The notes under the pieces were generated by a model, which was not told where the DNA came from, did no database searches, and saw only the letters and a list, made by a program, of their open reading frames with translations. DNA of 64,000 nucleotides from Ardenticatena maritima (GTDB lineage: Bacteria; Chloroflexota; Anaerolineae; Ardenticatenales; Ardenticatenaceae): positions 992,001-1,056,000 of the forward strand of contig NZ_LGKN01000003.1 in NCBI RefSeq assembly GCF_001306175.1. The letters run 5' to 3'. The position numbers were made by a program, and so were the translations under genes. Below are positions 1 to 64,000 of this stretch, piece by piece. Position 1 is the first letter of the stretch. Each line of letters opens with the position of its first letter.

Positions 1-2
1 AC

Positions 3-1817
3 GCTATTCCCACACCCAGCCCCGCCCTGTTGAAAGCCTACATCATGGCGCACACTACCTATCTGACCGGCGTTGCGGCGAATGATACGCTGCCGAGCAA
101 CGCCCAGGGGTATGGCATGCCCAATCTTGAAATGGCTTTCGACGCGACGCCGCGCCTCTTCGTCAACCAAAGCGTGCTGTTCAACGCCACGGGTGAAACA
201 TGGACCCTGCACGGCGCTGTCGCCGACCCCACCAAGCCGGTGGTGATTGTGCTGAACTACACCGACGCGCCCGGCGCTCTGGGCACCAGTCCGCAGGTCA
301 ATGACCTGGACCTCGAAGTCTTGGTTGATGGGACGCTCTACCGCGGCAACGTGTTCAACGGGCAATGGAGCGCGCCCGGTGGTGCGCCCGACACCGTCAA
401 CAATTACGAGGTGATTCGCCTGCCGGCGGGCACAAGCAGCGCACTGAGCATTACCATCACCGCCAGCAACATCGCCGGCGATGGCGTTCCCAACCAGGGC
501 GACGCCACCGACCAGGATTTTGCGCTGGTCTGCTACAATTGCGCCCAAACGTTCGATTTTGTGTTGCAAGCCACACCGCCCAAGCAAGCCGTTTGCGCGC
601 CAGAAAGCGCCACCTACGACATCACCGCCTTCTCCATCCTCGGCTACGCCGACCCCGTGACACTGAGCGTTTCCGGCGCGCCATCCGGCACATTGCCGCT
701 CTTCTCCGCCAACCCCATCACCCCGACAGCCAGCAGCACCCTGACCATCAGCAACACCGCCGCGGCGGCGTTCGGCGCTTACACGCTCGACATCGTGGGG
801 GTTGCGCCCACATCCACGCACACCACCACCGTCCAACTGGCCCTGTTCACCGCGCCACCCGAAGCGCCTACCCTGCTTGCTCCCGCCAACGGCGCCACAT
901 CCATCCCACGCAAGCCCACGCTCACCTGGAACGACGGCTCGCAAGCCGTCGGCGCTTTCATCGAAATCGCGACTGACGCGACTTTTGCAACACCAGTTTA
1001 TACCGCCACTATCACCCCAGGCGTCCAAAGCCACACACTCGCCACGGCGTTGGACTACGACACCACCTACTACTGGCGCGTGCGCAATACCAACCCATGC
1101 GGCGAGGGCGCGTACTCGGACGTTTTCACCTTCACCACAGAAACCACGCCGCCCATCCTGCTGGTGGATGATGACGACAACGACCCAGATATGCGCGCCT
1201 TCTACACGTCCACGCTGGAAACGCTGGGAGTTTCCTTTGACGTGTGGGACACAGCGCAATCCGACAATGAGCCCACCAGTGCAGACCTAGCACCGTACAC
1301 CGTTGTCATCTGGTTCAGCGGCGACGCCTTTGGAAGCCCCACGGGTCCCAGCGAGGCGAGCGAAGCGGCGCTGAGCAGTTGGCTGGAAAGCGGCAATCGC
1401 TGTCTCTTTATGAGCAGTCAAGATTACCATTGGGCGCGCCAGTTGACGCTCTTCATGAAGAACTATCTCGGCGTTGCCGGGATTGTGGACGACGTTAACT
1501 ATTCGGAAGTCATTGGGCAAGGCAACATCTTTGGTCCACTGGGTACCTACACACTCGACTACACGGCTATCAATTCGCACAATTGGAGCGACACCATCAC
1601 ACCGACACTGGACGCCAATGTGGTGTACATGTCGGAAAAGGGTCCCGCCGCGGTTCAGCGCCAAACGGCGACCTACCGCACCATGTATTGGGGCTTCTCG
1701 TTTGAAGCGCTTTCCACCCAACAAGACCGCCTTGCCAACATGCAAGCCGTGTTGACCTGGTGCGAAACACCGCTGCCAGAAAGACCCAAAGTGTTTCTGC
1801 CCTTCGTAGTGCGCTAA
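3..1817 (+). CDS. 3' part of a secreted subtilisin-like (S8) peptidase or related surface protein, truncated by the window edge
   Basis: The frame is open to the left edge, so the true start and any catalytic triad lie outside the window. The first residues (TPSPALLKAYIM) resemble the helix that follows the catalytic serine in S8 peptidases, and the next ~150 residues resemble the beta-sandwich appended to many subtilases. An Ig/FN3-like module follows (about residues 275-370, ending in TFTT), then a GATase-like alpha/beta module beginning ILLVDDDDND. The protein ends in RPKVFLPFVVR, a tail that I recall from secreted Chloroflexota proteins. The upstream TTG/ATG codons are not taken as starts. 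Family assignment is moderately sure; activity cannot be judged without the 5' part. Confidence 0.7.
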   Translation, partial: AIPTPSPALLKAYIMAHTTYLTGVAANDTLPSNAQGYGMPNLEMAFDATPRLFVNQSVLFNATGETWTLHGAVADPTKPVVIVLNYTDAPGALGTSPQVNDLDLEVLVDGTLYRGNVFNGQWSAPGGAPDTVNNYEVIRLPAGTSSALSITITASNIAGDGVPNQGDATDQDFALVCYNCAQTFDFVLQATPPKQAVCAPESATYDITAFSILGYADPVTLSVSGAPSGTLPLFSANPITPTASSTLTISNTAAAAFGAYTLDIVGVAPTSTHTTTVQLALFTAPPEAPTLLAPANGATSIPRKPTLTWNDGSQAVGAFIEIATDATFATPVYTATITPGVQSHTLATALDYDTTYYWRVRNTNPCGEGAYSDVFTFTTETTPPILLVDDDDNDPDMRAFYTSTLETLGVSFDVWDTAQSDNEPTSADLAPYTVVIWFSGDAFGSPTGPSEASEAALSSWLESGNRCLFMSSQDYHWARQLTLFMKNYLGVAGIVDDVNYSEVIGQGNIFGPLGTYTLDYTAINSHNWSDTITPTLDANVVYMSEKGPAAVQRQTATYRTMYWGFSFEALSTQQDRLANMQAVLTWCETPLPERPKVFLPFVVR

Positions 1818-1891
1818 ACTCGTCACCCGGGCAGAGCCGTGATAAGATGAAGTATTGCGTTTAGGCGACCGACTCACAAAAGGAGGCATGT

Positions 1892-2884
1892 ATGCGACGT
1901 ACACCTTTGCTCATTCCAATCCTGGGCAGCCTGTTGGTCGTTGCGCTGTTGCTGGCGGGACACCGCGCGCTGGCGGCGCCTGTCGCCCAAGCCACAGCCA
2001 CGCCCACCTTCCGCCCAACGCGCACGCCCATCCCCACGACGCCCACCGCCGTGCTGACAGAAACGGCGCCGCTGACGACAACTGAGCGCATCGAGACCAC
2101 GCCGACCGTTTCCCCGACAGAAACCGTCACCAGTACCGCACCGCTGACGACGACAAGCGCCATCACTGCAAGCGAGCGCCTTACCGTCACGCCCGTTTTC
2201 ACACTCAGCCCCGTCATTCCCCTGACGCAAACCGTTGACACCACCAGCGAACGCACGTTGACTGTGCAAGGCGTGGGCGAAGTAGAAGCCAGCCCCGACC
2301 TCGCCACCATCACGCTGGGGGTGGTCACGCTCAACGCCAGCGCCACCGACGCTGTCGCCGAAAACAACGAAACCATGGCGAACGTGCTGGAAGCGCTTCT
2401 GAATGCGGGCATTGCCGAAGAGGACATTCGCACGGTCGAATTCAGCATCTATCCGGAAGAAGAACCGATTGAGCGCACACCGCTTGACGTGGAACGTGAA
2501 GCCCCCACTCCGCAAATTCGCTACCGCGTGGTCAACCGCGTCATGGTGACCGTGCGCGACATTAACGCCGTGGGCGAAGTCCTGGACGCCGCCCTCGAAG
2601 CCGGCGCGAACAGCGTGGGAGGTGTCTCATTTGGAGTGAGCAATGCCAAAGATCTGGAACGCCAGGCGCGCGCCGCCGCCATGCAAGACGCCTATCAACG
2701 CGCCAGCGACCTGGCCACACTGGCGAATGTGGAACTGGTGGGGGTGCTCACCATCCGCGAGCAAAATGTGGGGCGTCCCATCTTTGTTGAACAAGCCGCC
2801 TTTGCCGAAACGCGCAGTGTCCCCATCCAAAGCGGGCAACTCTCGTTCTTCTACAGCGTCGAGGTAGTCTTCCTCATTCGCTAA
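1892..2884 (+). CDS. Secreted SIMPL-domain (DUF541) protein
   Basis: The 330-residue product starts with an N-terminal signal segment (basic start, hydrophobic stretch ending near LAAPVAQA), followed by a Thr/Pro-rich linker to about residue 115. The rest is a SIMPL/DUF541 domain, recognisable from LTVQGVGEVEASPDLATI and the repeated helix-strand pattern. SIMPL proteins are periplasmic or surface beta-rich proteins whose biochemical role is poorly defined; some are linked to oxidative stress. An AAAGGAGG ribosome site lies just upstream of the ATG. The gene follows the truncated surface protein by 75 bases and ends at a strong terminator, so it is probably its own short unit. Confidence 0.85.
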   Translation: MRRTPLLIPILGSLLVVALLLAGHRALAAPVAQATATPTFRPTRTPIPTTPTAVLTETAPLTTTERIETTPTVSPTETVTSTAPLTTTSAITASERLTVTPVFTLSPVIPLTQTVDTTSERTLTVQGVGEVEASPDLATITLGVVTLNASATDAVAENNETMANVLEALLNAGIAEEDIRTVEFSIYPEEEPIERTPLDVEREAPTPQIRYRVVNRVMVTVRDINAVGEVLDAALEAGANSVGGVSFGVSNAKDLERQARAAAMQDAYQRASDLATLANVELVGVLTIREQNVGRPIFVEQAAFAETRSVPIQSGQLSFFYSVEVVFLIR

Positions 2885-2900
2885 CAGAGCGTGCCAACAG

Positions 2901-2932
2901 AAACCGCCCCCGCATATGGGGGCGGTTTTTTG
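2901..2932 (+). terminator. Intrinsic terminator after the SIMPL gene
   Basis: A perfect 11-bp stem (AAACCGCCCCC with GGGGGCGGTTT) around a six-base loop continues into a T run. It separates the + strand SIMPL gene from the convergent pfkA gene. Confidence 0.9.
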
Positions 2933-2949
2933 TATCACAATGCCAGAAG

Positions 2950-4047
2950 TTATGACAACTCGGCGGGGTCGCCAAACGAAATACCCAAGCCACGCGCCAC
3001 GCGCACCAGTGTCCCATCCACCGGCACTAACTTTTGCCGCCCAATGACCTCATGCAAGGGCACCGTGCGAATGTCATTACAGCGCAACACCACCACAACC
3101 CCGAACTCGCCGCGCGCCAGGCAATGCACCGCCTCAGCACCGTACTGGGTCGCCAAAATGCGATCGAAGGCGCTGGGCGACCCACCACGCTGAATGTGCC
3201 CCAGCACCACGGCGCGCGCCTCAAAGCCGCAACGCTCGATGATTTGGTGCGCCAGCCAGTCGGCAATGCCGCCCAGCCGCTTTTGCCCACCAATTTCATG
3301 GTACATGGGCGCACCATCCGCAAGCCGCGCCCCCTCAGCCACCACCACAAGCGCATATTTTGCATCACGCGCCCAACGGGCTTGCAACGCCGCGCAAATC
3401 GGTTCCACGGCGAAGGGAATTTCCGGGATGAGAATCACGTGCGCCCCGCCGGCAATACCCGCATGCAACGCAATCCAGCCAGCGTTGCGCCCCATCACTT
3501 CCAGAATCATCACCCGCCGATGGCTGCGCGCCGTTGTGCGCAGGCGGTCGAGCGCATCGGTCGCTACATCAAGCGCCGAATCAAACCCGAACGTCAACTC
3601 CGTGCCGACAAGGTCGTTGTCAATTGTTTTGGGCACACCCACCAGGGGAATGCCCGCCTCAAACAACTGGGCGGCAATCGTCATCGTGCCATCGCCGCCG
3701 ATGGCCACAATGGCGTCAATGCCAAAACGCGCCATCTGCGTGCGAATGCGGTTCTTCGCCCAGTCGGTCACCACCACACGCCCATCTTTCACCACGTACA
3801 ACCGCGGGTCGGCTTTGTTGACCGTGCCCAAAATCGTGCCGCCAAGCGGCAAAATATCGCTGACGGCGTGGGGGTCCAGAGGCATCAATCCATCATCACG
3901 GTCCGAGAGAATGCCATCCAAGCCATCACGAATACCGACAACTTCCCATCCATAATTGAGCACAGCGGTGCGCGTCACCGCCCGAATCACGGCATTCAAT
4001 CCCGGCGCATCACCACCACCAGTAAACAGCGCAATTTTGCGAATCAT
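2950..4047 (-). CDS. pfkA: 6-phosphofructokinase
   Basis: Catalyses phosphorylation of fructose 6-phosphate in glycolysis, in the cytoplasm. The 365-residue protein has the PFK fold: FTGGGDAPGLNAVIRA at the N-terminus (phosphoryl-donor loop), GGDGTM at about residue 100, the catalytic PKTIDNDL, and the sugar-binding MEVMGRNAGW. The residue in GGDG that separates ATP from pyrophosphate enzymes is glycine, which favours ATP, but the PKTIDND lysine is the residue more often seen in pyrophosphate enzymes, so this is a mixed-signature PFK. The start has a GAGGTGAGG site. It lies downstream of the oxidase terminator and probably has its own promoter. Confidence 0.93.
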   Translation of the reverse strand: MIRKIALFTGGGDAPGLNAVIRAVTRTAVLNYGWEVVGIRDGLDGILSDRDDGLMPLDPHAVSDILPLGGTILGTVNKADPRLYVVKDGRVVVTDWAKNRIRTQMARFGIDAIVAIGGDGTMTIAAQLFEAGIPLVGVPKTIDNDLVGTELTFGFDSALDVATDALDRLRTTARSHRRVMILEVMGRNAGWIALHAGIAGGAHVILIPEIPFAVEPICAALQARWARDAKYALVVVAEGARLADGAPMYHEIGGQKRLGGIADWLAHQIIERCGFEARAVVLGHIQRGGSPSAFDRILATQYGAEAVHCLARGEFGVVVVLRCNDIRTVPLHEVIGRQKLVPVDGTLVRVARGLGISFGDPAELS

Positions 4048-4072
4048 TGCCTCACCTCATGCTTTTTGAAAC

Positions 4073-4103
4073 AAAAAGCCCCTTCATCAGCGTGAAGGGG
4101 CTT
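4073..4103 (-). terminator. Terminator of the cytochrome oxidase operon
   Basis: On the minus strand the sequence folds as an 11-bp stem (AAGCCCCTTCA with TGAAGGGGCTT) followed by T residues. It sits 20 bases after the ctaG stop and before pfkA. Confidence 0.88.
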
Positions 4104-4122
4104 CGTTGCACCAATCAAATGT

Positions 4123-4947
4123 TCAGGCAAACGTCCCTTGCTGTTCCATCCCTTCGGCTTCTTCATTGCCAATCCAGCGGAAAAAGACCACCGACAAGAT
4201 GATGAGATAGACAATCCCCGCCGGAATCCACATCACCACGCCGCCGATTTGCTGGTCGAGGAGTGGCGTCCATCCCCACAAGCGCGCCGTCTGGTTGGCG
4301 TAGGTGGCGTACAAAGGCGCTTCGGCAAAGACCAAAATCGCGCCCAAAATGGTGGGGGGCAATTTTTGCACGAACACATACGCAATTTTGAGAAACGGCG
4401 TGCGCAACTGGTAGCGCGGCCCCATGATAGGCCACCAGGAGAAGAGCGCCGTAGTGAGAAACATCAGGTGTTCAAGTTCATGTGCTGTGTAGTTGGTCAA
4501 CGATAGTTCATACAAACGTGGGATATGCCAGCCCATAAACACCAGGTTGAAGAGCACAGTGGCGATGATGGGCTGTGTCAAGACGCGCATCACCCAATCC
4601 ACCGGACGCAGACGGAAGAGCGGCGCAGCCAACCATTCCGGCACCCCCAAAAGCAGGAGAATCGGAATGGGGATAATCATCAGCAAGTGCTGCACCATGT
4701 GTACGGTGAAGGAGTAAAGTTCCCCGATGGTATCAAGCGGCGATAAAATCGTGAAAAGCGTCAAGCCAACGGCGCCCCAAAAAGCCGCCTGTTGTCCCAC
4801 GGTCAGCCGATGATGAGGATTGCGCTGTCCCAAACGGCGCGCCGCCAGGTAGTAGAACGCCACGGCGAAAATCGCCGCGGCGATCGGAACCGGCTCAAAG
4901 CGCCAGTCGGTCAGCCAGATTGTCCAGGGCAGTGAAATTTCTTGCAT
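4123..4947 (-). CDS. ctaG: Cytochrome c oxidase assembly factor CtaG (caa3 type)
   Basis: A 274-residue polytopic membrane protein of the Caa3_CtaG family, which helps insert copper into the CuB/CuA centres of caa3 oxidases. About seven membrane segments are visible, with the family histidine motifs HMVQHLLMI and HELEHLMF. The start is placed at MQEISLPW because an AGGAG site precedes that ATG; the longer reading frame upstream overlaps the subunit IV gene and has no ribosome site. It is the last gene of the oxidase operon, ten bases after the subunit IV stop. Confidence 0.9.
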   Translation of the reverse strand: MQEISLPWTIWLTDWRFEPVPIAAAIFAVAFYYLAARRLGQRNPHHRLTVGQQAAFWGAVGLTLFTILSPLDTIGELYSFTVHMVQHLLMIIPIPILLLLGVPEWLAAPLFRLRPVDWVMRVLTQPIIATVLFNLVFMGWHIPRLYELSLTNYTAHELEHLMFLTTALFSWWPIMGPRYQLRTPFLKIAYVFVQKLPPTILGAILVFAEAPLYATYANQTARLWGWTPLLDQQIGGVVMWIPAGIVYLIILSVVFFRWIGNEEAEGMEQQGTFA

Positions 4948-4957
4948 GGCTCCTGTT

Positions 4958-5266
4958 TCAGAACAACAACATGAAGGTCGTCGAGAGCAAAAGCGCGAAC
5001 AAAATGCCAATCGAGAACATCACCGTGAAGATACGGCTATCAAATTTCAGGTGCATGTAATACCCCACCACGAACAGAGCCTTGGCGACGGCAAACGCCA
5101 GGAGCAAGAAATCCGTGAGAACCTGGCTCAAACTGAACGTGGTGATGAACCAATTGGAAGTGACGGTCAATTCCAGCACCGTCAAGACCGCCAACACGAT
5201 ACCGATGAGCCAGTAGTTCGGATGGGCTTCGTGTTTCTCGGTTTTCGCCGCAGAATGCTTCGCCAT
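4958..5266 (-). CDS. Cytochrome c oxidase subunit IV (prokaryotic type)
   Basis: A 102-residue protein with a soluble N-terminus rich in charged residues and three membrane helices (from about residue 18, 50 and 77). This is the size and topology of the prokaryotic COX4 family, a non-catalytic subunit that stabilises subunit I. The motif KALFVVGYYMHLKF in helix 2 is typical. It sits between subunit III and CtaG, the usual position in caa3 operons. Confidence 0.9.
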   Translation of the reverse strand: MAKHSAAKTEKHEAHPNYWLIGIVLAVLTVLELTVTSNWFITTFSLSQVLTDFLLLAFAVAKALFVVGYYMHLKFDSRIFTVMFSIGILFALLLSTTFMLLF

Positions 5267-5276
5267 GTGCCGCTCC

Positions 5277-5864
5277 TTACCACTTGATCAGGTACACAAT
5301 CGGGAACAAGAAGACCCACACGAGGTCCACAAAGTGCCAGTACAACCCCATGATATCCACGGGCACATCGTTGTGGGGGCCAAATGTGTCGCCGAAAGAC
5401 TTGATGAAGACCACAATCAACCAGAGAATGCCAAAGGTCACGTGCGCCCCGTGGAAACCGGTAAGCAAGTAGAAACTCATGCCAAAGAGATTGCTGGTCA
5501 GCGTCAAGCCTTCGTGCATCAATTCGCGATACTCAAAGACTTGCACGCCGATGAAGAAAGAGCCCATCAAAATCGTTGCCAGCAACCAGAGTTGCATCTG
5601 GCGCTTGTCGCCACGGCGCGTGGCATCTACCGCCAACACCATCGAAAGACTACTCGTCAACAGCACGAACGTGTTGAACGCCGTCAGCGGAATGTTCAGC
5701 ACTTCATGCGTGGGCCCCTCTTGTGGACGCCCCGAGTAGATGATGAACGTGATAATCAACGACATGAAGAAGACACACTCAGACGCCAAAAACACCCAGA
5801 ACCCTAATTTGCGGTGGTCAAGCCCGAGTGTGGTGTGATGTTCTGTTTGTGTGTGTGCACTCAT
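5277..5864 (-). CDS. ctaE: Cytochrome c oxidase subunit III
   Basis: A 195-residue, five-helix subunit III of the haem-copper oxidase, which binds lipid and stabilises proton uptake by subunit I. Recognisable motifs are LGFWVFLASECVFF in the first helix and FHGAHVTFGI in the fourth. The start chosen is the ATG of MSAHTQTEHH; the alternative upstream start is a TTG ten codons earlier with no clear ribosome site. It is translated between ctaD and the subunit IV gene. Confidence 0.93.
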   Translation of the reverse strand: MSAHTQTEHHTTLGLDHRKLGFWVFLASECVFFMSLIITFIIYSGRPQEGPTHEVLNIPLTAFNTFVLLTSSLSMVLAVDATRRGDKRQMQLWLLATILMGSFFIGVQVFEYRELMHEGLTLTSNLFGMSFYLLTGFHGAHVTFGILWLIVVFIKSFGDTFGPHNDVPVDIMGLYWHFVDLVWVFLFPIVYLIKW

Positions 5865-5953
5865 AGTCAAACCCCACACGTTTCCCGTTTTCAATCAACA
5901 AACGTTGGCATCGCCCTGGCGGACGGTTTGCATCCGCCAGGGCATACGGTCTC

Positions 5954-7783
5954 TTAGTACCCTTTCTGCTGAATCCAGCCAAGCACGCCAATCACCCACG
6001 TCACAACGCCAAGCACAGTGATCACGTAGGTGTAAATCATGCCAGCGGCGATGAGCACCACGCCCAAGCCCACGACCAACGGCCAGACCGAGGGGGGCGG
6101 CAGGTGGATGTGCTCATCTTTCACCAGGCGCGCCTTCACTTCTTCCGGCGTCAGCACGCGGTTGAGTTTCACATCCCACAATGGGCGGCGGCTCGTAATG
6201 GGCGGCAGGCCATCGAAATTGTGCGCCGGCGGCGGCGAGGCGGTCGCCCATTCCAGCGTCCAGCCTTCCCACGGGTTATCCCCCGCTTCGGGGCCGTTGC
6301 GCAGGCTATGGAAGAAGTTGATGAAGAAGATAATCATGCCCACGCCAATCATGAATGCGCCGACCGTCGAGACAAAGTTCCAGAAGTCCCACCCCAGACC
6401 GGCGCCATAGGTGGCAATGCGGCGCGGCATGCCATCCAACCCCAGAATGTGCATGGGGAAGAAGGTCAGGTTGAAGCCCACGAAAATGAGCAACCAGTTC
6501 CAGAAGCCAAGGCGCTCATCCATCATGCGCCCGGTCATCTTCGGGAACCAGTAGTAAGCCGCGCCCAAGATGGACATGAACGCACCACCAAAGAGCACGT
6601 AGTGGAAGTGCGCCACAACGAAGTAGGAGTCGGTCAACTGCCAGTCAACCGGCACGGTCGCCAGGAAAATCCCCGTCAGACCACCGATGAGGAACATCGC
6701 CACAAAACTAATGGCGAAGAGCATGGGGGTGCGCAAGCGCAGCGAACCGCCCCACATCGTCCCTACCCAGTTGAAAATCTTGATGGCGGTCGGCACAGCG
6801 ATAATCATACTCGCCGCACCAAACGACGCCGTGACGACCGGCGGCATGCCCACGGCAAACATGTGGTGCGCCCAGACCGTGAACCCAATGAAACCGATCG
6901 CCACCGAAGCATAGACCACCGCGGCATACCCGAAGATGGGCTTGCGCGAGAAGACCGGAATCATCTCCGAAATCAGCCCGAATGCAGGCAAAATCATGAT
7001 GTACACTTCAGGGTGCCCAAAGAACCAGAACAGGTGTTGCCAGAGCAACGGCGTACCGCCCATCTCCGGCGAGTAGAACCCCGTGCCAAAGTTGCGGTCG
7101 AAGAAGAGGAAGATAGTCGCAACCGTCAGGCTGGGGAAGGCAAAGAGAATCAAGAACGCCGTCACCAGCGTGGTCCAGACGAAGAGCGGCATGCGGTTGA
7201 GCGTCATGCCGGGCGCACGCATGTTCAGAATCGTGACGACAAAGTTAATCGAACCAGTAATCGAAGCGATGCCGGTGACCGTCAAGCCCAGAATCCAGAA
7301 GTCCATGCCATGCGTGGGCGAAAAGGTGTCGTCAGTCAGTGGGGCGTATGCAAACCACCCACCATCCGGCGCTCCGCCGCTGAGGAAACTGAGGTAAAGC
7401 AAAATCCCACCAAAGACGAAGAGCCAGAAGCCCAACATGTTCAAGCGGGGGAACGCCATATCGCGCGCGCCAATCATGAGCGGGATAAAGTAGTTCCCGA
7501 AGCCGGTCAAAATCGGCATCACGACGAGGAAGACCATCGTGGTGCCGTGCATGGTCAGCACTTCATTGTAGAGTTGCGGGTGAATGAAGCGCAGTTCCGG
7601 CCCAGCCAACTGCGTGCGAATCATCAAGGCTTCGATACCACCAAAGAGGAAAAAGCCCATCGAAGCCAGGATGTACAGAATACCGATTTTCTTGTGGTCA
7701 ACCGTCGTCGCCCATTCGACGATGGTATCCCACCACGTTGCCAACGTACTTGGGCGGGCAATTGGTTCCGTACGTGTTGCCAT
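5954..7783 (-). CDS. ctaD: Cytochrome c oxidase subunit I
   Basis: Catalytic subunit of the terminal oxidase: reduces O2 to water and pumps protons across the cell membrane. The 609-residue protein has twelve or more membrane helices and all metal ligands: LTMHGTTM (low-spin haem), GHPEVYI (CuB histidine and the proton-channel glutamate of A1-type oxidases), WAHHMF (CuB pair) and AHFHYVLFGG (haem ligands). The C-terminal extension of about 100 residues with an extra membrane pair is common in caa3 enzymes. A GGGGGAG site precedes the ATG. Confidence 0.97.
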   Translation of the reverse strand: MATRTEPIARPSTLATWWDTIVEWATTVDHKKIGILYILASMGFFLFGGIEALMIRTQLAGPELRFIHPQLYNEVLTMHGTTMVFLVVMPILTGFGNYFIPLMIGARDMAFPRLNMLGFWLFVFGGILLYLSFLSGGAPDGGWFAYAPLTDDTFSPTHGMDFWILGLTVTGIASITGSINFVVTILNMRAPGMTLNRMPLFVWTTLVTAFLILFAFPSLTVATIFLFFDRNFGTGFYSPEMGGTPLLWQHLFWFFGHPEVYIMILPAFGLISEMIPVFSRKPIFGYAAVVYASVAIGFIGFTVWAHHMFAVGMPPVVTASFGAASMIIAVPTAIKIFNWVGTMWGGSLRLRTPMLFAISFVAMFLIGGLTGIFLATVPVDWQLTDSYFVVAHFHYVLFGGAFMSILGAAYYWFPKMTGRMMDERLGFWNWLLIFVGFNLTFFPMHILGLDGMPRRIATYGAGLGWDFWNFVSTVGAFMIGVGMIIFFINFFHSLRNGPEAGDNPWEGWTLEWATASPPPAHNFDGLPPITSRRPLWDVKLNRVLTPEEVKARLVKDEHIHLPPPSVWPLVVGLGVVLIAAGMIYTYVITVLGVVTWVIGVLGWIQQKGY

Positions 7784-7799
7784 AACTCTCCCCCTACCG

Positions 7800-8858
7800 T
7801 TACTTCAGGCTCAACAAGTAGGCCGTCAGCGCTTCAACTTCATCCGCACTCAGCGGAACGTTCTTCATGGTCTGCCACATGATATTGCCGGGCTTCACAA
7901 GGTCGGCGTTCTGCACCCAAAGCCCCACATTGGCCGACGTTTGCGGCAAGACAGCGGCCACAGTGTGGCGGCTGGCAAAGTGCGTCAAATCGGGGCCGAC
8001 ACGCCCGGCGGCGTTTGTTCCGTAAATCGTGTGGCAACCGGCGCACCCTTTCGCCAGGAAGAGCTGCGCCCCACGCTGCGCCAACTCGCTTTGCGGCTCC
8101 ACAGCCGGCTTGCGCTGCGCCTCAATCCAGGCTTCCCATTCATCCTGCGGCAACGCATAGACCTTGAAGCGCATACCGGCATGCTGCACCCCACACAACT
8201 CCGCACATTGCGCGTGATACTCACCCGGTTCATCCGCCTGGAACCAGGTCGTGTTCACCTGCCCGGGGATGACGTCCGTCTTGCCGTTGAGACGCGGCAC
8301 CCAGAAGCTGTGGATGACGTTATCCGAGTAGAGGTTGAACTTGACCGGCACGCCCGCCGGAATGTAGAGCTCGTTACCGGTACGTACCGGTTCATCACTG
8401 CCTTCGCGGGTGTAAGCAGGGTACTCGAATTCCCACCACCACTGCTTGCCATAGACGTTGATTTCCATAGCGTCATCAGGCGTTGCGGCAAGCGCATTCA
8501 TCGTCTGCCAGAAGACGGCGAACACGAACAGGAGCACTACCGCCGTGCCCACCGTCCAGGTGATTTCGAGCGCGTTATTGCCGTGAATCTGCTTCGGCGT
8601 CTCATCCGTCCCATCTTCACGGGCGCGATAGCGCACCAACACAAACAAAATCAGCGACCAGATGATGATAGCAACCGCCGTCGCCACCGCCAGTTCGATA
8701 TTGAACAAGCGCGCCACCAGCGACGCCTGTTCCGAGGCCGGAGCAATGAACCAGGGCGGCTCGTCAGCGAGGGCTTGCGCAGGCACCAACACCAGCGCGG
8801 TCAGTACGCCCAAGAGCGCACTCACAACGCGCATTCTCCGTCGTACAGTCTGCCACAT
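7800..8858 (-). CDS. ctaC: Cytochrome c oxidase subunit II fused to cytochrome c (caa3 type)
   Basis: Receives electrons from cytochrome c and passes them through CuA to subunit I. The 352-residue precursor has a signal peptide (MWQTVRRRMRVVSALLG to about AQALA), two membrane helices, a cupredoxin domain with the CuA ligands in HAQCAELCGVQHAGM, and a fused C-terminal c-type haem domain with CAGCH. The fusion defines a caa3 oxidase. The start is the ATG preceded by GGAAGAC; the frame extends further upstream but without signal-like sequence or a ribosome site. It ends 16 bases before ctaD. Confidence 0.96.
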   Translation of the reverse strand: MWQTVRRRMRVVSALLGVLTALVLVPAQALADEPPWFIAPASEQASLVARLFNIELAVATAVAIIIWSLILFVLVRYRAREDGTDETPKQIHGNNALEITWTVGTAVVLLFVFAVFWQTMNALAATPDDAMEINVYGKQWWWEFEYPAYTREGSDEPVRTGNELYIPAGVPVKFNLYSDNVIHSFWVPRLNGKTDVIPGQVNTTWFQADEPGEYHAQCAELCGVQHAGMRFKVYALPQDEWEAWIEAQRKPAVEPQSELAQRGAQLFLAKGCAGCHTIYGTNAAGRVGPDLTHFASRHTVAAVLPQTSANVGLWVQNADLVKPGNIMWQTMKNVPLSADEVEALTAYLLSLK

Positions 8859-8980
8859 GTCTTCCTTCTCCCCTTGAGAAGATTTCCTTGACATCCTACA
8901 TTTGGAAACAAAAGCAGGCGAGGCTTTTCCGATATGGCAACGCTCGCCCGCTTTTGAGAACGGCGTACACATCAAACAGT

Positions 8981-9100
8981 TCAGGATTTCAGCCACTGCA
9001 CAAAGCGATCGAAAAGCGCATACACGCCCAACAACGCCATCAACGTCAGCGTAACGATCAGACTAGCGTACCAGGGATCAAGCAATCGTTCGAGCGACAT
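8981..9100 (-). CDS. Small 39-residue membrane peptide in the oxidase operon
   Basis: A short frame translating as MSLERLLDPW followed by one hydrophobic helix (about residues 11-30) and a basic end (WLKS). A perfect AAGGAGG site lies nine bases upstream of the ATG, and the previous small gene stops just before it. The size, single helix and position ahead of ctaC suggest a small accessory subunit of the oxidase, comparable in style to CcoQ or CydX-like peptides. No family was recognised. Confidence 0.65.
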   Translation of the reverse strand: MSLERLLDPWYASLIVTLTLMALLGVYALFDRFVQWLKS

Positions 9101-9117
9101 TGTCCTCTGCCTCCTTC

Positions 9118-9243
9118 TTAGTGTTCCTCGCCGCCATCAGGTGACTCGAGGCGAATTGCCAACTGCGTGAGGCCAATTGTGAAAATCAGACCAAAAATTG
9201 CCCAGAAGATGAGCAAGGCAAAGAAGTCAAAATGTCCTTGCAT
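9118..9243 (-). CDS. Small 41-residue membrane peptide, first gene of the oxidase operon
   Basis: The frame translates as MQGHFDFFALLIFW, continues as one hydrophobic helix to about residue 30, and ends in an acidic tail (SPDGGEEH). A GGGAG site precedes the ATG by nine bases. It is the first frame after the predicted promoter and ends 17 bases before the next small frame. Probably a structural or assembly peptide of the caa3 oxidase; no homologue is recognised from sequence alone. Confidence 0.6.
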   Translation of the reverse strand: MQGHFDFFALLIFWAIFGLIFTIGLTQLAIRLESPDGGEEH

Positions 9244-9309
9244 GGTTCAAGTCTCCCACTTTCTTCTGTCAGGGATACTCATAGGGTGTACAGCCGATGA
9301 CGGTTCCCC

Positions 9310-9338
9310 ATGTTACAAGCAGTTGCCAAAGGCGTCAA
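9310..9338 (-). promoter_or_regulatory. Predicted promoter of the cytochrome oxidase operon
   Basis: On the minus strand TTGACG and TAACAT are separated by 17 bases, 67 bases upstream of the first small operon gene. Good match to a sigma-70-type consensus; not experimentally shown. Confidence 0.6.
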
Positions 9339-9380
9339 ATTCAGCCCGTGCATTTTATCACAAAGATGAGATGACATTCC

Positions 9381-10754
9381 TCATGTGGCTTGCAAAGCGC
9401 GACGCGCATTTTCGATTTGGACTTGCACGGCGTCCCGCCCGGTGCTGCCAATGGCTTGCTTGGCATCTACGGCGCGTTCCACATCGAAAACCACCGAGAG
9501 GTCGGCATCCAATGCCGGGTGAATGCGTGCATAGACTTCACGCGGCAACGCCCGCAAAGGCACACCCCGCGCCTCGGCTTCGGCGACGGCGCGCCCCACC
9601 AGGTGGTGCGCCTGCCGGAAAGGCACGCCCTGCCGCACGAGGTAGTCAGCCAGGTCGGTCGCCAGCATGGCGTCGTCGAGGGCGGCGCGCATACGCTCAG
9701 GCTGCGGTTGCATGGTCTCAATCACGCCTGCCATGACTGGCAGCAGGTCGTGTAGCGTGTCCAGTGTGTCGAACAACGGTTCTTTGTCTTCCTGCAAATC
9801 CTTGTTGTAGGTGGACGGCAAACCCTTGAGCACGACCAACAACGTGGTGAGGTTGCCAATGAGCCGCCCGCTTTTGCCACGCGCCAATTCCAGTGCGTCG
9901 GGGTTGGCTTTTTGGGGCATCAAGCTCGATCCCGTGGTGTAGCGCGGGTCCAGCCGCACGAAGCCAAATTCGCGTGTGGCGTAGATGATGAGGTCTTCCG
10001 CCAGGCGGCTCAGGTGGACGCCCAGCAACGCCGCCGCCGCCAGCACTTCGACGATAAAATCACGGTCGCTCACCGCATCAAGGCTGTTGGGGGAGACCGC
10101 CTCAAAGCCCAACTGTTCCGCCAAGAAGGTGCGGTCAACGCCCAGGCTATGCCCCGCCAGCGCCCCGCTGCCCAACGGGAGCACGTTCACGCGGGAGCGC
10201 GCATCACGCAGGCGTTCGCGGTCGCGTTGCAACATCCAGAAGAAACTGAGCACCCAATGGCTGTACCGAATGGGTTGCGCCTGCTGCAAATGTGTATAGC
10301 CAGGCATGAGAAGGTCAATGTGCTGCTCGGCTTGCGCCAACAAAGCCGCCTGCACGGTGCGAATTTCCGCGTCCAGTTGGTCGAGTTGGCGGCGCACGTA
10401 GAGGCGCACATCCGTGGCGACCTGGTCGTTGCGGCTCCGTCCGGTGTGCAGTTTACCGGCAACCGCTCCCACCAATTCATGCAAACGGCGTTCGTGGGCG
10501 GTGTGGATATCCTCATCATCGGGGTGCAGGGCGAACGTGCCGGCTTCCCACTCGGCTTCAATCTGCGCCAGCCCCTCTAACAACGCCGCCAGTTCCTCAT
10601 CGGTCAGCAAGCCGGCGCGGTGCAACCCTTGCGCCCACGCCCGGCTTCCCTGCACATCCTCACGCCACAAACGCTGGTCGAAGCGAATCGAGGCGTTGAG
10701 TTTGTGCATCAAGGCATCGGTATCAACATCGTAACGTCCACCCCAGAGTTTCAT
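9381..10754 (-). CDS. argH: Argininosuccinate lyase
   Basis: Last step of arginine synthesis: splits argininosuccinate into arginine and fumarate. The 457-residue protein carries the aspartase/fumarase-family signature GSSLMPQKANPD (about residue 277), the N-terminal LWGGRY, and the substrate loop GRSRNDQVATD. It is the last gene of the long minus-strand run headed by argC, 20 bases after pheA. Confidence 0.97.
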   Translation of the reverse strand: MKLWGGRYDVDTDALMHKLNASIRFDQRLWREDVQGSRAWAQGLHRAGLLTDEELAALLEGLAQIEAEWEAGTFALHPDDEDIHTAHERRLHELVGAVAGKLHTGRSRNDQVATDVRLYVRRQLDQLDAEIRTVQAALLAQAEQHIDLLMPGYTHLQQAQPIRYSHWVLSFFWMLQRDRERLRDARSRVNVLPLGSGALAGHSLGVDRTFLAEQLGFEAVSPNSLDAVSDRDFIVEVLAAAALLGVHLSRLAEDLIIYATREFGFVRLDPRYTTGSSLMPQKANPDALELARGKSGRLIGNLTTLLVVLKGLPSTYNKDLQEDKEPLFDTLDTLHDLLPVMAGVIETMQPQPERMRAALDDAMLATDLADYLVRQGVPFRQAHHLVGRAVAEAEARGVPLRALPREVYARIHPALDADLSVVFDVERAVDAKQAIGSTGRDAVQVQIENARRALQAT

Positions 10755-10774
10755 GACGCACTCCGCTCAGTCGC

Positions 10775-11617
10775 TCAGTTGGTTGTATCTTGTGGATAAG
10801 AGCCCAACACGCGCAAGAACGGCGCAATCTCGCTCAAATGGCGCAGCGCGTTTTGGGCGCTTTCATCAGCCAGGCTAGCGGCAAAATCGAGATAGAAAAT
10901 GTATTGCCAGCGCTGGCCACGCAACGGACGGCTTTCAATTTTGGTCAGGTCAATATCGCGCAAGGCAAAGACGGAAAGCGCCTTGAAAAGAATACCGGGC
11001 GCATTTTTGAGCGAGAAGACAATCGAGGTTTTCGCCGGTACGCCTTGCGGCGGCGGCGCGGGTTCGCGCGCCAGCACCAAAAAGCGTGTGTAGTTCTCGG
11101 GGTCGTCTTCGATGTCGCTGGCGAGGACCACAAGGTCGTACACTTCCGCCGCCCGCAAACTGGCAATGGCGGCGGCGTCGCGCAGGTTTTCTTCGCGCAA
11201 GCGCTTGGCGCTGCCGGCCGTATCGTATGTGGCTTCGCGCGCCAGGTGCATGCGGGTCAGAAACCCCTCGCACTGCGCCAGCGCTTGCGGGTGGCTCAGC
11301 ACGCGCCGCACATCTTCCAGCCGCACACCGGGAAGCGCCAGCAAGTTGTGCCGCACGCGGTAGTTGATTTCCCCCACAATGTGGACATCCGTATGCCGCA
11401 ACAGCAAATCGTAATTGCGGTGAATACTGCCCGCGAGCGAATTTTCAATGGGCAACACAGCACGGTCCACGGCGCCGCTTGCCAGCGCCTCGAACGCGGC
11501 TTCAAACGAGGAGCAGGGCACCGGCTCCACCTCTTCACCGGTCGGCGCAAAGTATTGCATCAACGCGCCTTCGCTGTACGCGCCACGCTCCCCTTGAAAG
11601 GCTACCTTCAACCCCAT
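10775..11617 (-). CDS. pheA: Prephenate dehydratase with C-terminal ACT domain
   Basis: Converts prephenate to phenylpyruvate for phenylalanine synthesis. The 280-residue, monofunctional form begins KVAFQGERGAYSEGAL (substrate-binding lobe), and the ACT regulatory domain starts near residue 200 with KTSIVFSLKNAPGILFKAL followed by KIESRP, which binds phenylalanine in family members. No chorismate mutase part is present. An AAAAGGAGG site precedes the ATG; argH follows. Confidence 0.96.
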   Translation of the reverse strand: MGLKVAFQGERGAYSEGALMQYFAPTGEEVEPVPCSSFEAAFEALASGAVDRAVLPIENSLAGSIHRNYDLLLRHTDVHIVGEINYRVRHNLLALPGVRLEDVRRVLSHPQALAQCEGFLTRMHLAREATYDTAGSAKRLREENLRDAAAIASLRAAEVYDLVVLASDIEDDPENYTRFLVLAREPAPPPQGVPAKTSIVFSLKNAPGILFKALSVFALRDIDLTKIESRPLRGQRWQYIFYLDFAASLADESAQNALRHLSEIAPFLRVLGSYPQDTTN

Positions 11618-11632
11618 GCCCGCCTCCTTTTG

Positions 11633-14074
11633 TCAGCGTGGTTCAACACGTAGTGCGCCCAGCACCACCAGCGGCTGGTCGACGTCCAGCGGCTGGCCTG
11701 TTTGGGCGTCGTAAAGCACAACCCCCAGTTGATACGCCCCCGGCGGCGTCTCCGGCGGCACAAACAAGCCGCTCCGCAGGGGGGATGAGGTCATGTCGGC
11801 GTCGTGTTGCGCCAGCAGACGCCCATCCTCGCCCAGCAGGCGGAACGAGGCGCGCACGCCCGCGCCCTCGCCCTGCCAGTCGAGCACCAGCGGCACGGCT
11901 TCCCCCGCGCGGCGCATGCTCGGCGCACGCCAGCCGCGCAAGCGCACATTGCCAACCGTGGCGTCCAGCGGTTGGGGCTCACGGTCGAAATCGAGGCGCG
12001 CCCAAATCTGCCAGACGCCGCTATCAAGCCAGGCGGTATGCACGAGCGCATAGTCGCTCATCAGCCACGCCACGCCTTGCTCCTGCCCCGGTGCGAGCAG
12101 GCTGAAAAGCGTTCGCGCCTCTTCGCGCGGCGCATCAGGCAACACAACCCGCTCAGGCGCGAGGTCGAGCGCCACCGCCAGCCAGATACCTTGTTCAAGC
12201 GTGCCCACCATCAGCGGATGACCATCCAGCCAGGCCGCAAAGGCGGCTGCATGGGACGCCGTTTCCTCCGAGGGGCTGAGCGGCGGAATGACCGGATCGC
12301 CCACGGTGCGCCGCCACAACGTGGCGGTTTCACCATTTGGAAGCGGATAGGTTTTCACGGCGGTGAAGAGCAGCGGGAACAAGCCATCCGGATTGGCATA
12401 CACCTCGCGCAACGCCCGCAACCCAGCCGGTTCGACATCGTGATTGTCGCCGTCTTTGGTGAGCACCCACAAACTGCGAACCGTTCCCGCCCATCCTTCG
12501 CCCTCATTCTCAGTCAACGCGAGCAATTTCACCTGCGGATAGGTGGTGCGAATGAGATAGCGATACGGGCCACGGTGAATGGTCGGCGAATTGATGAGCA
12601 TGCCAAAGACCAAAGGGTCTACATCCGGTGTGGTGGCGGTCATCGTGCTGAGCACGTCCGGCGCAATCCAGTAGCCGGGGTCGGTCAATCCGCTGGCGGG
12701 CGGTTGCGCAAACTCGCTTTCCGCCCAGACAGGGGGCAAAGCCGTGCGCCACGCAGCCGCCCCGTCAAAAGTGATCATCGCCCACTGCACGCCAAAGACC
12801 ACCAGCCAGACAAGCGCCACGCCCTGCGCCCAACGGCGCGGTACGCCCCGCAACGCCCCCGCCGCCAACAGCGCCAGCACGGGCAACAGCGGCACCAGGT
12901 TGCGCTCGCTATCCTGCGAGGGAAGCGAGAGCGCGATATAGGTGGACAGCACGGTCAGCCAGAGCAGGCGCGCCCCCTCGGCATCGCGGCTCAGCCGCCA
13001 GCGTTCACGCCACCAGCGCCACACCAGCACCGGCGCGACCACTAGCGTCCCCAGCACGCCCCAATGTTCGCGCACCAGGTAGCCAAAATAGCGCGTGTAA
13101 TTCCGCAGACGCAGCGGGTTGAAGGCATCGTAGTTGCCGCCATACGTGCCAAACGCGGCGTCCATCAGTTCGTTGAGGAAATCAATGCGCCCCAGATACC
13201 AGATACTGGCCAACGCCGCCCCCACAAACAGCCCCCCAACCGCGTTCGCCGCCGGCGACGGGGGCAACGCAAACGCATAGAACGCGCACGCCCACAACAC
13301 AAACCACGCCACCGCCAGCCACGCCCCCAGCGGCAACCCCGCCACCAGGTCGCGGTTGGGCGCATAGAGCGCCAGCGTCACCACCGCGCCGCCTACACAT
13401 CCCACCGCCAGCGCGCGCCACGCCAGCCGCGGCCGACGCACCCCGCGCCACACAGCCGACCAGACGCCCGCACGCGTCATCGCCCAGAGCACCGGCAGCG
13501 CCGCCAACGGCGGCACCGTCCACTTCGCCAGCATCCCCAGCCCCAGCGCCACGCCCCATATCACACTCCACCTGCGCGAGCGAAACCCCTGCGTGCGCCA
13601 CAGGCTCCACACAATCAGCAGCAACGCCGCCGTTTGCAGGTTCTCCATGTAAAACAGCCGCGTCATCGCCGCCGTCAGCGGCCAGAACGCCACCAGCGCC
13701 ACCGCCAGCCACGCCGTCCACTCATCGAACACGCGCCGCCCCAGGTCGTAGGTCAGTAGCGCAATCACCACAAAGAGCACCACGTTCAGGTACTGCGCCG
13801 AATCCATCGAAACGCCAAACAGCCAGTAGAACGGCTGCGCCAGCACGTAAAGCAGCGGCGGCCGGTAATCCGTCAGCGTGAACGCCTGCAACAACGTGCG
13901 CGGTGTGAGCGTGGTCAGCACGTCGGCCATATCCAGCGTGCGCCAGAGGTGCCCGCCGGCGTCGCGCCCCAGCGGGGTGACGTTCGTCCAAATCCAGTGC
14001 AGGTGCGCCCAGACATGCACACCCAGCAGAACCAGCAGGCTTCCCCAACGCGCAAGCCGGTTTTCACTCCACAT
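11633..14074 (-). CDS. PMT/ArnT-like membrane glycosyltransferase, downstream copy of a tandem pair
   Basis: An 813-residue membrane protein of the polyprenyl-phosphate-sugar glycosyltransferase fold: a first helix, then a large loop with DYRPPLLY, and about ten further helices ending near residue 440, followed by two non-membrane lobes, the last a beta-rich domain. These enzymes add sugars to lipids or proteins outside the membrane. The start was set to MWSENRLARW because it aligns with the start of the upstream paralogue and follows GGAG; the longer frame reads into that gene's 3' end. Residues about 40-360 are nearly identical to the upstream copy, while the central extracellular lobe differs. 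Confidence 0.8.
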   Translation of the reverse strand: MWSENRLARWGSLLVLLGVHVWAHLHWIWTNVTPLGRDAGGHLWRTLDMADVLTTLTPRTLLQAFTLTDYRPPLLYVLAQPFYWLFGVSMDSAQYLNVVLFVVIALLTYDLGRRVFDEWTAWLAVALVAFWPLTAAMTRLFYMENLQTAALLLIVWSLWRTQGFRSRRWSVIWGVALGLGMLAKWTVPPLAALPVLWAMTRAGVWSAVWRGVRRPRLAWRALAVGCVGGAVVTLALYAPNRDLVAGLPLGAWLAVAWFVLWACAFYAFALPPSPAANAVGGLFVGAALASIWYLGRIDFLNELMDAAFGTYGGNYDAFNPLRLRNYTRYFGYLVREHWGVLGTLVVAPVLVWRWWRERWRLSRDAEGARLLWLTVLSTYIALSLPSQDSERNLVPLLPVLALLAAGALRGVPRRWAQGVALVWLVVFGVQWAMITFDGAAAWRTALPPVWAESEFAQPPASGLTDPGYWIAPDVLSTMTATTPDVDPLVFGMLINSPTIHRGPYRYLIRTTYPQVKLLALTENEGEGWAGTVRSLWVLTKDGDNHDVEPAGLRALREVYANPDGLFPLLFTAVKTYPLPNGETATLWRRTVGDPVIPPLSPSEETASHAAAFAAWLDGHPLMVGTLEQGIWLAVALDLAPERVVLPDAPREEARTLFSLLAPGQEQGVAWLMSDYALVHTAWLDSGVWQIWARLDFDREPQPLDATVGNVRLRGWRAPSMRRAGEAVPLVLDWQGEGAGVRASFRLLGEDGRLLAQHDADMTSSPLRSGLFVPPETPPGAYQLGVVLYDAQTGQPLDVDQPLVVLGALRVEPR
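13044..13914. repeat. 871-bp near-identical block, copy 1 (partner at 15535-16405)
   Basis: By eye this block matches 15535-16405 with one mismatch (13850 versus 16341), while flanking parts of the same two genes have diverged. It encodes the membrane core of the two glycosyltransferases. Confidence 0.85.
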
Positions 14075-14099
14075 TGTTGGCTTCTGCTCCGGCATGAGG

Positions 14100-16568
14100 T
14101 CAGTTGTCCCCTTCAAAGGCTTCAATGTGTACCGTTCCCAGCACCACCAGCGGCTGGTCGGCGTCCAGCGGCTGGCCTGTTTGGGCGTCGTAAAGCACAA
14201 CCCCCAGTTGATACGCCCCCGGCGGCGTCTCCGGCGGCACAAACAAGCCGCTCCGCAGGGGCGATGAGGTCATGTCAGCGTCGTGCTGCGCCAGCAGACG
14301 CCCATCCTCGCCCAGCAGGCGGAACGAGGCGCGCACGCCCGCGCCCTCGCCCTGCCAGTCAAGCACCAGCGGCACGGCTTCCCCCGCGCGGCGCATGCTC
14401 GGCGCACGCCAGCCGCGCAAGCGCACATTGCCAACCGTGGCGTCCAGCGGCTGGGGCTCACGGTCGAAATCGAGGCGCGCCCAAATCTGCCAGATACTCC
14501 ACATGCCATCAACGTCAAGCCACTCGGTGTGTACGGGCGCATAATCGCTCCTCAGCCATGCCACGCCTTGCTCCTGCCCCGGCATGAGCAGGCTGAAGAG
14601 CGTTCGCGTTTCTTCGCGCGGCGCATCAGGCAACACAACCCGCTCAGGCGCGAGGTCGAGCGCCACCGCCAGCCAAATGCCATGTTCAAGCGTGCCCACC
14701 ATCAGCGGATGACCATCCAGCCAGGCCGCCAGGCGTGACGCCGCCGGCGCGGTTTCCGGCGTCGGCGCAAATTTCGGCATCACCACATGCCCACGTGTGC
14801 GCCGCCACAGCGTCGCGGTTTCGCCGTTGGGCAAAGGATACGTTTTGAACGCTTCAAAAACCAATGGAAACAGGCCGTCCGGGTTGGCGTAGACTTCGCG
14901 CAAAATGCGTTGTCCCTCAGATTCGACATCGTCGTTGTCGCCGTCTTTCGTCAAAAGCCAGAGACTGCGCACAGCCCCAGGCCATCCACCCCGCCCGTCA
15001 TCGGTCAGCGCGAGCAATTCCACCTGTGGATAGGTGGTGTGGATGAGATAACGATAATGCCCACGGTTCATATTGGGCATACTGATGAGCATGCCAAAGA
15101 CCAAAGGGTCTACATCCGGTGTGGTGGTGGTCATCGTGCTGAGCACGTCCGGCGCAATCCAGTAGCCGGGGTCGCTCAACCCGCTGGCGGGTGGTTGCGC
15201 CGCACCACTTTCCGCCCAGACGGGGGGCAAAGCCGTGCGCCACGCAGCCGCCCCGTCAAAGGTGATCATCGCCCACTGCACGCCAAAGACCGCCAGCCAG
15301 ACCAGCGCCACGCCCTGCGCCCAACGGCGCGGTACGCCCCGCAACGCCCCCGCCGCCAACAGCGCCAGCACGGGCAACAGCGGCACCAAATTGCGCACCC
15401 CTTCTTGCGAAGGAAGCGAGAGCGCGATATAGGCGGACAGCACGGTCAGCCAGAGCAGGCGCGCTCCCTCGGCATCGCGGCTCAGCCGCCAGCGTTCACG
15501 CCACCAACGCCACACCAGCACCGGCGCGACCACCAGCGTCCCCAGCACGCCCCAATGTTCGCGCACCAGGTAGCCAAAATAGCGCGTGTAATTCCGCAGA
15601 CGCAGCGGGTTGAAGGCATCGTAGTTGCCGCCATACGTGCCAAACGCGGCGTCCATCAGTTCGTTGAGGAAATCAATGCGCCCCAGATACCAGATACTGG
15701 CCAACGCCGCCCCCACAAACAGCCCCCCAACCGCGTTCGCCGCCGGCGACGGGGGCAACGCAAACGCATAGAACGCGCACGCCCACAACACAAACCACGC
15801 CACCGCCAGCCACGCCCCCAGCGGCAACCCCGCCACCAGGTCGCGGTTGGGCGCATAGAGCGCCAGCGTCACCACCGCGCCGCCTACACATCCCACCGCC
15901 AGCGCGCGCCACGCCAGCCGCGGCCGACGCACCCCGCGCCACACAGCCGACCAGACGCCCGCACGCGTCATCGCCCAGAGCACCGGCAGCGCCGCCAACG
16001 GCGGCACCGTCCACTTCGCCAGCATCCCCAGCCCCAGCGCCACGCCCCATATCACACTCCACCTGCGCGAGCGAAACCCCTGCGTGCGCCACAGGCTCCA
16101 CACAATCAGCAGCAACGCCGCCGTTTGCAGGTTCTCCATGTAAAACAGCCGCGTCATCGCCGCCGTCAGCGGCCAGAACGCCACCAGCGCCACCGCCAGC
16201 CACGCCGTCCACTCATCGAACACGCGCCGCCCCAGGTCGTAGGTCAGTAGCGCAATCACCACAAAGAGCACCACGTTCAGGTACTGCGCCGAATCCATCG
16301 AAACGCCAAACAGCCAGTAGAACGGCTGCGCCAGCACGTAGAGCAGCGGCGGCCGGTAATCCGTCAGCGTGAACGCCTGCAACAACGTGCGCGGTGTGAG
16401 CGTGGAAAGAACATCAGCCACCTCAAGAGTGCGCCCAAGGTGTCCTCCCAAATCGTAGCCCACCGGCGTGACGTTCGTCCAAATCCAGTGCAGGTGCGCC
16501 CAGACGTGCACACCCAGCAACAGCCCCAACAGCCCCCATGCGCGGGCTCGCTCCCGCCAGTTTGCCAT
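14100..16568 (-). CDS. PMT/ArnT-like membrane glycosyltransferase, upstream copy of a tandem pair
   Basis: An 822-residue paralogue of the next gene, with the same architecture: N-terminal helix (AWGLLGLLLGVHVWAHLHW), catalytic-loop motif DYRPPLLY, ten or so helices, and two C-terminal extramembrane lobes. A GGGGGAG site precedes the ATG. The two copies share an almost identical membrane core and C-terminal lobe but differ in the middle (about residues 430-640), which would be the place for acceptor or sugar specificity. It follows the small unknown gene by 30 bases within the arginine-gene run. The substrate is unknown. Confidence 0.8.
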   Translation of the reverse strand: MANWRERARAWGLLGLLLGVHVWAHLHWIWTNVTPVGYDLGGHLGRTLEVADVLSTLTPRTLLQAFTLTDYRPPLLYVLAQPFYWLFGVSMDSAQYLNVVLFVVIALLTYDLGRRVFDEWTAWLAVALVAFWPLTAAMTRLFYMENLQTAALLLIVWSLWRTQGFRSRRWSVIWGVALGLGMLAKWTVPPLAALPVLWAMTRAGVWSAVWRGVRRPRLAWRALAVGCVGGAVVTLALYAPNRDLVAGLPLGAWLAVAWFVLWACAFYAFALPPSPAANAVGGLFVGAALASIWYLGRIDFLNELMDAAFGTYGGNYDAFNPLRLRNYTRYFGYLVREHWGVLGTLVVAPVLVWRWWRERWRLSRDAEGARLLWLTVLSAYIALSLPSQEGVRNLVPLLPVLALLAAGALRGVPRRWAQGVALVWLAVFGVQWAMITFDGAAAWRTALPPVWAESGAAQPPASGLSDPGYWIAPDVLSTMTTTTPDVDPLVFGMLISMPNMNRGHYRYLIHTTYPQVELLALTDDGRGGWPGAVRSLWLLTKDGDNDDVESEGQRILREVYANPDGLFPLVFEAFKTYPLPNGETATLWRRTRGHVVMPKFAPTPETAPAASRLAAWLDGHPLMVGTLEHGIWLAVALDLAPERVVLPDAPREETRTLFSLLMPGQEQGVAWLRSDYAPVHTEWLDVDGMWSIWQIWARLDFDREPQPLDATVGNVRLRGWRAPSMRRAGEAVPLVLDWQGEGAGVRASFRLLGEDGRLLAQHDADMTSSPLRSGLFVPPETPPGAYQLGVVLYDAQTGQPLDADQPLVVLGTVHIEAFEGDN
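15535..16405. repeat. 871-bp near-identical block, copy 2 (partner at 13044-13914)
   Basis: Direct repeat of the membrane-core coding block, offset by 2491 bases. The sharp loss of identity at both edges points to recent gene conversion rather than a recent whole-gene duplication. Confidence 0.85.
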
Positions 16569-16598
16569 GCTCCCCCACTTCCCCCCAGCAATACCGTG

Positions 16599-16937
16599 CT
16601 AGAACCGTCCTTCACGGGCGCGCCGAAAACGCGGCGCATACGTCGCTTCGAGATTCAACACCCACGCCTTGAACGGCGCGCGCGATTCACGCTCAAACAG
16701 AGAGAGGGCGCGCAACACGCCTTCCAGCAGCGTATCGGCTTCCGCCTCGCGCCCCTCGCGCGCCAATTGCCGCAGACGCGTTTCGTAGGGTAGCAAGACC
16801 CGTTCAATCAGCAAGTCGGCGGCTTGCGCCGGTTCTGTGGCAAAGAAACAGGACGCACCGGTGGCGTCCCAAACATCCTCCACAGTCAACGCTTCCAGCG
16901 CCGCCAGAATGTCGGCGGCGATTTCCTCAACCGTCAT
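16599..16937 (-). CDS. Unknown 112-residue soluble protein coupled to the ProRS-like gene
   Basis: Begins MTVEEIAADILAALEALTVED; predicted all-alpha, charged, with no membrane segment or recognisable motif. The start is the ATG that overlaps the 3' end of the ProRS-like gene by 11 bases, behind a GGGGGCAGG site; the longer frame lies wholly inside that gene. The overlap suggests translational coupling and perhaps a shared function. No family recognised. Confidence 0.65.
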   Translation of the reverse strand: MTVEEIAADILAALEALTVEDVWDATGASCFFATEPAQAADLLIERVLLPYETRLRQLAREGREAEADTLLEGVLRALSLFERESRAPFKAWVLNLEATYAPRFRRAREGRF

Positions 16938-18612
16938 GAACCTGCCCCCTTGGCTTCCAGGTCGCCAGCGCATCCAGCACGGCTTCCCCCACACCTTCGG
17001 GCGAAACCAGACGCACATCCTCGTGCGTGCGCACTTTCATCTCGACGCCCCCCCGTTTGAGCGCCTTCGCGCCCACGGTGAGCCGCACCGGCGCCCCCAC
17101 CAGGTCGGCGTCGTTGAATTTGACGCCGGCGCGCACATCGCGGTCATCATCCAGCACGTACAGGCCGCTCTGCACCAGCGTCGCCGCCACCTGTTCGGCA
17201 ACCGCCTCGACATCGGGGTCGTTGTGCCCCAAACGCACAAGGTAGACATCATACGGCGCGACGGCAGGCGGCAGACACAGCCCATGCGCATCGTGGTGTT
17301 GCTCCGCGAGCACGCCCATCATGCGGTGAATGTCCAGCCAGGTGCGCACCAGAAACGGTGTGCGCGGCGTGCCTTCCTTTGTCAAAAAAGCCACCCCCGC
17401 CCGCTCAGGCAAGGACGCGCCCAGCAGTTCAACCCGCCCGATTTCCAGCCCATGCGCCAGCCGAAGCGGCGCGCCGCAAACCGCGCACGGCGCGCCTTCC
17501 CCCGCCGCGGCAATGTCGGCAATCACATCGGGCGTGTAATCGCGCCCAACGTTGACGTTGAGGAAGTGCGCATCGGGTTCATTCGCCCCGGAGACAAGGT
17601 TGGGAGATTGGGCGACAAGGTCGTCCACCACCACAACCGCCTGCTCGCGCTGAATGCCAATGGGCGAGGCAAACCCCGGTTCAGCCCCCACCGCGCGGAT
17701 TTCGTCTTCCGTCGCCGCACGCAACGCTTTCATCCCAGCGGCGCGCGCTACCTTCTGCGGTTCGACGTCCATATCGCCGCGCACCAGCGCCATGACGAGT
17801 TTCTCCTCGTCGGCGTGGGTGGGTTGGCCTGTGAAAAAGACCACCTTTGCCGTGCGCGAGGGGGGCACATTGAGGAACGCAGCCAGCGAGGCAATGGTGT
17901 TTGTGCCGGGCGTCGCGACTTTTTGCAACGGTTGCGCGCTTTCAGCAGGCGGTTCAGGCTTGCGAAACGTCGCCACCTGACGGGTCGCCACATCACCGCA
18001 GGCAGGGCACATGAGCAATGTTTCATCGCCATCCGGGAACAGCGCCACGAAGGCATCCGCCTCGCCATCGCCAGCCGCCACCGCGGTGCGCACAGTGAGA
18101 AGCGCGGAGACGCCCATCTGCGCCGACCACGCCAGCCACGCGGCGCGCCACGTCTCCGCACGCGCCCGCGCATCGGGTTCGTCGGCTTCCAGCGCCAGCA
18201 GTTCAAGCCCCACACGCTCACGCGCCCGCAACCATCCCCAGCCGGGGCGGGCATCGGCGTAGCGGCGGGCAGCAAAGTGGAAGAAAAGCCGCGGTATGTC
18301 GCGATACGAATGGAGCGCGTGCCGCGCCAAAGCCAGCAACTCCTCCGTCACCGAGGGGGCGAAGGACGAAACCGCCACCTCCGCCGCTTCCCAGGTGGCT
18401 AGCATCTCCCGCAAGGCGGCTTCCAGACGCAACCGCATGCGACGCCCCGGCGGGCATTCCGCCAGCACACCGTTGGCTAGCGGGCGCACATAGCCCGCCC
18501 GCCGCAAGAAGGTGTAGCCCGGCGTCTCGGCGTCGGCGGGCGCTTCACGCAAAGTCTGCCACAACAGGCGGGAAAGGCGAATGTGGTTCGGGTGCATGAT
18601 GTTCGGGCTCAT
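16927..18612 (-). CDS. Prolyl-tRNA synthetase-like protein with degenerate catalytic motifs
   Basis: The 561-residue protein aligns along its whole length with bacterial prolyl-tRNA synthetase: a motif 1 region (TFLRRAGYVRPLANGVL), an editing-type insertion (VATPGTNTIASLAAFL onward, about residues 240-390) and a well-kept anticodon-binding domain (DDDRDVRAGVKFNDADL). The catalytic core has changed: the motif 2 KFRDExRPR becomes RRYADARPG, REFxMKDAYSF becomes RERVGLELLAL, and the motif 3 GCYGIGxSR becomes RTWLDIHR. The adenylation site is therefore probably inactive or altered. It could be a HisZ-like regulatory or editing paralogue, or a divergent true enzyme if the genome has no other proS. 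Start ambiguity: MSPNIMHPN offers two ATGs. Confidence 0.8.
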   Translation of the reverse strand: MSPNIMHPNHIRLSRLLWQTLREAPADAETPGYTFLRRAGYVRPLANGVLAECPPGRRMRLRLEAALREMLATWEAAEVAVSSFAPSVTEELLALARHALHSYRDIPRLFFHFAARRYADARPGWGWLRARERVGLELLALEADEPDARARAETWRAAWLAWSAQMGVSALLTVRTAVAAGDGEADAFVALFPDGDETLLMCPACGDVATRQVATFRKPEPPAESAQPLQKVATPGTNTIASLAAFLNVPPSRTAKVVFFTGQPTHADEEKLVMALVRGDMDVEPQKVARAAGMKALRAATEDEIRAVGAEPGFASPIGIQREQAVVVVDDLVAQSPNLVSGANEPDAHFLNVNVGRDYTPDVIADIAAAGEGAPCAVCGAPLRLAHGLEIGRVELLGASLPERAGVAFLTKEGTPRTPFLVRTWLDIHRMMGVLAEQHHDAHGLCLPPAVAPYDVYLVRLGHNDPDVEAVAEQVAATLVQSGLYVLDDDRDVRAGVKFNDADLVGAPVRLTVGAKALKRGGVEMKVRTHEDVRLVSPEGVGEAVLDALATWKPRGQVHDG

Positions 18613-18615
18613 GGC

Positions 18616-19599
18616 TTACGCATCGTTCCAATGAAATTCGCCGCCGCTGGCTGCGTTGAGGCGCACCATTTCTTCGGGGGAAAGCCGCAAGCCGGCCGCG
18701 CCCAGGCTTTCTTGCAACTGCGCGACACTGTTCGCGCCGATAATGGGCGCTGTAATGACCGGTTGGGTCAACAGCCACGCCAGCGCGATTTGGGTGACGC
18801 TCACGCCCCGTTCGGCGGCAATGGCTTGCGCCGTTTCAAGTGCATTCCAGGCGGTCTCGCTCTCAAAGTAGCGACGGCGCACGCTATCCGCGCGGGCGCT
18901 CGGCGGCAAGGGGGCGTTGCGCTGGTACTTGCCGGTCAGAAAGCCCGCCGCCAAAGGGCTGTACGGGATGACGCCCAGCCCGTGCGCTTCGCAAAATGGT
19001 TTGAGTTCGCGCTCAAATTCGGCGCGGTGCACCAGGTTGTAGTGCGGTTGAAGCGACTCGTAGCGCGCCCACCCGTGGCGCTCACTCACCGCGACGGCGT
19101 CCGCCAGCCGCCACGCCGGGTAGTTGGACGCGCCCACGTAGCGCACTTTGCCTTGCCGCACCAGGTCTTCAAAGGCGCGCATGGTCTCTTCGATGGGCGT
19201 GGTGGCATCGAACGCATGCGCCTGATAGAGGTCAATGTAGTCGGTTTGCAGGCGGCGCAGGCTATCTTCCACCGCCTGCATGATATGCGCGCGGCTCAAC
19301 CCTTCGCCATTAGGACCTTCCCACATGCGTCCGCGCACTTTGGTCGCCAGGACAATCTCCCGCCGATTGCCGCGGGCTTTCATCCAGCGCCCGATGATTT
19401 CTTCGGAAACGCCTCCCGGATTGCCGGGCGCCCACCGTGAATAGACATTGGCGGTATCAATGAAGTTGCCGCCGGCTTCGTAGAAGGCGTCCAGAATGGC
19501 AAAGGACGTTTCTTCGTCCGCCGTCCAGCCAAATTGCATTGTGCCCAGGCAAAGTTCGGAGACTTTGAGGCCGGTACGTCCCAAGGCGCGGTATTCCAT
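18616..19599 (-). CDS. Aldo/keto reductase
   Basis: A 327-residue NADPH-dependent oxidoreductase of the AKR superfamily. The catalytic tetrad is visible: Asp and Tyr in [11 protein letters not shown], Lys in LATKVRG, and His in LYQAHAFD. The C-terminal [14 protein letters not shown] is the cofactor-binding end typical of the family. Substrate unknown. An AAAGGAG site precedes the ATG, and the stop lies three bases before the ProRS-like start, so they are cotranscribed. Confidence 0.92.
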
Positions 19600-19638
19600 G
19601 CTTCACTCCTTTGTGTTATGCGTTCGGTGTTGGCCGCT

Positions 19639-20841
19639 TCATGTGCGATATTCGGCGTTGATGGAAACGTAATCGTACGAAAAATCACACGTCCAGACGG
19701 TGGCGTCGCCCGGTTCGCCGCCAATATCCAGGTCTATTGTTATGTCAACTTCTGACAAAATGCGCAAGGCTTCGTCTTCATCAAACGGCAGCGGTTTGCC
19801 ATTGGCAAGCACCTGCAACGGGCCGAACCAGAGGCTGGCGCGGTCGGGGTCGAACGGCACGCCCGCCCGACCAGCCGCAGCGAGCACACGTCCCCAGTTG
19901 GCGTCGCGCCCAAAGAGCGCCGTTTTCACCAACGGCGAGGTGGCGATGGTGCGCCCAATCTGGCGCGCCGCCTCGAAACTACCGGCATTGCGCACGTGAA
20001 TGGTGACGTGCTTGGTGGCGCCTTCGCCGTCAAACGCGATTTGCTTGGCCAATGCAATGCATACCTCGGTCAACGCATCACGAAACGTGGGAAACGCGGG
20101 GCTTTCCAGCGTGATGATATCGTTCGCCGCCGCCCCGTTTGCCAGCACCAGGCAAGTGTCATTGGTGCTCGTATCGCCGTCCACGCTAATGGCGTTGAAC
20201 GAGCGTTCAACAGCGTAGTGCAGCGCAGCATCCAGGGCTTCAGCCGTGATGAGCGCATCCGTCACGATGAACGCCAGCATGGTCGCCATGTTGGGGTGAA
20301 TCATGCCCGCCCCCTTCGCGATTCCCGCCAGCGTGATGGTCTTCTCGTCGAGCGTGCATGTTGCCGAAGCCATTTTGGGGCGCGTGTCGGTGGTCATAAT
20401 CGCGCGGGCGGCCGCTTGCGCCGCTTCGGGCGTTGCATCGAGCATTTGGGCGGCGAGCGTAATGCCATAGGCGATTTTGTTCATGGGCAGCGGCACGCCA
20501 ATCACGCCGGTGCTCATCACAAAGACGCCGCTCTCCTCAGGCAACGCCAGCGCCTCCGCCGTCAGGCGCGCCATTTCGGCGGCGTCACGCAGCCCTTGCT
20601 CGCCCGTGACAGCGTTGGCGTTCTTGCTGTTGACGACGACGGCGCGCACATCGCGCGTGCGTTGCAGGAGCGCCATGTCGAAGAGGACCGGCGCGGCTTT
20701 GACAAGGTTCTGCGTGAACACAGCGGACGCCACGCAAGGGCGGTCGCTGACAATCAACGCCATGTCAAGCGCGCCGTCTGGCTTCAAGCCGGCATGCACC
20801 CCACACGCACGAAATCCCGGCACATCGGTTATGTAGCGCAT
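19639..20841 (-). CDS. argJ: Bifunctional ornithine acetyltransferase / N-acetylglutamate synthase
   Basis: Moves the acetyl group from N-acetylornithine to glutamate, closing the acetyl cycle of arginine synthesis. The 400-residue precursor has the self-cleavage motif KGAGMIHPNMATML, where the peptide bond before the threonine is cut to give the two chains. The start is the ATG of MRYITDVPGF behind a perfect AGGAGG, not the longer frame. Whether it also has the synthase activity cannot be seen from sequence; the separate ArgA-like gene in the same run may be redundant with it. Confidence 0.95.
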   Translation of the reverse strand: MRYITDVPGFRACGVHAGLKPDGALDMALIVSDRPCVASAVFTQNLVKAAPVLFDMALLQRTRDVRAVVVNSKNANAVTGEQGLRDAAEMARLTAEALALPEESGVFVMSTGVIGVPLPMNKIAYGITLAAQMLDATPEAAQAAARAIMTTDTRPKMASATCTLDEKTITLAGIAKGAGMIHPNMATMLAFIVTDALITAEALDAALHYAVERSFNAISVDGDTSTNDTCLVLANGAAANDIITLESPAFPTFRDALTEVCIALAKQIAFDGEGATKHVTIHVRNAGSFEAARQIGRTIATSPLVKTALFGRDANWGRVLAAAGRAGVPFDPDRASLWFGPLQVLANGKPLPFDEDEALRILSEVDITIDLDIGGEPGDATVWTCDFSYDYVSINAEYRT

Positions 20842-20862
20842 AGCGCCTCCTGTTCTCATCGT

Positions 20863-22581
20863 TCAGGATTCAACCACAGACACTTCCAGATATGACGGGT
20901 GCGCCTTGTCATGGTAGACATACTGCTCCGCGACCACCATGCGCGTGCCCGTCGCCACCGGTTCGCCGGTATTCAGATTGCGATTGAAACGCGGGAAGAA
21001 TGCGCTGGCAATGACCAGGCGCAAACGGTGTCCTTTTTTGAAGCGGTGCGCCACGCCCCACAAGTCAATCTCAATCCGCCACAAACCTTCATCCACCTGC
21101 TCGACCACTTCAGGCGTCACGCGGAACAAGCCATCACACACATTGTAGGACGTGCCGTCCGGGTGAACATCGTTGAGACGCGCCGCAAAGTCGGTGTGTG
21201 AGACAGAGGAGCGCGCGTAGAGCACCACGCGCACATCGCCAATCACATCCAGGTCGGCGTCCAGCGGCGGCGACGTGAAGAGTAGAACATCGTGCCGCGC
21301 CTCCAATTCGCGGTTATCCCGCGGTCCAGCCTCCGAGGGGTCGAAGAGCGCCCCACCAATCGCCGGCGTTGGGTCGGCGGGGTCGTAGCGATAGGTGCTT
21401 GGGAAGGCGTCTTCCTCCGGTGCGTTGGGGCGCAACGTGCGGTCGGGGTGCAGGTAGAAGCGGCGCGGTTGGGCTTCCGGCGGGGGCCAATCGTCGAAAT
21501 CGCGCCATTCTTCCGCCCCCATGAGATAGACGCGCACCGGCTTTTCGCGCAAGGCGTGCGGGTCGTTCTTCAAATGCGCATCGAACCAGGCGAGTGATTC
21601 ACGCACACGCAGGACCATGCCATCGTTCGAGAGGTGGTGCCAGGGACCAATGGTCAAGTAGGGGCGTTTTCCAAGTGCCCGCATCTGGCGATAGTCGCGC
21701 AGCATGGTGTAGAGGAAGAAATCGTACCAGCCGCCAATCCAATGCACAGCGGCTTGCACGCGCTCCATGCGCCGCCCCCACTGGACAGGTTCCCAATAGG
21801 GGGCGTTTTCATCTTCGTGCTGCATCCACTCACGGAAGAACGGTACCGGCTCGCCAACAGCCACCAGGTCGGCTTCGCCCACAGGCAAGTGCCACACCGC
21901 TTCTTTGACAATGCGCCCGGCGCGCAACATCAGCGCCAGCGATTCCCACAGCGGCAAGCGGCCACGTGTGGGCAACGCCAGCAAGACAAGCCAGCGCAAC
22001 AACACTTCCAGCCCAAACACACGCTCCACAAAAATGCGGGCGCTCGCCGAGGTAATCATCGGCACCATGGCTTTGAAGTATGGCGGTGCATCAGGCGCCA
22101 GCGCCCATTGGGTGTAGCCCAGATAACTCGCGCCCCATGTCGCCAGATTGCCCTCGAACCAGGGTTGTTGGGCAATCCATTCAAGGGTGGCGCGGCCATC
22201 GGCGGCTTCCTGGAAGAAAGGCGTAAATTCGCCCTCGCTATCGAAGCGCCCGCGCACATCCTGCACCACCACGTTGTACCCCCGCTCCACCAGGCGCTCA
22301 ATCGCAAACCCCATGAACAAGCCCGAAATCCCCACAGGACGGCGTCCGTAGGGTGTGCGGATGAGAATGGTGGGGAATGCGCCTTGCGCTTTGGGGTAGT
22401 AGCGGTCGGCATAGAGCCGCACGCCATCGGGCATGGGGACCACCAGCCCACGCTCAACGCCAACATCGTAGCGAGGTGGGGGAAGGTCAAGCCAGTTCGC
22501 CAGCAGGCGGCGTCGGCGGGGCCACACAACGCCGCTCACTACCGCCAAAGCCCCCAGGCCGGCCAAACTTCGCTTCAACAT
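20863..22581 (-). CDS. CocE/NonD-family alpha/beta hydrolase (X-Pro dipeptidyl-peptidase type)
   Basis: A 572-residue serine hydrolase. After a short hydrophobic N-terminus that may anchor or export it, the alpha/beta-hydrolase core has the nucleophile elbow GASYLG (about residue 155) and ends with a jelly-roll domain (from about residue 400) typical of CocE esterases and X-prolyl dipeptidyl peptidases. The start MLKRSLAGL follows AAAGGAGAG. Substrate unknown: an ester, or a peptide with proline. It separates argG from argJ. Confidence 0.88.
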   Translation of the reverse strand: MLKRSLAGLGALAVVSGVVWPRRRRLLANWLDLPPPRYDVGVERGLVVPMPDGVRLYADRYYPKAQGAFPTILIRTPYGRRPVGISGLFMGFAIERLVERGYNVVVQDVRGRFDSEGEFTPFFQEAADGRATLEWIAQQPWFEGNLATWGASYLGYTQWALAPDAPPYFKAMVPMITSASARIFVERVFGLEVLLRWLVLLALPTRGRLPLWESLALMLRAGRIVKEAVWHLPVGEADLVAVGEPVPFFREWMQHEDENAPYWEPVQWGRRMERVQAAVHWIGGWYDFFLYTMLRDYRQMRALGKRPYLTIGPWHHLSNDGMVLRVRESLAWFDAHLKNDPHALREKPVRVYLMGAEEWRDFDDWPPPEAQPRRFYLHPDRTLRPNAPEEDAFPSTYRYDPADPTPAIGGALFDPSEAGPRDNRELEARHDVLLFTSPPLDADLDVIGDVRVVLYARSSVSHTDFAARLNDVHPDGTSYNVCDGLFRVTPEVVEQVDEGLWRIEIDLWGVAHRFKKGHRLRLVIASAFFPRFNRNLNTGEPVATGTRMVVAEQYVYHDKAHPSYLEVSVVES

Positions 22582-22623
22582 GCCTCTCTCCTTTGGGGTT
22601 GGGGTTGACAGTTGACCAAAGCA

Positions 22624-22654
22624 GCGGCGGTGGGTGCTCAAGCCCCACCGCCGC
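22624..22654 (-). terminator. Strong hairpin after argG (partial terminator or 3'-end stabiliser)
   Basis: An 11-bp perfect stem (GCGGCGGTGGG with CCCACCGCCGC) between argG and the CocE gene. No proper T run follows, so it may only weaken read-through. Confidence 0.45.
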
Positions 22655-22668
22655 AGGGACAGACGCGA

Positions 22669-23943
<1,275 letters not shown>

Positions 23944-23972
23944 GCTTCCTCCTCTTTTGCTGAAAAATGGTG

Positions 23973-25106
23973 CTATCGAGTTTGTTCTGCCAGCGCAAAT
24001 GCCGCGACACACGCCAGGCTGTGGAACGTGCCTAGCGTCACCTGCGCGGCAATGGCTTCACGCGACAAGATGACGACTTCGTGGGCTTCCAAATCATCCG
24101 AGGGCGGGCGTTCACCCTGATAGGGCACAATGCCATCGGCAAGGTAGAAATGCGCCCGACCACTCCCACGGTTGACATCCACGACATACGCGCCCAGCGA
24201 AACCCACCGTTCCGCAATGTAGCCGGTCTCTTCCAGCAATTCGCGCTCGGCGGCGCGGCGCGGCGTTTCACCCGCATCCACCACACCGGCGGGAAACTGG
24301 CGGAAAATACACCCCACGCCGTGGCGATACTGCCGCAACGTGAGATACCGCCCATCGGCAAAACGGGGCACCACCAACACGTACTCCGGCGATTTCACGC
24401 GGTAAAAGTCCTCAACCGGTGCGGGGTCGTCGGGTTCGCGCTCGATGGTATCGGCCACGAGCGTCAACCACGGTTCGGCGGTGTAGAGAATGCGTGTCGC
24501 GCGCGTTTCCCACGGTTGGAGCGTCTCATCGCCAGCATACGTGCGCAAATGCGTCGCAAACCAGGCGTCTGTGCGGTCGGCAATCGGCAACACCCAGCGG
24601 CGCGTTTCGGCGCGGTAGGCGCGCGCCCAGCGCGGGTTGCACGCTGTGTGCAGATAGCGCACGTTGTCGAGGCGGTCAGCCAGTTTGACAAGGCGCGCCG
24701 CCAGCGGGGCGTCGAGCAGGGCGGTGAAGTAGGCGGCGTCGCGGGCTTCGGTGTCGCCGTTTTCAGCCGGCGGCTTGGTCAGCCAGCGCACCAGGTCGGC
24801 GACCGTCGGGGAAATCTGCGCCGCCACATCCTCAACCGTGAACGCCGAATCTTCAACCACATCATGCAGAAGCGCCGCCGCCACCATTTCGGCGTCGGTC
24901 AGACCGCGTTCTTCGGCAAGAATGAGCGCCACCCGCAAGGGGTGCACGAGATAGGGGGTGCCTTCTTTGCGGCGCTGGTTGGTGTGGGCGCGAGAAGCGA
25001 CATCATAGGCGCGGTGCACCAACGTTGGTGCGGTTGCGGATGGGAAAGTGCTCAGCAAGCGTTCCCAGAGAGCCTCCGGCGGGACAAATGGATTGAGCAT
25101 GTGCAC
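23973..25106 (-). CDS. HD-domain phosphohydrolase fused to a Nudix hydrolase
   Basis: A 377-residue two-domain protein. Residues about 30-190 form a SpoT/MESH1-like HD domain: [18 protein letters not shown] and [10 protein letters not shown] supply the metal-binding histidines and aspartates. Residues about 235-375 form a Nudix domain with an exact Nudix box ([20 protein letters not shown]). HD enzymes of this type remove the 3' phosphate of ppGpp or NADPH; Nudix enzymes hydrolyse nucleotide diphosphate linkages. The fusion suggests sequential processing of one nucleotide or general nucleotide cleaning. Both active sites look intact. Confidence 0.88.
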
Positions 25107-25169
25107 TCCGGGTTGTTCTCAAAGCCCCCATTCACCAGACGATGGGAGCGGTTGAACCAACAGCAACAA

Positions 25170-25985
25170 TCAGCGCTGGACACGCTGTTCGGACAAACGC
25201 CCTGCGCGTTGGGCGTCTTCAAAGGTGGGCGTGCTGATCCAGGTGATACTCCCCACGGTGATGAGCACCAGCACCGCCGCCAACCCAGCCAGCCAGAGGT
25301 CAATGCGCCCCAGCAGACCGGTCGCCAGCAGAAGCACCACCGCCACGAGCGTCAACCAGAACAGCCGTCGGTCGAGGCTGGAGACGCGATACCAGAACGC
25401 CGCCGCCTGTTCACGCGGGGCAAGGTCGGCAATCTCCACAGCCCGCTGCGCATGCAAGCGTGCCAGCACAGGCAGACCAGCGGCACGATACGCGCGCGCC
25501 AGCAACAGATGGACGCGCGCCCGCGCCGCCTCATCATCCAGCAACGGGATGACTTCATGATACAAGGTGATGGCGTGCCCAACCTGATTCAACTGCAAGA
25601 AGGCATCCGCCAACGCCAGGCGCGCCTCCACATGCGCCGGGTTGTATTCCAGCGCGGTGTGGGCGGTTTGCGTAGCCGCCAGCAAATGCCCCTGTTGCAC
25701 CAAAATGCGCGCCCGCAACGCCAGCACATCCGCCCGTAGCACGTCGTCTTCATACACCCGCCCCTGCGCCTCATCCAGCACCAGCAACGCCTCGGCGAAG
25801 CGCCCCGCTTCTACCAGCCAGCGCGCTTCCAGCAGAACAACGCGCACCACCTGTTCGGGCGTGCGCGCCAGACGGCGCACCTGGCGGGCGATTTCACGCA
25901 CCGCGGCGGGGTCGTCCAACTCGTCGGACGCGAACAGGCGACGCGCTTTGGCAAATTCATCTTCAAATGTGGGACGTGCGGGCAT
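25170..25985 (-). CDS. TPR-repeat protein with C-terminal membrane anchor
   Basis: A 271-residue protein: helical TPR-like repeats to about residue 200 (for example ALEYNPAHVEARLALADAF), then two membrane helices (LFWLTLVAVVLLLATGLLG and the next stretch) and a short charged tail. Probably a cytoplasm-facing scaffold. Its ATG overlaps the stop of the ArgA-like gene in a TGATG arrangement, so translation is coupled. The function is unknown. Confidence 0.8.
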   Translation of the reverse strand: MPARPTFEDEFAKARRLFASDELDDPAAVREIARQVRRLARTPEQVVRVVLLEARWLVEAGRFAEALLVLDEAQGRVYEDDVLRADVLALRARILVQQGHLLAATQTAHTALEYNPAHVEARLALADAFLQLNQVGHAITLYHEVIPLLDDEAARARVHLLLARAYRAAGLPVLARLHAQRAVEIADLAPREQAAAFWYRVSSLDRRLFWLTLVAVVLLLATGLLGRIDLWLAGLAAVLVLITVGSITWISTPTFEDAQRAGRLSEQRVQR

Positions 25986-26539
25986 CACGTGCGAACCTCC
26001 ACCGATATCAGGTTGGGTTGCCAGGGCGACACAGGTAGCGATGATGCGGTTTCATCCGCCGCACGTGTGGCACGCTCTTCATCCAGCACCAGGAGCATGG
26101 CGACTTCGTCGCACCGGTTGCGCTTGGGGCACATTTTGCAATCCAGCCAGACCTTTTGCGGGAAAATGTGCATCGGCACGACTTGAAACCCCAAGCGCTC
26201 AAAAAATTGAACCTGGTACGTCAGCGCAAACACACGCGCCAACTGCAATTCGCGCGCCTCATCGAGCAAGGCTTCGACAAGACGCCGCCCAACGCCCTGC
26301 CCCTGCGCCGATTCGGCCACCGCCAGCGAGCGGATTTCGGCCAAATCGTGCCACATCAGGCGAAGCGCACCGCACCCTACAATCGTGCCGTCCTCATCCT
26401 CGGCGACGACGAATTCGCGCAGTTGCTCGTACACCTGCAACAACGACTTCGGGAGCATGAGCCCTTGCATGGCGTAATGGTTGATGAGTTCGGCAATGGC
26501 CGGTGCGTCTTCAATACGTGCTTTGCGAATGGTAATCAT
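25985..26539 (-). CDS. argA: N-acetylglutamate synthase, short GNAT (mycobacterial ArgA) type
   Basis: Likely first step of arginine synthesis, acetylating glutamate with acetyl-CoA. The 184-residue GNAT protein shows HYAMQGLMLPKSLLQVYE near the start, the acetyl-CoA loop SAQGQGVGRRL and the C-terminal family signature (FFERLGFQVV, FPQKVWLDC, CPKRNRCDEVAM). This short form is known from actinobacterial ArgA. It lies between argD and the TPR gene in the arginine run, which supports the assignment over a generic acetyltransferase. Confidence 0.85.
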   Translation of the reverse strand: MITIRKARIEDAPAIAELINHYAMQGLMLPKSLLQVYEQLREFVVAEDEDGTIVGCGALRLMWHDLAEIRSLAVAESAQGQGVGRRLVEALLDEARELQLARVFALTYQVQFFERLGFQVVPMHIFPQKVWLDCKMCPKRNRCDEVAMLLVLDEERATRAADETASSLPVSPWQPNLISVEVRT

Positions 26540-26602
26540 CGCCCCCCGTCCTTTCTAAAATGTATGCGTTCGCCCGCTCGTGGCAAATAGTTGAAATGCA
26601 TT

Positions 26603-27811
26603 TCACGCGGTAACTTCATGCGCCAACACGGTGGCAAAGGCTGCAACGGCTTCATCTACATGGGTGCGCTCCACAATCAGCGGCGGCAAGAAGCGCACTG
26701 TGTTGCGCCCGGCGGGCACGGTCAGCAAGCCATGCGACCACAACGCCGCCACCACATCCGCCGCCGCGACGCGCTCCACCAATTCCACGCCCCACATCAA
26801 CCCCAGGCCGCGCACTTCGCGCACCAGCGGGCTGGACGCCGCGACCGCCCGCAACTGCTCGCCCAGGTACGCCCCCACATCGCGCACATGCGCCAAAAAG
26901 GCGGCATCGCGAATGCGGTTGAACACATCACGCGCAACGGCGGTGATGAGCGGGCTTCCCGCGAAGGTGCTGCCATGGTCGCCCGGCGCGAGGGCGTCGG
27001 CGATGGTCTGGCGCATCAAAATCGCGCCGATGGGCAAGCCCCCGCCCAAGGGTTTCGCCAGCGCCATGAGGTCCGGCTCAACGCCGTACTGCTCATACGC
27101 CCAGAGCGTACCGGTGCGCCCCAGCCCACACTGCACCTCGTCGAAGATGAGCGCCGCGCCGTAGGCATCGCACAAGCGGCGCAAGCCCTGCAAAAACTCG
27201 CGCGTGGCGGGCTGAATGCCCCCCTCGCCCTGCACCGGCTCGACAATCACCGCGGCGGTCTTCTCGCCAATCACGGCTTGGGCGCTTTCCAGATTGTTGA
27301 ATTCAGCGCGGCGCACACCGCCAATCAGCGGCTCGAAGGGCTTGCGGTATTTTTCGTTGGCGGTCACGCTGAGCGCACCCATGGTGCGCCCGTGGAACGC
27401 GTGCGAAAAGGTCACGATTTCGTACTTCTCATCATCCCCGGAAGTGGTGCGCGCCCACTTGCGCGCAAATTTCAACGCCCCTTCGGTGGCTTCGGTGCCG
27501 CTGTTGCAGAAAAAGACCCGGTCGGCGAAACTCGCTTCGCACAAATCACGCGCCAGCAAGGCATGCGGCGCGGTGTGGTAGAGGTTGCTCACGTGAACCA
27601 GTTGGCGCGCCTGCTCCGCCAGCACGTCCGCCATGCGTGCGTCGGCATGCCCCAGCGCGTTGACGGCAATCCCCGCCACAAAATCAAGGTAGCGCCGCCC
27701 CTCGGTGTCGTAGAGATAGACGCCTTCGCCGCGCTCCAACACAAAAGGCGCGCGTTTGTAGGTGGGCGCAAGGTAGGTTTGTTCCAGCGCGATAATGTCC
27801 TGGGCGTTCAT
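26603..27811 (-). CDS. argD: Acetylornithine aminotransferase
   Basis: PLP-dependent class III aminotransferase that turns N-acetylglutamate semialdehyde into N-acetylornithine. The 402-residue protein has GTEATEGALKFAR, the cofactor Asp in LIFDEVQCGLGRTG, and the Schiff-base lysine in LAKPLGGGLPIGA. The ATG overlaps the argB stop by four bases (ATGA). Confidence 0.96.
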   Translation of the reverse strand: MNAQDIIALEQTYLAPTYKRAPFVLERGEGVYLYDTEGRRYLDFVAGIAVNALGHADARMADVLAEQARQLVHVSNLYHTAPHALLARDLCEASFADRVFFCNSGTEATEGALKFARKWARTTSGDDEKYEIVTFSHAFHGRTMGALSVTANEKYRKPFEPLIGGVRRAEFNNLESAQAVIGEKTAAVIVEPVQGEGGIQPATREFLQGLRRLCDAYGAALIFDEVQCGLGRTGTLWAYEQYGVEPDLMALAKPLGGGLPIGAILMRQTIADALAPGDHGSTFAGSPLITAVARDVFNRIRDAAFLAHVRDVGAYLGEQLRAVAASSPLVREVRGLGLMWGVELVERVAAADVVAALWSHGLLTVPAGRNTVRFLPPLIVERTHVDEAVAAFATVLAHEVTA

Positions 27812-28599
27812 TGGGCTGCTCCTTCTGTTGATTGTTGCTCCTCATCGGCTTGCACAAGTGTGCCGGCGGTCTCGCCCCGCAGGAAGGCTTCCACGCCGTC
27901 CAGGTCGCTCATCAAGACGGCGCGCACGCCGGCTTGAAGCGCTGCAAGCGCGGCGCGCACTTTGGGAATCATGCCGCCAACAATAACGCCCTCGGCGATG
28001 AGCCGTTCGGCAACCGAGGGCGTGAGGTGCGTCAATACGCGGTCGTCCTGCATGACGCCGCGCACATTGGTCAAGAAGACCAGGGCGTCCGCATGCAGGG
28101 CGGACGCGACGGCTTGCGCCACGTGGTCGGCGTTGACGTTGTAAATGTGCCCATCTTCACCTAACGAGATGGGCGCGAGGCAGGGCACAAACCCCGCGCC
28201 AAGCAGCGCCTGCAATCGGTCGGCGGCAACCTCCGTCGGGATACCAACCCACCCCAAATCGCCGGCGTGGTGCTCCAATTTGCGCACGCGCACCAAACCG
28301 GCGTCCACGCCGCTCAGCCCCAGCGCGGGGACGCCGGCGCAGACCAGCGCCTGCACCAGTTGCATGCTGGCGGTGCCCACCATGCCCATCACTGCCACAT
28401 CGCGGACGGCGTCATCGGTCACGCGCAAACCTTCCACAAAGCGGCTTTCAATCCCCAAACGGGCGGCGAGGTCGGTTGTGCCGCGCCCCCCACCATGCAC
28501 GATGACGGGCGGCGTCGGCATCGCCGCGACGGTGCGCGCCAGCCGGTTCAAAAACGCGCCATCGTCCAGTTGGTGCCCGCTGATTTTGAGAACGAGCAT
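27808..28599 (-). CDS. argB: Acetylglutamate kinase
   Basis: Phosphorylates N-acetylglutamate, normally the feedback-controlled step. The 263-residue amino-acid-kinase-fold protein starts MLVLKISGHQL, has the glycine loop VIVHGGGRGT and GGMIPKVRAAL near the C-terminus. It lacks the N-terminal helix that in arginine-sensitive enzymes makes hexamers, so feedback inhibition by arginine is doubtful; that would fit control at the leader. The AGGAGG site sets the start. Confidence 0.95.
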   Translation of the reverse strand: MLVLKISGHQLDDGAFLNRLARTVAAMPTPPVIVHGGGRGTTDLAARLGIESRFVEGLRVTDDAVRDVAVMGMVGTASMQLVQALVCAGVPALGLSGVDAGLVRVRKLEHHAGDLGWVGIPTEVAADRLQALLGAGFVPCLAPISLGEDGHIYNVNADHVAQAVASALHADALVFLTNVRGVMQDDRVLTHLTPSVAERLIAEGVIVGGMIPKVRAALAALQAGVRAVLMSDLDGVEAFLRGETAGTLVQADEEQQSTEGAAQ

Positions 28600-28600
28600 G

Positions 28601-29650
28601 CTACACCTCCTGCACGCGCGCACGCGCCACGGGCATCAATCCGGCGCGCTCATCAAAGCCAAAACGCACGTTCATGTTCTGAATGGCTTGCCCGGCCGCC
28701 CCCTTCACCAGGTTGTCAATCGTGCTCACAATGATGAGTTGGTCGCGTTCGGGCACGGGGTGCAGACTGATGGCGCAGCGATTGGTGCGCACGGTGTGCG
28801 CGAGCGTGGCGGTTGCGCCTTCGGGCAAAAGCCAGATGAAGGGTTCATCGGCGTAGGTTTCGGCGTAGAGCGCCCGCAGGTCGTCGGCGCTGAGCCCTTG
28901 CGGCCAGGGGACGTAGATGGTGCTGAGAATGCCGCGCGAGACGGGGAGCAAGTGCGGCGAGAAGACAATGCCGCGCGGCGCGTGGTCGCCTGCGAGGGCG
29001 TGCAATTCCTGCTCGATTTCGGCGACGTGGCGATGGACGTGCCCAATGTTGTACGGCTTCAGGTTTTCATTGACTTCGACGAAGAGTGAGCCGAGTTTGG
29101 GCGAACGCCCGGCGCCGCTGACGCCGCTTTTGCTGTCGGCGATGATGGTGGCGCCGTCGAGTAAGCCGGCGTTCAGCAAGGGCGCCACCGCCAGCAAAAT
29201 ACTGGTGGGGTAGCAACCGGGGTTGGCAATCAACCGCGCCTGGCGCAACGCTTCGCGCCGCCATTCGGTCAACCCGTACACGGCTTCGGCAAGCAAATGG
29301 GGCGCGGTGTGCGGTTGGTTGTACCAGCGCGCGTAGACATCCGCATCATGCAAACGGTGGTCGGCGGAAAGGTCAATCACCACCGCGCCGGCATCCAGCC
29401 CGCGCTGCGCCCATTCTTGCGCCGCACCGTGCGGCAAACAGAGGAAGAGCACATCGGCGTCGCTCAACGAAACGTCTTCAACCGCCTGCAACTGAATGTC
29501 AAGGTCGGTTGGGTAGAGTGCGGACAACGGTTTGCCGGCATCGCTCCGCGCCGTTGCGAAGGCAATCTCCACATGGGGGTGGTACGCCAGCCATTGGAGT
29601 AATTCAAACCCTGTGTATCCAGTTGCGCCTAACACGCCTGCTCGAATCAT
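28601..29650 (-). CDS. argC: N-acetyl-gamma-glutamyl-phosphate reductase
   Basis: Reduces N-acetylglutamyl phosphate to the semialdehyde with NADPH. The 349-residue protein has the cofactor loop GATGYTGFELLQWL and the catalytic cysteine in NPGCYPTS. It is the first enzyme gene after the leader region; its stop lies one base before the argB ATG. Control by the upstream attenuator is the natural reading. Confidence 0.96.
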   Translation of the reverse strand: MIRAGVLGATGYTGFELLQWLAYHPHVEIAFATARSDAGKPLSALYPTDLDIQLQAVEDVSLSDADVLFLCLPHGAAQEWAQRGLDAGAVVIDLSADHRLHDADVYARWYNQPHTAPHLLAEAVYGLTEWRREALRQARLIANPGCYPTSILLAVAPLLNAGLLDGATIIADSKSGVSGAGRSPKLGSLFVEVNENLKPYNIGHVHRHVAEIEQELHALAGDHAPRGIVFSPHLLPVSRGILSTIYVPWPQGLSADDLRALYAETYADEPFIWLLPEGATATLAHTVRTNRCAISLHPVPERDQLIIVSTIDNLVKGAAGQAIQNMNVRFGFDERAGLMPVARARVQEV

Positions 29651-29725
29651 GGAACCCCCTCACTTGATTGGTTGATGGTTGCCACCCGGCAGCGTAGCCC
29701 CATCGCAACGGCACACCGGGGTATG

Positions 29726-29758
29726 AAAAAACCCCCCAGACGCTGTGTCTGGGGGGTT
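29726..29758 (-). terminator. Attenuator terminator in the arg operon leader
   Basis: On the minus strand AACCCCCCAGAC pairs perfectly with GTCTGGGGGGTT (12 bp, five-base loop) and is followed by a run of T. It lies between the predicted promoter and argC, so it acts inside the transcript. Its 5' arm contains CCAGACACA, which is exactly complementary to TGTGTCTGG at the end of the leader-peptide frame. Confidence 0.92.
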
Positions 29759-29791
29759 GGTTACCGCGCTCTTGCGTTCGCCCAAGCACGC

Positions 29792-29872
29792 CTAACCAGA
29801 CACATCGTCTGGAGCGACCATGCGAGGGCGACGAGGGTATCGGTTGTTGAGCGAACGCACTTGATACACCAT
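29792..29872 (-). CDS. Arginine-rich leader peptide of the arg operon (26 residues)
   Basis: The frame begins MVYQVRSLNNRYPRRPR and ends VSG, then TAG. Five of 26 residues are arginine, three of them within codons 14-17. The stop codon falls directly after the TGTGTCTGG segment that can pair either with CCAGAC just upstream or with the terminator arm. This is the geometry of a his/trp-type attenuator: stalling on arginine codons would free the segment to form the antiterminator. The ribosome site is weak, and a TTG three codons upstream is an alternative start. Confidence 0.78.
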   Translation of the reverse strand: MVYQVRSLNNRYPRRPRMVAPDDVSG

Positions 29873-29913
29873 GTTGAACAAACCAACCACTTCTGTTTTG
29901 ATGAGTGGTGTAC

Positions 29914-29942
29914 AGTATAAACATCTCGAGGGCGTTTGTCAA
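29914..29942 (-). promoter_or_regulatory. Predicted strong promoter of the arg operon
   Basis: Consensus TTGACA, 17-base spacer, TATACT on the minus strand. The predicted transcript starts about 35 bases before the leader-peptide ATG and about 255 bases before argC. Nothing else was recognised in the rest of the 29651-30062 intergenic region. Confidence 0.85.
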
Positions 29943-30062
29943 TCACCACGCGCCGGGTTGCGCCCCGCTCTCACTCAATGGGGTGAGCGGCGAACGCGAG
30001 ATATTTGCCTGTTCTCTCCATTCTCCGCATCATGAACCAGAACAACTGAGGGGAGAGAGACC

Positions 30063-32279
30063 ATGCCGAGCCAATCCACACCTCACCGTGGACGCATTCA
30101 AGCGATTGAACTGAAACGCGCCACCTACCGGTATGCGGGCTTCGTCGTTGTCGAAACGGATGAGGGCGTATCGTATCGGCTTCCCATGGCGGGGACGGTT
30201 GCGCAATGGCTGCGTGTAGGGCAACGTGTGCGCCTGAGCGCGGAGACAACAACGCCGGGATTTGATGAGTATGCATTGCGCACGAGCCGCGCGCGTGTCT
30301 GGCCGCTGTTTGAACGCACCTACACGCTGGAACGACGCTCGCTTTTCTCCGACCGCCTGCTCTACACCTATCGGTTGCGCGCCCGTGAAGCGCGCTACGA
30401 GCGCGACTACGCCGCCATTGTGGAACTGGAACAGTACCACTACGCCTCGCGGGAGCGCCTGCTGGCGCTCTGGCATTGTGAACGCTGTGGGGCGGAGCAA
30501 GCCGCCAACGCACGCCCCGACTGTCCTCACGGGCATGGTCCCATGCGCTTCCTCGACCTGCGCGACGCCACCCGCGCCTCGCGCTTTTTGCTGCTTGAAC
30601 TGCTTGACCGCCAACCCTACGAACCGTCTATCGTGGGCTATGTGCGCGTTGACCCACCGCTTCCGCTGCTGCATCGGCGGCGTCCCGACGGCACGCTTGA
30701 CCGCGATATCCGACGCCGCATTTTCCCGCCTGAATGGTTCGACCATCCGTTTCACCCCAACCAGCATGTGCCCCCCGAAGCCTGGTGGGATGAACAAGGG
30801 CGCGCGCTCGCCAACGCCCGTTCACCCGTGGCACGGCTGGCGCGCGTCGTGATACACCCCGACTACCGCGCCGACGGGCTGGGCGTGCAAGCCATCCGGT
30901 GCATGGTGGATTGGGTGCGTGAACGCCGCATCCCCGACATGCGCGAACGCAAACGCGCCATTGAGACGGTGGCGCAAATGGCGCGGTTTCACCCGTTCAT
31001 GGAAAAAGCGGGGTTTGTCTTTCTCTTTGAAACGGCGTCGGGGCGTCCGACGCTCTACCTCCCGCTCGATGAAACCGCGCAAAACGCTATCCAGCGCTTT
31101 TTGCAAACGGATGAAGTGGCGCGCACGCACGGCGGGCGACTCTACCATTCGCACCTGCGCCCGGTCGAACCGCTCAGCAGCGCCATCGTGCTGCGCGAGG
31201 TGACGAAAACCTATCACCACACGCTCAACCTTGAGGGGGTGTCCGAACCGGTACGCGAAGCGCTTGCCGCGTTTGGCGTCCAAGAACGCGATATTGAGAC
31301 GCATATTTTCCGCCGCGCCACACTCACGCTTGAACCGGGAACCATCAACGCCGTTGTGGGGGCGTCTGGAAGTGGAAAAACCACGTTTCTGCGCCTGCTC
31401 ATTGGGGCGGCAACCGGGCGCACCGAGCCGCTCTACCAGCCGGACAGCGGCGAAATTCACATGCCCGACAATGTGCGCCTGCAAGCGCTCATTCCGAACG
31501 AAGCCGAACCAGCGCTCGGCACGCAAGCCGTGCTCGAAGCCATCTACACGCTCACAGGCGACACCACCGAAGCCATTGAAATCCTCAACGCCGCCGGGCT
31601 TGCCGACGCCGTGCTCTTCCGCGCGCCCTATGCTACGCTTTCCACCGGTCAGAAAGCCCGCGTGCAGGTGGCGTGGGCGCTCGCCCATCGCCCCAATCTG
31701 CTCATCATTGACGAATTCGCCGCCCACCTAGACTCCCGCACCGCGAGCCGCGTAGGGCGCAAGGTTGCCGAACTGGCGCGCCGCCTGGGCATGACGCTGG
31801 TGCTGGTCACGCACCGCCCGGAACTCCTGCATGTGCTCGAACCCGACGCCGTCATCCTCGCCGGCTACGGGACGCTCTACCGCGCCGACGACTTGCCCGA
31901 ATTGGGGCTTTTCATCCGCGAACCCTACGCCAGCCTGGTTGTGGACGGCAAGAAAACGTGGGAAATCCGCACCCGCCCCACGCATATCCGCGGACGCATC
32001 GGCATCATCAGCGGAGGGCGTGTCATCGGCACCGCCACCCTGCGCGACACCCTCGGTCCCTTCTCGCCTGAGGAGTTGCACGCCCACATCGAAAAGCATC
32101 ACGCGACACCCGACGTGTTGAACGCCTACGCCCGTGGTCGCCCGCTCTACGCCTGGGTGCTCGACGACGCCCAACGCCTGCACACGCCCGTGCCTATTCG
32201 CCGCAAACCGGGGCATCAACTCTGGGCGAAGTTGGAGCGCGAGGAAGAGCGCCACGAGACAGGCGACGAGGAAGCATAA
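30063..32279 (+). CDS. Zn-ribbon / GNAT / ABC-type ATPase / ASCH fusion protein
   Basis: A 738-residue soluble protein with several domains in a row: an N-terminal beta-rich part (to about residue 120), a small zinc-binding motif (HCERCG, later CPHGHG; about residues 138-160), a GNAT-like region with IHPDYRADGLGVQAI (about 262-278) and FHPFMEKAGF, then an ABC-type ATPase with Walker A GASGSGKTT (about 433), signature LSTGQKARVQ (about 526) and Walker B LLIIDEF (about 546), and finally an ASCH domain (PYASLVVDGKKTWEIRTR, about 622 on). No membrane segment is seen, so it is not a transporter. ASCH and GNAT domains suggest RNA or nucleobase modification; the function is unknown. The start follows GGGGAGAG. 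Confidence 0.82.
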   Translation: MPSQSTPHRGRIQAIELKRATYRYAGFVVVETDEGVSYRLPMAGTVAQWLRVGQRVRLSAETTTPGFDEYALRTSRARVWPLFERTYTLERRSLFSDRLLYTYRLRAREARYERDYAAIVELEQYHYASRERLLALWHCERCGAEQAANARPDCPHGHGPMRFLDLRDATRASRFLLLELLDRQPYEPSIVGYVRVDPPLPLLHRRRPDGTLDRDIRRRIFPPEWFDHPFHPNQHVPPEAWWDEQGRALANARSPVARLARVVIHPDYRADGLGVQAIRCMVDWVRERRIPDMRERKRAIETVAQMARFHPFMEKAGFVFLFETASGRPTLYLPLDETAQNAIQRFLQTDEVARTHGGRLYHSHLRPVEPLSSAIVLREVTKTYHHTLNLEGVSEPVREALAAFGVQERDIETHIFRRATLTLEPGTINAVVGASGSGKTTFLRLLIGAATGRTEPLYQPDSGEIHMPDNVRLQALIPNEAEPALGTQAVLEAIYTLTGDTTEAIEILNAAGLADAVLFRAPYATLSTGQKARVQVAWALAHRPNLLIIDEFAAHLDSRTASRVGRKVAELARRLGMTLVLVTHRPELLHVLEPDAVILAGYGTLYRADDLPELGLFIREPYASLVVDGKKTWEIRTRPTHIRGRIGIISGGRVIGTATLRDTLGPFSPEELHAHIEKHHATPDVLNAYARGRPLYAWVLDDAQRLHTPVPIRRKPGHQLWAKLEREEERHETGDEEA

Positions 32280-32311
32280 AAAAACCGCGTAGCCCGGCGA
32301 GGCTACGCGGT
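32280..32311 (-). terminator. Terminator after the metallophosphoesterase-like gene
   Basis: On the minus strand ACCGCGTAGCC pairs with GGCTACGCGGT and runs into seven T residues. It also separates the two convergent genes. Confidence 0.85.
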
Positions 32312-32332
32312 GATGACGATGACGAAAGGAGA

Positions 32333-33133
32333 TCAGGCGGTTTGCATCGCGGGTTCGGGCAGTTGCCCGAAGATGACATCACCCGTCTTCGTGTCCACAA
32401 TCGCGTAGGACCCGTCGCGCAGTGCGCCAGGGTTCACCACCAGCGTCGAGCCAATTTCAACCGTTCCACGCCCTTCGGGCGCACCACCCACGAACGCATA
32501 CGCCGGCGCATAGGTCTTGATGAGATCGTTGATGACTTCATGCCCAATGTGCTTGCCGCCATCCAGGTCAATGTCTCCACGGCGCGGCGGCGTCGCAAAA
32601 ATCAGCACCGGCGTGTACTTCGGCAACAGGCTTCGCAAGAAGTCCAGCCCGAAGAGCACTTCCCACGCCGGATAGACCAGCGCGTAGCGGTCTTCGCGCG
32701 TATCGTCGGCAATCGCGCCGCCAAAGCCCGCAAACACCAGGTCCCACGACGTCAGCGGCTTGAACGAGCGGTGAATCATGTCCACATTGGGCTCGACGAC
32801 TTCATGGTTCAGCGACGCTTGCAGGTAGAGGCGCAGCGGCGCATCCAGATAGCCCGGCACAACCAGCACCGGCACATCCAGTTTGCCCATTTCATCAAAG
32901 AAGGCTTCAAATTCTTTCACCGCCTGATCTTCCAGCGTGCGCAGATACGCTTCATCCATCTGCACTGGTGTGCCTTCGGCTAACGCCTTTTCGTAGGCTT
33001 CGACGCGTTCATGCTTGCCCAAAATGTTGCCCGCGAAGACCACCGCTCCAATCTTTTCGCGTTGCACAAGGTCAATCACTTGCGGAATGCGTTCCGTCGC
33101 ACCGCGCAGGTCGGCCAACGCCAGGATACGCAT
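32333..33133 (-). CDS. Calcineurin-like metallophosphoesterase homologue lacking metal ligands
   Basis: The 266-residue protein follows the fold order of small bacterial metallophosphoesterases (MRILALADLRG, VVFAGNILGK, VVPGYLDAPL, AYAFVGGAPEGRG, VVNPGAL), but the metal-binding residues are missing: the usual DxH is DLR, GDxxD is GNILG, GNHD is GYLD and GHxH is GGAP. It may be a binding or regulatory protein. It begins downstream of mgtE but the two are separated by 129 bases with no clear terminator. Confidence 0.75.
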   Translation of the reverse strand: MRILALADLRGATERIPQVIDLVQREKIGAVVFAGNILGKHERVEAYEKALAEGTPVQMDEAYLRTLEDQAVKEFEAFFDEMGKLDVPVLVVPGYLDAPLRLYLQASLNHEVVEPNVDMIHRSFKPLTSWDLVFAGFGGAIADDTREDRYALVYPAWEVLFGLDFLRSLLPKYTPVLIFATPPRRGDIDLDGGKHIGHEVINDLIKTYAPAYAFVGGAPEGRGTVEIGSTLVVNPGALRDGSYAIVDTKTGDVIFGQLPEPAMQTA

Positions 33134-33262
33134 ACCATCACCTCCTTTCTTTCAGAGTGTGGTACGCACTGCCATCGTCCAACCTGTTCGCTTTTTTCAA
33201 AACCGCATCGCCGTTAGAAACACGTTAGCAAAACATTGGAATGTTGTTAGTCTTGACGCCCC

Positions 33263-34606
33263 TTAGAGCAACAAAAGCGTTCCCAACCCCAGGAAGAAGA
33301 AGAACCCGCACACATCGGTCGCCGTCGTCAGGAAAATGCCCGACGCCAACGCCGGGTCGCGCCCAAGGCGTTGCAGCGTGAAGGGAATGAGCACCCCCGC
33401 CAGCGCCGCCACCAGCATGTTGCCCACCATCGCAACGCCGATGACCACGCCCAACATCGGGTTGCCTTTCCAAAGCACCGCCACCACGGCAACAACCAGG
33501 CCAATCACCACGCCATTGATGAAGCCCAGCATCACCTCGTAGCGCAGTGCCTTCCACACTTCATCCAGTTCCAAGCGCCCCAGCGCCAGCGAGCGAATGA
33601 CAATGGTGGACGTTTGAATGCCGGCGTTGCCCCCCTGTCCGGCAATAATCGGCATGAACGTCGCCAACACGGCCACCCGCGCAATCGTGCTCTCAAAAAG
33701 CGACACCACCGCCGACGCCAGGAACGCAGTCAGCAGGTTGACCATCAACCAGAAAAGCCGTGTGCGCGCGGCTTCGCGAATCGGGCTGAACAGTTCGGCG
33801 TCTTCATCCATCCCCGCCAGGCGGTAAATGTCCTCGGTGGCTTCATCTTGCACCACGTCCAGAATATCCTCCACCGTGATGATACCCAGCAAATGGTCTT
33901 CTTCATCCACCACCGGCAACGCCAAGAAGCCATAGCGCGTGAACAAATCGGCGACCTCCTCTTGGTCGGCGTCCGCACGCACGGTAATCACGTTGGGGTT
34001 CATAATCTCGCCAATCGTCTGATGGGGGTCGGCGAGAATCAGCGCGCGCAAACTCACCACGCCCACCAATTTGCCGTGGCGGTCAAGCACATACAGATAC
34101 GACAACTCGCGCTCGTCACGGTAGTGTGTGCGTAGAAACTCGAACGCCTCGGCAACGGTCATGTGGCGGCGCAACATGGGACCGGGGCGGTTCATCAACC
34201 CCCCAGCCGTATCGGGGGGAAATTCCAGCAACGGCGCCACCTCATCCGCCGATTCCATGTGCGCCAGTACCACGCCCGCTTGTTCGGGCGAAAGTTCCCC
34301 CAACACGTCGGCGGCAACGTCCGGCTCGACATCATCCAGCACGTGCGCCAGGCGCTCGGCGCGAATGTGCTCGATGACATCAGCCTGCTCGTCTTCGTCC
34401 ATGTGTTCGAGCAAATCCGCCAGCCAGGCGTCATCAAGATGGCGAATGAGACGCTGTTGCGCCTCGTCATCCAAGCGCGCCAACACTTCAGCCGCCTCGC
34501 CAGGGTGCAGCGTGCGCAAGTACGCCGCCGCGGCGGCAACGTCATCCTGCTCCAACAATGCGCGCACAAACGCCAGCGCATCGTCAATGATGAGAGCATC
34601 CACCAT
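33263..34606 (-). CDS. mgtE: Magnesium transporter MgtE
   Basis: A 447-residue Mg2+ channel of the cytoplasmic membrane. The N-terminal superhelical MgtE_N domain (about 1-130) and two CBS domains (about 135-255, with GVVSLRALI and GIITVEDIL) form the Mg2+ sensor; five helices follow, with the pore motif GQGGNAG (about residue 310) that selects Mg2+. The gene has an unusually long leader of about 330 bases with a terminator, so expression is probably controlled before translation as well. Confidence 0.95.
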
Positions 34607-34660
34607 GGCACACCTCCTGCGCTATGAAGTTGTGCGGGGGCGCAGTGCGGCGCGGAAAAC

Positions 34661-34743
34661 AAAAAACCGACCGGCGAGGTGAAGGTCGGCAGAGACGAGG
34701 CAAACAGACCGACGGCAACCGGGTCAACCCCGGTGCGTCGGTC
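34661..34743 (-). promoter_or_regulatory. Structured leader of mgtE with terminator and competing hairpin
   Basis: Reading the minus strand, a hairpin (GACCGACG and CCGGG arms pairing with CGTCGGTC and CCCGG, 34707-34743) is followed by an intrinsic terminator (CCGACC, nine-base loop region, GGTCGG, then T6; 34661-34689). CCGAC recurs in both and once more upstream near 34793, so the arms can swap partners. This is the layout of a riboswitch or leader-peptide expression platform; a match to the known M-box was not convincing. Confidence 0.6.
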
Positions 34744-34748
34744 AGAGG

Positions 34749-34871
34749 CTATTCACGGGGTTGACACAGTTGCCCTGGGGTGTCTGCACTCGGTCGGCTT
34801 GCTTCGTAGCCTTCACCGCGCACCCACAGGGTTGCGTGTTCGTTCTGAAATTGCTGACTACTGTCGTCCAT
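34749..34871 (-). CDS. Possible 40-residue leader peptide upstream of mgtE
   Basis: A short frame between the mgtE promoter and the hairpins, starting MDDSSQQFQNEH and ending CQPRE. It has acidic residues at its start, and its stop codon lies six bases before the first hairpin. AGAGGAG occurs upstream but at too long a distance, so translation is uncertain. It could sense Mg2+ through ribosome stability, as in MgtL-type leaders, or be chance. Confidence 0.3.
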   Translation of the reverse strand: MDDSSQQFQNEHATLWVRGEGYEASRPSADTPGQLCQPRE

Positions 34872-34939
34872 AGGATTACCGTCTGCGAAAGGGCTCCTCT
34901 TTTCAGGCTACCACGGCACAATTTGACAACAGCACGCAG

Positions 34940-34968
34940 ACGATACCAAAAAGCGCGGAACGTGTCAA
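34940..34968 (-). promoter_or_regulatory. Predicted promoter of mgtE
   Basis: TTGACA, 17-base spacer, TATCGT on the minus strand, back to back with the larB promoter. Confidence 0.7.
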
Positions 34969-34982
34969 AAGAAAAAGCCCCT

Positions 34983-35010
34983 TTGACAAAGCGCCTACTC
35001 CGTCTATGCT
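34983..35010 (+). promoter_or_regulatory. Predicted promoter of the lar operon
   Basis: TTGACA, 16-base spacer, TATGCT. The last base of the -10 element lies only seven bases before the larB ATG, so the transcript would begin at or next to the start codon (leaderless). Confidence 0.7.
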
Positions 35011-35017
35011 CTCAGCT

Positions 35018-35821
35018 ATGCACGAACAAGAACTTCGCCAATTACTCCAACATGTCGCTGACCGCACCATCAATGTAGATGAGGCGGTGGAAGCGTTGCG
35101 CACGCTTCCTTTTGAAACGCTGGGCTTCGCCACGCTCGACCATCACCGCGCCTTGCGCGTCGGTTTTCCAGAGGTGGTGTACTGTGCGGGGAAAACGCCC
35201 GCACAGGTGGCGGAAATTTTCGCGCGGCTCGCCGCCCGCAATCCGCGGGTGTTGGGCACACGCGCCACCACCGAACACGCCGACGCCGTGCGCGCCGTCT
35301 TGCCCGACGCCCAGTATGATGAAACCGCGCGCCTGGTCTGGATTGACCGCCAGCCGGACGCCCCGCGCCGTCCGGGCGTGCTGGTTGTCGCCGCAGGCAC
35401 AAGCGACTTGCCCGTTGCCGAAGAAGCCGCCCGCACGCTCGAACTCATGGGGCACGCCCCCCACCGCATCTACGACGTCGGCGTGGCGGGACTGCATCGC
35501 CTGCTGGCGCACGTCCCCACCCTGCGCCGCGCCAACGTGATCGTGGTGGTGGCGGGCATGGAAGGCGCCCTGCCGAGCGTGGTCGCGGGGCTGGTGGATT
35601 GCCCGGTGATTGCCGTCCCCACGTCGGTGGGCTACGGCGCCAATTTTGGCGGGCTTTCGGCGCTGCTCACCATGCTGAACAGTTGCGCCAGCGGTATCGC
35701 CGTAGTCAACATTGACAACGGCTTCGGCGCCGGCTACATGGCGGCGCTCATCAACCGCCGCTGTCCCACACCCGACACCCACGAGGAGCATTCTTATGAC
35801 AAGCACGACACTTGCGCCTGA
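35018..35821 (+). CDS. larB: LarB, nickel-pincer cofactor synthesis (pyridinium-3,5-biscarboxylic acid mononucleotide synthase)
   Basis: Carboxylates and hydrolyses nicotinic acid adenine dinucleotide to start the nickel-pincer nucleotide cofactor. The 267-residue protein has the family N-terminus (ALRTLPFETLGFATLDHHRALRVGFPEV) and the PurE-like core (VVVAGMEGALPSVVAGL, VPTSVGYGANFGGLSALL, NIDNGFGAGY). The ATG used is MHEQEL; four codons upstream lies another ATG, but it is inside the -10 element. There is no ribosome site, as expected for a leaderless message. Confidence 0.93.
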   Translation: MHEQELRQLLQHVADRTINVDEAVEALRTLPFETLGFATLDHHRALRVGFPEVVYCAGKTPAQVAEIFARLAARNPRVLGTRATTEHADAVRAVLPDAQYDETARLVWIDRQPDAPRRPGVLVVAAGTSDLPVAEEAARTLELMGHAPHRIYDVGVAGLHRLLAHVPTLRRANVIVVVAGMEGALPSVVAGLVDCPVIAVPTSVGYGANFGGLSALLTMLNSCASGIAVVNIDNGFGAGYMAALINRRCPTPDTHEEHSYDKHDTCA

Positions 35822-36653
35822 CCTGCAAGCCAAACTCGACCATCTGCGCGCCATCATCCGCGCGTGCGGTTCTGCGCTCGTCGCCTACTCAGGCGGCATT
35901 GACAGTACGCTGGTGCTGGCTGTGGCGCATGAACAACTGGGCGACAAGGCGCTCGCCTGCATTGGCGTTTCGCCCAGTTATCCGCGCCGTGAACTCGAAG
36001 AAGCCATCGCCATCGCCCGCGAAATCGGCGCGGCATACCGCCTTGTGGAAACCAACGAGCACCTGAACCCCAACTACGCCGCCAATCCCGTCAATCGGTG
36101 CTACTTCTGCAAATCCACCTTGCACAGCCACCTGGTCGCTATTGCCCGCGAGGAAGGTTGGAACGCCATCCTCGACGGCGCGAACGCCAGCGACGTGGGC
36201 GACTTCCGCCCCGGCATGCAAGCCGCCCGCGAAAAAGGCGTGCGCTCCCCGCTCCTGGAAGCCAACATCACCAAGCCCGAAGTGCGCGCCATCGCCCGCG
36301 CGCTCGGTCTGCGCATTTGGGACAAGCCCGCCATGGCGTGCCTCTCCTCGCGTGTGCCCCATGGCACGCCCATCACGCCCGACCTGCTGCGCCAAATCGA
36401 AGCCGCCGAAGATACGCTGGTGGCGCTGGGCTTCCGCCAATTCCGTGTGCGACATCATGGCGAAATCGCGCGTATTGAACTTGCGTCCGATGAACTGCTC
36501 CGCGCCATCGAACAACGTGAAGCCATTGTGGCGGGCGTCCGCGCCGCCGGGTATCGCTTCGTCACGCTCGACCTGGCGGGCTACCAGCGCGGTTCAATGA
36601 ACGCCATCCACGTGGCGCGTGATGACATTCGGACGCGTAAACCCATCTCATGA
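35796..36653 (+). CDS. larE: LarE, ATP-dependent sulfur transferase for the nickel-pincer cofactor
   Basis: Adenylates the carboxylates made by LarB and replaces them with thiocarboxylates. The 285-residue protein has the PP-loop VAYSGGIDSTL, and cysteines in NRCYFCKS and MACLSSR. This three-cysteine arrangement is reported for the iron-sulfur type of LarE rather than the single sacrificial cysteine type. The start sits behind GAGGAG and overlaps larB by 26 bases. Confidence 0.93.
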   Translation: MTSTTLAPDLQAKLDHLRAIIRACGSALVAYSGGIDSTLVLAVAHEQLGDKALACIGVSPSYPRRELEEAIAIAREIGAAYRLVETNEHLNPNYAANPVNRCYFCKSTLHSHLVAIAREEGWNAILDGANASDVGDFRPGMQAAREKGVRSPLLEANITKPEVRAIARALGLRIWDKPAMACLSSRVPHGTPITPDLLRQIEAAEDTLVALGFRQFRVRHHGEIARIELASDELLRAIEQREAIVAGVRAAGYRFVTLDLAGYQRGSMNAIHVARDDIRTRKPIS

Positions 36654-36674
36654 CGCACACAGAAGGAGGAACAC

Positions 36675-37241
36675 ATGAACCGTACCGTCAAAATTGCTCT
36701 GATTATTGTCGGAATCACGCTCGCAATTTGTTGTCTGGCGTTCTTTGGCGGCTATCTCTTCCTCAAACGCCAATTTGATGTGGTGGCAGACCCCGACCAA
36801 GCGCGCACCATGGCGCACAGCATCACCGACTACACCTTGCCGTCCGGCTACTCCGAACAATTCGGCTTCCGCGTTGCCAACCTCTTCACCTATGTTGTGA
36901 TTGCGCCCACCACGAACGAACAAGACGGCATGCTTTTTGTGCTGGCACAAGCTCCTGACGACGCCGGATTTGACCCCGAGACCGCCCGCACGACCGTCGA
37001 GGGGCAAGTCGGGCGACGCATGGAGGGCGTTCAGCAGACGGAGGAACGCACCGTCACCATTCGGGGTGAGGAACGCACCATGCTCATCTTTGAGGGCACA
37101 GACGCCGAATCAGGAGAAGCCATGCGCATGGCGTTCGTTTCGTTCACAGGCAACAATGGTCCCGCCTTCCTTCTGGTGATAAGCCCCAGCACAGCGTGGG
37201 ACGAAGAAGCCCTCAACCAATTCATCGCCTCAATGCGCTAA
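36675..37241 (+). CDS. Unknown single-pass membrane protein between larE and larC
   Basis: A 188-residue protein with an N-terminal membrane helix (about residues 7-29, IALIIVGITLAICCLAFFGG) and an extracytoplasmic beta-rich domain of about 150 residues. No family recognised. An AGAAGGAGG site precedes the ATG, and the stop lies two bases before larC, so it belongs to the operon. Confidence 0.75.
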   Translation: MNRTVKIALIIVGITLAICCLAFFGGYLFLKRQFDVVADPDQARTMAHSITDYTLPSGYSEQFGFRVANLFTYVVIAPTTNEQDGMLFVLAQAPDDAGFDPETARTTVEGQVGRRMEGVQQTEERTVTIRGEERTMLIFEGTDAESGEAMRMAFVSFTGNNGPAFLLVISPSTAWDEEALNQFIASMR

Positions 37242-37243
37242 CC

Positions 37244-38416
37244 ATGCTAGCCTACATTGACGCCCAAGCGGGCGTTTCGGGTGATATGCTGCTCGGCGCG
37301 CTCGTGGACGTGGGCTGGCCGCTCGACGCTTTGCGCACGACGGTGGAACGCCTGCACCTGCCGCGCGAGAAGTGGCGGGTGTGGGCGGAATCCGTCCAGC
37401 GGGGGGCGTTGCGCGCCACCCTGGTGCATGTGGAAACCGACGAAGAACACCACCACCGCCACCTGCCCGACATTCGCGCGATGATCGAAGCCGCCGACCT
37501 GCCCGAAGCGGTCAAGCAGGGCGCGATTGGTGTTTTCACCCGCCTGGCGGAAGCCGAAGCCCACGTCCACGGCATCGCGGTTGAAAAGGTGCACTTTCAC
37601 GAAGTCGGCGCACTGGACGCCATCATTGACATCGTGGGCGTGGTGGCGGGCTTCCACGCGCTGGGCATCACGCAAGTGTACGCCTCTCCCGTACCCCTGG
37701 CGCATGGCTGGGCGAACACCGCCCACGGGCGCATCCCCCTGCCCGCGCCCGCCACGCTGGAACTGCTTGCGGCGGTCAACGCCCCGACACGTCCCGCGCC
37801 CGGCGAAGGCGAACTCGTGACGCCCACCGGCGCGGCGCTGCTGGCGCATCTCGCTCGCTTTGAACAGCCCCCCATGCGTATCCAGCGCGTCGGCTACGGC
37901 GCAGGGCAAAAAACCTTCCCCTGGCCTAACGTGGTGCGCCTCTGGCTGGGCGCATCCGACGACGAGGGTCCCCTGCGCCTGCTCGAAACCAACATTGACG
38001 ACATGAACCCCGAACTCTTTGGCACACTGCCCGAACGGTTGCTCGCCGCCGGCGCGCTCGACGTCTGGTTCACGCCTGTGCAGATGAAAAAGGGGCGCCC
38101 TGGGGTAGTGGTGCAGGTGCTCGCGCGCGCCGCCGACGAAGCCCGGCTCGCCACCCTGCTGCTGCGCGAAACCACCACGCTGGGCGTGCGCGTGCACGAC
38201 GTGCGCCGTTACGAAGCCGCGCGCGACTTTCAGACGGTACAAACCCCCTACGGGGCGGTGCGCGTGAAACGCAAACACCTGAACGGGCGCACCGTGGGCG
38301 CAATGCCCGAATTTGAGGAATGCCGCCGCCTGGCGGAAGCCCACAACGTGCCCGTGCGCGACGTGTACGAAGCCGCCTTCGCCGCCGCGCAACATCTCGT
38401 GGAACGCGAGGCATAG
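37244..38416 (+). CDS. larC: LarC, nickel insertase (cyclometallase) for the nickel-pincer cofactor
   Basis: Inserts nickel into the thiocarboxylated pyridinium nucleotide. The 390-residue protein carries DAQAGVSGDMLLGAL at the N-terminus, the histidine-rich stretch EEHHHRHLPDIR (about residue 65), KVHFHEVGALDAI and the LLETNIDDMNPE motif that opens the C-terminal domain. Unlike the Lactobacillus gene, which is split by a programmed frameshift, this is one frame. The start is MLAYIDAQ; the longer frame would lie inside the preceding gene. Confidence 0.95.
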   Translation: MLAYIDAQAGVSGDMLLGALVDVGWPLDALRTTVERLHLPREKWRVWAESVQRGALRATLVHVETDEEHHHRHLPDIRAMIEAADLPEAVKQGAIGVFTRLAEAEAHVHGIAVEKVHFHEVGALDAIIDIVGVVAGFHALGITQVYASPVPLAHGWANTAHGRIPLPAPATLELLAAVNAPTRPAPGEGELVTPTGAALLAHLARFEQPPMRIQRVGYGAGQKTFPWPNVVRLWLGASDDEGPLRLLETNIDDMNPELFGTLPERLLAAGALDVWFTPVQMKKGRPGVVVQVLARAADEARLATLLLRETTTLGVRVHDVRRYEAARDFQTVQTPYGAVRVKRKHLNGRTVGAMPEFEECRRLAEAHNVPVRDVYEAAFAAAQHLVEREA

Positions 38417-38419
38417 CCC

Positions 38420-38782
38420 ATGCGCCGCGCACACCTGGCTGAAATTGGCGAACGACTCGCCTGCGACCATCTCCGCGCCCACGGCTACGACATTCTGGCG
38501 CGCAACTGGCGGTGTCGGCAGGGCGAACTCGACATCGTCGCCCGCGACGCCGACGGCTACGCTTTTGTGGAAGTGAAAACCCGCCGCGGGCGCACGTTCG
38601 GCGCTCCCGAAGAGGCCTTCACCCCCCGCAAAGCCGCCCGTGTGCGCGCCGCCGCGCATGCCTGGTTGGCGGAACACCTGGGCGACCAGCCCGTTGATTG
38701 GCGCATTGACCTGGTTGCCGTAGAATTGGACGCGCGCAACGTTCTCAAACGCATCACACTCTACCGATTTGTGGAAGTCTGA
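38420..38782 (+). CDS. yraN: YraN / UPF0102-family nuclease-fold protein
   Basis: A 120-residue protein of the UPF0102 family with a Holliday-junction-resolvase-like nuclease fold. The PD-(D/E)XK-type residues are in GELDIVARD and FVEVKTR. The role is probably in DNA metabolism; the family remains poorly characterised. It starts three bases after larC. Confidence 0.92.
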   Translation: MRRAHLAEIGERLACDHLRAHGYDILARNWRCRQGELDIVARDADGYAFVEVKTRRGRTFGAPEEAFTPRKAARVRAAAHAWLAEHLGDQPVDWRIDLVAVELDARNVLKRITLYRFVEV

Positions 38783-38786
38783 ACCG

Positions 38787-39152
38787 ATGAGCAAGCAAAC
38801 GTATCTGTTGCACAACATTGACGCCGAAACTCTGCGCGACTATCTGGAAACCGCCGCGGCGCGCGCCCATCTCAACCTGGTGTTCCTCATGCGGCGCTGG
38901 AACGGGCGTTTCGCGACCTACAACCTTGCCGCACCGCTCGCCGCAACACCCGCCGACGCCCGCGAACGCGATCGCGGCTACCGTGTCGTGGGGCGCGTCA
39001 AATTCAACACACAACCCGACGGGCGCATCATGCTGGTTGTCAGCCCGCCCGCCCTGTGCGACCCCAACCCCACTCCTGACGATGAAGCCCGCTATACCGC
39101 CTTCATCGAAGCCTTGCAGAGACTCCTGCCGCGCGAGGTGCTGGTGGAATGA
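38787..39152 (+). CDS. Unknown 121-residue soluble protein
   Basis: Begins MSKQTYLLHNIDAETLRDYLE and has mixed alpha/beta character with no recognisable motif. The start is the ATG right after the yraN stop; its own stop overlaps the miaA ATG (ATGA), so it is translated with miaA. Function unknown. Confidence 0.65.
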   Translation: MSKQTYLLHNIDAETLRDYLETAAARAHLNLVFLMRRWNGRFATYNLAAPLAATPADARERDRGYRVVGRVKFNTQPDGRIMLVVSPPALCDPNPTPDDEARYTAFIEALQRLLPREVLVE

Positions 39153-40123
39153 GCGACGAACAGCCCCACCTGCCGCCGCTGATTGCGGTTGTCGGACCGA
39201 CCGCCGTCGGCAAAACGGCAACCGCCATTGCGCTGGCGCAAGCCTTTGACGGCGAAATCGTCTCCGCCGATTCGCGCCAACTCTACATCGGCATGGATAT
39301 CGGCACAGCCAAACCCACGCCCGAAGAACAAGCCGCCGCCCGCCACCATCTCATTGACATTCTCACGCCCGACCAGCAAATGACGCTGGCGGATTTTCAA
39401 GACCGCGCCTACGCCGCGATTGCCGACATCACCGCACGGGGCAAGTTGCCGCTGCTGGTTGGCGGCACCGGTCTGTACGTGCGCGCCGTGCTCGAAGGCT
39501 ATCGTATCCCGCGCGTGCCGCCCAACCCCGAGTTTCGCCGCGCGATGGAAGCCCTGGCGGCGCGCGAAGGCGCGCAAGCGCTCTACACCCGCCTGCAAGC
39601 CCTCGACCCCGAAGCCGCCGCCAACATTGACCCCCGCAATGTGCGGCGCGTCATCCGCGCGCTGGAAGTCATCGAAGCCACGGGTGAACCGTTCAGCGCC
39701 CAACAAGGGCGCGAGCCGCCCCCCTACGACATCTTGCGCATCGGCTTGACCATGCCGCGCGACGCCCTCTACGCCCGCGCCGACGCCCGTATCCGCGCCA
39801 TGTGGGAAGCGGGCTGGGTGGACGAAGTACGGCGTTTAGTGGCGGCGGGCTACACGCCCGAAACGTCCGACGCCATGAAAAGTCTGGGGTATCCAGAAGT
39901 GGTTGCCTACGTGCGGGGGGAGATAACCGATGAAAACGAAGTGCTGCGCCTCATTGGGCGCAGCACACGGCGGTTTATTCGGCAACAGTATGGCTGGTTT
40001 CGGCTTGACGACCCACGCATCCACTGGTTCGACGTGCAACAACAACCGCGCGAGGCGATTACGGCGTTTGTGGCTCAGTGGCTGGCTCGTCGCTCGCCTC
40101 CGTCTCCTCCGCCTCGCCAATGA
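39149..40123 (+). CDS. miaA: tRNA dimethylallyltransferase
   Basis: Adds a dimethylallyl group to A37 of tRNAs that read codons starting with U. The 324-residue protein has the P-loop VVGPTAVGKTATAIAL, DSRQLYIGMDIGTAKP and the C-terminal RRFIRQQYGWFR. The last ~20 residues are a Pro/Ser-rich tail encoded in DNA that also encodes the end of the convergent response regulator. Confidence 0.95.
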   Translation: MSDEQPHLPPLIAVVGPTAVGKTATAIALAQAFDGEIVSADSRQLYIGMDIGTAKPTPEEQAAARHHLIDILTPDQQMTLADFQDRAYAAIADITARGKLPLLVGGTGLYVRAVLEGYRIPRVPPNPEFRRAMEALAAREGAQALYTRLQALDPEAAANIDPRNVRRVIRALEVIEATGEPFSAQQGREPPPYDILRIGLTMPRDALYARADARIRAMWEAGWVDEVRRLVAAGYTPETSDAMKSLGYPEVVAYVRGEITDENEVLRLIGRSTRRFIRQQYGWFRLDDPRIHWFDVQQQPREAITAFVAQWLARRSPPSPPPRQ

Positions 40124-40787
40124 GCGCATAGCCCACACGGCGAATGTTGCGCAAGTAAATTGGGTTGTCAGGGTCGGGTTCCAACTTACGGCGCAGATAG
40201 AGCACGTAGAGTTTCAAGTTCTGGCGTTGGGCGTCGCGGTGCCCCCACACGTGCTCCAGCAACTGGTCATGCGCCAGTGGCACGTTCACATTTTCCGCCA
40301 GGTAGAAGAGCAAGCGCTCTTCGGTGGGAGACAACTGCAAGCGCCGCCCATCCCGCAACACGAGACGGCGCGTCAAATCAATCTCGACGTTGCTTTCGGG
40401 CAAGCGCACCACGCGGGGTTGCGGGACGTTGAGCCGCACCAGCCACTTCTTCAAGCGTGCCACAATTTCGGCTGTGCGCGTTTTTTCGACAACATCATCA
40501 GCGCCCGCCGCCAAAATCTCGACCACGGTTGCCTCTTCATCGTGGTCAACAAGCACCAGAACCGGCAACCGCGAATGCGTGCTGACAACTTCGCAAATTT
40601 CGCGGCACGCCTCGAGCGAAAGGTCATCTTTCGCCACCAGCACGGCGTCCAGAAAATCGCGGTTGAACACTTCCAGGGCTTCCTCCGCCGAGGAAACCGC
40701 AACGACACGAAAAGACTCTTCTTCCAGCGCACGACGCAAGGTCAGAAAGGGCTCGCTGTTGGGTGAAACAAGCAATATCTTATACAT
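40059..40787 (-). CDS. Atypical OmpR-family response regulator without phospho-acceptor aspartate
   Basis: A 242-residue protein: receiver-like domain (about 1-115), then a winged-helix DNA-binding domain (about 125-220, with LSPTEERLLFYLAENVN and LYVLYLRRKLEPDPDN). In the receiver the acidic pair is replaced by SPN (KILLVSPNSEP), and the phospho-acceptor position reads DAVLVAKDD, with Ala where Asp is expected. It is therefore probably regulated by something other than phosphorylation. No kinase gene lies nearby. The start MYKILL follows GGAG. The 3' end overlaps miaA by 65 bases. Confidence 0.85.
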   Translation of the reverse strand: MYKILLVSPNSEPFLTLRRALEEESFRVVAVSSAEEALEVFNRDFLDAVLVAKDDLSLEACREICEVVSTHSRLPVLVLVDHDEEATVVEILAAGADDVVEKTRTAEIVARLKKWLVRLNVPQPRVVRLPESNVEIDLTRRLVLRDGRRLQLSPTEERLLFYLAENVNVPLAHDQLLEHVWGHRDAQRQNLKLYVLYLRRKLEPDPDNPIYLRNIRRVGYALIGEAEETEASDEPATEPQTP

Positions 40788-41021
40788 CGTCGGCTCCATC
40801 GTTTGTTTATGATGTACACACCTGGATACGCGAAAAATGGTATAAGTTTTTGTTTTTTCGTCAATTTAGCCAATGCAATTGTATGCAAATGTGCCCAAAA
40901 TAGCGTATCAAAAGAGCAAACAAAAACCGTTCCGCAAAGATGATACATGCCTGGCACAGCAAAGCGCAAGAGGAACAATTTCCTAGTGTGCACCCCGATT
41001 TCTCTTGTTGGGCAAACCGGT

Positions 41022-41027
41022 TATACT
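41022..41027 (+). promoter_or_regulatory. Possible -10 element upstream of the permease fusion gene
   Basis: TATACT with only a weak -35 (TTTCTC, 17 bases upstream); it would place a start about 30 bases before the permease ATG. The rest of 40800-41064 is AT-rich with no gene recognised. Confidence 0.4.
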
Positions 41028-41064
41028 CGCCCGCGGCTGGCAATCAAATTCCCCACCAAACACC

Positions 41065-44000
41065 ATGCGCCAAAAGATACTGAGCAAGACCGGCTTGCTG
41101 CTCGATACACGTGCTGAACGCCTTTTCCTGCTCCTCGCTCGCCTTGCGCGTGTCGGGCTGCTCCTGCTGGCGATTATCTTCATCACCGTGACGGGGCTTG
41201 CCATGGCACGCGGCACGCCCCCCATCGAAGCCATCCGCGAGGCGACGCCGCACACGTGGGAACTCGCTACGCACATTTTGCGCGGCGATTTCGGCGAAAC
41301 ACGCGCGGGGAGCATCACACTGGCGCCTGTCCCCGTCGCCGACGTTGCCCGTGACGCCCTGCTGAAAAGTGTGGGATTGTTGGCGGCGGCGTTGCTCACC
41401 GCCGGCGTGGTGGGGATTGCACTCGGTTGGCTGGCGGTTTGGCGACGCCAACGCGGCTGGTCGCTCATGGTCATGCTGGGGGCGCTTATTGGCGTCTCAT
41501 CGCCGAGTTTCTTCATCGCCATGTTGCTGCAATTGCTGATGATTCGCTGGGCGCAATGGCAAGGCACGCCGCTTTTCCCCGTGGCCGGTTTTGGCTGGGA
41601 TCGCCATATCGTGCTGCCTGCGCTTGTGCTCGCCGCCCGCCCAATTGCCCAACTCAGCCGCGTTACCTACCTCGCGTTGCTCGACACCCTGCGCCAGGAC
41701 TACGTTCAGGTGGCGCGGAGCAAGGGGCTTTCGGAGCGCCAGGTGTTTTGGCGTCACGTCTGGCGCAACGCCGCTATTCCCATCCTCACCACGTGGGGCG
41801 TCTCACTCCGCTACGCGCTGGCAAGCCTGCCCGTGGTTGAGTTTTTCTTCGGCTGGCCTGGTGTGGGCTTCACCTTGCTCAAATCCATCGCTCGCTACGA
41901 CGATACCTTGACGGTTGTACTCCTGCTGGCGCTCAGCCTGCTCATCCTGGCGGTCAACGGCACGCTCGACCTGCTCTACCGCTGGATTGACCCCCGTGTA
42001 CGTGAACAGGCTCGCCAACAACGCAAAACGACGCGCGGCGCAGGCTGGGGCGACGGTCTGCGCGACCTTCTTGCCGACCTGCGCGACCTCATACTCAACA
42101 ACACTCTGTTCGACCGCCTCCGCAGCCGCGACGCCACCCCACACCGCATTTCCACCATCCTCGCCGCCCGTGGACACAAACCCGCCACAGACACCTACGC
42201 GGCGGCGCGACGCCGCGCCTGGATACGCGGCACGCTGCGCAACGTGCCGCTTCTGTTGGGCGTGGTGCTCGTGCTGGGCTTGGGCTACGTGGCGCTATTC
42301 GGCGCGTCGCTCGCACCACACAGCCCCTACACCACCCGCGGGCTAACGTTTGAAAACGGCGAAATGCGCGTGCCCCCCTTCCCTCCCGACGACGAATTCC
42401 CCTGGGGAACCGACGCCCTGGGGCGCGACATGATGAGCCTGGTCGTGGCGGGGGCGCGTCAAACGCTCACGCTGGCGCTGCTTGTGGTGCTCATCCGCAT
42501 GGTTGTGGGGGTGGTGCTGGGGCTTTTCGCCGGCTGGCGCGCCGGTAGTCGAAGCGACGCGCTCATTGTGGGGCTTGCCGACCTGCTCGCCGCCATGCCG
42601 AGCCTCCTGCTCGCCATGCTCGCTATTCTCGCCGTGGGGATTCGGCAAGGCATGCTCGCGTTCATCGTTGGGCTCAGCCTGGTGGGCTGGGGTGAAATCA
42701 TGCAACAGGTGCGCGCGCACGTCATTCGCCTGAAACCGCAACCCTTCGTCGAAAGTGCGGTGGCGGCGGGATTGCGTGTACCGCGTCTGGTGCTGAACCA
42801 CATTGTGCCCAACATTGTGCCCATGCTCATCTCAATCGCCGCGCTCGAAATGGGGGCGGTGCTCATGCTGCTGGGCGAACTCGGCTTCATCGGTATCTTC
42901 ATCGGCGGTGGGGCGTTCGCCGAACTGGACATCGCCGCCCCACTCTACCACTACTCCGACGTGCCCGAATGGGGCGCGCTGCTCGCCAATGTGCGCCTCT
43001 ACGCACGCGCCTACCCGTGGATGGCGCTCTATCCGGCGCTGGCGATTTTCGTAGCGATTCTCGCCTTCAATCTGCTGGGCGAAGGCGTGCGCCGCCTCAT
43101 CGAAGAGGTCGGCGTCTCGTTTTCGCGCGTGTTGAACCGCTACACACTGGCGCTGGCGATTGTAGTTGTGCTGACCATCAACTGGGTGCAAGCCAACACA
43201 GGCGCGGTCGCCTTCTACAAACGCCAGGCCGCCACTTTTGACGCTTCGCGCGCCTTTACACACGCCGATCGCCTTGCCGCTCCTGAATGGCAAGGGCGCG
43301 CACTGGGCAGTGAAGGGCTGGACGCCGCGGCGGCATACATCGCTGAACAGTTTGCGCGTGTGGGTGTGCAACCCGCAGGCGAAGATTTGACGTTCTTCCA
43401 GCCGCGCAAACGCGCCTACGAGCAATTGACCGCTATTCCCACGCTGACCATTGAAGACGGCGGCGCACCGCCGCGCTATCGCCGCGACTACGCCGAATAT
43501 CCCGACCGGTTCCGCAACCTGGGTGAAGCCCACGGGCGCGTGCGCCTGCTCCTTATGGGAGAGTTGACCGCGCAAGGCACGTTCTTCCGCCAGCGTATTC
43601 CCGCGCTAGAAAATCTGGATTTCTCCGACGACATCCTGCTTGTGGTCAACCAGCGCGACCTCGAATACGCCCGCTTCATTCCACGTGCGGGTGTGCTGGT
43701 CGTCGCCGAAGATGAAACCGATCTCCAACGCCGCGCCACCCTCTCCCCGCGCGACCCGGTGGTGGAACTCTTCGGCACGGGACGCCGCGTCGGGCAAGAT
43801 GCGCCTGTGCTCTGGATTAGCGAAGCGCTGGCGAACCGCCTGTTGGCGGAAACAGGCTTCACGGTGGATGAGTACCGCCGCGCTGAAACCACGCTGGGGC
43901 TTGACGAAATTGTGGCGCGCGACCTGCAACCGACCGTCCACATCCGTGTGGAAGGCGAAATCCGCGAGGACGTGCCCGTTGCGCATGTGGTGGGCTACAT

Positions 44001-44643
44001 TCCCGGCACATCCGACGACCTGGACAACCAGATGCTGCTCGTCATGGCGAAATACGATGGCCCCGCCCTGGCGCCCGACGGCGAGATTGTGCCCGGAGCC
44101 AACGACAACGCCAGCGCCGTCGCCGTCATGCTCGAAGCGGCGCGCGTGTTGCAAGAGAGCGGCTATCAGCCCTACAAAACCATCCTCTTTGTAGCGTACA
44201 GCAACGAAGGGCTGGAAGGTGGGCAAGTGCCGCCTATCGAACCGAGCCAATTCCTCAAAGCCAAATATGGTTTCGATGGCACTTTCCAGCCCGAAGCCGT
44301 GTTCCACATCGGACCCGTTGGCGATGGGACAGGCAATGCGCTCGAAATCTCGGCGGGTGGGAGCGAGCGCCTGGCGCGCCTCGTCGAACGCGCGGCTGAC
44401 CTGATGAACGCCCCTTCTGCACGCGCCCGCGAGGACGTGGATTTGAGCATTGTCTTCGAGGAACGCGATTTCCGCGTCGGCGGACAAGAAGCCCCAACCG
44501 TGGCGCTTGCCTGGCAAGGGTGGGACGCCACCGCCCGCACACCAGCCGACACCATCGAACGGCTCGACGTCGAACGATTGCGCCATGCAGGGCGTACACT
44601 CGCCCTCACGCTCATGATTGCAGGGCGCGAAACCACATACTGA
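41065..44643 (+). CDS. Fused DppB-DppC peptide-type ABC permease with C-terminal degenerate M28 peptidase domain
   Basis: A 1192-residue membrane protein. Residues about 10-310 are a DppB-type permease (coupling loop VARSKGLSERQVFWRHVWRN); about 390-710 are a DppC-type permease (NVPLLLGVVLVLG, FPWGTDALGRDMMS, loop SAVAAGLRVPRLVLNHIVPN). After another helix comes an outside-facing ~430-residue domain with M28 aminopeptidase features (PGANDNASAVAVMLEAARVL, TILFVAYSNEGLEGG, RTPADTIERL). Most zinc ligands are changed: AKYDG for HYD, SNEG for the Glu pair, RTPADT for HTPADT. No binding protein or ATPase gene is adjacent. The start ATG lacks a clear ribosome site; an upstream TTG is possible. Confidence 0.85.
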   Translation: MRQKILSKTGLLLDTRAERLFLLLARLARVGLLLLAIIFITVTGLAMARGTPPIEAIREATPHTWELATHILRGDFGETRAGSITLAPVPVADVARDALLKSVGLLAAALLTAGVVGIALGWLAVWRRQRGWSLMVMLGALIGVSSPSFFIAMLLQLLMIRWAQWQGTPLFPVAGFGWDRHIVLPALVLAARPIAQLSRVTYLALLDTLRQDYVQVARSKGLSERQVFWRHVWRNAAIPILTTWGVSLRYALASLPVVEFFFGWPGVGFTLLKSIARYDDTLTVVLLLALSLLILAVNGTLDLLYRWIDPRVREQARQQRKTTRGAGWGDGLRDLLADLRDLILNNTLFDRLRSRDATPHRISTILAARGHKPATDTYAAARRRAWIRGTLRNVPLLLGVVLVLGLGYVALFGASLAPHSPYTTRGLTFENGEMRVPPFPPDDEFPWGTDALGRDMMSLVVAGARQTLTLALLVVLIRMVVGVVLGLFAGWRAGSRSDALIVGLADLLAAMPSLLLAMLAILAVGIRQGMLAFIVGLSLVGWGEIMQQVRAHVIRLKPQPFVESAVAAGLRVPRLVLNHIVPNIVPMLISIAALEMGAVLMLLGELGFIGIFIGGGAFAELDIAAPLYHYSDVPEWGALLANVRLYARAYPWMALYPALAIFVAILAFNLLGEGVRRLIEEVGVSFSRVLNRYTLALAIVVVLTINWVQANTGAVAFYKRQAATFDASRAFTHADRLAAPEWQGRALGSEGLDAAAAYIAEQFARVGVQPAGEDLTFFQPRKRAYEQLTAIPTLTIEDGGAPPRYRRDYAEYPDRFRNLGEAHGRVRLLLMGELTAQGTFFRQRIPALENLDFSDDILLVVNQRDLEYARFIPRAGVLVVAEDETDLQRRATLSPRDPVVELFGTGRRVGQDAPVLWISEALANRLLAETGFTVDEYRRAETTLGLDEIVARDLQPTVHIRVEGEIREDVPVAHVVGYIPGTSDDLDNQMLLVMAKYDGPALAPDGEIVPGANDNASAVAVMLEAARVLQESGYQPYKTILFVAYSNEGLEGGQVPPIEPSQFLKAKYGFDGTFQPEAVFHIGPVGDGTGNALEISAGGSERLARLVERAADLMNAPSARAREDVDLSIVFEERDFRVGGQEAPTVALAWQGWDATARTPADTIERLDVERLRHAGRTLALTLMIAGRETTY

Positions 44644-44722
44644 GCAAAAATCAGGCCTAATTCCCCCCTTCATTTGCGTTGAGTACACACAAAACCACAC
44701 AACCAACCACAAGGAGTTGAGG

Positions 44723-46249
44723 ATGCCAACGCCGCAGGCTGTATTGGCTGAACTCAAAGCACACTTGCAATTTCTGAGCGACTTGGGGGGGGCCGTTGGT
44801 TTGCTTCGCTGGGATCAGGTGACGTACATGCCCCAAGGCGGTGCGAGCGCCCGCAGTCGCCACATCGCCACGCTGAGCCGTCTCTGGCAAGAACAGTTTA
44901 CCGCGCCGCACATCCAGGAGTGGCTCGACGTGCTCGTGCCCTATGCCGAAACCCTGCCCTACGATGACGACGACGCCGCGCTCATCCGCTATGTCGCCCG
45001 CGAGTATGACCGCCGCCGCCGCATTCCAACCGACTTTGTCGCCGAAATGTCACGCCACCTCAGCGCCAGCCGCCAGGCTTGGGGGGAAGCCCGCCAAACG
45101 GGCGAGTTTGCCACGGTGCAACCCTTCCTCGAAAAAACGCTCGATTTCAGCCGCCGCATGGCGGACTACCTCGCACCCTACGACCACCCCATGGACCCCC
45201 TCATCCAGCAAAGCGATGAGGGTTTCGACACCGCGACGATTCGCGCCTTGTTCGACACGTTGCAGCGCGGATTGGTGCCTCTGGTACGCGCCATCGCCGA
45301 CGCCCCGCGCCCCAACACCGATTTTCTGGCACACACCTACGATTTCGACACGCAAATGGCATTTCTGCACGACGTCCTTACCGCGTTCGGCTATGACTGG
45401 CAACGTGGACGCCACGACCTGACGGCGCATCCCTTCGCCATCCGCCTCTCACATGGCGATGTGCGCATCACCACACGCTTCACCCCCGACTACCTGAACG
45501 CCCCCCTCTTCCCCTCCATGCACGAATCGGGGCACGCCATCTACGAGCAAAACGTCTCCCCCCGCTATGAAGGCACACCGCTCGCACGCGGCGCGTGGTC
45601 GGGTGTGCATGAAAGCAGTTCGCGCCTGTGGGAAAACCGTGTCGGGCGGAGCCGCCCGTTTTGGGAGCACTACTACCCCCGTTTCCAGCGCCTGTTTGCC
45701 GACCACCTGGCACACGTACCGCTCGATGATTTCTACGCCGCCATCAACGTGGTCGAACCCTCTTTCATCCGCGTCACCGCCGACGAAGTCACTTACAATC
45801 TGCACATCATGATTCGCTTTGAACTGGAAGCACAACTGCTGGAAGGCAGCCTCAGCATTGCTGAATTGCCCGAAGCATGGAACGCCATGTACGAAGAATT
45901 TCTGGGTGTGCGTCCCCCCAATCACAAAGTGGGCGTCTTGCAAGACGTGCATTGGTACAACGCCCTCATTGGTGGACGTTTTCAGGGGTATGCGTTGGGG
46001 AACATCATCGGCGCCCAACTCTTTGAAGCCATTCAGGCAACGCACCCCGACATCGAAGACCACATCGCCGCGGGCGAATTTGACACCCTGCGCGGCTGGT
46101 TGACCGAACACGTGTACCGCCACGGGCGCAAATACCTACCGCTCGAACTGGTCGAACGCGCCACGGGCAAACCACTGAGCGTTGAACCGCTGTTGCGCTA
46201 CCTCTACGCCAAGTTTGGCGACCTGTACGGACTCAACCTGGAACCGTGA
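44723..46249 (+). CDS. M32-family metallocarboxypeptidase
   Basis: A 508-residue zinc carboxypeptidase (Taq carboxypeptidase family) that removes C-terminal residues from peptides in the cytoplasm. The zinc motif is in MHESGHAIYEQN (HEXXH, about residue 266), and the family motif HESSSRLWENRVGRS follows. The ATG has AAGGAGTTGAGG ahead of it. It follows the peptide permease-like gene by about 80 bases, which fits a peptide uptake and degradation theme. Confidence 0.95.
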   Translation: MPTPQAVLAELKAHLQFLSDLGGAVGLLRWDQVTYMPQGGASARSRHIATLSRLWQEQFTAPHIQEWLDVLVPYAETLPYDDDDAALIRYVAREYDRRRRIPTDFVAEMSRHLSASRQAWGEARQTGEFATVQPFLEKTLDFSRRMADYLAPYDHPMDPLIQQSDEGFDTATIRALFDTLQRGLVPLVRAIADAPRPNTDFLAHTYDFDTQMAFLHDVLTAFGYDWQRGRHDLTAHPFAIRLSHGDVRITTRFTPDYLNAPLFPSMHESGHAIYEQNVSPRYEGTPLARGAWSGVHESSSRLWENRVGRSRPFWEHYYPRFQRLFADHLAHVPLDDFYAAINVVEPSFIRVTADEVTYNLHIMIRFELEAQLLEGSLSIAELPEAWNAMYEEFLGVRPPNHKVGVLQDVHWYNALIGGRFQGYALGNIIGAQLFEAIQATHPDIEDHIAAGEFDTLRGWLTEHVYRHGRKYLPLELVERATGKPLSVEPLLRYLYAKFGDLYGLNLEP

Positions 46250-46252
46250 GCC

Positions 46253-47026
46253 ATGCGGCGCAATCGTCCACCACTCCTCGACGCTCACGCCCATCTCGAC
46301 CAGTACGACGACGCCCACCTGCCCGCCGTGCTAGCGGCGCTTGCCGCCCAGCGCATCTTCACCATCGCCGTCAGCATGGACGCCGCATCATATGCCCGCA
46401 CCTGTGCCATTGCCGCCCGTTCTCCCTGGGTCATGCCGGCTTTTGGCGTGCACCCGTGGCACGCCGCCACCGCCTGGCAGACACGCCACACATGGCTTCA
46501 CCACCTTGCCGAGGCGCCGCTTTTCGGCGAAATCGGACTGGACACAGTGTGGGCACCGCCGAACACGCTTGACGTTCAGCGGCGCATTTTCCATCTCTTT
46601 CTGGAAGCCGCCGCTGCGCGGCATCTCCTGATCAACCTGCACACCAAAGGCGCGGAAGCCGAAATCCGCGACAATTTGCGGGCGTTCGGCATCACTCCCG
46701 CCATCATCCACTGGTATTCAGGTCCGCTTGACGTGCTCGACGACCTCATCGCCGACGGGCATGTTTTCACTATCGGCGTCGAACTGCCATACACCCCACA
46801 CATTCAAGCCATTGCACGCCGTATTCCCCTCGGTCAACTGCTCACCGAAACAGACAACTCCGGCGGTCTTCCCTGGCTCACAGGCGAAACAGGCATGCCG
46901 CACCATCTGCACGGCGTACTGACGCACCTTGCCGCCCTGCGTGGTCTTTCGGTGGATGAAGTGCGTGCACATGTGTGGCACAACTGGCGGCATCTCTGTG
47001 CAACGTATCGGTTAGAGGTTCGCTAG
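46253..47026 (+). CDS. TatD-family metal-dependent hydrolase
   Basis: A 257-residue TIM-barrel hydrolase with the metal sites of TatD DNases: DAHAHLDQY at the start, GEIGLDTVW, NLHTKGAE (His) and ETDN. Canonical TatD has P-I-x-H-x-R at the third site, which here is NLHTKG, so substrate preference may differ. It starts three bases after the carboxypeptidase stop and was probably cotranscribed. Confidence 0.85.
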   Translation: MRRNRPPLLDAHAHLDQYDDAHLPAVLAALAAQRIFTIAVSMDAASYARTCAIAARSPWVMPAFGVHPWHAATAWQTRHTWLHHLAEAPLFGEIGLDTVWAPPNTLDVQRRIFHLFLEAAAARHLLINLHTKGAEAEIRDNLRAFGITPAIIHWYSGPLDVLDDLIADGHVFTIGVELPYTPHIQAIARRIPLGQLLTETDNSGGLPWLTGETGMPHHLHGVLTHLAALRGLSVDEVRAHVWHNWRHLCATYRLEVR

Positions 47027-47305
47027 AGCACAAATGCGGTGGGCCAATTTCTGGGCTGTCAAGGTTTGCATCGGCTCAACACCCTGTTGCTTTCCCGTGC
47101 CACACAGCAACGGCCCCACACGTAGCCGCCACGCATCCCCCGGCAGCGGCTCCCGCGTGAGCCATACGCCGGCCCAGGGGTCATACAACCGCACGCCGAA
47201 TTCGTAGAGCGCTAAGTGCTCGTCCCATTCTTTGCCCAGGAAGGTGTAGTGGTTGTGCGGGTCCGTCCAGTTGCCACGGGCTGGCAGGAACCACCATGGG
47301 TACCG
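47012..47305 (-). pseudogene. Rhs core C-terminal fragment (truncated)
   Basis: The frame opens after a TAA and reads NHYTFLGKEWDEHLALYEFG then RLYDPWAGVWLTREPLPGDAWR, the conserved end of an Rhs core. After GDAWR it switches to unrelated sequence and stops within about 40 codons, without the usual RYAFVHANPVN block. There is no start or upstream Rhs body. A decayed or deleted copy. Confidence 0.8.
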
Positions 47306-47395
47306 TTAATGAAGGAACAAACACCCTCTTACTTAACCATTACCCCACGCACTTCTTCGGTTTCGACACACCATCACTCACCCACATAACCCCAA

Positions 47396-48460
47396 CTAAT
47401 CAGACTCAGATGTATCTGTACTCTCTCCCTCATCACTCTCATCTTCCCCCAAGATCTCCTCCGGCAACAGGTGATAGGCTTTCCCCGTAGAAGCATCTAC
47501 CGCTATCACCCCCCCAGGTCCTTTCAACTCCAACCCTAACTCCTCTATCAGCTCCCTCACCGTTACCCCTCCCGACCGCCTCCATTCCTCCCGCCGCTTC
47601 TGTCGCAGCTCTTGAAACCGAAATGCCGGCACCTTCCCCTGCCTGGGCTTCGGAGGAAATAAGTGATTTCGCGCTTCCTCTCGTGATACTTTCCCCTCCA
47701 GAAGATCCTGCCAGGTGAAGGACAACGGCTTGGGCGGCGAAGTCTTGGAAAAGTACTCCTCCCCTAAAAACCGCTCTACCTCCTCCGCCAAAGCAAGCTT
47801 CTCGGATGTGCCACTATCCAGCACACACCCCCCCAAGGTGAGTAAAACCCCTCCATCCTTCATCCATTCTACCTCCACAGGCAACCTCTTCGCCACCTCC
47901 TCCAACTTCTTCCTCCCCATCAGCTCCACATATTCAGGCCCCAGAAAGTTCCCCCAAAAAATCCCCGGCAACCCTCGCCTGAGGTTCATCGGTCCGGTCT
48001 TTGCGTGTAGTGTAGAGCTGAACTCAACTATCCCATAGGCAGGGCTCACAAGTCGGTACAGCGCTTTCCCCAGCTCTAAGAAATTCCGCTGGGCTCCCTC
48101 TTCTCGAAAGTAGTCCGCCTCCAGACACACATCAATAGTGTCAAAAGGAAGAGAACCTGTAGCATTGATATCCACCATTATCCGACCACGGGGATAAAGG
48201 GTGCGGCGGAGAAGGCAGACTTTAACAACTTCCTTTGGAGGAACTTCGCGCCACGCCCGGTAATACTCCTCCAGGTGCTGCGACAGCTTGAGCCACCGCT
48301 CCCCGGTCCAGCCCGTATTTATACGGTCCGGAGCGTAGCCATATCGCTCTAAGATCTTCAAAAATGCCTCCGCCACCTCCGGCGCGTCAAAGGGCTTGAC
48401 CACCCAAAAGGTCAACCCCACATTCTCAAAGTTGTCCCAGTCGAAACGTTCCCGCTTCAT
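47396..48460 (-). CDS. Putative immunity protein for the adjacent Rhs toxin tip
   Basis: A 354-residue soluble protein starting MKRERFDWDNFENVGL, with an acidic end (GEDESDEGESTDTSESD). No family is recognised with certainty. The start is fixed by GGGAGG and lies 22 bases after the toxin stop, the standard place for a cognate immunity gene. Base use is visibly lower in GC than the neighbours, with many CTC/TCC codons, which suggests transfer. It could instead be an unrelated cargo gene. Confidence 0.65.
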   Translation of the reverse strand: MKRERFDWDNFENVGLTFWVVKPFDAPEVAEAFLKILERYGYAPDRINTGWTGERWLKLSQHLEEYYRAWREVPPKEVVKVCLLRRTLYPRGRIMVDINATGSLPFDTIDVCLEADYFREEGAQRNFLELGKALYRLVSPAYGIVEFSSTLHAKTGPMNLRRGLPGIFWGNFLGPEYVELMGRKKLEEVAKRLPVEVEWMKDGGVLLTLGGCVLDSGTSEKLALAEEVERFLGEEYFSKTSPPKPLSFTWQDLLEGKVSREEARNHLFPPKPRQGKVPAFRFQELRQKRREEWRRSGGVTVRELIEELGLELKGPGGVIAVDASTGKAYHLLPEEILGEDESDEGESTDTSESD

Positions 48461-48482
48461 AACAACCTCCCATCCTGGCAAT

Positions 48483-49250
48483 TTACGGCATTGGGATATG
48501 GTACCACTCAATGCCGTATTTTTTGAACAATTTGATCATCGACTCGTTGGGTGGCTGGTTGGTGAAGTAGTACCGTAGCGGTTTGCCGATTTCTTCAGAA
48601 ATTTCGAGGTACTTCCCCGCTTGTTCAACGAATCTGGATGAGAGAGTAGGGCGCGACAGGTTTTTGACCTCGATGAGGTAGTTTTCTGTCTCAAAGTCAA
48701 TAAAAGCGCGCTTCCCCTCGGGAGTGGTGAAATACGCATGTCGTCGTAAGATTGGTTCCCCCATCTCCTGGAGTAACCCCTCGACGTACTCTTCACTTGC
48801 ACGCCCGATTTGCACTGGCGAGACACGATTACGGGCAAGGCCCTGCGCACATCTGACTTGGACCTGTGCGCCCCAAGCCCGCACCGCCTCGCCGCCGTAG
48901 AGGCTCAGTGTGAGCAACGATGCCCCCGCCACAGCCGTCCGCTGCCCCCACGTCCGCGCTTGCGGCGAGAGATAGGGGTTCAGCCCCACCGACATCCCAC
49001 CCCACATAGCCGCCGACCCCGCCAGCACTCCACCGGCCGCCGCCATCGCCGCCCCCAGAGCCACCGTCCGCCTGTTCAGCCAGGCCGGCCAATAGCCATA
49101 CGCATCCACCCAATTGACAGGGTTGGCGTGGACGAAAGCATACCGGTGCCACGTCCTCGGTCGCCACGCATCGCCGGGCAAGGGCTCCCGCGTGAGCCAC
49201 ACCCCCGCCCAGGGATCGTAGAGGCGGGCGCTGTAAGAGCAAGCGGCTGC
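48483..49250 (-). pseudogene. Orphan Rhs C-terminal toxin module (PD-(D/E)XK nuclease tip), 5'-truncated
   Basis: The frame opens after a TAA and begins with the end of an Rhs core: RLYDPWAGVWLTREPLPGDA, then HRYAFVHANPVNWVDAYGYW. A hydrophobic region follows, and the last ~120 residues look like a restriction-endonuclease-fold nuclease (RASEEYVEGLL, AFIDFETENYLIEVKN, FVEQAGKYLEIS: E, D, ExK and Q in order). Only GTG codons are available as starts, so it may be a silent, recombination-ready module instead of an expressed protein. The immunity candidate follows directly. Confidence 0.75.
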
Positions 49251-49338
49251 TTATTATGCCAGCAGGAAAAAAACAATTTGTCAAAAACGGTATTTGCTAC
49301 CAAAATGATATTCCAAACGACAAATAAAGGACGCCCAC

Positions 49339-50376
49339 ATGGAAATCGGTTTGTACAGTTTCGGCGAACGCACGATTGACCCCGAAACCGGGCGGCTCAT
49401 CAGCCCGCAAGAGCGCATGCGCCGCTTGCTGGAAGAAATCAAGTTGGCGGATGAAGTTGGGCTGGATGTTTTCGGGCTGGGCGAACACCACCGCCCCGAC
49501 TACATTATCTCCGCCCCGGCTGTTGTGCTGGCAGCGGCGGCGGCGCGCACACGCCGTATTCGTCTCACCAGCGCCGTCACTGTGCTCAGTTCGGATGACC
49601 CGGTGCGTGTCTTCCAACAGTTCGCCACGCTGGACCTCATCTCCAATGGCCGCGCAGAAATCATGGTGGGGCGCGGTTCGTTCATTGAATCGTTTCCCCT
49701 CTTTGGCTACGACTTGAACGATTACGATGCCCTTTTTGATGAAAAATTGCGCTTGCTCTTGCGCATCCGCGAATCCGAATGCATCACATGGTCGGGACGA
49801 TTCCGCCCACCAATTGAAGACCGGTGCATCTACCCCCGCCCGGTGCAAGACCCCTTGCCCGTCTGGGTGGCGGTTGGCGGTTCACCCCCCTCTGTGGTGC
49901 GTGCCGGCACATTGGGGCTTCCCGTCATCCTCGCCATTATCGGCGGCATGCCCGCCCGTTTTGCACCACTGGCAGCCCTCTATCGCCAAACGGCGCGCCG
50001 CGCGGGGCACACCCCCATCTTTGGTATCGCCTCGCATGGTTTTCTGGCGGATACTACACGCGACGCCCGCGACACAGCATTCCCCGCGTACAAAGCGCAA
50101 ATGGACCGCATCGGGCGCGAACGTGGCTGGCCTCCCATGACCCGCGCGCAATTCGATGCGTCATGCACCCTGCACGGCGCGAACTTTGTAGGCACGCCCG
50201 AAGAGGTCATCGAGAAAATTCTCTACCAGCATGAACTCTTCGGCCATGAGCGTTTTCTTCTCCAACTGACAGTGGGCACCCTTCCACACAAAAAAGTGTT
50301 GCACGCCATCGAACTGTTGGGCACCAAAGTTGCGCCCGCCGTGCGCCGCGCGTTGGGCGTTTCCTCGCCTCGCTGA
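49339..50376 (+). CDS. Luciferase-like (LLM class) flavin-dependent oxidoreductase
   Basis: A 345-residue TIM-barrel flavoenzyme of the bacterial luciferase superfamily. It has [15 protein letters not shown] (family His pair region), [27 protein letters not shown] and [12 protein letters not shown]. Substrate unknown. A weak promoter-like pair (TTGTCA, 17 bases, CAAAAT near 49276-49304) and an AAAGGA site precede it, just outside the Rhs island. Confidence 0.92.
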
Positions 50377-50455
50377 ACATATCAAGCAAGCCACACCCCA
50401 CAGAGGGCGCCTCCGTAAGATACCACCCTCTCAAACGCCCACGACCACCGCGCCC

Positions 50456-50483
50456 TTGTCTCTCCTGATAGCAACGCTATACT
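50456..50483 (+). promoter_or_regulatory. Predicted promoter of pdxS-pdxT
   Basis: TTGTCT, 16-base spacer, TATACT, ending 47 bases before the pdxS ATG. Confidence 0.65.
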
Positions 50484-50530
50484 TGCGCGCGGCTGACAAG
50501 ACAGCCCAAACAGACCCTGAGGAGGAGCCA

Positions 50531-51418
50531 ATGTCTGCACAAACAGGAACATGGCGTGCCAAAGCCGGTTTGGCGCAAATGCTGAAAGGCGGCGTCATTA
50601 TGGACGTGACGACCGCCGAGCAAGCCAAAATCGCGGAAGAAGCGGGCGCCTGCGCGGTGATGGCGCTGGAACGTGTCCCCGCCGACATTCGCAAGGAAGG
50701 CGGTGTGGCGCGTATGGCTGACCCCGAAAAAATCCTCGAAATCATGGAAGCGGTCAGCATTCCCGTGATGGCGAAATGCCGCATTGGGCACTTTGTGGAA
50801 GCCCAAATCCTGGAAGCGCTGGGGGTGGACTACATTGACGAAAGCGAAGTGTTGACCCCCGCCGACGAAGAAAACCACATTGACAAGCACCAATTCAAAG
50901 TGCCCTTTGTCTGTGGGGCGCGCAACCTGGGTGAAGCCTTGCGCCGCATTGCCGAAGGCGCGGCGATGATTCGCACCAAGGGCGAAGCCGGCACCGGCAA
51001 CGTGGTGGAAGCCGTGCGCCACGCCCGCACGGTCATGGGCGAAATTCGCCGCCTGCAAGCCATGCGCCCCGACGAACTCTATGCCGAAGCCAAGCGCCTG
51101 GGCGCGCCTTACGAACTCGTCAAAGAAGTCGCCGAAACGGGACGCCTGCCGGTGGTGAACTTTGCCGCCGGGGGGATTGCCACCCCCGCCGACGCCGCGC
51201 TGATGATGCACCTGGGCATGGACGGTGTCTTTGTGGGGAGCGGCATTTTCAAATCGAGCAACCCGTTCGAGCGCGCCAAAGCCATTGTGCAAGCCGTCAC
51301 CTACTACGACGACCCCGCTATGCTCGCCGAATTGTCGCGCGGGCTGGGTGAAGCCATGCCGGGAATTGACGTGAGCAAGTTGGCGGAAGATGAACGCCTG
51401 GCAACGCGAGGGTGGTAG
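50531..51418 (+). CDS. pdxS: Pyridoxal 5'-phosphate synthase, synthase subunit
   Basis: Forms PLP from ribose 5-phosphate, glyceraldehyde 3-phosphate and ammonia. The 295-residue barrel has the reactive lysines in the [17 protein letters not shown] region and [19 protein letters not shown], plus [23 protein letters not shown] precedes the ATG. pdxT follows after two bases; together they form the 12+12 PLP synthase. Confidence 0.97.
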
Positions 51419-51420
51419 GT

Positions 51421-52026
51421 ATGGCAACGATTGGCGTTCTGGCACTGCAAGGCGGTTTTCGCGAGCATGAGGAGATGCTGACGCGCCTGGGGGCCACCCC
51501 GCGCAAGGTGCGCCGCGCGGAAGAACTGGAAGGGCTGGACGCGCTCATCATTCCAGGCGGCGAAAGCACCACTATTCGCCGCCTGGCGAGCGCCCACGGG
51601 TTGATTGAACCGATACGCGCGTTCGCCCAACACCACCCCGTCTGGGGCACTTGCGCCGGGCTGATTGCGCTTGCCAACGACATTGGGGAAGAACCGCCGA
51701 TTTTCGGCGGGTTGAACGTGCGCGTACAGCGCAACGCCTTTGGGCGACAGGTGGACAGTTTCGAGACCGAGTTGGCTGTGCCCGCGCTGGATGCGGTTGC
51801 CGAGGAAGAAGAGCGTGGGCGTCCCTTCCCGGCCGTCTTCATTCGTGCGCCGGTGATCGAACAGGTGGGCGAGGGCGTGGATGTGCTGGCAACACTTGAC
51901 GATGGGCGCATTGTCGCGGTGCAACAGGGGCATTTGCTGGGCACCGCTTTCCACCCCGAATTGACGGACGATACGCGGTTCCACCGCTATTTCCTGCAAC
52001 TGGTGCAATCGCCCACGCCGGCCTAA
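51421..52026 (+). CDS. pdxT: Pyridoxal 5'-phosphate synthase, glutaminase subunit
   Basis: Class I glutamine amidotransferase that supplies ammonia to PdxS. The 201-residue protein starts TIGVLALQGGFREHEEML and has PGGESTTIRR, the nucleophile in WGTCAGLI, and the His/Glu pair in FHPELTDD. The ATG of MATIG is used; a GTG three codons upstream lies in the pdxS end. Confidence 0.97.
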   Translation: MATIGVLALQGGFREHEEMLTRLGATPRKVRRAEELEGLDALIIPGGESTTIRRLASAHGLIEPIRAFAQHHPVWGTCAGLIALANDIGEEPPIFGGLNVRVQRNAFGRQVDSFETELAVPALDAVAEEEERGRPFPAVFIRAPVIEQVGEGVDVLATLDDGRIVAVQQGHLLGTAFHPELTDDTRFHRYFLQLVQSPTPA

Positions 52027-52045
52027 GCCCACCACGCCTAACGCA

Positions 52046-52085
52046 AAACGCCGCGACAGGCAATGCCTGCCGCGGCGTTTCTTTT
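52046..52085 (+). terminator. Terminator of pdxS-pdxT
   Basis: AAACGCCGCG pairs with CGCGGCGTTT with an inner CAGGCA/TGCCTG stem, followed by CTTTTC. It also separates the convergent metY gene. Confidence 0.85.
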
Positions 52086-52099
52086 CTGCAGCAGACCAA

Positions 52100-53377
52100 C
52101 TATTTTTGTGAGGCTTCCAGCGCCTGTTCCAGGTCCGCCAGGATGTCGTCAATGTGCTCAATGCCGATGCAGAGACGAATCATGTCGGGGGTGACGCCGG
52201 CGGCGCGTTGCTCTTCTTCGCTCAACTGGCGGTGCGTGGTGGAAGCGGGATGCGCAGCCAACGAACGCACGTCGCCGATGTTGACCAGCCGCTTGAAGAG
52301 TTTGAGCGCGTCGTAGAATTTGACGCCCGCCTCGTAGCCGCCTTTCACGCCGAATGAGAGCAACGCCGAGGGGCGACCGTTGGTGTATTTCTGCGCCAGT
52401 TCGTAGTAGGGGGAATCGGGCAAGCCGGCGTAGTGCACCCATTCGACGTAGGGATGTTCTTTAAGGTATTGCGCCACGGCAAGCGCGTTTTCGGTATGGC
52501 GCTCCATGCGCAACGGCAAGGTTTCGATGCCCTGCAAAATCAGGAAGGCGTTGAACGGGCTGATAGCGGAGCCGGTGTTGCGCAACGGCACGGTGCGGGC
52601 GCGCGCGATGTACGCGGCGGGACCGAATGCTTCGGTGTACACAACGCCGTGGTAGGCGGGTTCGGGTTGGGTGAGCATGGGGTACTTTTCAGGATACTCC
52701 GCCCAGGGGAATTTGCCGCTGTCCACGATGATGCCGCCAAGCGAGGTGCCATGCCCGCCCATGTATTTGGTGAGCGAGTGCACGACGATGTCTGCGCCGT
52801 AATCAATCGGCTTGATGAGCACGGGTGTGGCGACGGTGTTGTCCACAATCAGGGGGACGCCATGGCGGTGCGCCATTTCGGCGAGCGCCTCAATATCCAC
52901 AATGTTGCCGGCGGGGTTGCCAATGCTTTCGCAATAGACGGCAACGGTTTTTTCGTCAATCAACTTTTCCAGGCTTTCGGGGCGGTCGTCTTCGGCAAAG
53001 CGCACTTCAATGCCCTGCTTGGGCAACATGCCGGAAAAGAGCGTGTACGTCCCACCATACAGCAGCGGCACACTGACGATATTGCTGCCGGCTTCGGCGA
53101 TGGTGAGGATGGCGTAGTTGATAGCGGCGCTGCCCGCACTGGTCGCGAGGGCGGCGATACCGTGTTCCAGTTGCGCCACACGCTCTTCCAGCACCGCCTG
53201 TGTGGGGTTCATGATGCGGGTGTAGATGTTGCCGGGCACTTCCAGGTTGAAGAGTGCCGCACCATGCGCCGCGTCATCAAACGCGTATGCCACGGTTTGG
53301 TAGATGGGCACGGCGATGGATTTGGTGGCGGGGTCGTGGTCCCAACCGCCGTGAATGGAAATGGTTTCGTCGCGCAT
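52100..53377 (-). CDS. metY: O-acetylhomoserine sulfhydrylase
   Basis: PLP enzyme that makes homocysteine from O-acetylhomoserine and sulfide. The 425-residue protein has the Cys/Met-metabolism fold: SIHGGWDHDPATKSIAVPIYQT, YTRIMNPTQ, the cofactor Asp in VDNTVATPVL, and the Schiff-base lysine in SLTKYMGGHG. The length and NPTQAVLEERVA-type N-terminus favour MetY over cystathionine synthase. It follows metA by 66 bases, with a small CCCGTT/AACGGG hairpin between, and has its own AAGGAGG. Confidence 0.93.
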   Translation of the reverse strand: MRDETISIHGGWDHDPATKSIAVPIYQTVAYAFDDAAHGAALFNLEVPGNIYTRIMNPTQAVLEERVAQLEHGIAALATSAGSAAINYAILTIAEAGSNIVSVPLLYGGTYTLFSGMLPKQGIEVRFAEDDRPESLEKLIDEKTVAVYCESIGNPAGNIVDIEALAEMAHRHGVPLIVDNTVATPVLIKPIDYGADIVVHSLTKYMGGHGTSLGGIIVDSGKFPWAEYPEKYPMLTQPEPAYHGVVYTEAFGPAAYIARARTVPLRNTGSAISPFNAFLILQGIETLPLRMERHTENALAVAQYLKEHPYVEWVHYAGLPDSPYYELAQKYTNGRPSALLSFGVKGGYEAGVKFYDALKLFKRLVNIGDVRSLAAHPASTTHRQLSEEEQRAAGVTPDMIRLCIGIEHIDDILADLEQALEASQK

Positions 53378-53443
53378 GCAAGCCTCCTTGTGTAAATTGT
53401 TTTTTCGACATACACCCCGTTTGAACGGGATGGGATGCCCTCG

Positions 53444-54538
53444 CTAATAGCCGTTGTTCTCCTGCTCTTGCAGGTGGCGAATGCCCAACGGGTCTTCGGG
53501 GTCAATACCGGGCTTGAACGGTTTGCGGCGGTCAATATCCGTCACGCGATAGACCAGCCCAAGCCAGTTGTTGAAAATCGCCTTGGCGGTATCGCCCCAT
53601 GTGTTGTCGAGATAGGGCAAGAGCGCCGATTCGGGGAAGGGGGGCGGCTGTGTGCCGCGTCGTTTGGCAAGTTCCACGGCGGCGCGGTAGGTGTCGGCGA
53701 TGGCGGCGGCTTCAGGCGGGAAGTAGTTTTCAGGATGCGGCGGGTAGTCATCGCGCTCGCCGCGCACGTAGCGAAAGACTTCGCGCTTGTATTCTTTGAG
53801 CAGGCTGTTGGTGTTGTATTCGGGGTGCCCCTGGAAGTAAATGAACCGCAAATGGTCCGGGCTGACCGCCATATGCACGCCTGCTTCGGCGCTTTCAACA
53901 AGAACCACCAACCCCGCGCCCACAAATTGCGTGCGTGTAATTTCATTCCAGCGCGAATGGGGCACGTCAAAACGGGTGTTGATGTCGGCAAGCAAGGGGT
54001 GGCGGCGTGTGATACGATGCGAATAGACGCCCCACCGCTTACGCGGCAAACGCTGGCGGTCAATGCCGTAGAAATATTTGATGAGCGCATGTGTCGCCAG
54101 GCATGAGCACAAAATGGACGTTACGTTTTCGCTCGCCCACGAAATCACCTCCACCAGAGGCTCCCAAAAGGCTTCTTGCTCCAACGAGGGATTGGTGACA
54201 TTCGCGCCTGTGATAATGAGCGCGTCCAGTCCTTCTTCTTTCAACGTCTCAAAATCTTCGTAGTACGCATCAATGTAGGCTTGCGTCTCCGGCGAACGGG
54301 GCAACCCCGGCACAGTAAACGGGTGCACAAAAAACTGCACAATCTTGTTGCACCCGCCAATCAAGCGCATGAACTGCCGCTCGGTCACCTGCAAAGCGGC
54401 ATCGGGCATCATATTGAGCAAGCCGATATGCAACTCGCGAATATCCTGATGAAGGGCGTGTTCCAGTGGGAGCACGTCCTGTCCATAACGGCGAAGGTCT
54501 TCAAATGTTGGCAAGCGCGAATGCGCCACAAGCGGCAT
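53444..54538 (-). CDS. metA: Homoserine O-acyltransferase (MetA/HTS family)
   Basis: Activates homoserine with an acyl group, the first committed step to methionine. The 364-residue GATase-like protein has the catalytic Cys in ILCSCLATHA and the His/Glu dyad in FQGHPEYNTNSLLKEYKRE. The position that separates acetyl (Glu) from succinyl (Gly) enzymes, in the TGAP-V/L-x segment, is Thr here (TGANVT), so specificity cannot be read; the partner MetY argues for acetyl. A strong AGGAGG site lies in a region that can pair with the upstream leader frame. Confidence 0.93.
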   Translation of the reverse strand: MPLVAHSRLPTFEDLRRYGQDVLPLEHALHQDIRELHIGLLNMMPDAALQVTERQFMRLIGGCNKIVQFFVHPFTVPGLPRSPETQAYIDAYYEDFETLKEEGLDALIITGANVTNPSLEQEAFWEPLVEVISWASENVTSILCSCLATHALIKYFYGIDRQRLPRKRWGVYSHRITRRHPLLADINTRFDVPHSRWNEITRTQFVGAGLVVLVESAEAGVHMAVSPDHLRFIYFQGHPEYNTNSLLKEYKREVFRYVRGERDDYPPHPENYFPPEAAAIADTYRAAVELAKRRGTQPPPFPESALLPYLDNTWGDTAKAIFNNWLGLVYRVTDIDRRKPFKPGIDPEDPLGIRHLQEQENNGY

Positions 54539-54543
54539 CGTGG

Positions 54544-54625
54544 CTTCCTCCTGACTGGTGTCTTGTCGGTCTCTTCAGGGGATGGGCTTACGAACGTGGC
54601 GAGAGGCAACACCAACAGGGGGAAG
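54544..54625 (-). promoter_or_regulatory. Candidate translational switch: metA ribosome site paired to the leader-peptide frame
   Basis: The metA ribosome-site segment CAGGAGGAAG (54544-54553) can pair with CTTCCCCCTG (54616-54625) inside the Met/Cys leader frame, 9 of 10 positions. An inner TGGTGT/ACACCA stem can form between them. Ribosome stalling on the Met/Cys codons would cover the upstream partner and expose the metA site. Confidence 0.6.
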
Positions 54626-54665
54626 CATGGCAAACGCCATGCATGCAACACATGCACATCATCAT
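54588..54665 (-). CDS. Met/Cys-rich leader peptide upstream of metA (25 residues)
   Basis: The frame begins MMMCMCCMHGVCH and ends with a second Cys cluster (PCWCCL) and SPRS before TAA. Twelve of 25 residues are Met or Cys, far above chance, directly upstream of the methionine genes metA-metY. The stop lies about 50 bases before the metA ATG. No strong ribosome site is seen; the frame is open further upstream, so an earlier ATG (for example MTTYATP) could be used. Confidence 0.75.
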   Translation of the reverse strand: MMMCMCCMHGVCHASPCWCCLSPRS

Positions 54666-54719
54666 GTGTGCGGCGGCATGTGTCTGAATTGTCGGTGTTG
54701 CATATGTGGTCATGGCAAT

Positions 54720-54750
54720 AAAAAAACGCACGTTCCATCTGGAACGTGCG
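54720..54750 (-). terminator. Terminator of the CarH-like regulator gene
   Basis: On the minus strand CGCACGTTCC pairs with GGAACGTGCG around a four-base loop, followed by seven T residues. The metA transcript must therefore start between here and its leader frame. Confidence 0.9.
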
Positions 54751-54809
54751 CCCTCGCACCTTGGGTTGCTTGATGGCCGCATTGTAAACGTCTCAGTGAG
54801 GGTGTCAAA

Positions 54810-56141
54810 TCATGCCGCCAGGGCATGCACAACCTTTTGCAACCACTCAATCACAATCTGCCCGCGCTCATCCAGGTGGTGTTGTGCCGCCTGCTGATAC
54901 ATTCGCAAGAAATGGTACAACGCATCTCGCGGAATGTTGTGGTACACCAGCAACGTCTCTACCCATTCCAACTCGCTTCCCAGTATTTGCACATCTCCCA
55001 GGCGCAAAACGGCCTCAAGATCGCCGCCCAAGAAATACACAGCGCTTTGGAGCGCCGAGATGGGCAATGCGCGCATATGTTCGTCGGCTTGCAGCGCCCG
55101 GATCACATCAGCGGCAATGAAGGGCTGTTGCGCCCGAAAATGATGCCATGCCTCGCGATAAGTGGGCGGCAACGCCGGCACGTTGGGCAATGCCGGCGTA
55201 TGGCGCACCCAATCCAGCAGATGCGCCAAGGCGCTTTCCATACTTTCACCTAAAAAGAGCCCGCGAATAAAACGCCGCGCCAGCGGCTCCTGGGCAAAGA
55301 TGCGCCCGCCATACGCCACAACCACATTGCGAGATGCCAGAAGTTCCGCCACATCAGCAAGGCGCGCCGCCGTCGTCAGATGTTGCGCCGTCAACACCAC
55401 AAGACGAGGGCGAACACGCTCATATGTTTGCATCAAGCGGTCGGCGGGGACGTTCGCGCCCAAATAGACCGTCGCCACGCCATGGCGCCGCAACAGAAAC
55501 GCCAGCATCAAGAGGGGAAGGCTGTGCAGTTCGTCGGGGGCGCACGCCAGCAACAGGCTTCCCGGCTCCCAAGGCGGCGGCATGGTTGCCATCATCGCCG
55601 AAAGCCGCCGACTGACCAACGCCGAGGCAAAATGTTCCTGTTGCACACTCACCTCGCCGCGATACCAGCGTTCGCCGATTTCATGCAATGCCGGGCGAAT
55701 GAGTTGCAGCACGACCGTTTCCGGCGGATAGAGGGCAAACGCTTCCGTCAACACCGCCTCGGCGTTTTGTTCGTCAAAGTTGAGCACGGCATCGAGCCAG
55801 GCTTGCACCGACGCATCCAGTTGCGAATGCCCTGCAGGTCGTCGCACGGGCGGTTGGGCGTCGAACCGATGCACAGGCATCACATGCAGGGGGTCGTTTC
55901 CCTCACGTTCAATCTGCTGCCACAAAGAGACCGCTTCACTAATGCGCATCCCTTCTTCCAACCGCGCCCGCAACCACTCCACCACGGCAATATCATATTC
56001 CGAGTAGAGACGGTGCCCGCTCGGCTTGCGGTGCGGCTTGGGAAGCCCATAACGCCGCTCCCATACGCGCAACGTATCAGGCTTGACGCCTGTGCGTTGC
56101 ACAACGGCTTTCAAATTGTAGGTCGGTGTCGTGTCGTACAT
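54810..56141 (-). CDS. CarH/LitR-like MerR-family regulator with B12-binding photoreceptor domain
   Basis: A 443-residue transcription factor. Residues about 5-75 are a MerR-type winged helix (YNLKAVVQRTGVKPDTLRVW, RRYGLPKPHRKPSGHRLYSE). A helical cap follows with WYRGEVSVQQEH, the Wx9EH motif of adenosylcobalamin photoreceptors, then a cobalamin-binding Rossmann domain with APDELHSLP (the His is the expected axial ligand). A C-terminal extension of ~150 residues is longer than in typical CarH. In the dark such proteins repress carotenoid genes as B12-bound tetramers; light breaks the cobalt-carbon bond and releases DNA. It is divergent from the crt operon, which supports this role. Confidence 0.88.
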   Translation of the reverse strand: MYDTTPTYNLKAVVQRTGVKPDTLRVWERRYGLPKPHRKPSGHRLYSEYDIAVVEWLRARLEEGMRISEAVSLWQQIEREGNDPLHVMPVHRFDAQPPVRRPAGHSQLDASVQAWLDAVLNFDEQNAEAVLTEAFALYPPETVVLQLIRPALHEIGERWYRGEVSVQQEHFASALVSRRLSAMMATMPPPWEPGSLLLACAPDELHSLPLLMLAFLLRRHGVATVYLGANVPADRLMQTYERVRPRLVVLTAQHLTTAARLADVAELLASRNVVVAYGGRIFAQEPLARRFIRGLFLGESMESALAHLLDWVRHTPALPNVPALPPTYREAWHHFRAQQPFIAADVIRALQADEHMRALPISALQSAVYFLGGDLEAVLRLGDVQILGSELEWVETLLVYHNIPRDALYHFLRMYQQAAQHHLDERGQIVIEWLQKVVHALAA

Positions 56142-56177
56142 AGAAAACCCCGCTTGAATGTTCAGGCTGATTGGGAA

Positions 56178-56205
56178 ATTGTAAGAAAAGCCCCGCACTT
56201 GTCAA
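56178..56205 (-). promoter_or_regulatory. Predicted promoter of the CarH-like gene
   Basis: TTGACA, 16-base spacer, TACAAT on the minus strand, 37 bases before the ATG. Confidence 0.75.
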
Positions 56206-56218
56206 TAGATTGTCCAAG
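56198..56218. promoter_or_regulatory. Candidate CarH operator (imperfect inverted repeat)
   Basis: CTTGTCAAT and ATTGTCCAAG form an imperfect palindrome around AG, overlapping the -35 of the regulator promoter. It would fit autoregulation and perhaps repression of the divergent operon. Confidence 0.45.
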
Positions 56219-56277
56219 ATTCAGAGAAGCGTTTCCGCAATTTTGGTTATTACGACCATGAATTGACCAGAGAATTC

Positions 56278-56305
56278 TTGACAAAAAAAGGACACACGCT
56301 ATAGT
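56278..56305 (+). promoter_or_regulatory. Predicted promoter of the carotenoid operon
   Basis: TTGACA, 16-base spacer, TATAGT, 32 bases before the first gene. Close to consensus, so repression is the likely mode of control. Confidence 0.8.
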
Positions 56306-56337
56306 TGCCACATCAACCGCTCAAAGGAGCAATGCTT

Positions 56338-57360
56338 ATGCGTCTTTCACGGCAACAATTCATCCCTTTTGTGCCGCTTCTGCTGGCGTCCACGGCACTC
56401 ACCGCCATTATTTGGCTCACAGCGGGCGCTCTGCACACACGGTTTGACATCGTGGGCGTCAAATACAGTTCATTCTTTTACCCCTGGCAAACACGCAATC
56501 CCACCACCGCCGCGTATATCACCTCATGGGTGGGGTACGCCCTGCACAATATCGCCGTGTGGGGGCTGATTTTCATCGCCCAGCGACAACGCCCGACATA
56601 CAGCAAGCGATTCCGCTGGTTCAACTGGGCTATGGTTATTGTCAATCTGGCCGGTTTTGCGCTTCATTGGGTGCAAACACAACTCTGGTACGACGGTCTC
56701 GCCATTTCAGTCCACGAGGCAACGTCCCAAGGCTCCGTCATTCTCATGCTCGTTTTCATTCTCATTCTGGAAACCCCGCGCCGTGGGCTCGTATGGGGCA
56801 AAAAAGTGCGCTTCCACAAAGCATTTTTAGACGTTATTCGGCGCTACCACGGCTACCTGTTCTCGTGGGCGCTCATTTACACATTCTGGTATCACCCCAT
56901 GGAAAACACTTTTGGGCATCTTATCGGCTTTTTCTACATGTTCGTCTTGCTCTCACAATCGGTGCTTATTTTCCATCGCGCCCACCTCAACCGATACTGG
57001 ACCTTCCTGCTTGAAGTGCTGGTGCTGTTCCATGGGACACTGGTCGCAATTGAACAAGGCAAGGGCTTGTGGCCTATGTTCCTCTTCGGGTTCACGGCAC
57101 TCATTATCCTCACGCAAATGCACGGGTTGGGGCTCAGCACTCGCCTGCGCCGCCTCTTCGCGCTCGCGTTTGTTCTCATCACGGTTGGCTTCTACCTCGC
57201 CATTGGCGACCTCGCCCGCATGAATGAAGTGCTGCGCATCCCTGTCGTCGAGTACGGGCTGGTTTTCCTCTTCTACGTGCTGTTTTTGGGTCTCTATGGC
57301 GGCTGGAAAAGCCTGCAACGGCTGGCTTCATCCATCACGCCTTCAACCAACCGCGCCTGA
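56338..57360 (+). CDS. Unknown polytopic membrane protein, first gene of the carotenoid operon
   Basis: A 340-residue protein with about nine membrane helices. Histidines occur in or near helices (WVGYALHNIAVWG, FALHWVQTQLWY, FWYHPMENTFGHLIGFF, LFHGTLVAIEQ), which could bind a metal or haem, but no known motif is recognised. The start is the ATG eight bases after AAGGAG. Its position suggests a role in carotenoid modification or in light-related membrane function. Confidence 0.75.
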   Translation: MRLSRQQFIPFVPLLLASTALTAIIWLTAGALHTRFDIVGVKYSSFFYPWQTRNPTTAAYITSWVGYALHNIAVWGLIFIAQRQRPTYSKRFRWFNWAMVIVNLAGFALHWVQTQLWYDGLAISVHEATSQGSVILMLVFILILETPRRGLVWGKKVRFHKAFLDVIRRYHGYLFSWALIYTFWYHPMENTFGHLIGFFYMFVLLSQSVLIFHRAHLNRYWTFLLEVLVLFHGTLVAIEQGKGLWPMFLFGFTALIILTQMHGLGLSTRLRRLFALAFVLITVGFYLAIGDLARMNEVLRIPVVEYGLVFLFYVLFLGLYGGWKSLQRLASSITPSTNRA

Positions 57361-57377
57361 TGAGAAAGGAGCGTTTT

Positions 57378-58343
57378 ATGTCAACTGTTGACCACTCCTG
57401 GGAGCAATCCCTGCTCCGCAAGGCCATGTTAGCCCTCGAAGAGCATTTGCCTGTTCGGCGTACCGCTGCGCTGCGGTACGATACAGGCAGAGCCTACACC
57501 GCGTGCGAAACCATTACACGCCTCAACAGTCGCACGTTTTATACGGCCACAGCGCTCATGCCCGCCGAAAAACGGCGCGCGATCCGTGCACTTTACGCGT
57601 TCTGCCGTGTCAGTGACGACATTGTGGATACACTCGAAGAGAATCGGCGCGAACACCTGGACGCCTGGCGCAACGCTTTGCGCGAGCCACCCACCCAAGA
57701 GCATCCCGTCCTCGTCGCATGGTACGATATTCGCCATCGCTACATGATTCCCCCGCTCTATGCGGAGCATTTGTTGGAAGCACTCGAACAAGACCTCAGT
57801 ATCACGCGCTACGCCACGTTTGAAGACCTGGCGCACTACTGCTACGGCGTGGCGTCCACTGTGGGGTTGATGTCCATGCACATCATCGGCTATACAAGTA
57901 CCGCCGCTATTCCCTATGCCATCAAACTGGGGGTAGCCCTGCAACTTACCAACATCCTGCGCGATATCGCTGAGGATTGGGCGCAAGGGCGACTCTATCT
58001 CCCGCAAGAAGAACTCGCGGCTTTCAATCTGAAAGAAGATGATATCGCCGCGGGACGTGTTGATGAGCGTTGGCGCGCCTTCATGCGCTACCAAATTGCA
58101 CGCGCCCACCGCCTCTATGCGGAATCGTTGCCCGGGATTGCTTTCTTGCACCGCGACGGGCGGTTCGCCGTCGCCGCCGCCGCGGAACTCTATCGCGCCA
58201 TTCTGGACGACATCGAAGCGCACGACTACGACGTATTTACACGCCGCGCCCATATTTCGGACACGCGCAAAATACGCATGTTGCCGGGTATTGCATGGCG
58301 CGCCTACACCAATCGCTATGCGAAAATGATACCAACCACCTGA
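57378..58343 (+). CDS. crtB: Phytoene synthase
   Basis: Condenses two geranylgeranyl diphosphates to phytoene. The 321-residue protein has the two Asp-rich motifs, VSDDIVDTL (about residue 83) and [16 protein letters not shown] (about 200), and [19 protein letters not shown] precedes the ATG. It sits directly before the desaturase gene. Confidence 0.94.
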
Positions 58344-58353
58344 GAGGAAGAGG

Positions 58354-59892
58354 ATGATGTCAACGAAACCACGCACAATTGTTATTGGTACAGGCTTTGG
58401 GGGGCTGGCGGCTGCCGCACGCCTCGCCGCGCGCGGGCATGATGTGGTCATTTTCGAGAAGCTGGACAAACCCGGCGGACGCGCCTACGCTGTAGAGCAA
58501 GACGGCTTCATGTTCGACGGTGGCCCCACAGTCATTACGGCGCCTTTCCTGTTTGATGAGATTTTTGAACTGGCGGGGCGTCGCCGTGAAGACTACGTGA
58601 CCTTTATTCCCGTTGAGCCCTACTATCGCATCTTCAACCACGAAGGGCGTTATTTCGACTACAACGGTGATATGGATTTCATACTCTCCCAGATTGAGCA
58701 ATGGAATCCAGCCGATAAAGAGGGTTATCGTCGCTTCATCACCACCACCAAAGCCATTTTCCAAAAAGGCTTTGTGGAACTAGCGGATAAACCCTTCCTG
58801 CACATCAGCGACATGCTGCGCGTCGCCCCAGACCTCATCAAATTGCAATCGTACCGCTCTGTCTATGGTTACGTCTCACAATTCATCCAGGATGAATTTT
58901 TGCGCCGCTGTTTCACATTCCACCCACTCCTGATTGGCGGCAATCCGTTCACATCCTCATCTATCTATGCCATGATTCATTATCTGGAGCGCGAGTGGGG
59001 TATCTGGTATGCCAAAGGCGGCACGGTTGCGCTCGTGAATGCGCTGGTCAGGTTGATTGAAGAATTGGGCGGGCGCATCTACTACAACGCAGAAGTGGAT
59101 GAAATCCTGGTGGAAAACCGCCGCGCTGTGGGCGTGCGGCTCAAAGACGGGCGCACCTTCCACGCCGACCATGTGGTTTCAAACGCAGATGTCCCCTTTA
59201 CGTACATGAACCTTATCGCACCCGAACATCGCGGCCTGCGCAATTCAGATTTTCGCTACAAACATCTCACCAAATACAGCATGTCGCTGGTGGTGATTTA
59301 CTTCGGCACCAACCGCCTCTATCGCGACACGCCGCTCAAACACCACAACATCATCCTGAGCGAACGCTACAAAGGCTTGTTGCGCGACATTTTTGCCGCC
59401 AAAACACTCCCCGAAGATTTTTCGCTCTACCTGCACATGCCCACACTCACCGACCCATCCATTGCGCCTGAGGGGCATGAGAGTTTCTACGTGCTTGCAC
59501 CTGTGCCACATCTTGGCGCTGACATTGACTGGGCAACCACCGCACGCCCGTATCGCGACGCCATCATGCGCTTTTTGGAAGAAAACTATTTGCCCGACCT
59601 GAGCAAACACATCGTGACGGAGCGCATGATTGACCCGCGCCATTTTCAAAACGCGCTGAATACCTACCTGGGCACAGGCTTCTCAATCCAGCCCATTCTG
59701 ACCCAATCAGCGTGGTTCCGTCCCCATAACCGTTCGGAAGATATTCCCAACCTCTATTTCGTCGGGGCGGGCACACACCCAGGCGCCGGCTTGCCCGGCG
59801 TGGTCTCTTCCGCCAAAATCGTTGATACGCTGATCGGCGAAACGGCGCACGCCCCCATGCCCACCCACACCCGCGCCGCTACACCAGCCTGA
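58354..59892 (+). CDS. crtI: Phytoene desaturase (CrtI type)
   Basis: FAD-dependent desaturase that turns phytoene into lycopene or a shorter product. The 512-residue protein has the dinucleotide motif [32 protein letters not shown], and the C-terminal FAD motif [22 protein letters not shown] typical of CrtI. Cytoplasmic, membrane-associated. Confidence 0.95.
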
Positions 59893-59912
59893 TGATCATG
59901 CAGGAGACTATC

Positions 59913-60458
59913 ATGCAACACCCACAAGAACGCTTGTTTCGGCGTTTCCTGGAACAATTGCAAAGCGCCTTACCAGATACAGCGCCAACGGATTTGACGA
60001 GCGAATCACTATCGCAAGCCTTTCGCTACACGTTCGATGTAAACAAGATGACTGTTATCAGTCACATCATCGAAGATACAGCCGCCGATCATCCTAGTGC
60101 TGACCTGCATGTCTCGTTTCAATACATGTCGCGCTTTTCCGACCAGGCGCCTCGCTACCACAACCTGGTTCGTGTTCTCAATCACCTTTGGCTCTATGCA
60201 GCACTTGACGCGCCAGCCCCCACACTGCCTCACACGACCATCATTGACACGGGGGGCTCATTTTTGGAAGCGTATTGGTTCGTGGTCGCTTATGGCCCCG
60301 GCCTTTCGATGACGCTCCTCGCCAAGGAAATTGGGCAAAGCCGCCGATATGAGGGGATCTACGCCTTTGACCATAACATCACGTACAAGGTGCTCAATCT
60401 TCTGCACATGCTTTACCCAGGTGTCGTTCCTGCGCCGTTGCCACCCGAACTTTTGTGA
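59913..60458 (+). CDS. DICT-like sensory-domain protein in the carotenoid operon
   Basis: A 181-residue soluble protein. The C-terminal two-thirds (VISHIIEDTAADHPSADLHV, FQYMSRFSDQAPRYHNL, VVAYGPGLSMTLLAKEI, GIYAFDHNITYKVLNLL) resembles the DICT domain, which is found with diguanylate cyclases and two-component proteins and was linked to light responses. It has no output domain. The start follows CAGGAG. It may modulate the CarH-like regulator or a P450 partner. Confidence 0.55.
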   Translation: MQHPQERLFRRFLEQLQSALPDTAPTDLTSESLSQAFRYTFDVNKMTVISHIIEDTAADHPSADLHVSFQYMSRFSDQAPRYHNLVRVLNHLWLYAALDAPAPTLPHTTIIDTGGSFLEAYWFVVAYGPGLSMTLLAKEIGQSRRYEGIYAFDHNITYKVLNLLHMLYPGVVPAPLPPELL

Positions 60459-60562
60459 GAAAGCATGTCAATCATACGCAGGCAAATGTGGCATAACGTT
60501 CTGTTGAACATCAACCACTTCACACCCAAACAGGGCGAATCAACCACACAAGGGCATTCACC

Positions 60563-61879
60563 ATGACCACATCCACGACTTCGCGCCCCATCCCCACCGT
60601 CGCCGACCTCAGTCCGCGCGACGGTTTGCGGGCGTTGGCGCACCTTCGCCACGGGCTAAGTGGTATTTTGCCCATTCTGGAACACGTACACGCCCAATTG
60701 GGCGATATCTTTCAATTGACATTGCCGCACTTTCGTCCGGTTGTTGTGGCATCGCCTGCACTCATCCGCGACATTCTGACCACACAACGCCATCAGTTTC
60801 TCTGGCGCCCAGAAGACGACCCAGTAATGCGCCTGCTGCGTCGCGGCATTCTGGTGACAGACGGCGCTGAACACGATTGCCTGCACGCCGTCATAGCGCC
60901 GAGCAGTCGCCGCAACCATTTCCTGCCGCGCGCTGACGCCATCATCGCCGCCACAGACCGCGCGCTTGACCGTTGGCCGTCGAAGGGGCGCATTCTCACA
61001 TTGACAGAAATGCGCAAAATCGCGCTTCTGGTCTTCGAGGAGATCTATTTCAGCCACACCCTCTCGTGGGAAGAACTCAACACCCTCTGGACGCCCATCT
61101 TGCGGGCGTTGGCGTACATCGGGCCCGGTGTGTGGGTTGTGCGTGGGCGAGCGCCGAACCTGCCGCGCGCCATCCAACCACTTGAAGCGCATCTCTACGC
61201 CCTGATTGCTCGCCGCCGTGCCACCCCCTCTCCACCGGACGACCTGCTGACGCATCTCATCCAGCATCTCGATGATGACGACCTGGTGCGCGACCAGATG
61301 ATGACAATGCTCATTGCCGGACACGATACCAGCACCGCCCATCTCGCATGGACGTTGTGGTTGCTGGCACGCCATCCTGACTGGTTGGCCAAGGTCGTTG
61401 AAGACGTGCGCACCGTCCTGGGCACAGAGCCACCCACGCCGGAAAAAGCAAACGCGCTTGTGCGCCTCGACCAAACGAGCAAAGAAAGCATTCGCCTCTA
61501 TCCGCCCATTCACGTCGGCAATCGCTTCACCGCCGCCGATATCACTTTGGGAGCGTATCGCATTCCAGCAGGAACGCGCGTCATGGTAAGCATCTACCTC
61601 GTCCACCGACATCCCGCCATGTGGGAAGCGCCACACGTTTTCCAGCCAACACGCTGGCAATCTGACTTCCGCCCACAGCCTTTTACATACCTGCCCTTTG
61701 GCGGCGGCCCACGCAATTGCATTGGCGGGGCGTTCGCCATGCTTGAAACACGGCTCATCCTGGCGCGCATTCTGCAACGTTTCGACATTGAGCCAACACA
61801 CCAGCATGTACGCCCACGCATGGGCGCTACACTCGAACCACATCCCGATTTCTATCTCACCATACGGAGACGCGTATGA
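60563..61879 (+). CDS. Cytochrome P450 (probable carotenoid hydroxylase, CYP175-like)
   Basis: A 438-residue P450 with the oxygen-activation motif AGHDTS (about residue 252), the ExxR in KESIRLYPP, and the haem loop FGGGPRNCIGG. No membrane anchor. Its place between crtI and a lycopene cyclase recalls CYP175A1 of Thermus, a beta-carotene 3-hydroxylase that gives zeaxanthin; the assignment to that activity is inferred from context. Its stop overlaps the cyclase ATG by four bases. Confidence 0.9.
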   Translation: MTTSTTSRPIPTVADLSPRDGLRALAHLRHGLSGILPILEHVHAQLGDIFQLTLPHFRPVVVASPALIRDILTTQRHQFLWRPEDDPVMRLLRRGILVTDGAEHDCLHAVIAPSSRRNHFLPRADAIIAATDRALDRWPSKGRILTLTEMRKIALLVFEEIYFSHTLSWEELNTLWTPILRALAYIGPGVWVVRGRAPNLPRAIQPLEAHLYALIARRRATPSPPDDLLTHLIQHLDDDDLVRDQMMTMLIAGHDTSTAHLAWTLWLLARHPDWLAKVVEDVRTVLGTEPPTPEKANALVRLDQTSKESIRLYPPIHVGNRFTAADITLGAYRIPAGTRVMVSIYLVHRHPAMWEAPHVFQPTRWQSDFRPQPFTYLPFGGGPRNCIGGAFAMLETRLILARILQRFDIEPTHQHVRPRMGATLEPHPDFYLTIRRRV

Positions 61880-62670
61880 CGTACTTTGGTTTTCTGCTTC
61901 GGTTTCTGATTCTGCCCATTCTCATCCTGTCCGCACTGCACTGGCGGGACATGCGCAAAGGGGTATCGCTCCCTCAATCGCTCAACGCTTTCTCGCCCTG
62001 GCGAGCATTGCTTGCGCTGATTCTCATTGCCGTCACCTACACCACACCGTGGGACAACTATCTGGTCGCTACACGTGTCTGGTGGTACGATCCCGCACTG
62101 GTGACCGGTATCACCATTGGGTATGTGCCCATTGAAGAATACACCTTTTTCGTTCTGCAAACCGTCCTGACAGGCTTGTGGGTTCTCTGGCTTGCACGGC
62201 GCATACCACACCCCAGCGCATGGCGCACAGCGCCACTCTGGCGATTGCTCCCGCTTGGTGTGTTGGGGGCGTTGTGGATACTCAGCGCGGCTTGGCTCAT
62301 CCTCAACGTGCGCGAAGCGACCTACATGGCGCTTATTCTCGTTTGGGCGCTCCCTCCCATCATGCTCCAAGTCTGGTTCGGGGGCGATATTTTGCGCACG
62401 CACATTCGGCTGGTTGCGCTCGGCATTCTCCTGCCGACGTTCTTTCTCTGCGCCGCCGACGCCCTCGCCATCGCCATTGGCATCTGGGAAATCAGCCCTG
62501 AACAAACCTTTGGCATTCACCTGTGGGGCGGCTTGCCACTGGAAGAAGCCACCTTCTTCTTGCTGACAAACGTTCTCATCACGTTCGGTCTGGTATTAGC
62601 CATTGCAGACGCCTCTCAGGTTCGCTTGCGTGCAATAGCCAGACGCGCCAGGCTTCTTCAACACAGTTGA
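61876..62670 (+). CDS. crtYcd: Lycopene cyclase, fused CrtYc-CrtYd type
   Basis: A 264-residue membrane protein with two repeats of the small lycopene-cyclase domain. Repeat one has TPWDNYLV, WWYDP and GYVPIEEYTFF; repeat two has GIWEISPEQTFGIHLWG and LPLEEATFFLLTN. The two PxEE-type motifs are the expected catalytic sites. It cyclises lycopene ends to beta rings (or one end only). About seven helices. Confidence 0.88.
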   Translation: MTYFGFLLRFLILPILILSALHWRDMRKGVSLPQSLNAFSPWRALLALILIAVTYTTPWDNYLVATRVWWYDPALVTGITIGYVPIEEYTFFVLQTVLTGLWVLWLARRIPHPSAWRTAPLWRLLPLGVLGALWILSAAWLILNVREATYMALILVWALPPIMLQVWFGGDILRTHIRLVALGILLPTFFLCAADALAIAIGIWEISPEQTFGIHLWGGLPLEEATFFLLTNVLITFGLVLAIADASQVRLRAIARRARLLQHS

Positions 62671-62684
62671 ATGTATCAAGAGAC

Positions 62685-63278
62685 ATGCACGTTATGCGCC
62701 TGCTAGCCATCTCGTTCGCCTTTCTGCTCGGCAGCCTTCCCTTCGCCGTCTGGCTTGGGCGGCTGGCGGGAATTGACCCGCGCACTGTGGGGGACGGCAA
62801 CCCCGGCGCAACCAATGCATGGAAAGCCGGCGGTCGGCGGCTGGGTGTTCTTGTGCTGGCGTTGGATGTTGCCAAAGCGTGGCTGCCCGTCTGGTTGGCG
62901 CGCACATACGGCGGCTGGGGCGGTCTTTCCCTGGTGGCAATCGCCCTCGCGCCAACACTTGGGCACGCCTTTTCGCCCTTCTTGCGTGGGCACGGCGGCA
63001 AAGGGTTAGCGACAATTTTCGGCGTCTGGGCTGGGCTGACGCCTTACGCCCTTGGCGCGCTGGCGCTCGGCATGGGTGTCACCATCGCACTGCTCGGCTG
63101 GCGCTTGCGCGACGGGTGGGCTGTTCAAATGGGCTTGCTCACGCTAGCCGCGTTTGGACTTTGGCAACAATGGGAGACGGCGTTATGGGTGCTTCTCGGC
63201 ATCCACGCCGCCTGGCTGGCATGGATGTATCGCCACGACATGCGCGCTGGATTGCGGAAAGAGCCACGCCATGCATGA
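62685..63278 (+). CDS. PlsY-like acyltransferase
   Basis: A 197-residue membrane protein like glycerol-3-phosphate acyltransferase PlsY: GSLPFAVWLGRLAGIDPR, the VGDGNPGATNAWKAGG loop, and GHAFSPFLRGHGGKGLATIFG. PlsY uses acyl phosphate. In this operon it may be a paralogue that acylates a carotenoid glycoside, but the normal phospholipid role cannot be excluded without knowing if another plsY exists. The start MHVMRLL has only a weak GAGA site. Confidence 0.8.
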   Translation: MHVMRLLAISFAFLLGSLPFAVWLGRLAGIDPRTVGDGNPGATNAWKAGGRRLGVLVLALDVAKAWLPVWLARTYGGWGGLSLVAIALAPTLGHAFSPFLRGHGGKGLATIFGVWAGLTPYALGALALGMGVTIALLGWRLRDGWAVQMGLLTLAAFGLWQQWETALWVLLGIHAAWLAWMYRHDMRAGLRKEPRHA

Positions 63279-64000
63279 ATGGGGCGCCTTTCTCCTCTCG
63301 TGGTATGGGCAACAAGCGGGCATTCTCGCCTATTTGCTGCTCATTCTGGCAAACACCATTGCCAACGCGCTGACCCTGCGGCGGCTGGAAACAGCGTCTC
63401 CCCCGAAAAGCCTCCCATCGGTTGCGGTGCTTGTTCCGGCACGGAATGAAGCCGCCACAATCGAGCGATGTGTGCGCTCCCTACTGGCGCAAACATATCC
63501 AGACGCCCACATCTACGTGCTTGATGACAATTCCACAGACGCCACGCCTGAGATTTTGCAGAACCTGGCACACGGGACAGAACGCCTCACCGTGCTGCGC
63601 GGCCAGACTTTGCCTCCCGGCTGGCTGGGAAAACCATGGGCGTGCTGGCAACTCGCACACGCCACCACTGCGGACGTACTGGTTTTCATTGACGCCGATA
63701 CATGGCACGCGCCCACCATGCTCAGCCATCTGGTCGCCGCTCTCATCGAAAGCCAGGCACACCTGCTCTCGGTCTTTCCGCGACAGGAAACGCGCACACT
63801 GGCCGAAAAATTGAGCGTGCCTCTGATTCCCTGGAGTCTGCTCACGCATTTTCCGCTGGCGGTGGCACAGCGGTTTCATTTCCCCATTGGTGCGGCGGCA
63901 ATTGGGCAAGTGCTCACCATGCCGCGCGCCGCCTATGAACGTGTAGGCGGGCATGCGGTGGTGCGCCAAGAAGTCGCCGAAGATATGGCACTGGCGCGCC
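63271..64000 (+). CDS. Family 2 glycosyltransferase of the carotenoid operon, cut by the right edge
   Basis: The frame starts MHEWGAFLLSWYGQQAG with an N-terminal membrane helix, then a GT-A domain: VAVLVPARNEAATIERCVRS, YVLDDNSTDATPEIL, LPPGWLGKPWACWQLA and FIDADT. It overlaps the PlsY-like gene by eight bases. This resembles CruC/CrtQ-like glycosyltransferases of carotenoid clusters and would glycosylate a hydroxylated carotenoid. The C-terminus lies outside the window. Confidence 0.85.
   Translation, partial: MHEWGAFLLSWYGQQAGILAYLLLILANTIANALTLRRLETASPPKSLPSVAVLVPARNEAATIERCVRSLLAQTYPDAHIYVLDDNSTDATPEILQNLAHGTERLTVLRGQTLPPGWLGKPWACWQLAHATTADVLVFIDADTWHAPTMLSHLVAALIESQAHLLSVFPRQETRTLAEKLSVPLIPWSLLTHFPLAVAQRFHFPIGAAAIGQVLTMPRAAYERVGGHAVVRQEVAEDMALAR

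Follow-up and report, generated by a model that had tools for sequence, protein, structure and literature searches.

What controls arginine synthesis in Ardenticatena maritima, and what is the role of the short, arginine-rich reading frame that lies between a promoter and a strong terminator just ahead of argC? The answer developed here is that the element is very likely a transcription attenuator of the ribosome-mediated type, with charged tRNA-Arg as its signal. The case rests on sequence and comparison, without expression data, and ribosome stalling, termination in vivo and the response to arginine are inferred. The element lies within the window, by which we mean the whole 64,000-nucleotide stretch of DNA that was analysed, and consists of the following parts, all on the minus strand:

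29914..29942, minus strand: sigma-70-type promoter, TTGACA-17-TATACT (sequence read and promoter scan; both boxes kept in the same-genus genome G001)
29792..29872, minus strand: leader peptide ORF, MVYQVRSLNNRYPRRPRMVAPDDVSG and stop, 26 codons with 5 Arg codons (start codon inferred)
29822..29833, minus strand: sensor codons CGT CGC CCT CGC, encoding Arg14, Arg15, Pro16 and Arg17 (sequence read)
29796..29812, minus strand: 1:2 hairpin CCAGAC-GATGT-GTCTGG (anti-antiterminator) over the last leader codons, −7.9 kcal/mol
29796..29804, minus strand: antiterminator strand TGTGTCTGG, adjoining the leader stop codon (sequence, pairing and fold)
29744..29752, minus strand: terminator 5′-arm segment CCAGACACA, complement of the antiterminator strand (sequence and pairing test)
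29726..29758, minus strand: intrinsic terminator AACCCCCCAGACACAGCGTCTGGGGGGTT with T run, 12-bp stem, −23.7 kcal/mol

This anatomy is shown. A preliminary description, made from the sequence alone, had claimed the promoter, the 26-codon frame with five Arg codons, the stem, the 12-bp terminator and a 9-base complement, all of which hold at the coordinates listed above. The promoter (29942-29914) matches the consensus at 11 of 12 positions and is the sole sigma-70-like site in 28500-31000, where shuffling leads one to expect 0.5 ± 0.7; G001, from the same genus, also has TTGACA-17-TATACT, and the flanks of both boxes have diverged. The 5′ UTR, measured from the −10 box to the ATG, is about 40 nt, longer than in leaders with near-promoter starts. 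Arginines occupy codons 6, 11, 14, 15 and 17 of the leader ORF, the exact start of which is uncertain because the ATG lacks a clear Shine-Dalgarno sequence and an in-frame upstream GTG offers an alternative (MVGLFNMVYQ...). Codon 17 begins 12 nt 5′ of CCAGAC, and the TAG stop lies one base past the CCAGAC-GATGT-GTCTGG hairpin. Further downstream, CCAGACACA (29752-29744) is the exact 9-base complement of TGTGTCTGG (29804-29796), and the 12-bp stem that harbors it (29758-29730) is the strongest terminator that the terminator scan found in 28500-31000. None of 200 shuffles folds as well as the leader RNA (z −2.95), and none of 200 equals its leader/terminator complementarity.

In the proposed mechanism, the promoter would fire and a ribosome would translate the Arg-rich leader. 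With ample Arg-tRNA, the ribosome would arrive at the stop codon and cover TGTGTCTGG, or depart and let CCAGAC/GTCTGG close; CCAGACACA would be left free, the terminator would form, and transcription would end ahead of argC. With scarce Arg-tRNA, the ribosome would stall at Arg codons 14-17 with its leading edge over CCAGAC, and TGTGTCTGG would pair with CCAGACACA as the terminator arm emerges, such that no terminator forms and argC and the genes behind it would be transcribed. Folding the leader for both conformations, a check that the preliminary description had proposed, produced terminator and antiterminator according to the position of the ribosome. In the ribosome-free fold, the window leader forms the 1:2 hairpin plus the terminator, of which only the terminator is left once a ribosome occupies the stop codon; a stall at any of codons 14, 15 and 17, before the terminator 3′ arm is made, gives the antiterminator, at about −31 kcal/mol. 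At equilibrium, the terminator of the full-length RNA (−23.7 kcal/mol) beats the antiterminator core (−13.9 kcal/mol), and the switch must therefore be kinetic and cotranscriptional, as in trp and his. Given the commonly accepted size of the ribosome footprint and the 12 nt from the start of codon 17 to CCAGAC, a ribosome held at this codon is expected to extend as far as CCAGAC. That it stalls, that the stems compete kinetically and that the switch responds to arginine are nonetheless inferences. The sequence features by which such an attenuator is recognized are present: clustered cognate codons in a short ORF (its translation is inferred), an intrinsic terminator separating the leader from the first structural gene, an antiterminator built from a leader segment and the terminator 5′ arm, a 1:2 hairpin overlapping the leader ORF that is exact in the window and weaker across relatives, and sensor codons at a distance from which a stalled ribosome would mask segment 1 and spare segment 2.

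Conservation of the element is shown by comparison with relatives. Against G001, identity is about 87-100% from roughly codon 6 through the terminator, compared to about 60% in the 5′ UTR and 37% directly past the terminator. Upstream of argC in the same class, the combination of promoter, short Arg-rich ORF and terminator recurs repeatedly, with Arg clusters such as KPRRPRK, FIRFPRIRRPE, RSPRSPRRMQ, FPRRPRPPR and RRLRRRQ; named carriers include Anaerolinea sp. CH6 (L060), Caldilineaceae MAGs (L061, L062) and Anaerolineaceae bacterium BD1 (L064). Arg leaders also occur in Chloroflexota beyond the class, in two families, G125/G157 and G226/G249 (G226 read by eye). Would such frames be picked up irrespective of their arginines? 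Leaders were chosen blind to Arg content, by the best promoter and terminator pair and the first ATG, which yielded 44 leaders from 66 own-class argC upstreams. Arginine makes up 19.4% of their codons versus 12.7% in dinucleotide shuffles, and the best 6-codon window holds a mean of 3.02 Arg versus 1.74 ± 0.11 in dinucleotide-shuffled ORFs, an excess of about 12 standard deviations; at least three Arg in six codons are found in 73% of the leaders and in 20% of the shuffles. All six Arg codons (CGC, CGT, AGG, CGA, CGG, AGA) are used across these leaders, which, together with the statistics, indicates selection on the amino acid rather than on one nucleotide string. The peptides have nothing in common beyond the Arg cluster and the residues imposed by the RNA.

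These counts carry several qualifications. The relatives are known from genome assemblies, often fragmented ones, in which some reading frames may be interrupted; p-values here and below are nominal, as kinship of the genomes is ignored and independence overstated. About one fifth of the own-class argC upstreams had no terminator or leader in the scan, and among the irregular leaders G029 has an early stop. Non-Chloroflexota argC loci, confounded as a control, were dropped from the counts; there the scan often takes the end of rpsI (KARRxFQFSKR-like, with its terminator) for an Arg-rich leader. Three further observations concern individual loci. G005:C80 (L005, L295) retains the core and the Arg codons, but the reading frame of its Arg cluster lacks a usual start codon, conceivably through an assembly frameshift or decay. 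An argC leader with a conserved core, L277 (G500:C3), has no in-frame Arg codons, and might either depart from the codon rule or reflect an error in frame. The argC leaders L043 and L032 (G035, G068) are longer, end in LRRVRRRRL, and use a different terminator family (AGCCAGCTTTCCGGGCTTCCGGGAAGCTGGCT).

The competing stems are retained as well. A multiple alignment of 25 cores had terminator types too mixed for one covariance model, and pairing was tested per sequence. In a set of 57, the strongest duplex that a leader can form with its terminator 5′ arm has a mean of −20.7 kcal/mol versus −15.5 kcal/mol in shuffles, with p<0.05 individually in 34 of 57 (Fisher 3e-30, uncorrected for relatedness). 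GTCTGG/CCAGAC is the leader/terminator pairing in many relatives. Elsewhere the two strands have changed together: in G016, G051 and G082, terminator CCGGAC, CCGGGC and CCGGGC meet leader GTCCGG, GTCCGG and GCCCGG, respectively, and pairing is kept despite altered sequence as GTGTGTG/CACACAC (G009, G077) and GAGGTCA/TGACCTC (G060). The 1:2 or protector hairpin is less well supported across relatives (Fisher 4e-6, only 13 of 57 individually below 0.05), and is not evident in every one. The preliminary description had proposed looking upstream of argC in relatives for Arg codons and compensating stem changes; both are kept, changed sequences still pair, and its his/trp attenuation geometry and mechanism are thus supported by comparative data, with termination in vivo inferred.

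The strongest evidence that the codons are the sensor comes from genes other than argC. A search of 100 relatives for the RNA-core pattern (a hairpin, then a downstream CCAGAC) returned matches at such genes too, with Lys codons ahead of homocitrate synthase (KKQSKAKKPD, PKKQSESKKPD) and lysX (SKSKRGGKKPD), Pro codons ahead of proS (SPNSPNPTPD) and Arg codons ahead of argG (IKRRPEEEPD), all on the same RNA core. A wider motif, CYRGAC N3-9 GTCTGGNTAG, was then sought in 298 genomes of the class and matched in 85, and the context of many matches was examined. Kept were 46 distinct leaders with a classifiable downstream gene within 500 nt; their sensor codons lie outside the motif definition. The leader frame was taken from CCR-GAC, as a stop-based frame mis-read some leaders. 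Short motifs served to classify most downstream genes; an NCBIfam check, made in representatives only, confirmed homocitrate synthase, LysX, ProS and ArgG. In the 14 codons before Pro-Asp, Arg, Lys and Pro average 2.95, 0.30 and 1.40 ahead of argC and argG (n=20), 1.12, 3.54 and 0.38 ahead of homocitrate synthase, lysW and lysX (n=24), and 0.5, 1.0 and 3.5 ahead of proS, where examples are few (n=2). The commonest of the three residues corresponds to the downstream pathway in 43 of 46 leaders, a match that none of 100,000 label permutations reaches. This correspondence is shown, and it indicates that the translated codons are what is sensed. By extension of the proposed mechanism, the same core fitted with Lys or Pro sensor codons would control lysine-pathway operons and proS in the class.

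A second device of this kind, its sensor being a run of Lys codons (RKKKCKKAK), stands in A. maritima itself, ahead of the LysW-pathway lysine genes lysW-lysX:

About 405950-406125 of G000:C9 (L344:6951-7125): A. maritima Lys leader, MPDMLLTQPTHNIRKKKCKKAKPSPLRGSG... (lysW recognised by eye)

There, GCGGGGGTCTGG can pair with CCAGACCTCCGC of the terminator, giving this leader its own antiterminator. No leader was found in the region directly before the argC paralogue of this genome, the Lys leader sitting further up, before lysW, nor at other transcarbamylase-family genes (PF02729: argF and relatives). Translation of many cassette members is probably leaderless, an inference from consensus promoters: of 49 leaders that have a good promoter, 26 place their start codon no more than 12 nt from where the −10 box ends. 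Some arrangements deserve separate mention. Two tandem Lys-codon cores precede one homocitrate synthase gene (L271:347 and 523, G063:C13), and two cores precede a lysW-like gene in L285 (G409:C10). Pro-rich leaders with the same core in L262, L268, L299 and L340 stand before a metallophosphoesterase-like gene, not proS; in L299 a MazG-like ORF comes first. A mixed Lys/Arg leader (VKRSPREEPD) precedes a LysX homologue in L314 (G053:C111), which could be a LysX/ArgX-type enzyme of an arginine or dual pathway.

Taken together, the argC element is not a solitary curiosity, and the scope of the preliminary description widens to one member of a class-wide, codon-swappable family. A bolder reading, which we regard as likely, is that Anaerolineae (the class, per the named relatives) carry a modular attenuator cassette in which Arg, Lys or Pro sensor codons are exchanged on one core, and that several copies per genome do the work of protein repressors at genes for arginine synthesis, for lysine synthesis by the LysW pathway and for prolyl-tRNA synthetase. 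As part of the same likely reading, the core would be CCRGAC-N5-GTCTGG-N-stop plus a terminator holding CCAGAC, often with a leaderless start.

What would such a device control at this locus, and is a repressor available instead? Behind the leader lie, in order, argC, argB, argD, an argA-like GNAT gene, two other genes, argG, another gene and argJ:

28601..29650, minus strand: argC, N-acetyl-gamma-glutamyl-phosphate reductase, first gene of the cluster (NCBIfam TIGR01850, 400 bits)
27808..28623, minus strand: argB, acetylglutamate kinase (TIGR00761)
26603..27811, minus strand: argD-type acetylornithine transaminase (TIGR00707)
25985..26539, minus strand: GNAT N-acetyltransferase, argA-like (NF005840 above cut-off; NF005921, amino-acid N-acetyltransferase, under cut-off)
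22669..24012, minus strand: argG, argininosuccinate synthase (TIGR00032/NF001770)
19639..20859, minus strand: argJ (TIGR00120/NF003802)

The two genes between the argA-like gene and argG encode a TPR-like protein and a RelA/SpoT-like HD plus Nudix protein. The latter (window 23973-25106, minus strand), directly ahead of argG, has its RelA/SpoT-like HD region at residues 33-178 (TIGR00691) and a Nudix-like C-terminal region. Further down the cluster, a proS-like gene (prolyl-tRNA synthetase, by eye) occupies 16927-18612 of the minus strand, where an abutting neighbor leaves no room for a Pro leader upstream. The preliminary description had remarked that bacterial arg operons are usually under ArgR/AhrC control; the class to which A. 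maritima belongs lacks ArgR. This absence is shown: PF02863 matched in none of 101 own-class genomes (A. maritima and 100 relatives from within its class), while the positive control gave matches in 8 of 14 control genomes. In a phylum sample, 56 of 251 genomes have ArgR, none of them own-class, and none of 11 argC upstreams examined in ArgR-bearing genomes combines a terminator with an Arg cluster at the level of three Arg in six codons. An ArgR/AhrC-controlled arginine operon requires ArgR to be encoded in the genome, and here it is absent.

Among other explanations, nascent-peptide arrest of the SpeFL or fungal arginine attenuator peptide type survives best; in that case the ribosome would be halted by the leader peptide itself as it binds arginine or a metabolite inside the exit tunnel. 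In its favor, Arg is clustered near the leader C-terminus, and Arg-rich peptides can slow ribosomes. Against it, the conserved peptide expected of the SpeFL type is missing, the peptides being unalike outside the Arg cluster and the RNA-imposed residues; moreover, sensor codons turn to Lys or Pro with the pathway, and all six Arg codons are in use, making this explanation very improbable. Similarly, the leader might couple translation to Rho-dependent or RNase control instead of an intrinsic terminator, for which orf34 with its two Arg codons ahead of Salmonella speF is a precedent (PMC6386406). A strong intrinsic terminator with a T run and a complementary antiterminator strand are kept in most members, however, and this possibility, too, is remote. 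A third proposal, that a T-box or metabolite riboswitch drives the terminator and the short ORF is incidental, can draw on arginine T-boxes stated for other bacteria (PMC1262725), but is all but ruled out: Rfam at gathering score gave no T-box or riboswitch in the window or 17 related loci, and none at E 10 in the leader, such that the expected Stem I specifier loop and T-box antiterminator find no match, and codon identity follows the pathway inside an open frame. Weak Rfam matches to the trpB motif and Phe_leader fell far below cut-off and were dismissed. Finally, a plain terminator of an upstream transcript beside a chance Arg-rich frame, for which the commonness of Arg codons in GC-rich random sequence (12.7% in the dinucleotide shuffles) might be invoked, is virtually excluded by class-wide recurrence with promoter, ORF and terminator, the Arg excess of about 12 standard deviations, linked stem changes, and conservation in G001 that ends at the terminator.

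The ribosome-mediated attenuator that remains the preferred reading is of a familiar kind. The trp, his, leu, thr, phe and ilv attenuators of Proteobacteria likewise combine a leader ORF with pathway codons, alternative stems and an intrinsic terminator, followed by an operon for that pathway; they differ from the present case in its amino acids (Arg, Lys and Pro), its phylum (Chloroflexota), its single core with exchangeable sensor codons and its start often near the −10 box. In Actinobacteria, trp, ilv, leuS and trpS attenuators were predicted, and the same survey saw no RNA structure before arginine operons and cites arginine T-boxes (PMC1262725). As of a 2010 survey, leader-peptide systems were known only from Proteobacteria and Actinobacteria, to which it added Firmicutes (PMC2965389). 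The nearest Arg-codon leader found is orf34/SpeFL of Salmonella speF, a short, arginine-sensitive ORF with consecutive Arg codons and alternative RNA structures; its downstream machinery is different, as it controls polyamine synthesis via Rho, RNase G and translation, with no intrinsic terminator before an arginine operon (PMC6386406). At Pseudomonas carAB, a branch-point gene of arginine and pyrimidines, a leader with proposed attenuation is also described, with a leader peptide noted in P. aeruginosa, but this system is described as pyrimidine-linked, with ArgR sites at its promoter, and is no class-wide Arg-codon leader (PMC4997734). T-box riboswitches, too, place several amino-acid specificities on one RNA scaffold at matching genes; their specificity stems from direct tRNA binding at a specifier codon, whereas here it resides in translated leader-ORF codons. 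The open-access literature searched (subscription papers lay outside its scope) held no argC leader attenuation in bacteria, no Lys or Pro leaders, and no attenuation in Chloroflexota or Anaerolineae. The preliminary description's claim of novelty is adjusted to match, as the architecture is the known trp/his type and no new principle; the novelty, as far as found, lies in the amino acids and the phylum concerned and in the exchangeable cassette.

For the biology of the class, the finding offers an answer to how arginine and LysW-type lysine synthesis are probably controlled in a large group without ArgR, and it extends leader-peptide attenuation to a new phylum and to three more amino acids. 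The exchange of sensors on one core amounts to a natural codon-swap experiment, supporting codon-level sensing without a mutant, and the cassette illustrates how a regulatory RNA can be redirected from one pathway to another. Amino-acid reporters could be built directly on its design, which would also allow transcription–translation coupling to be tested in Chloroflexota.
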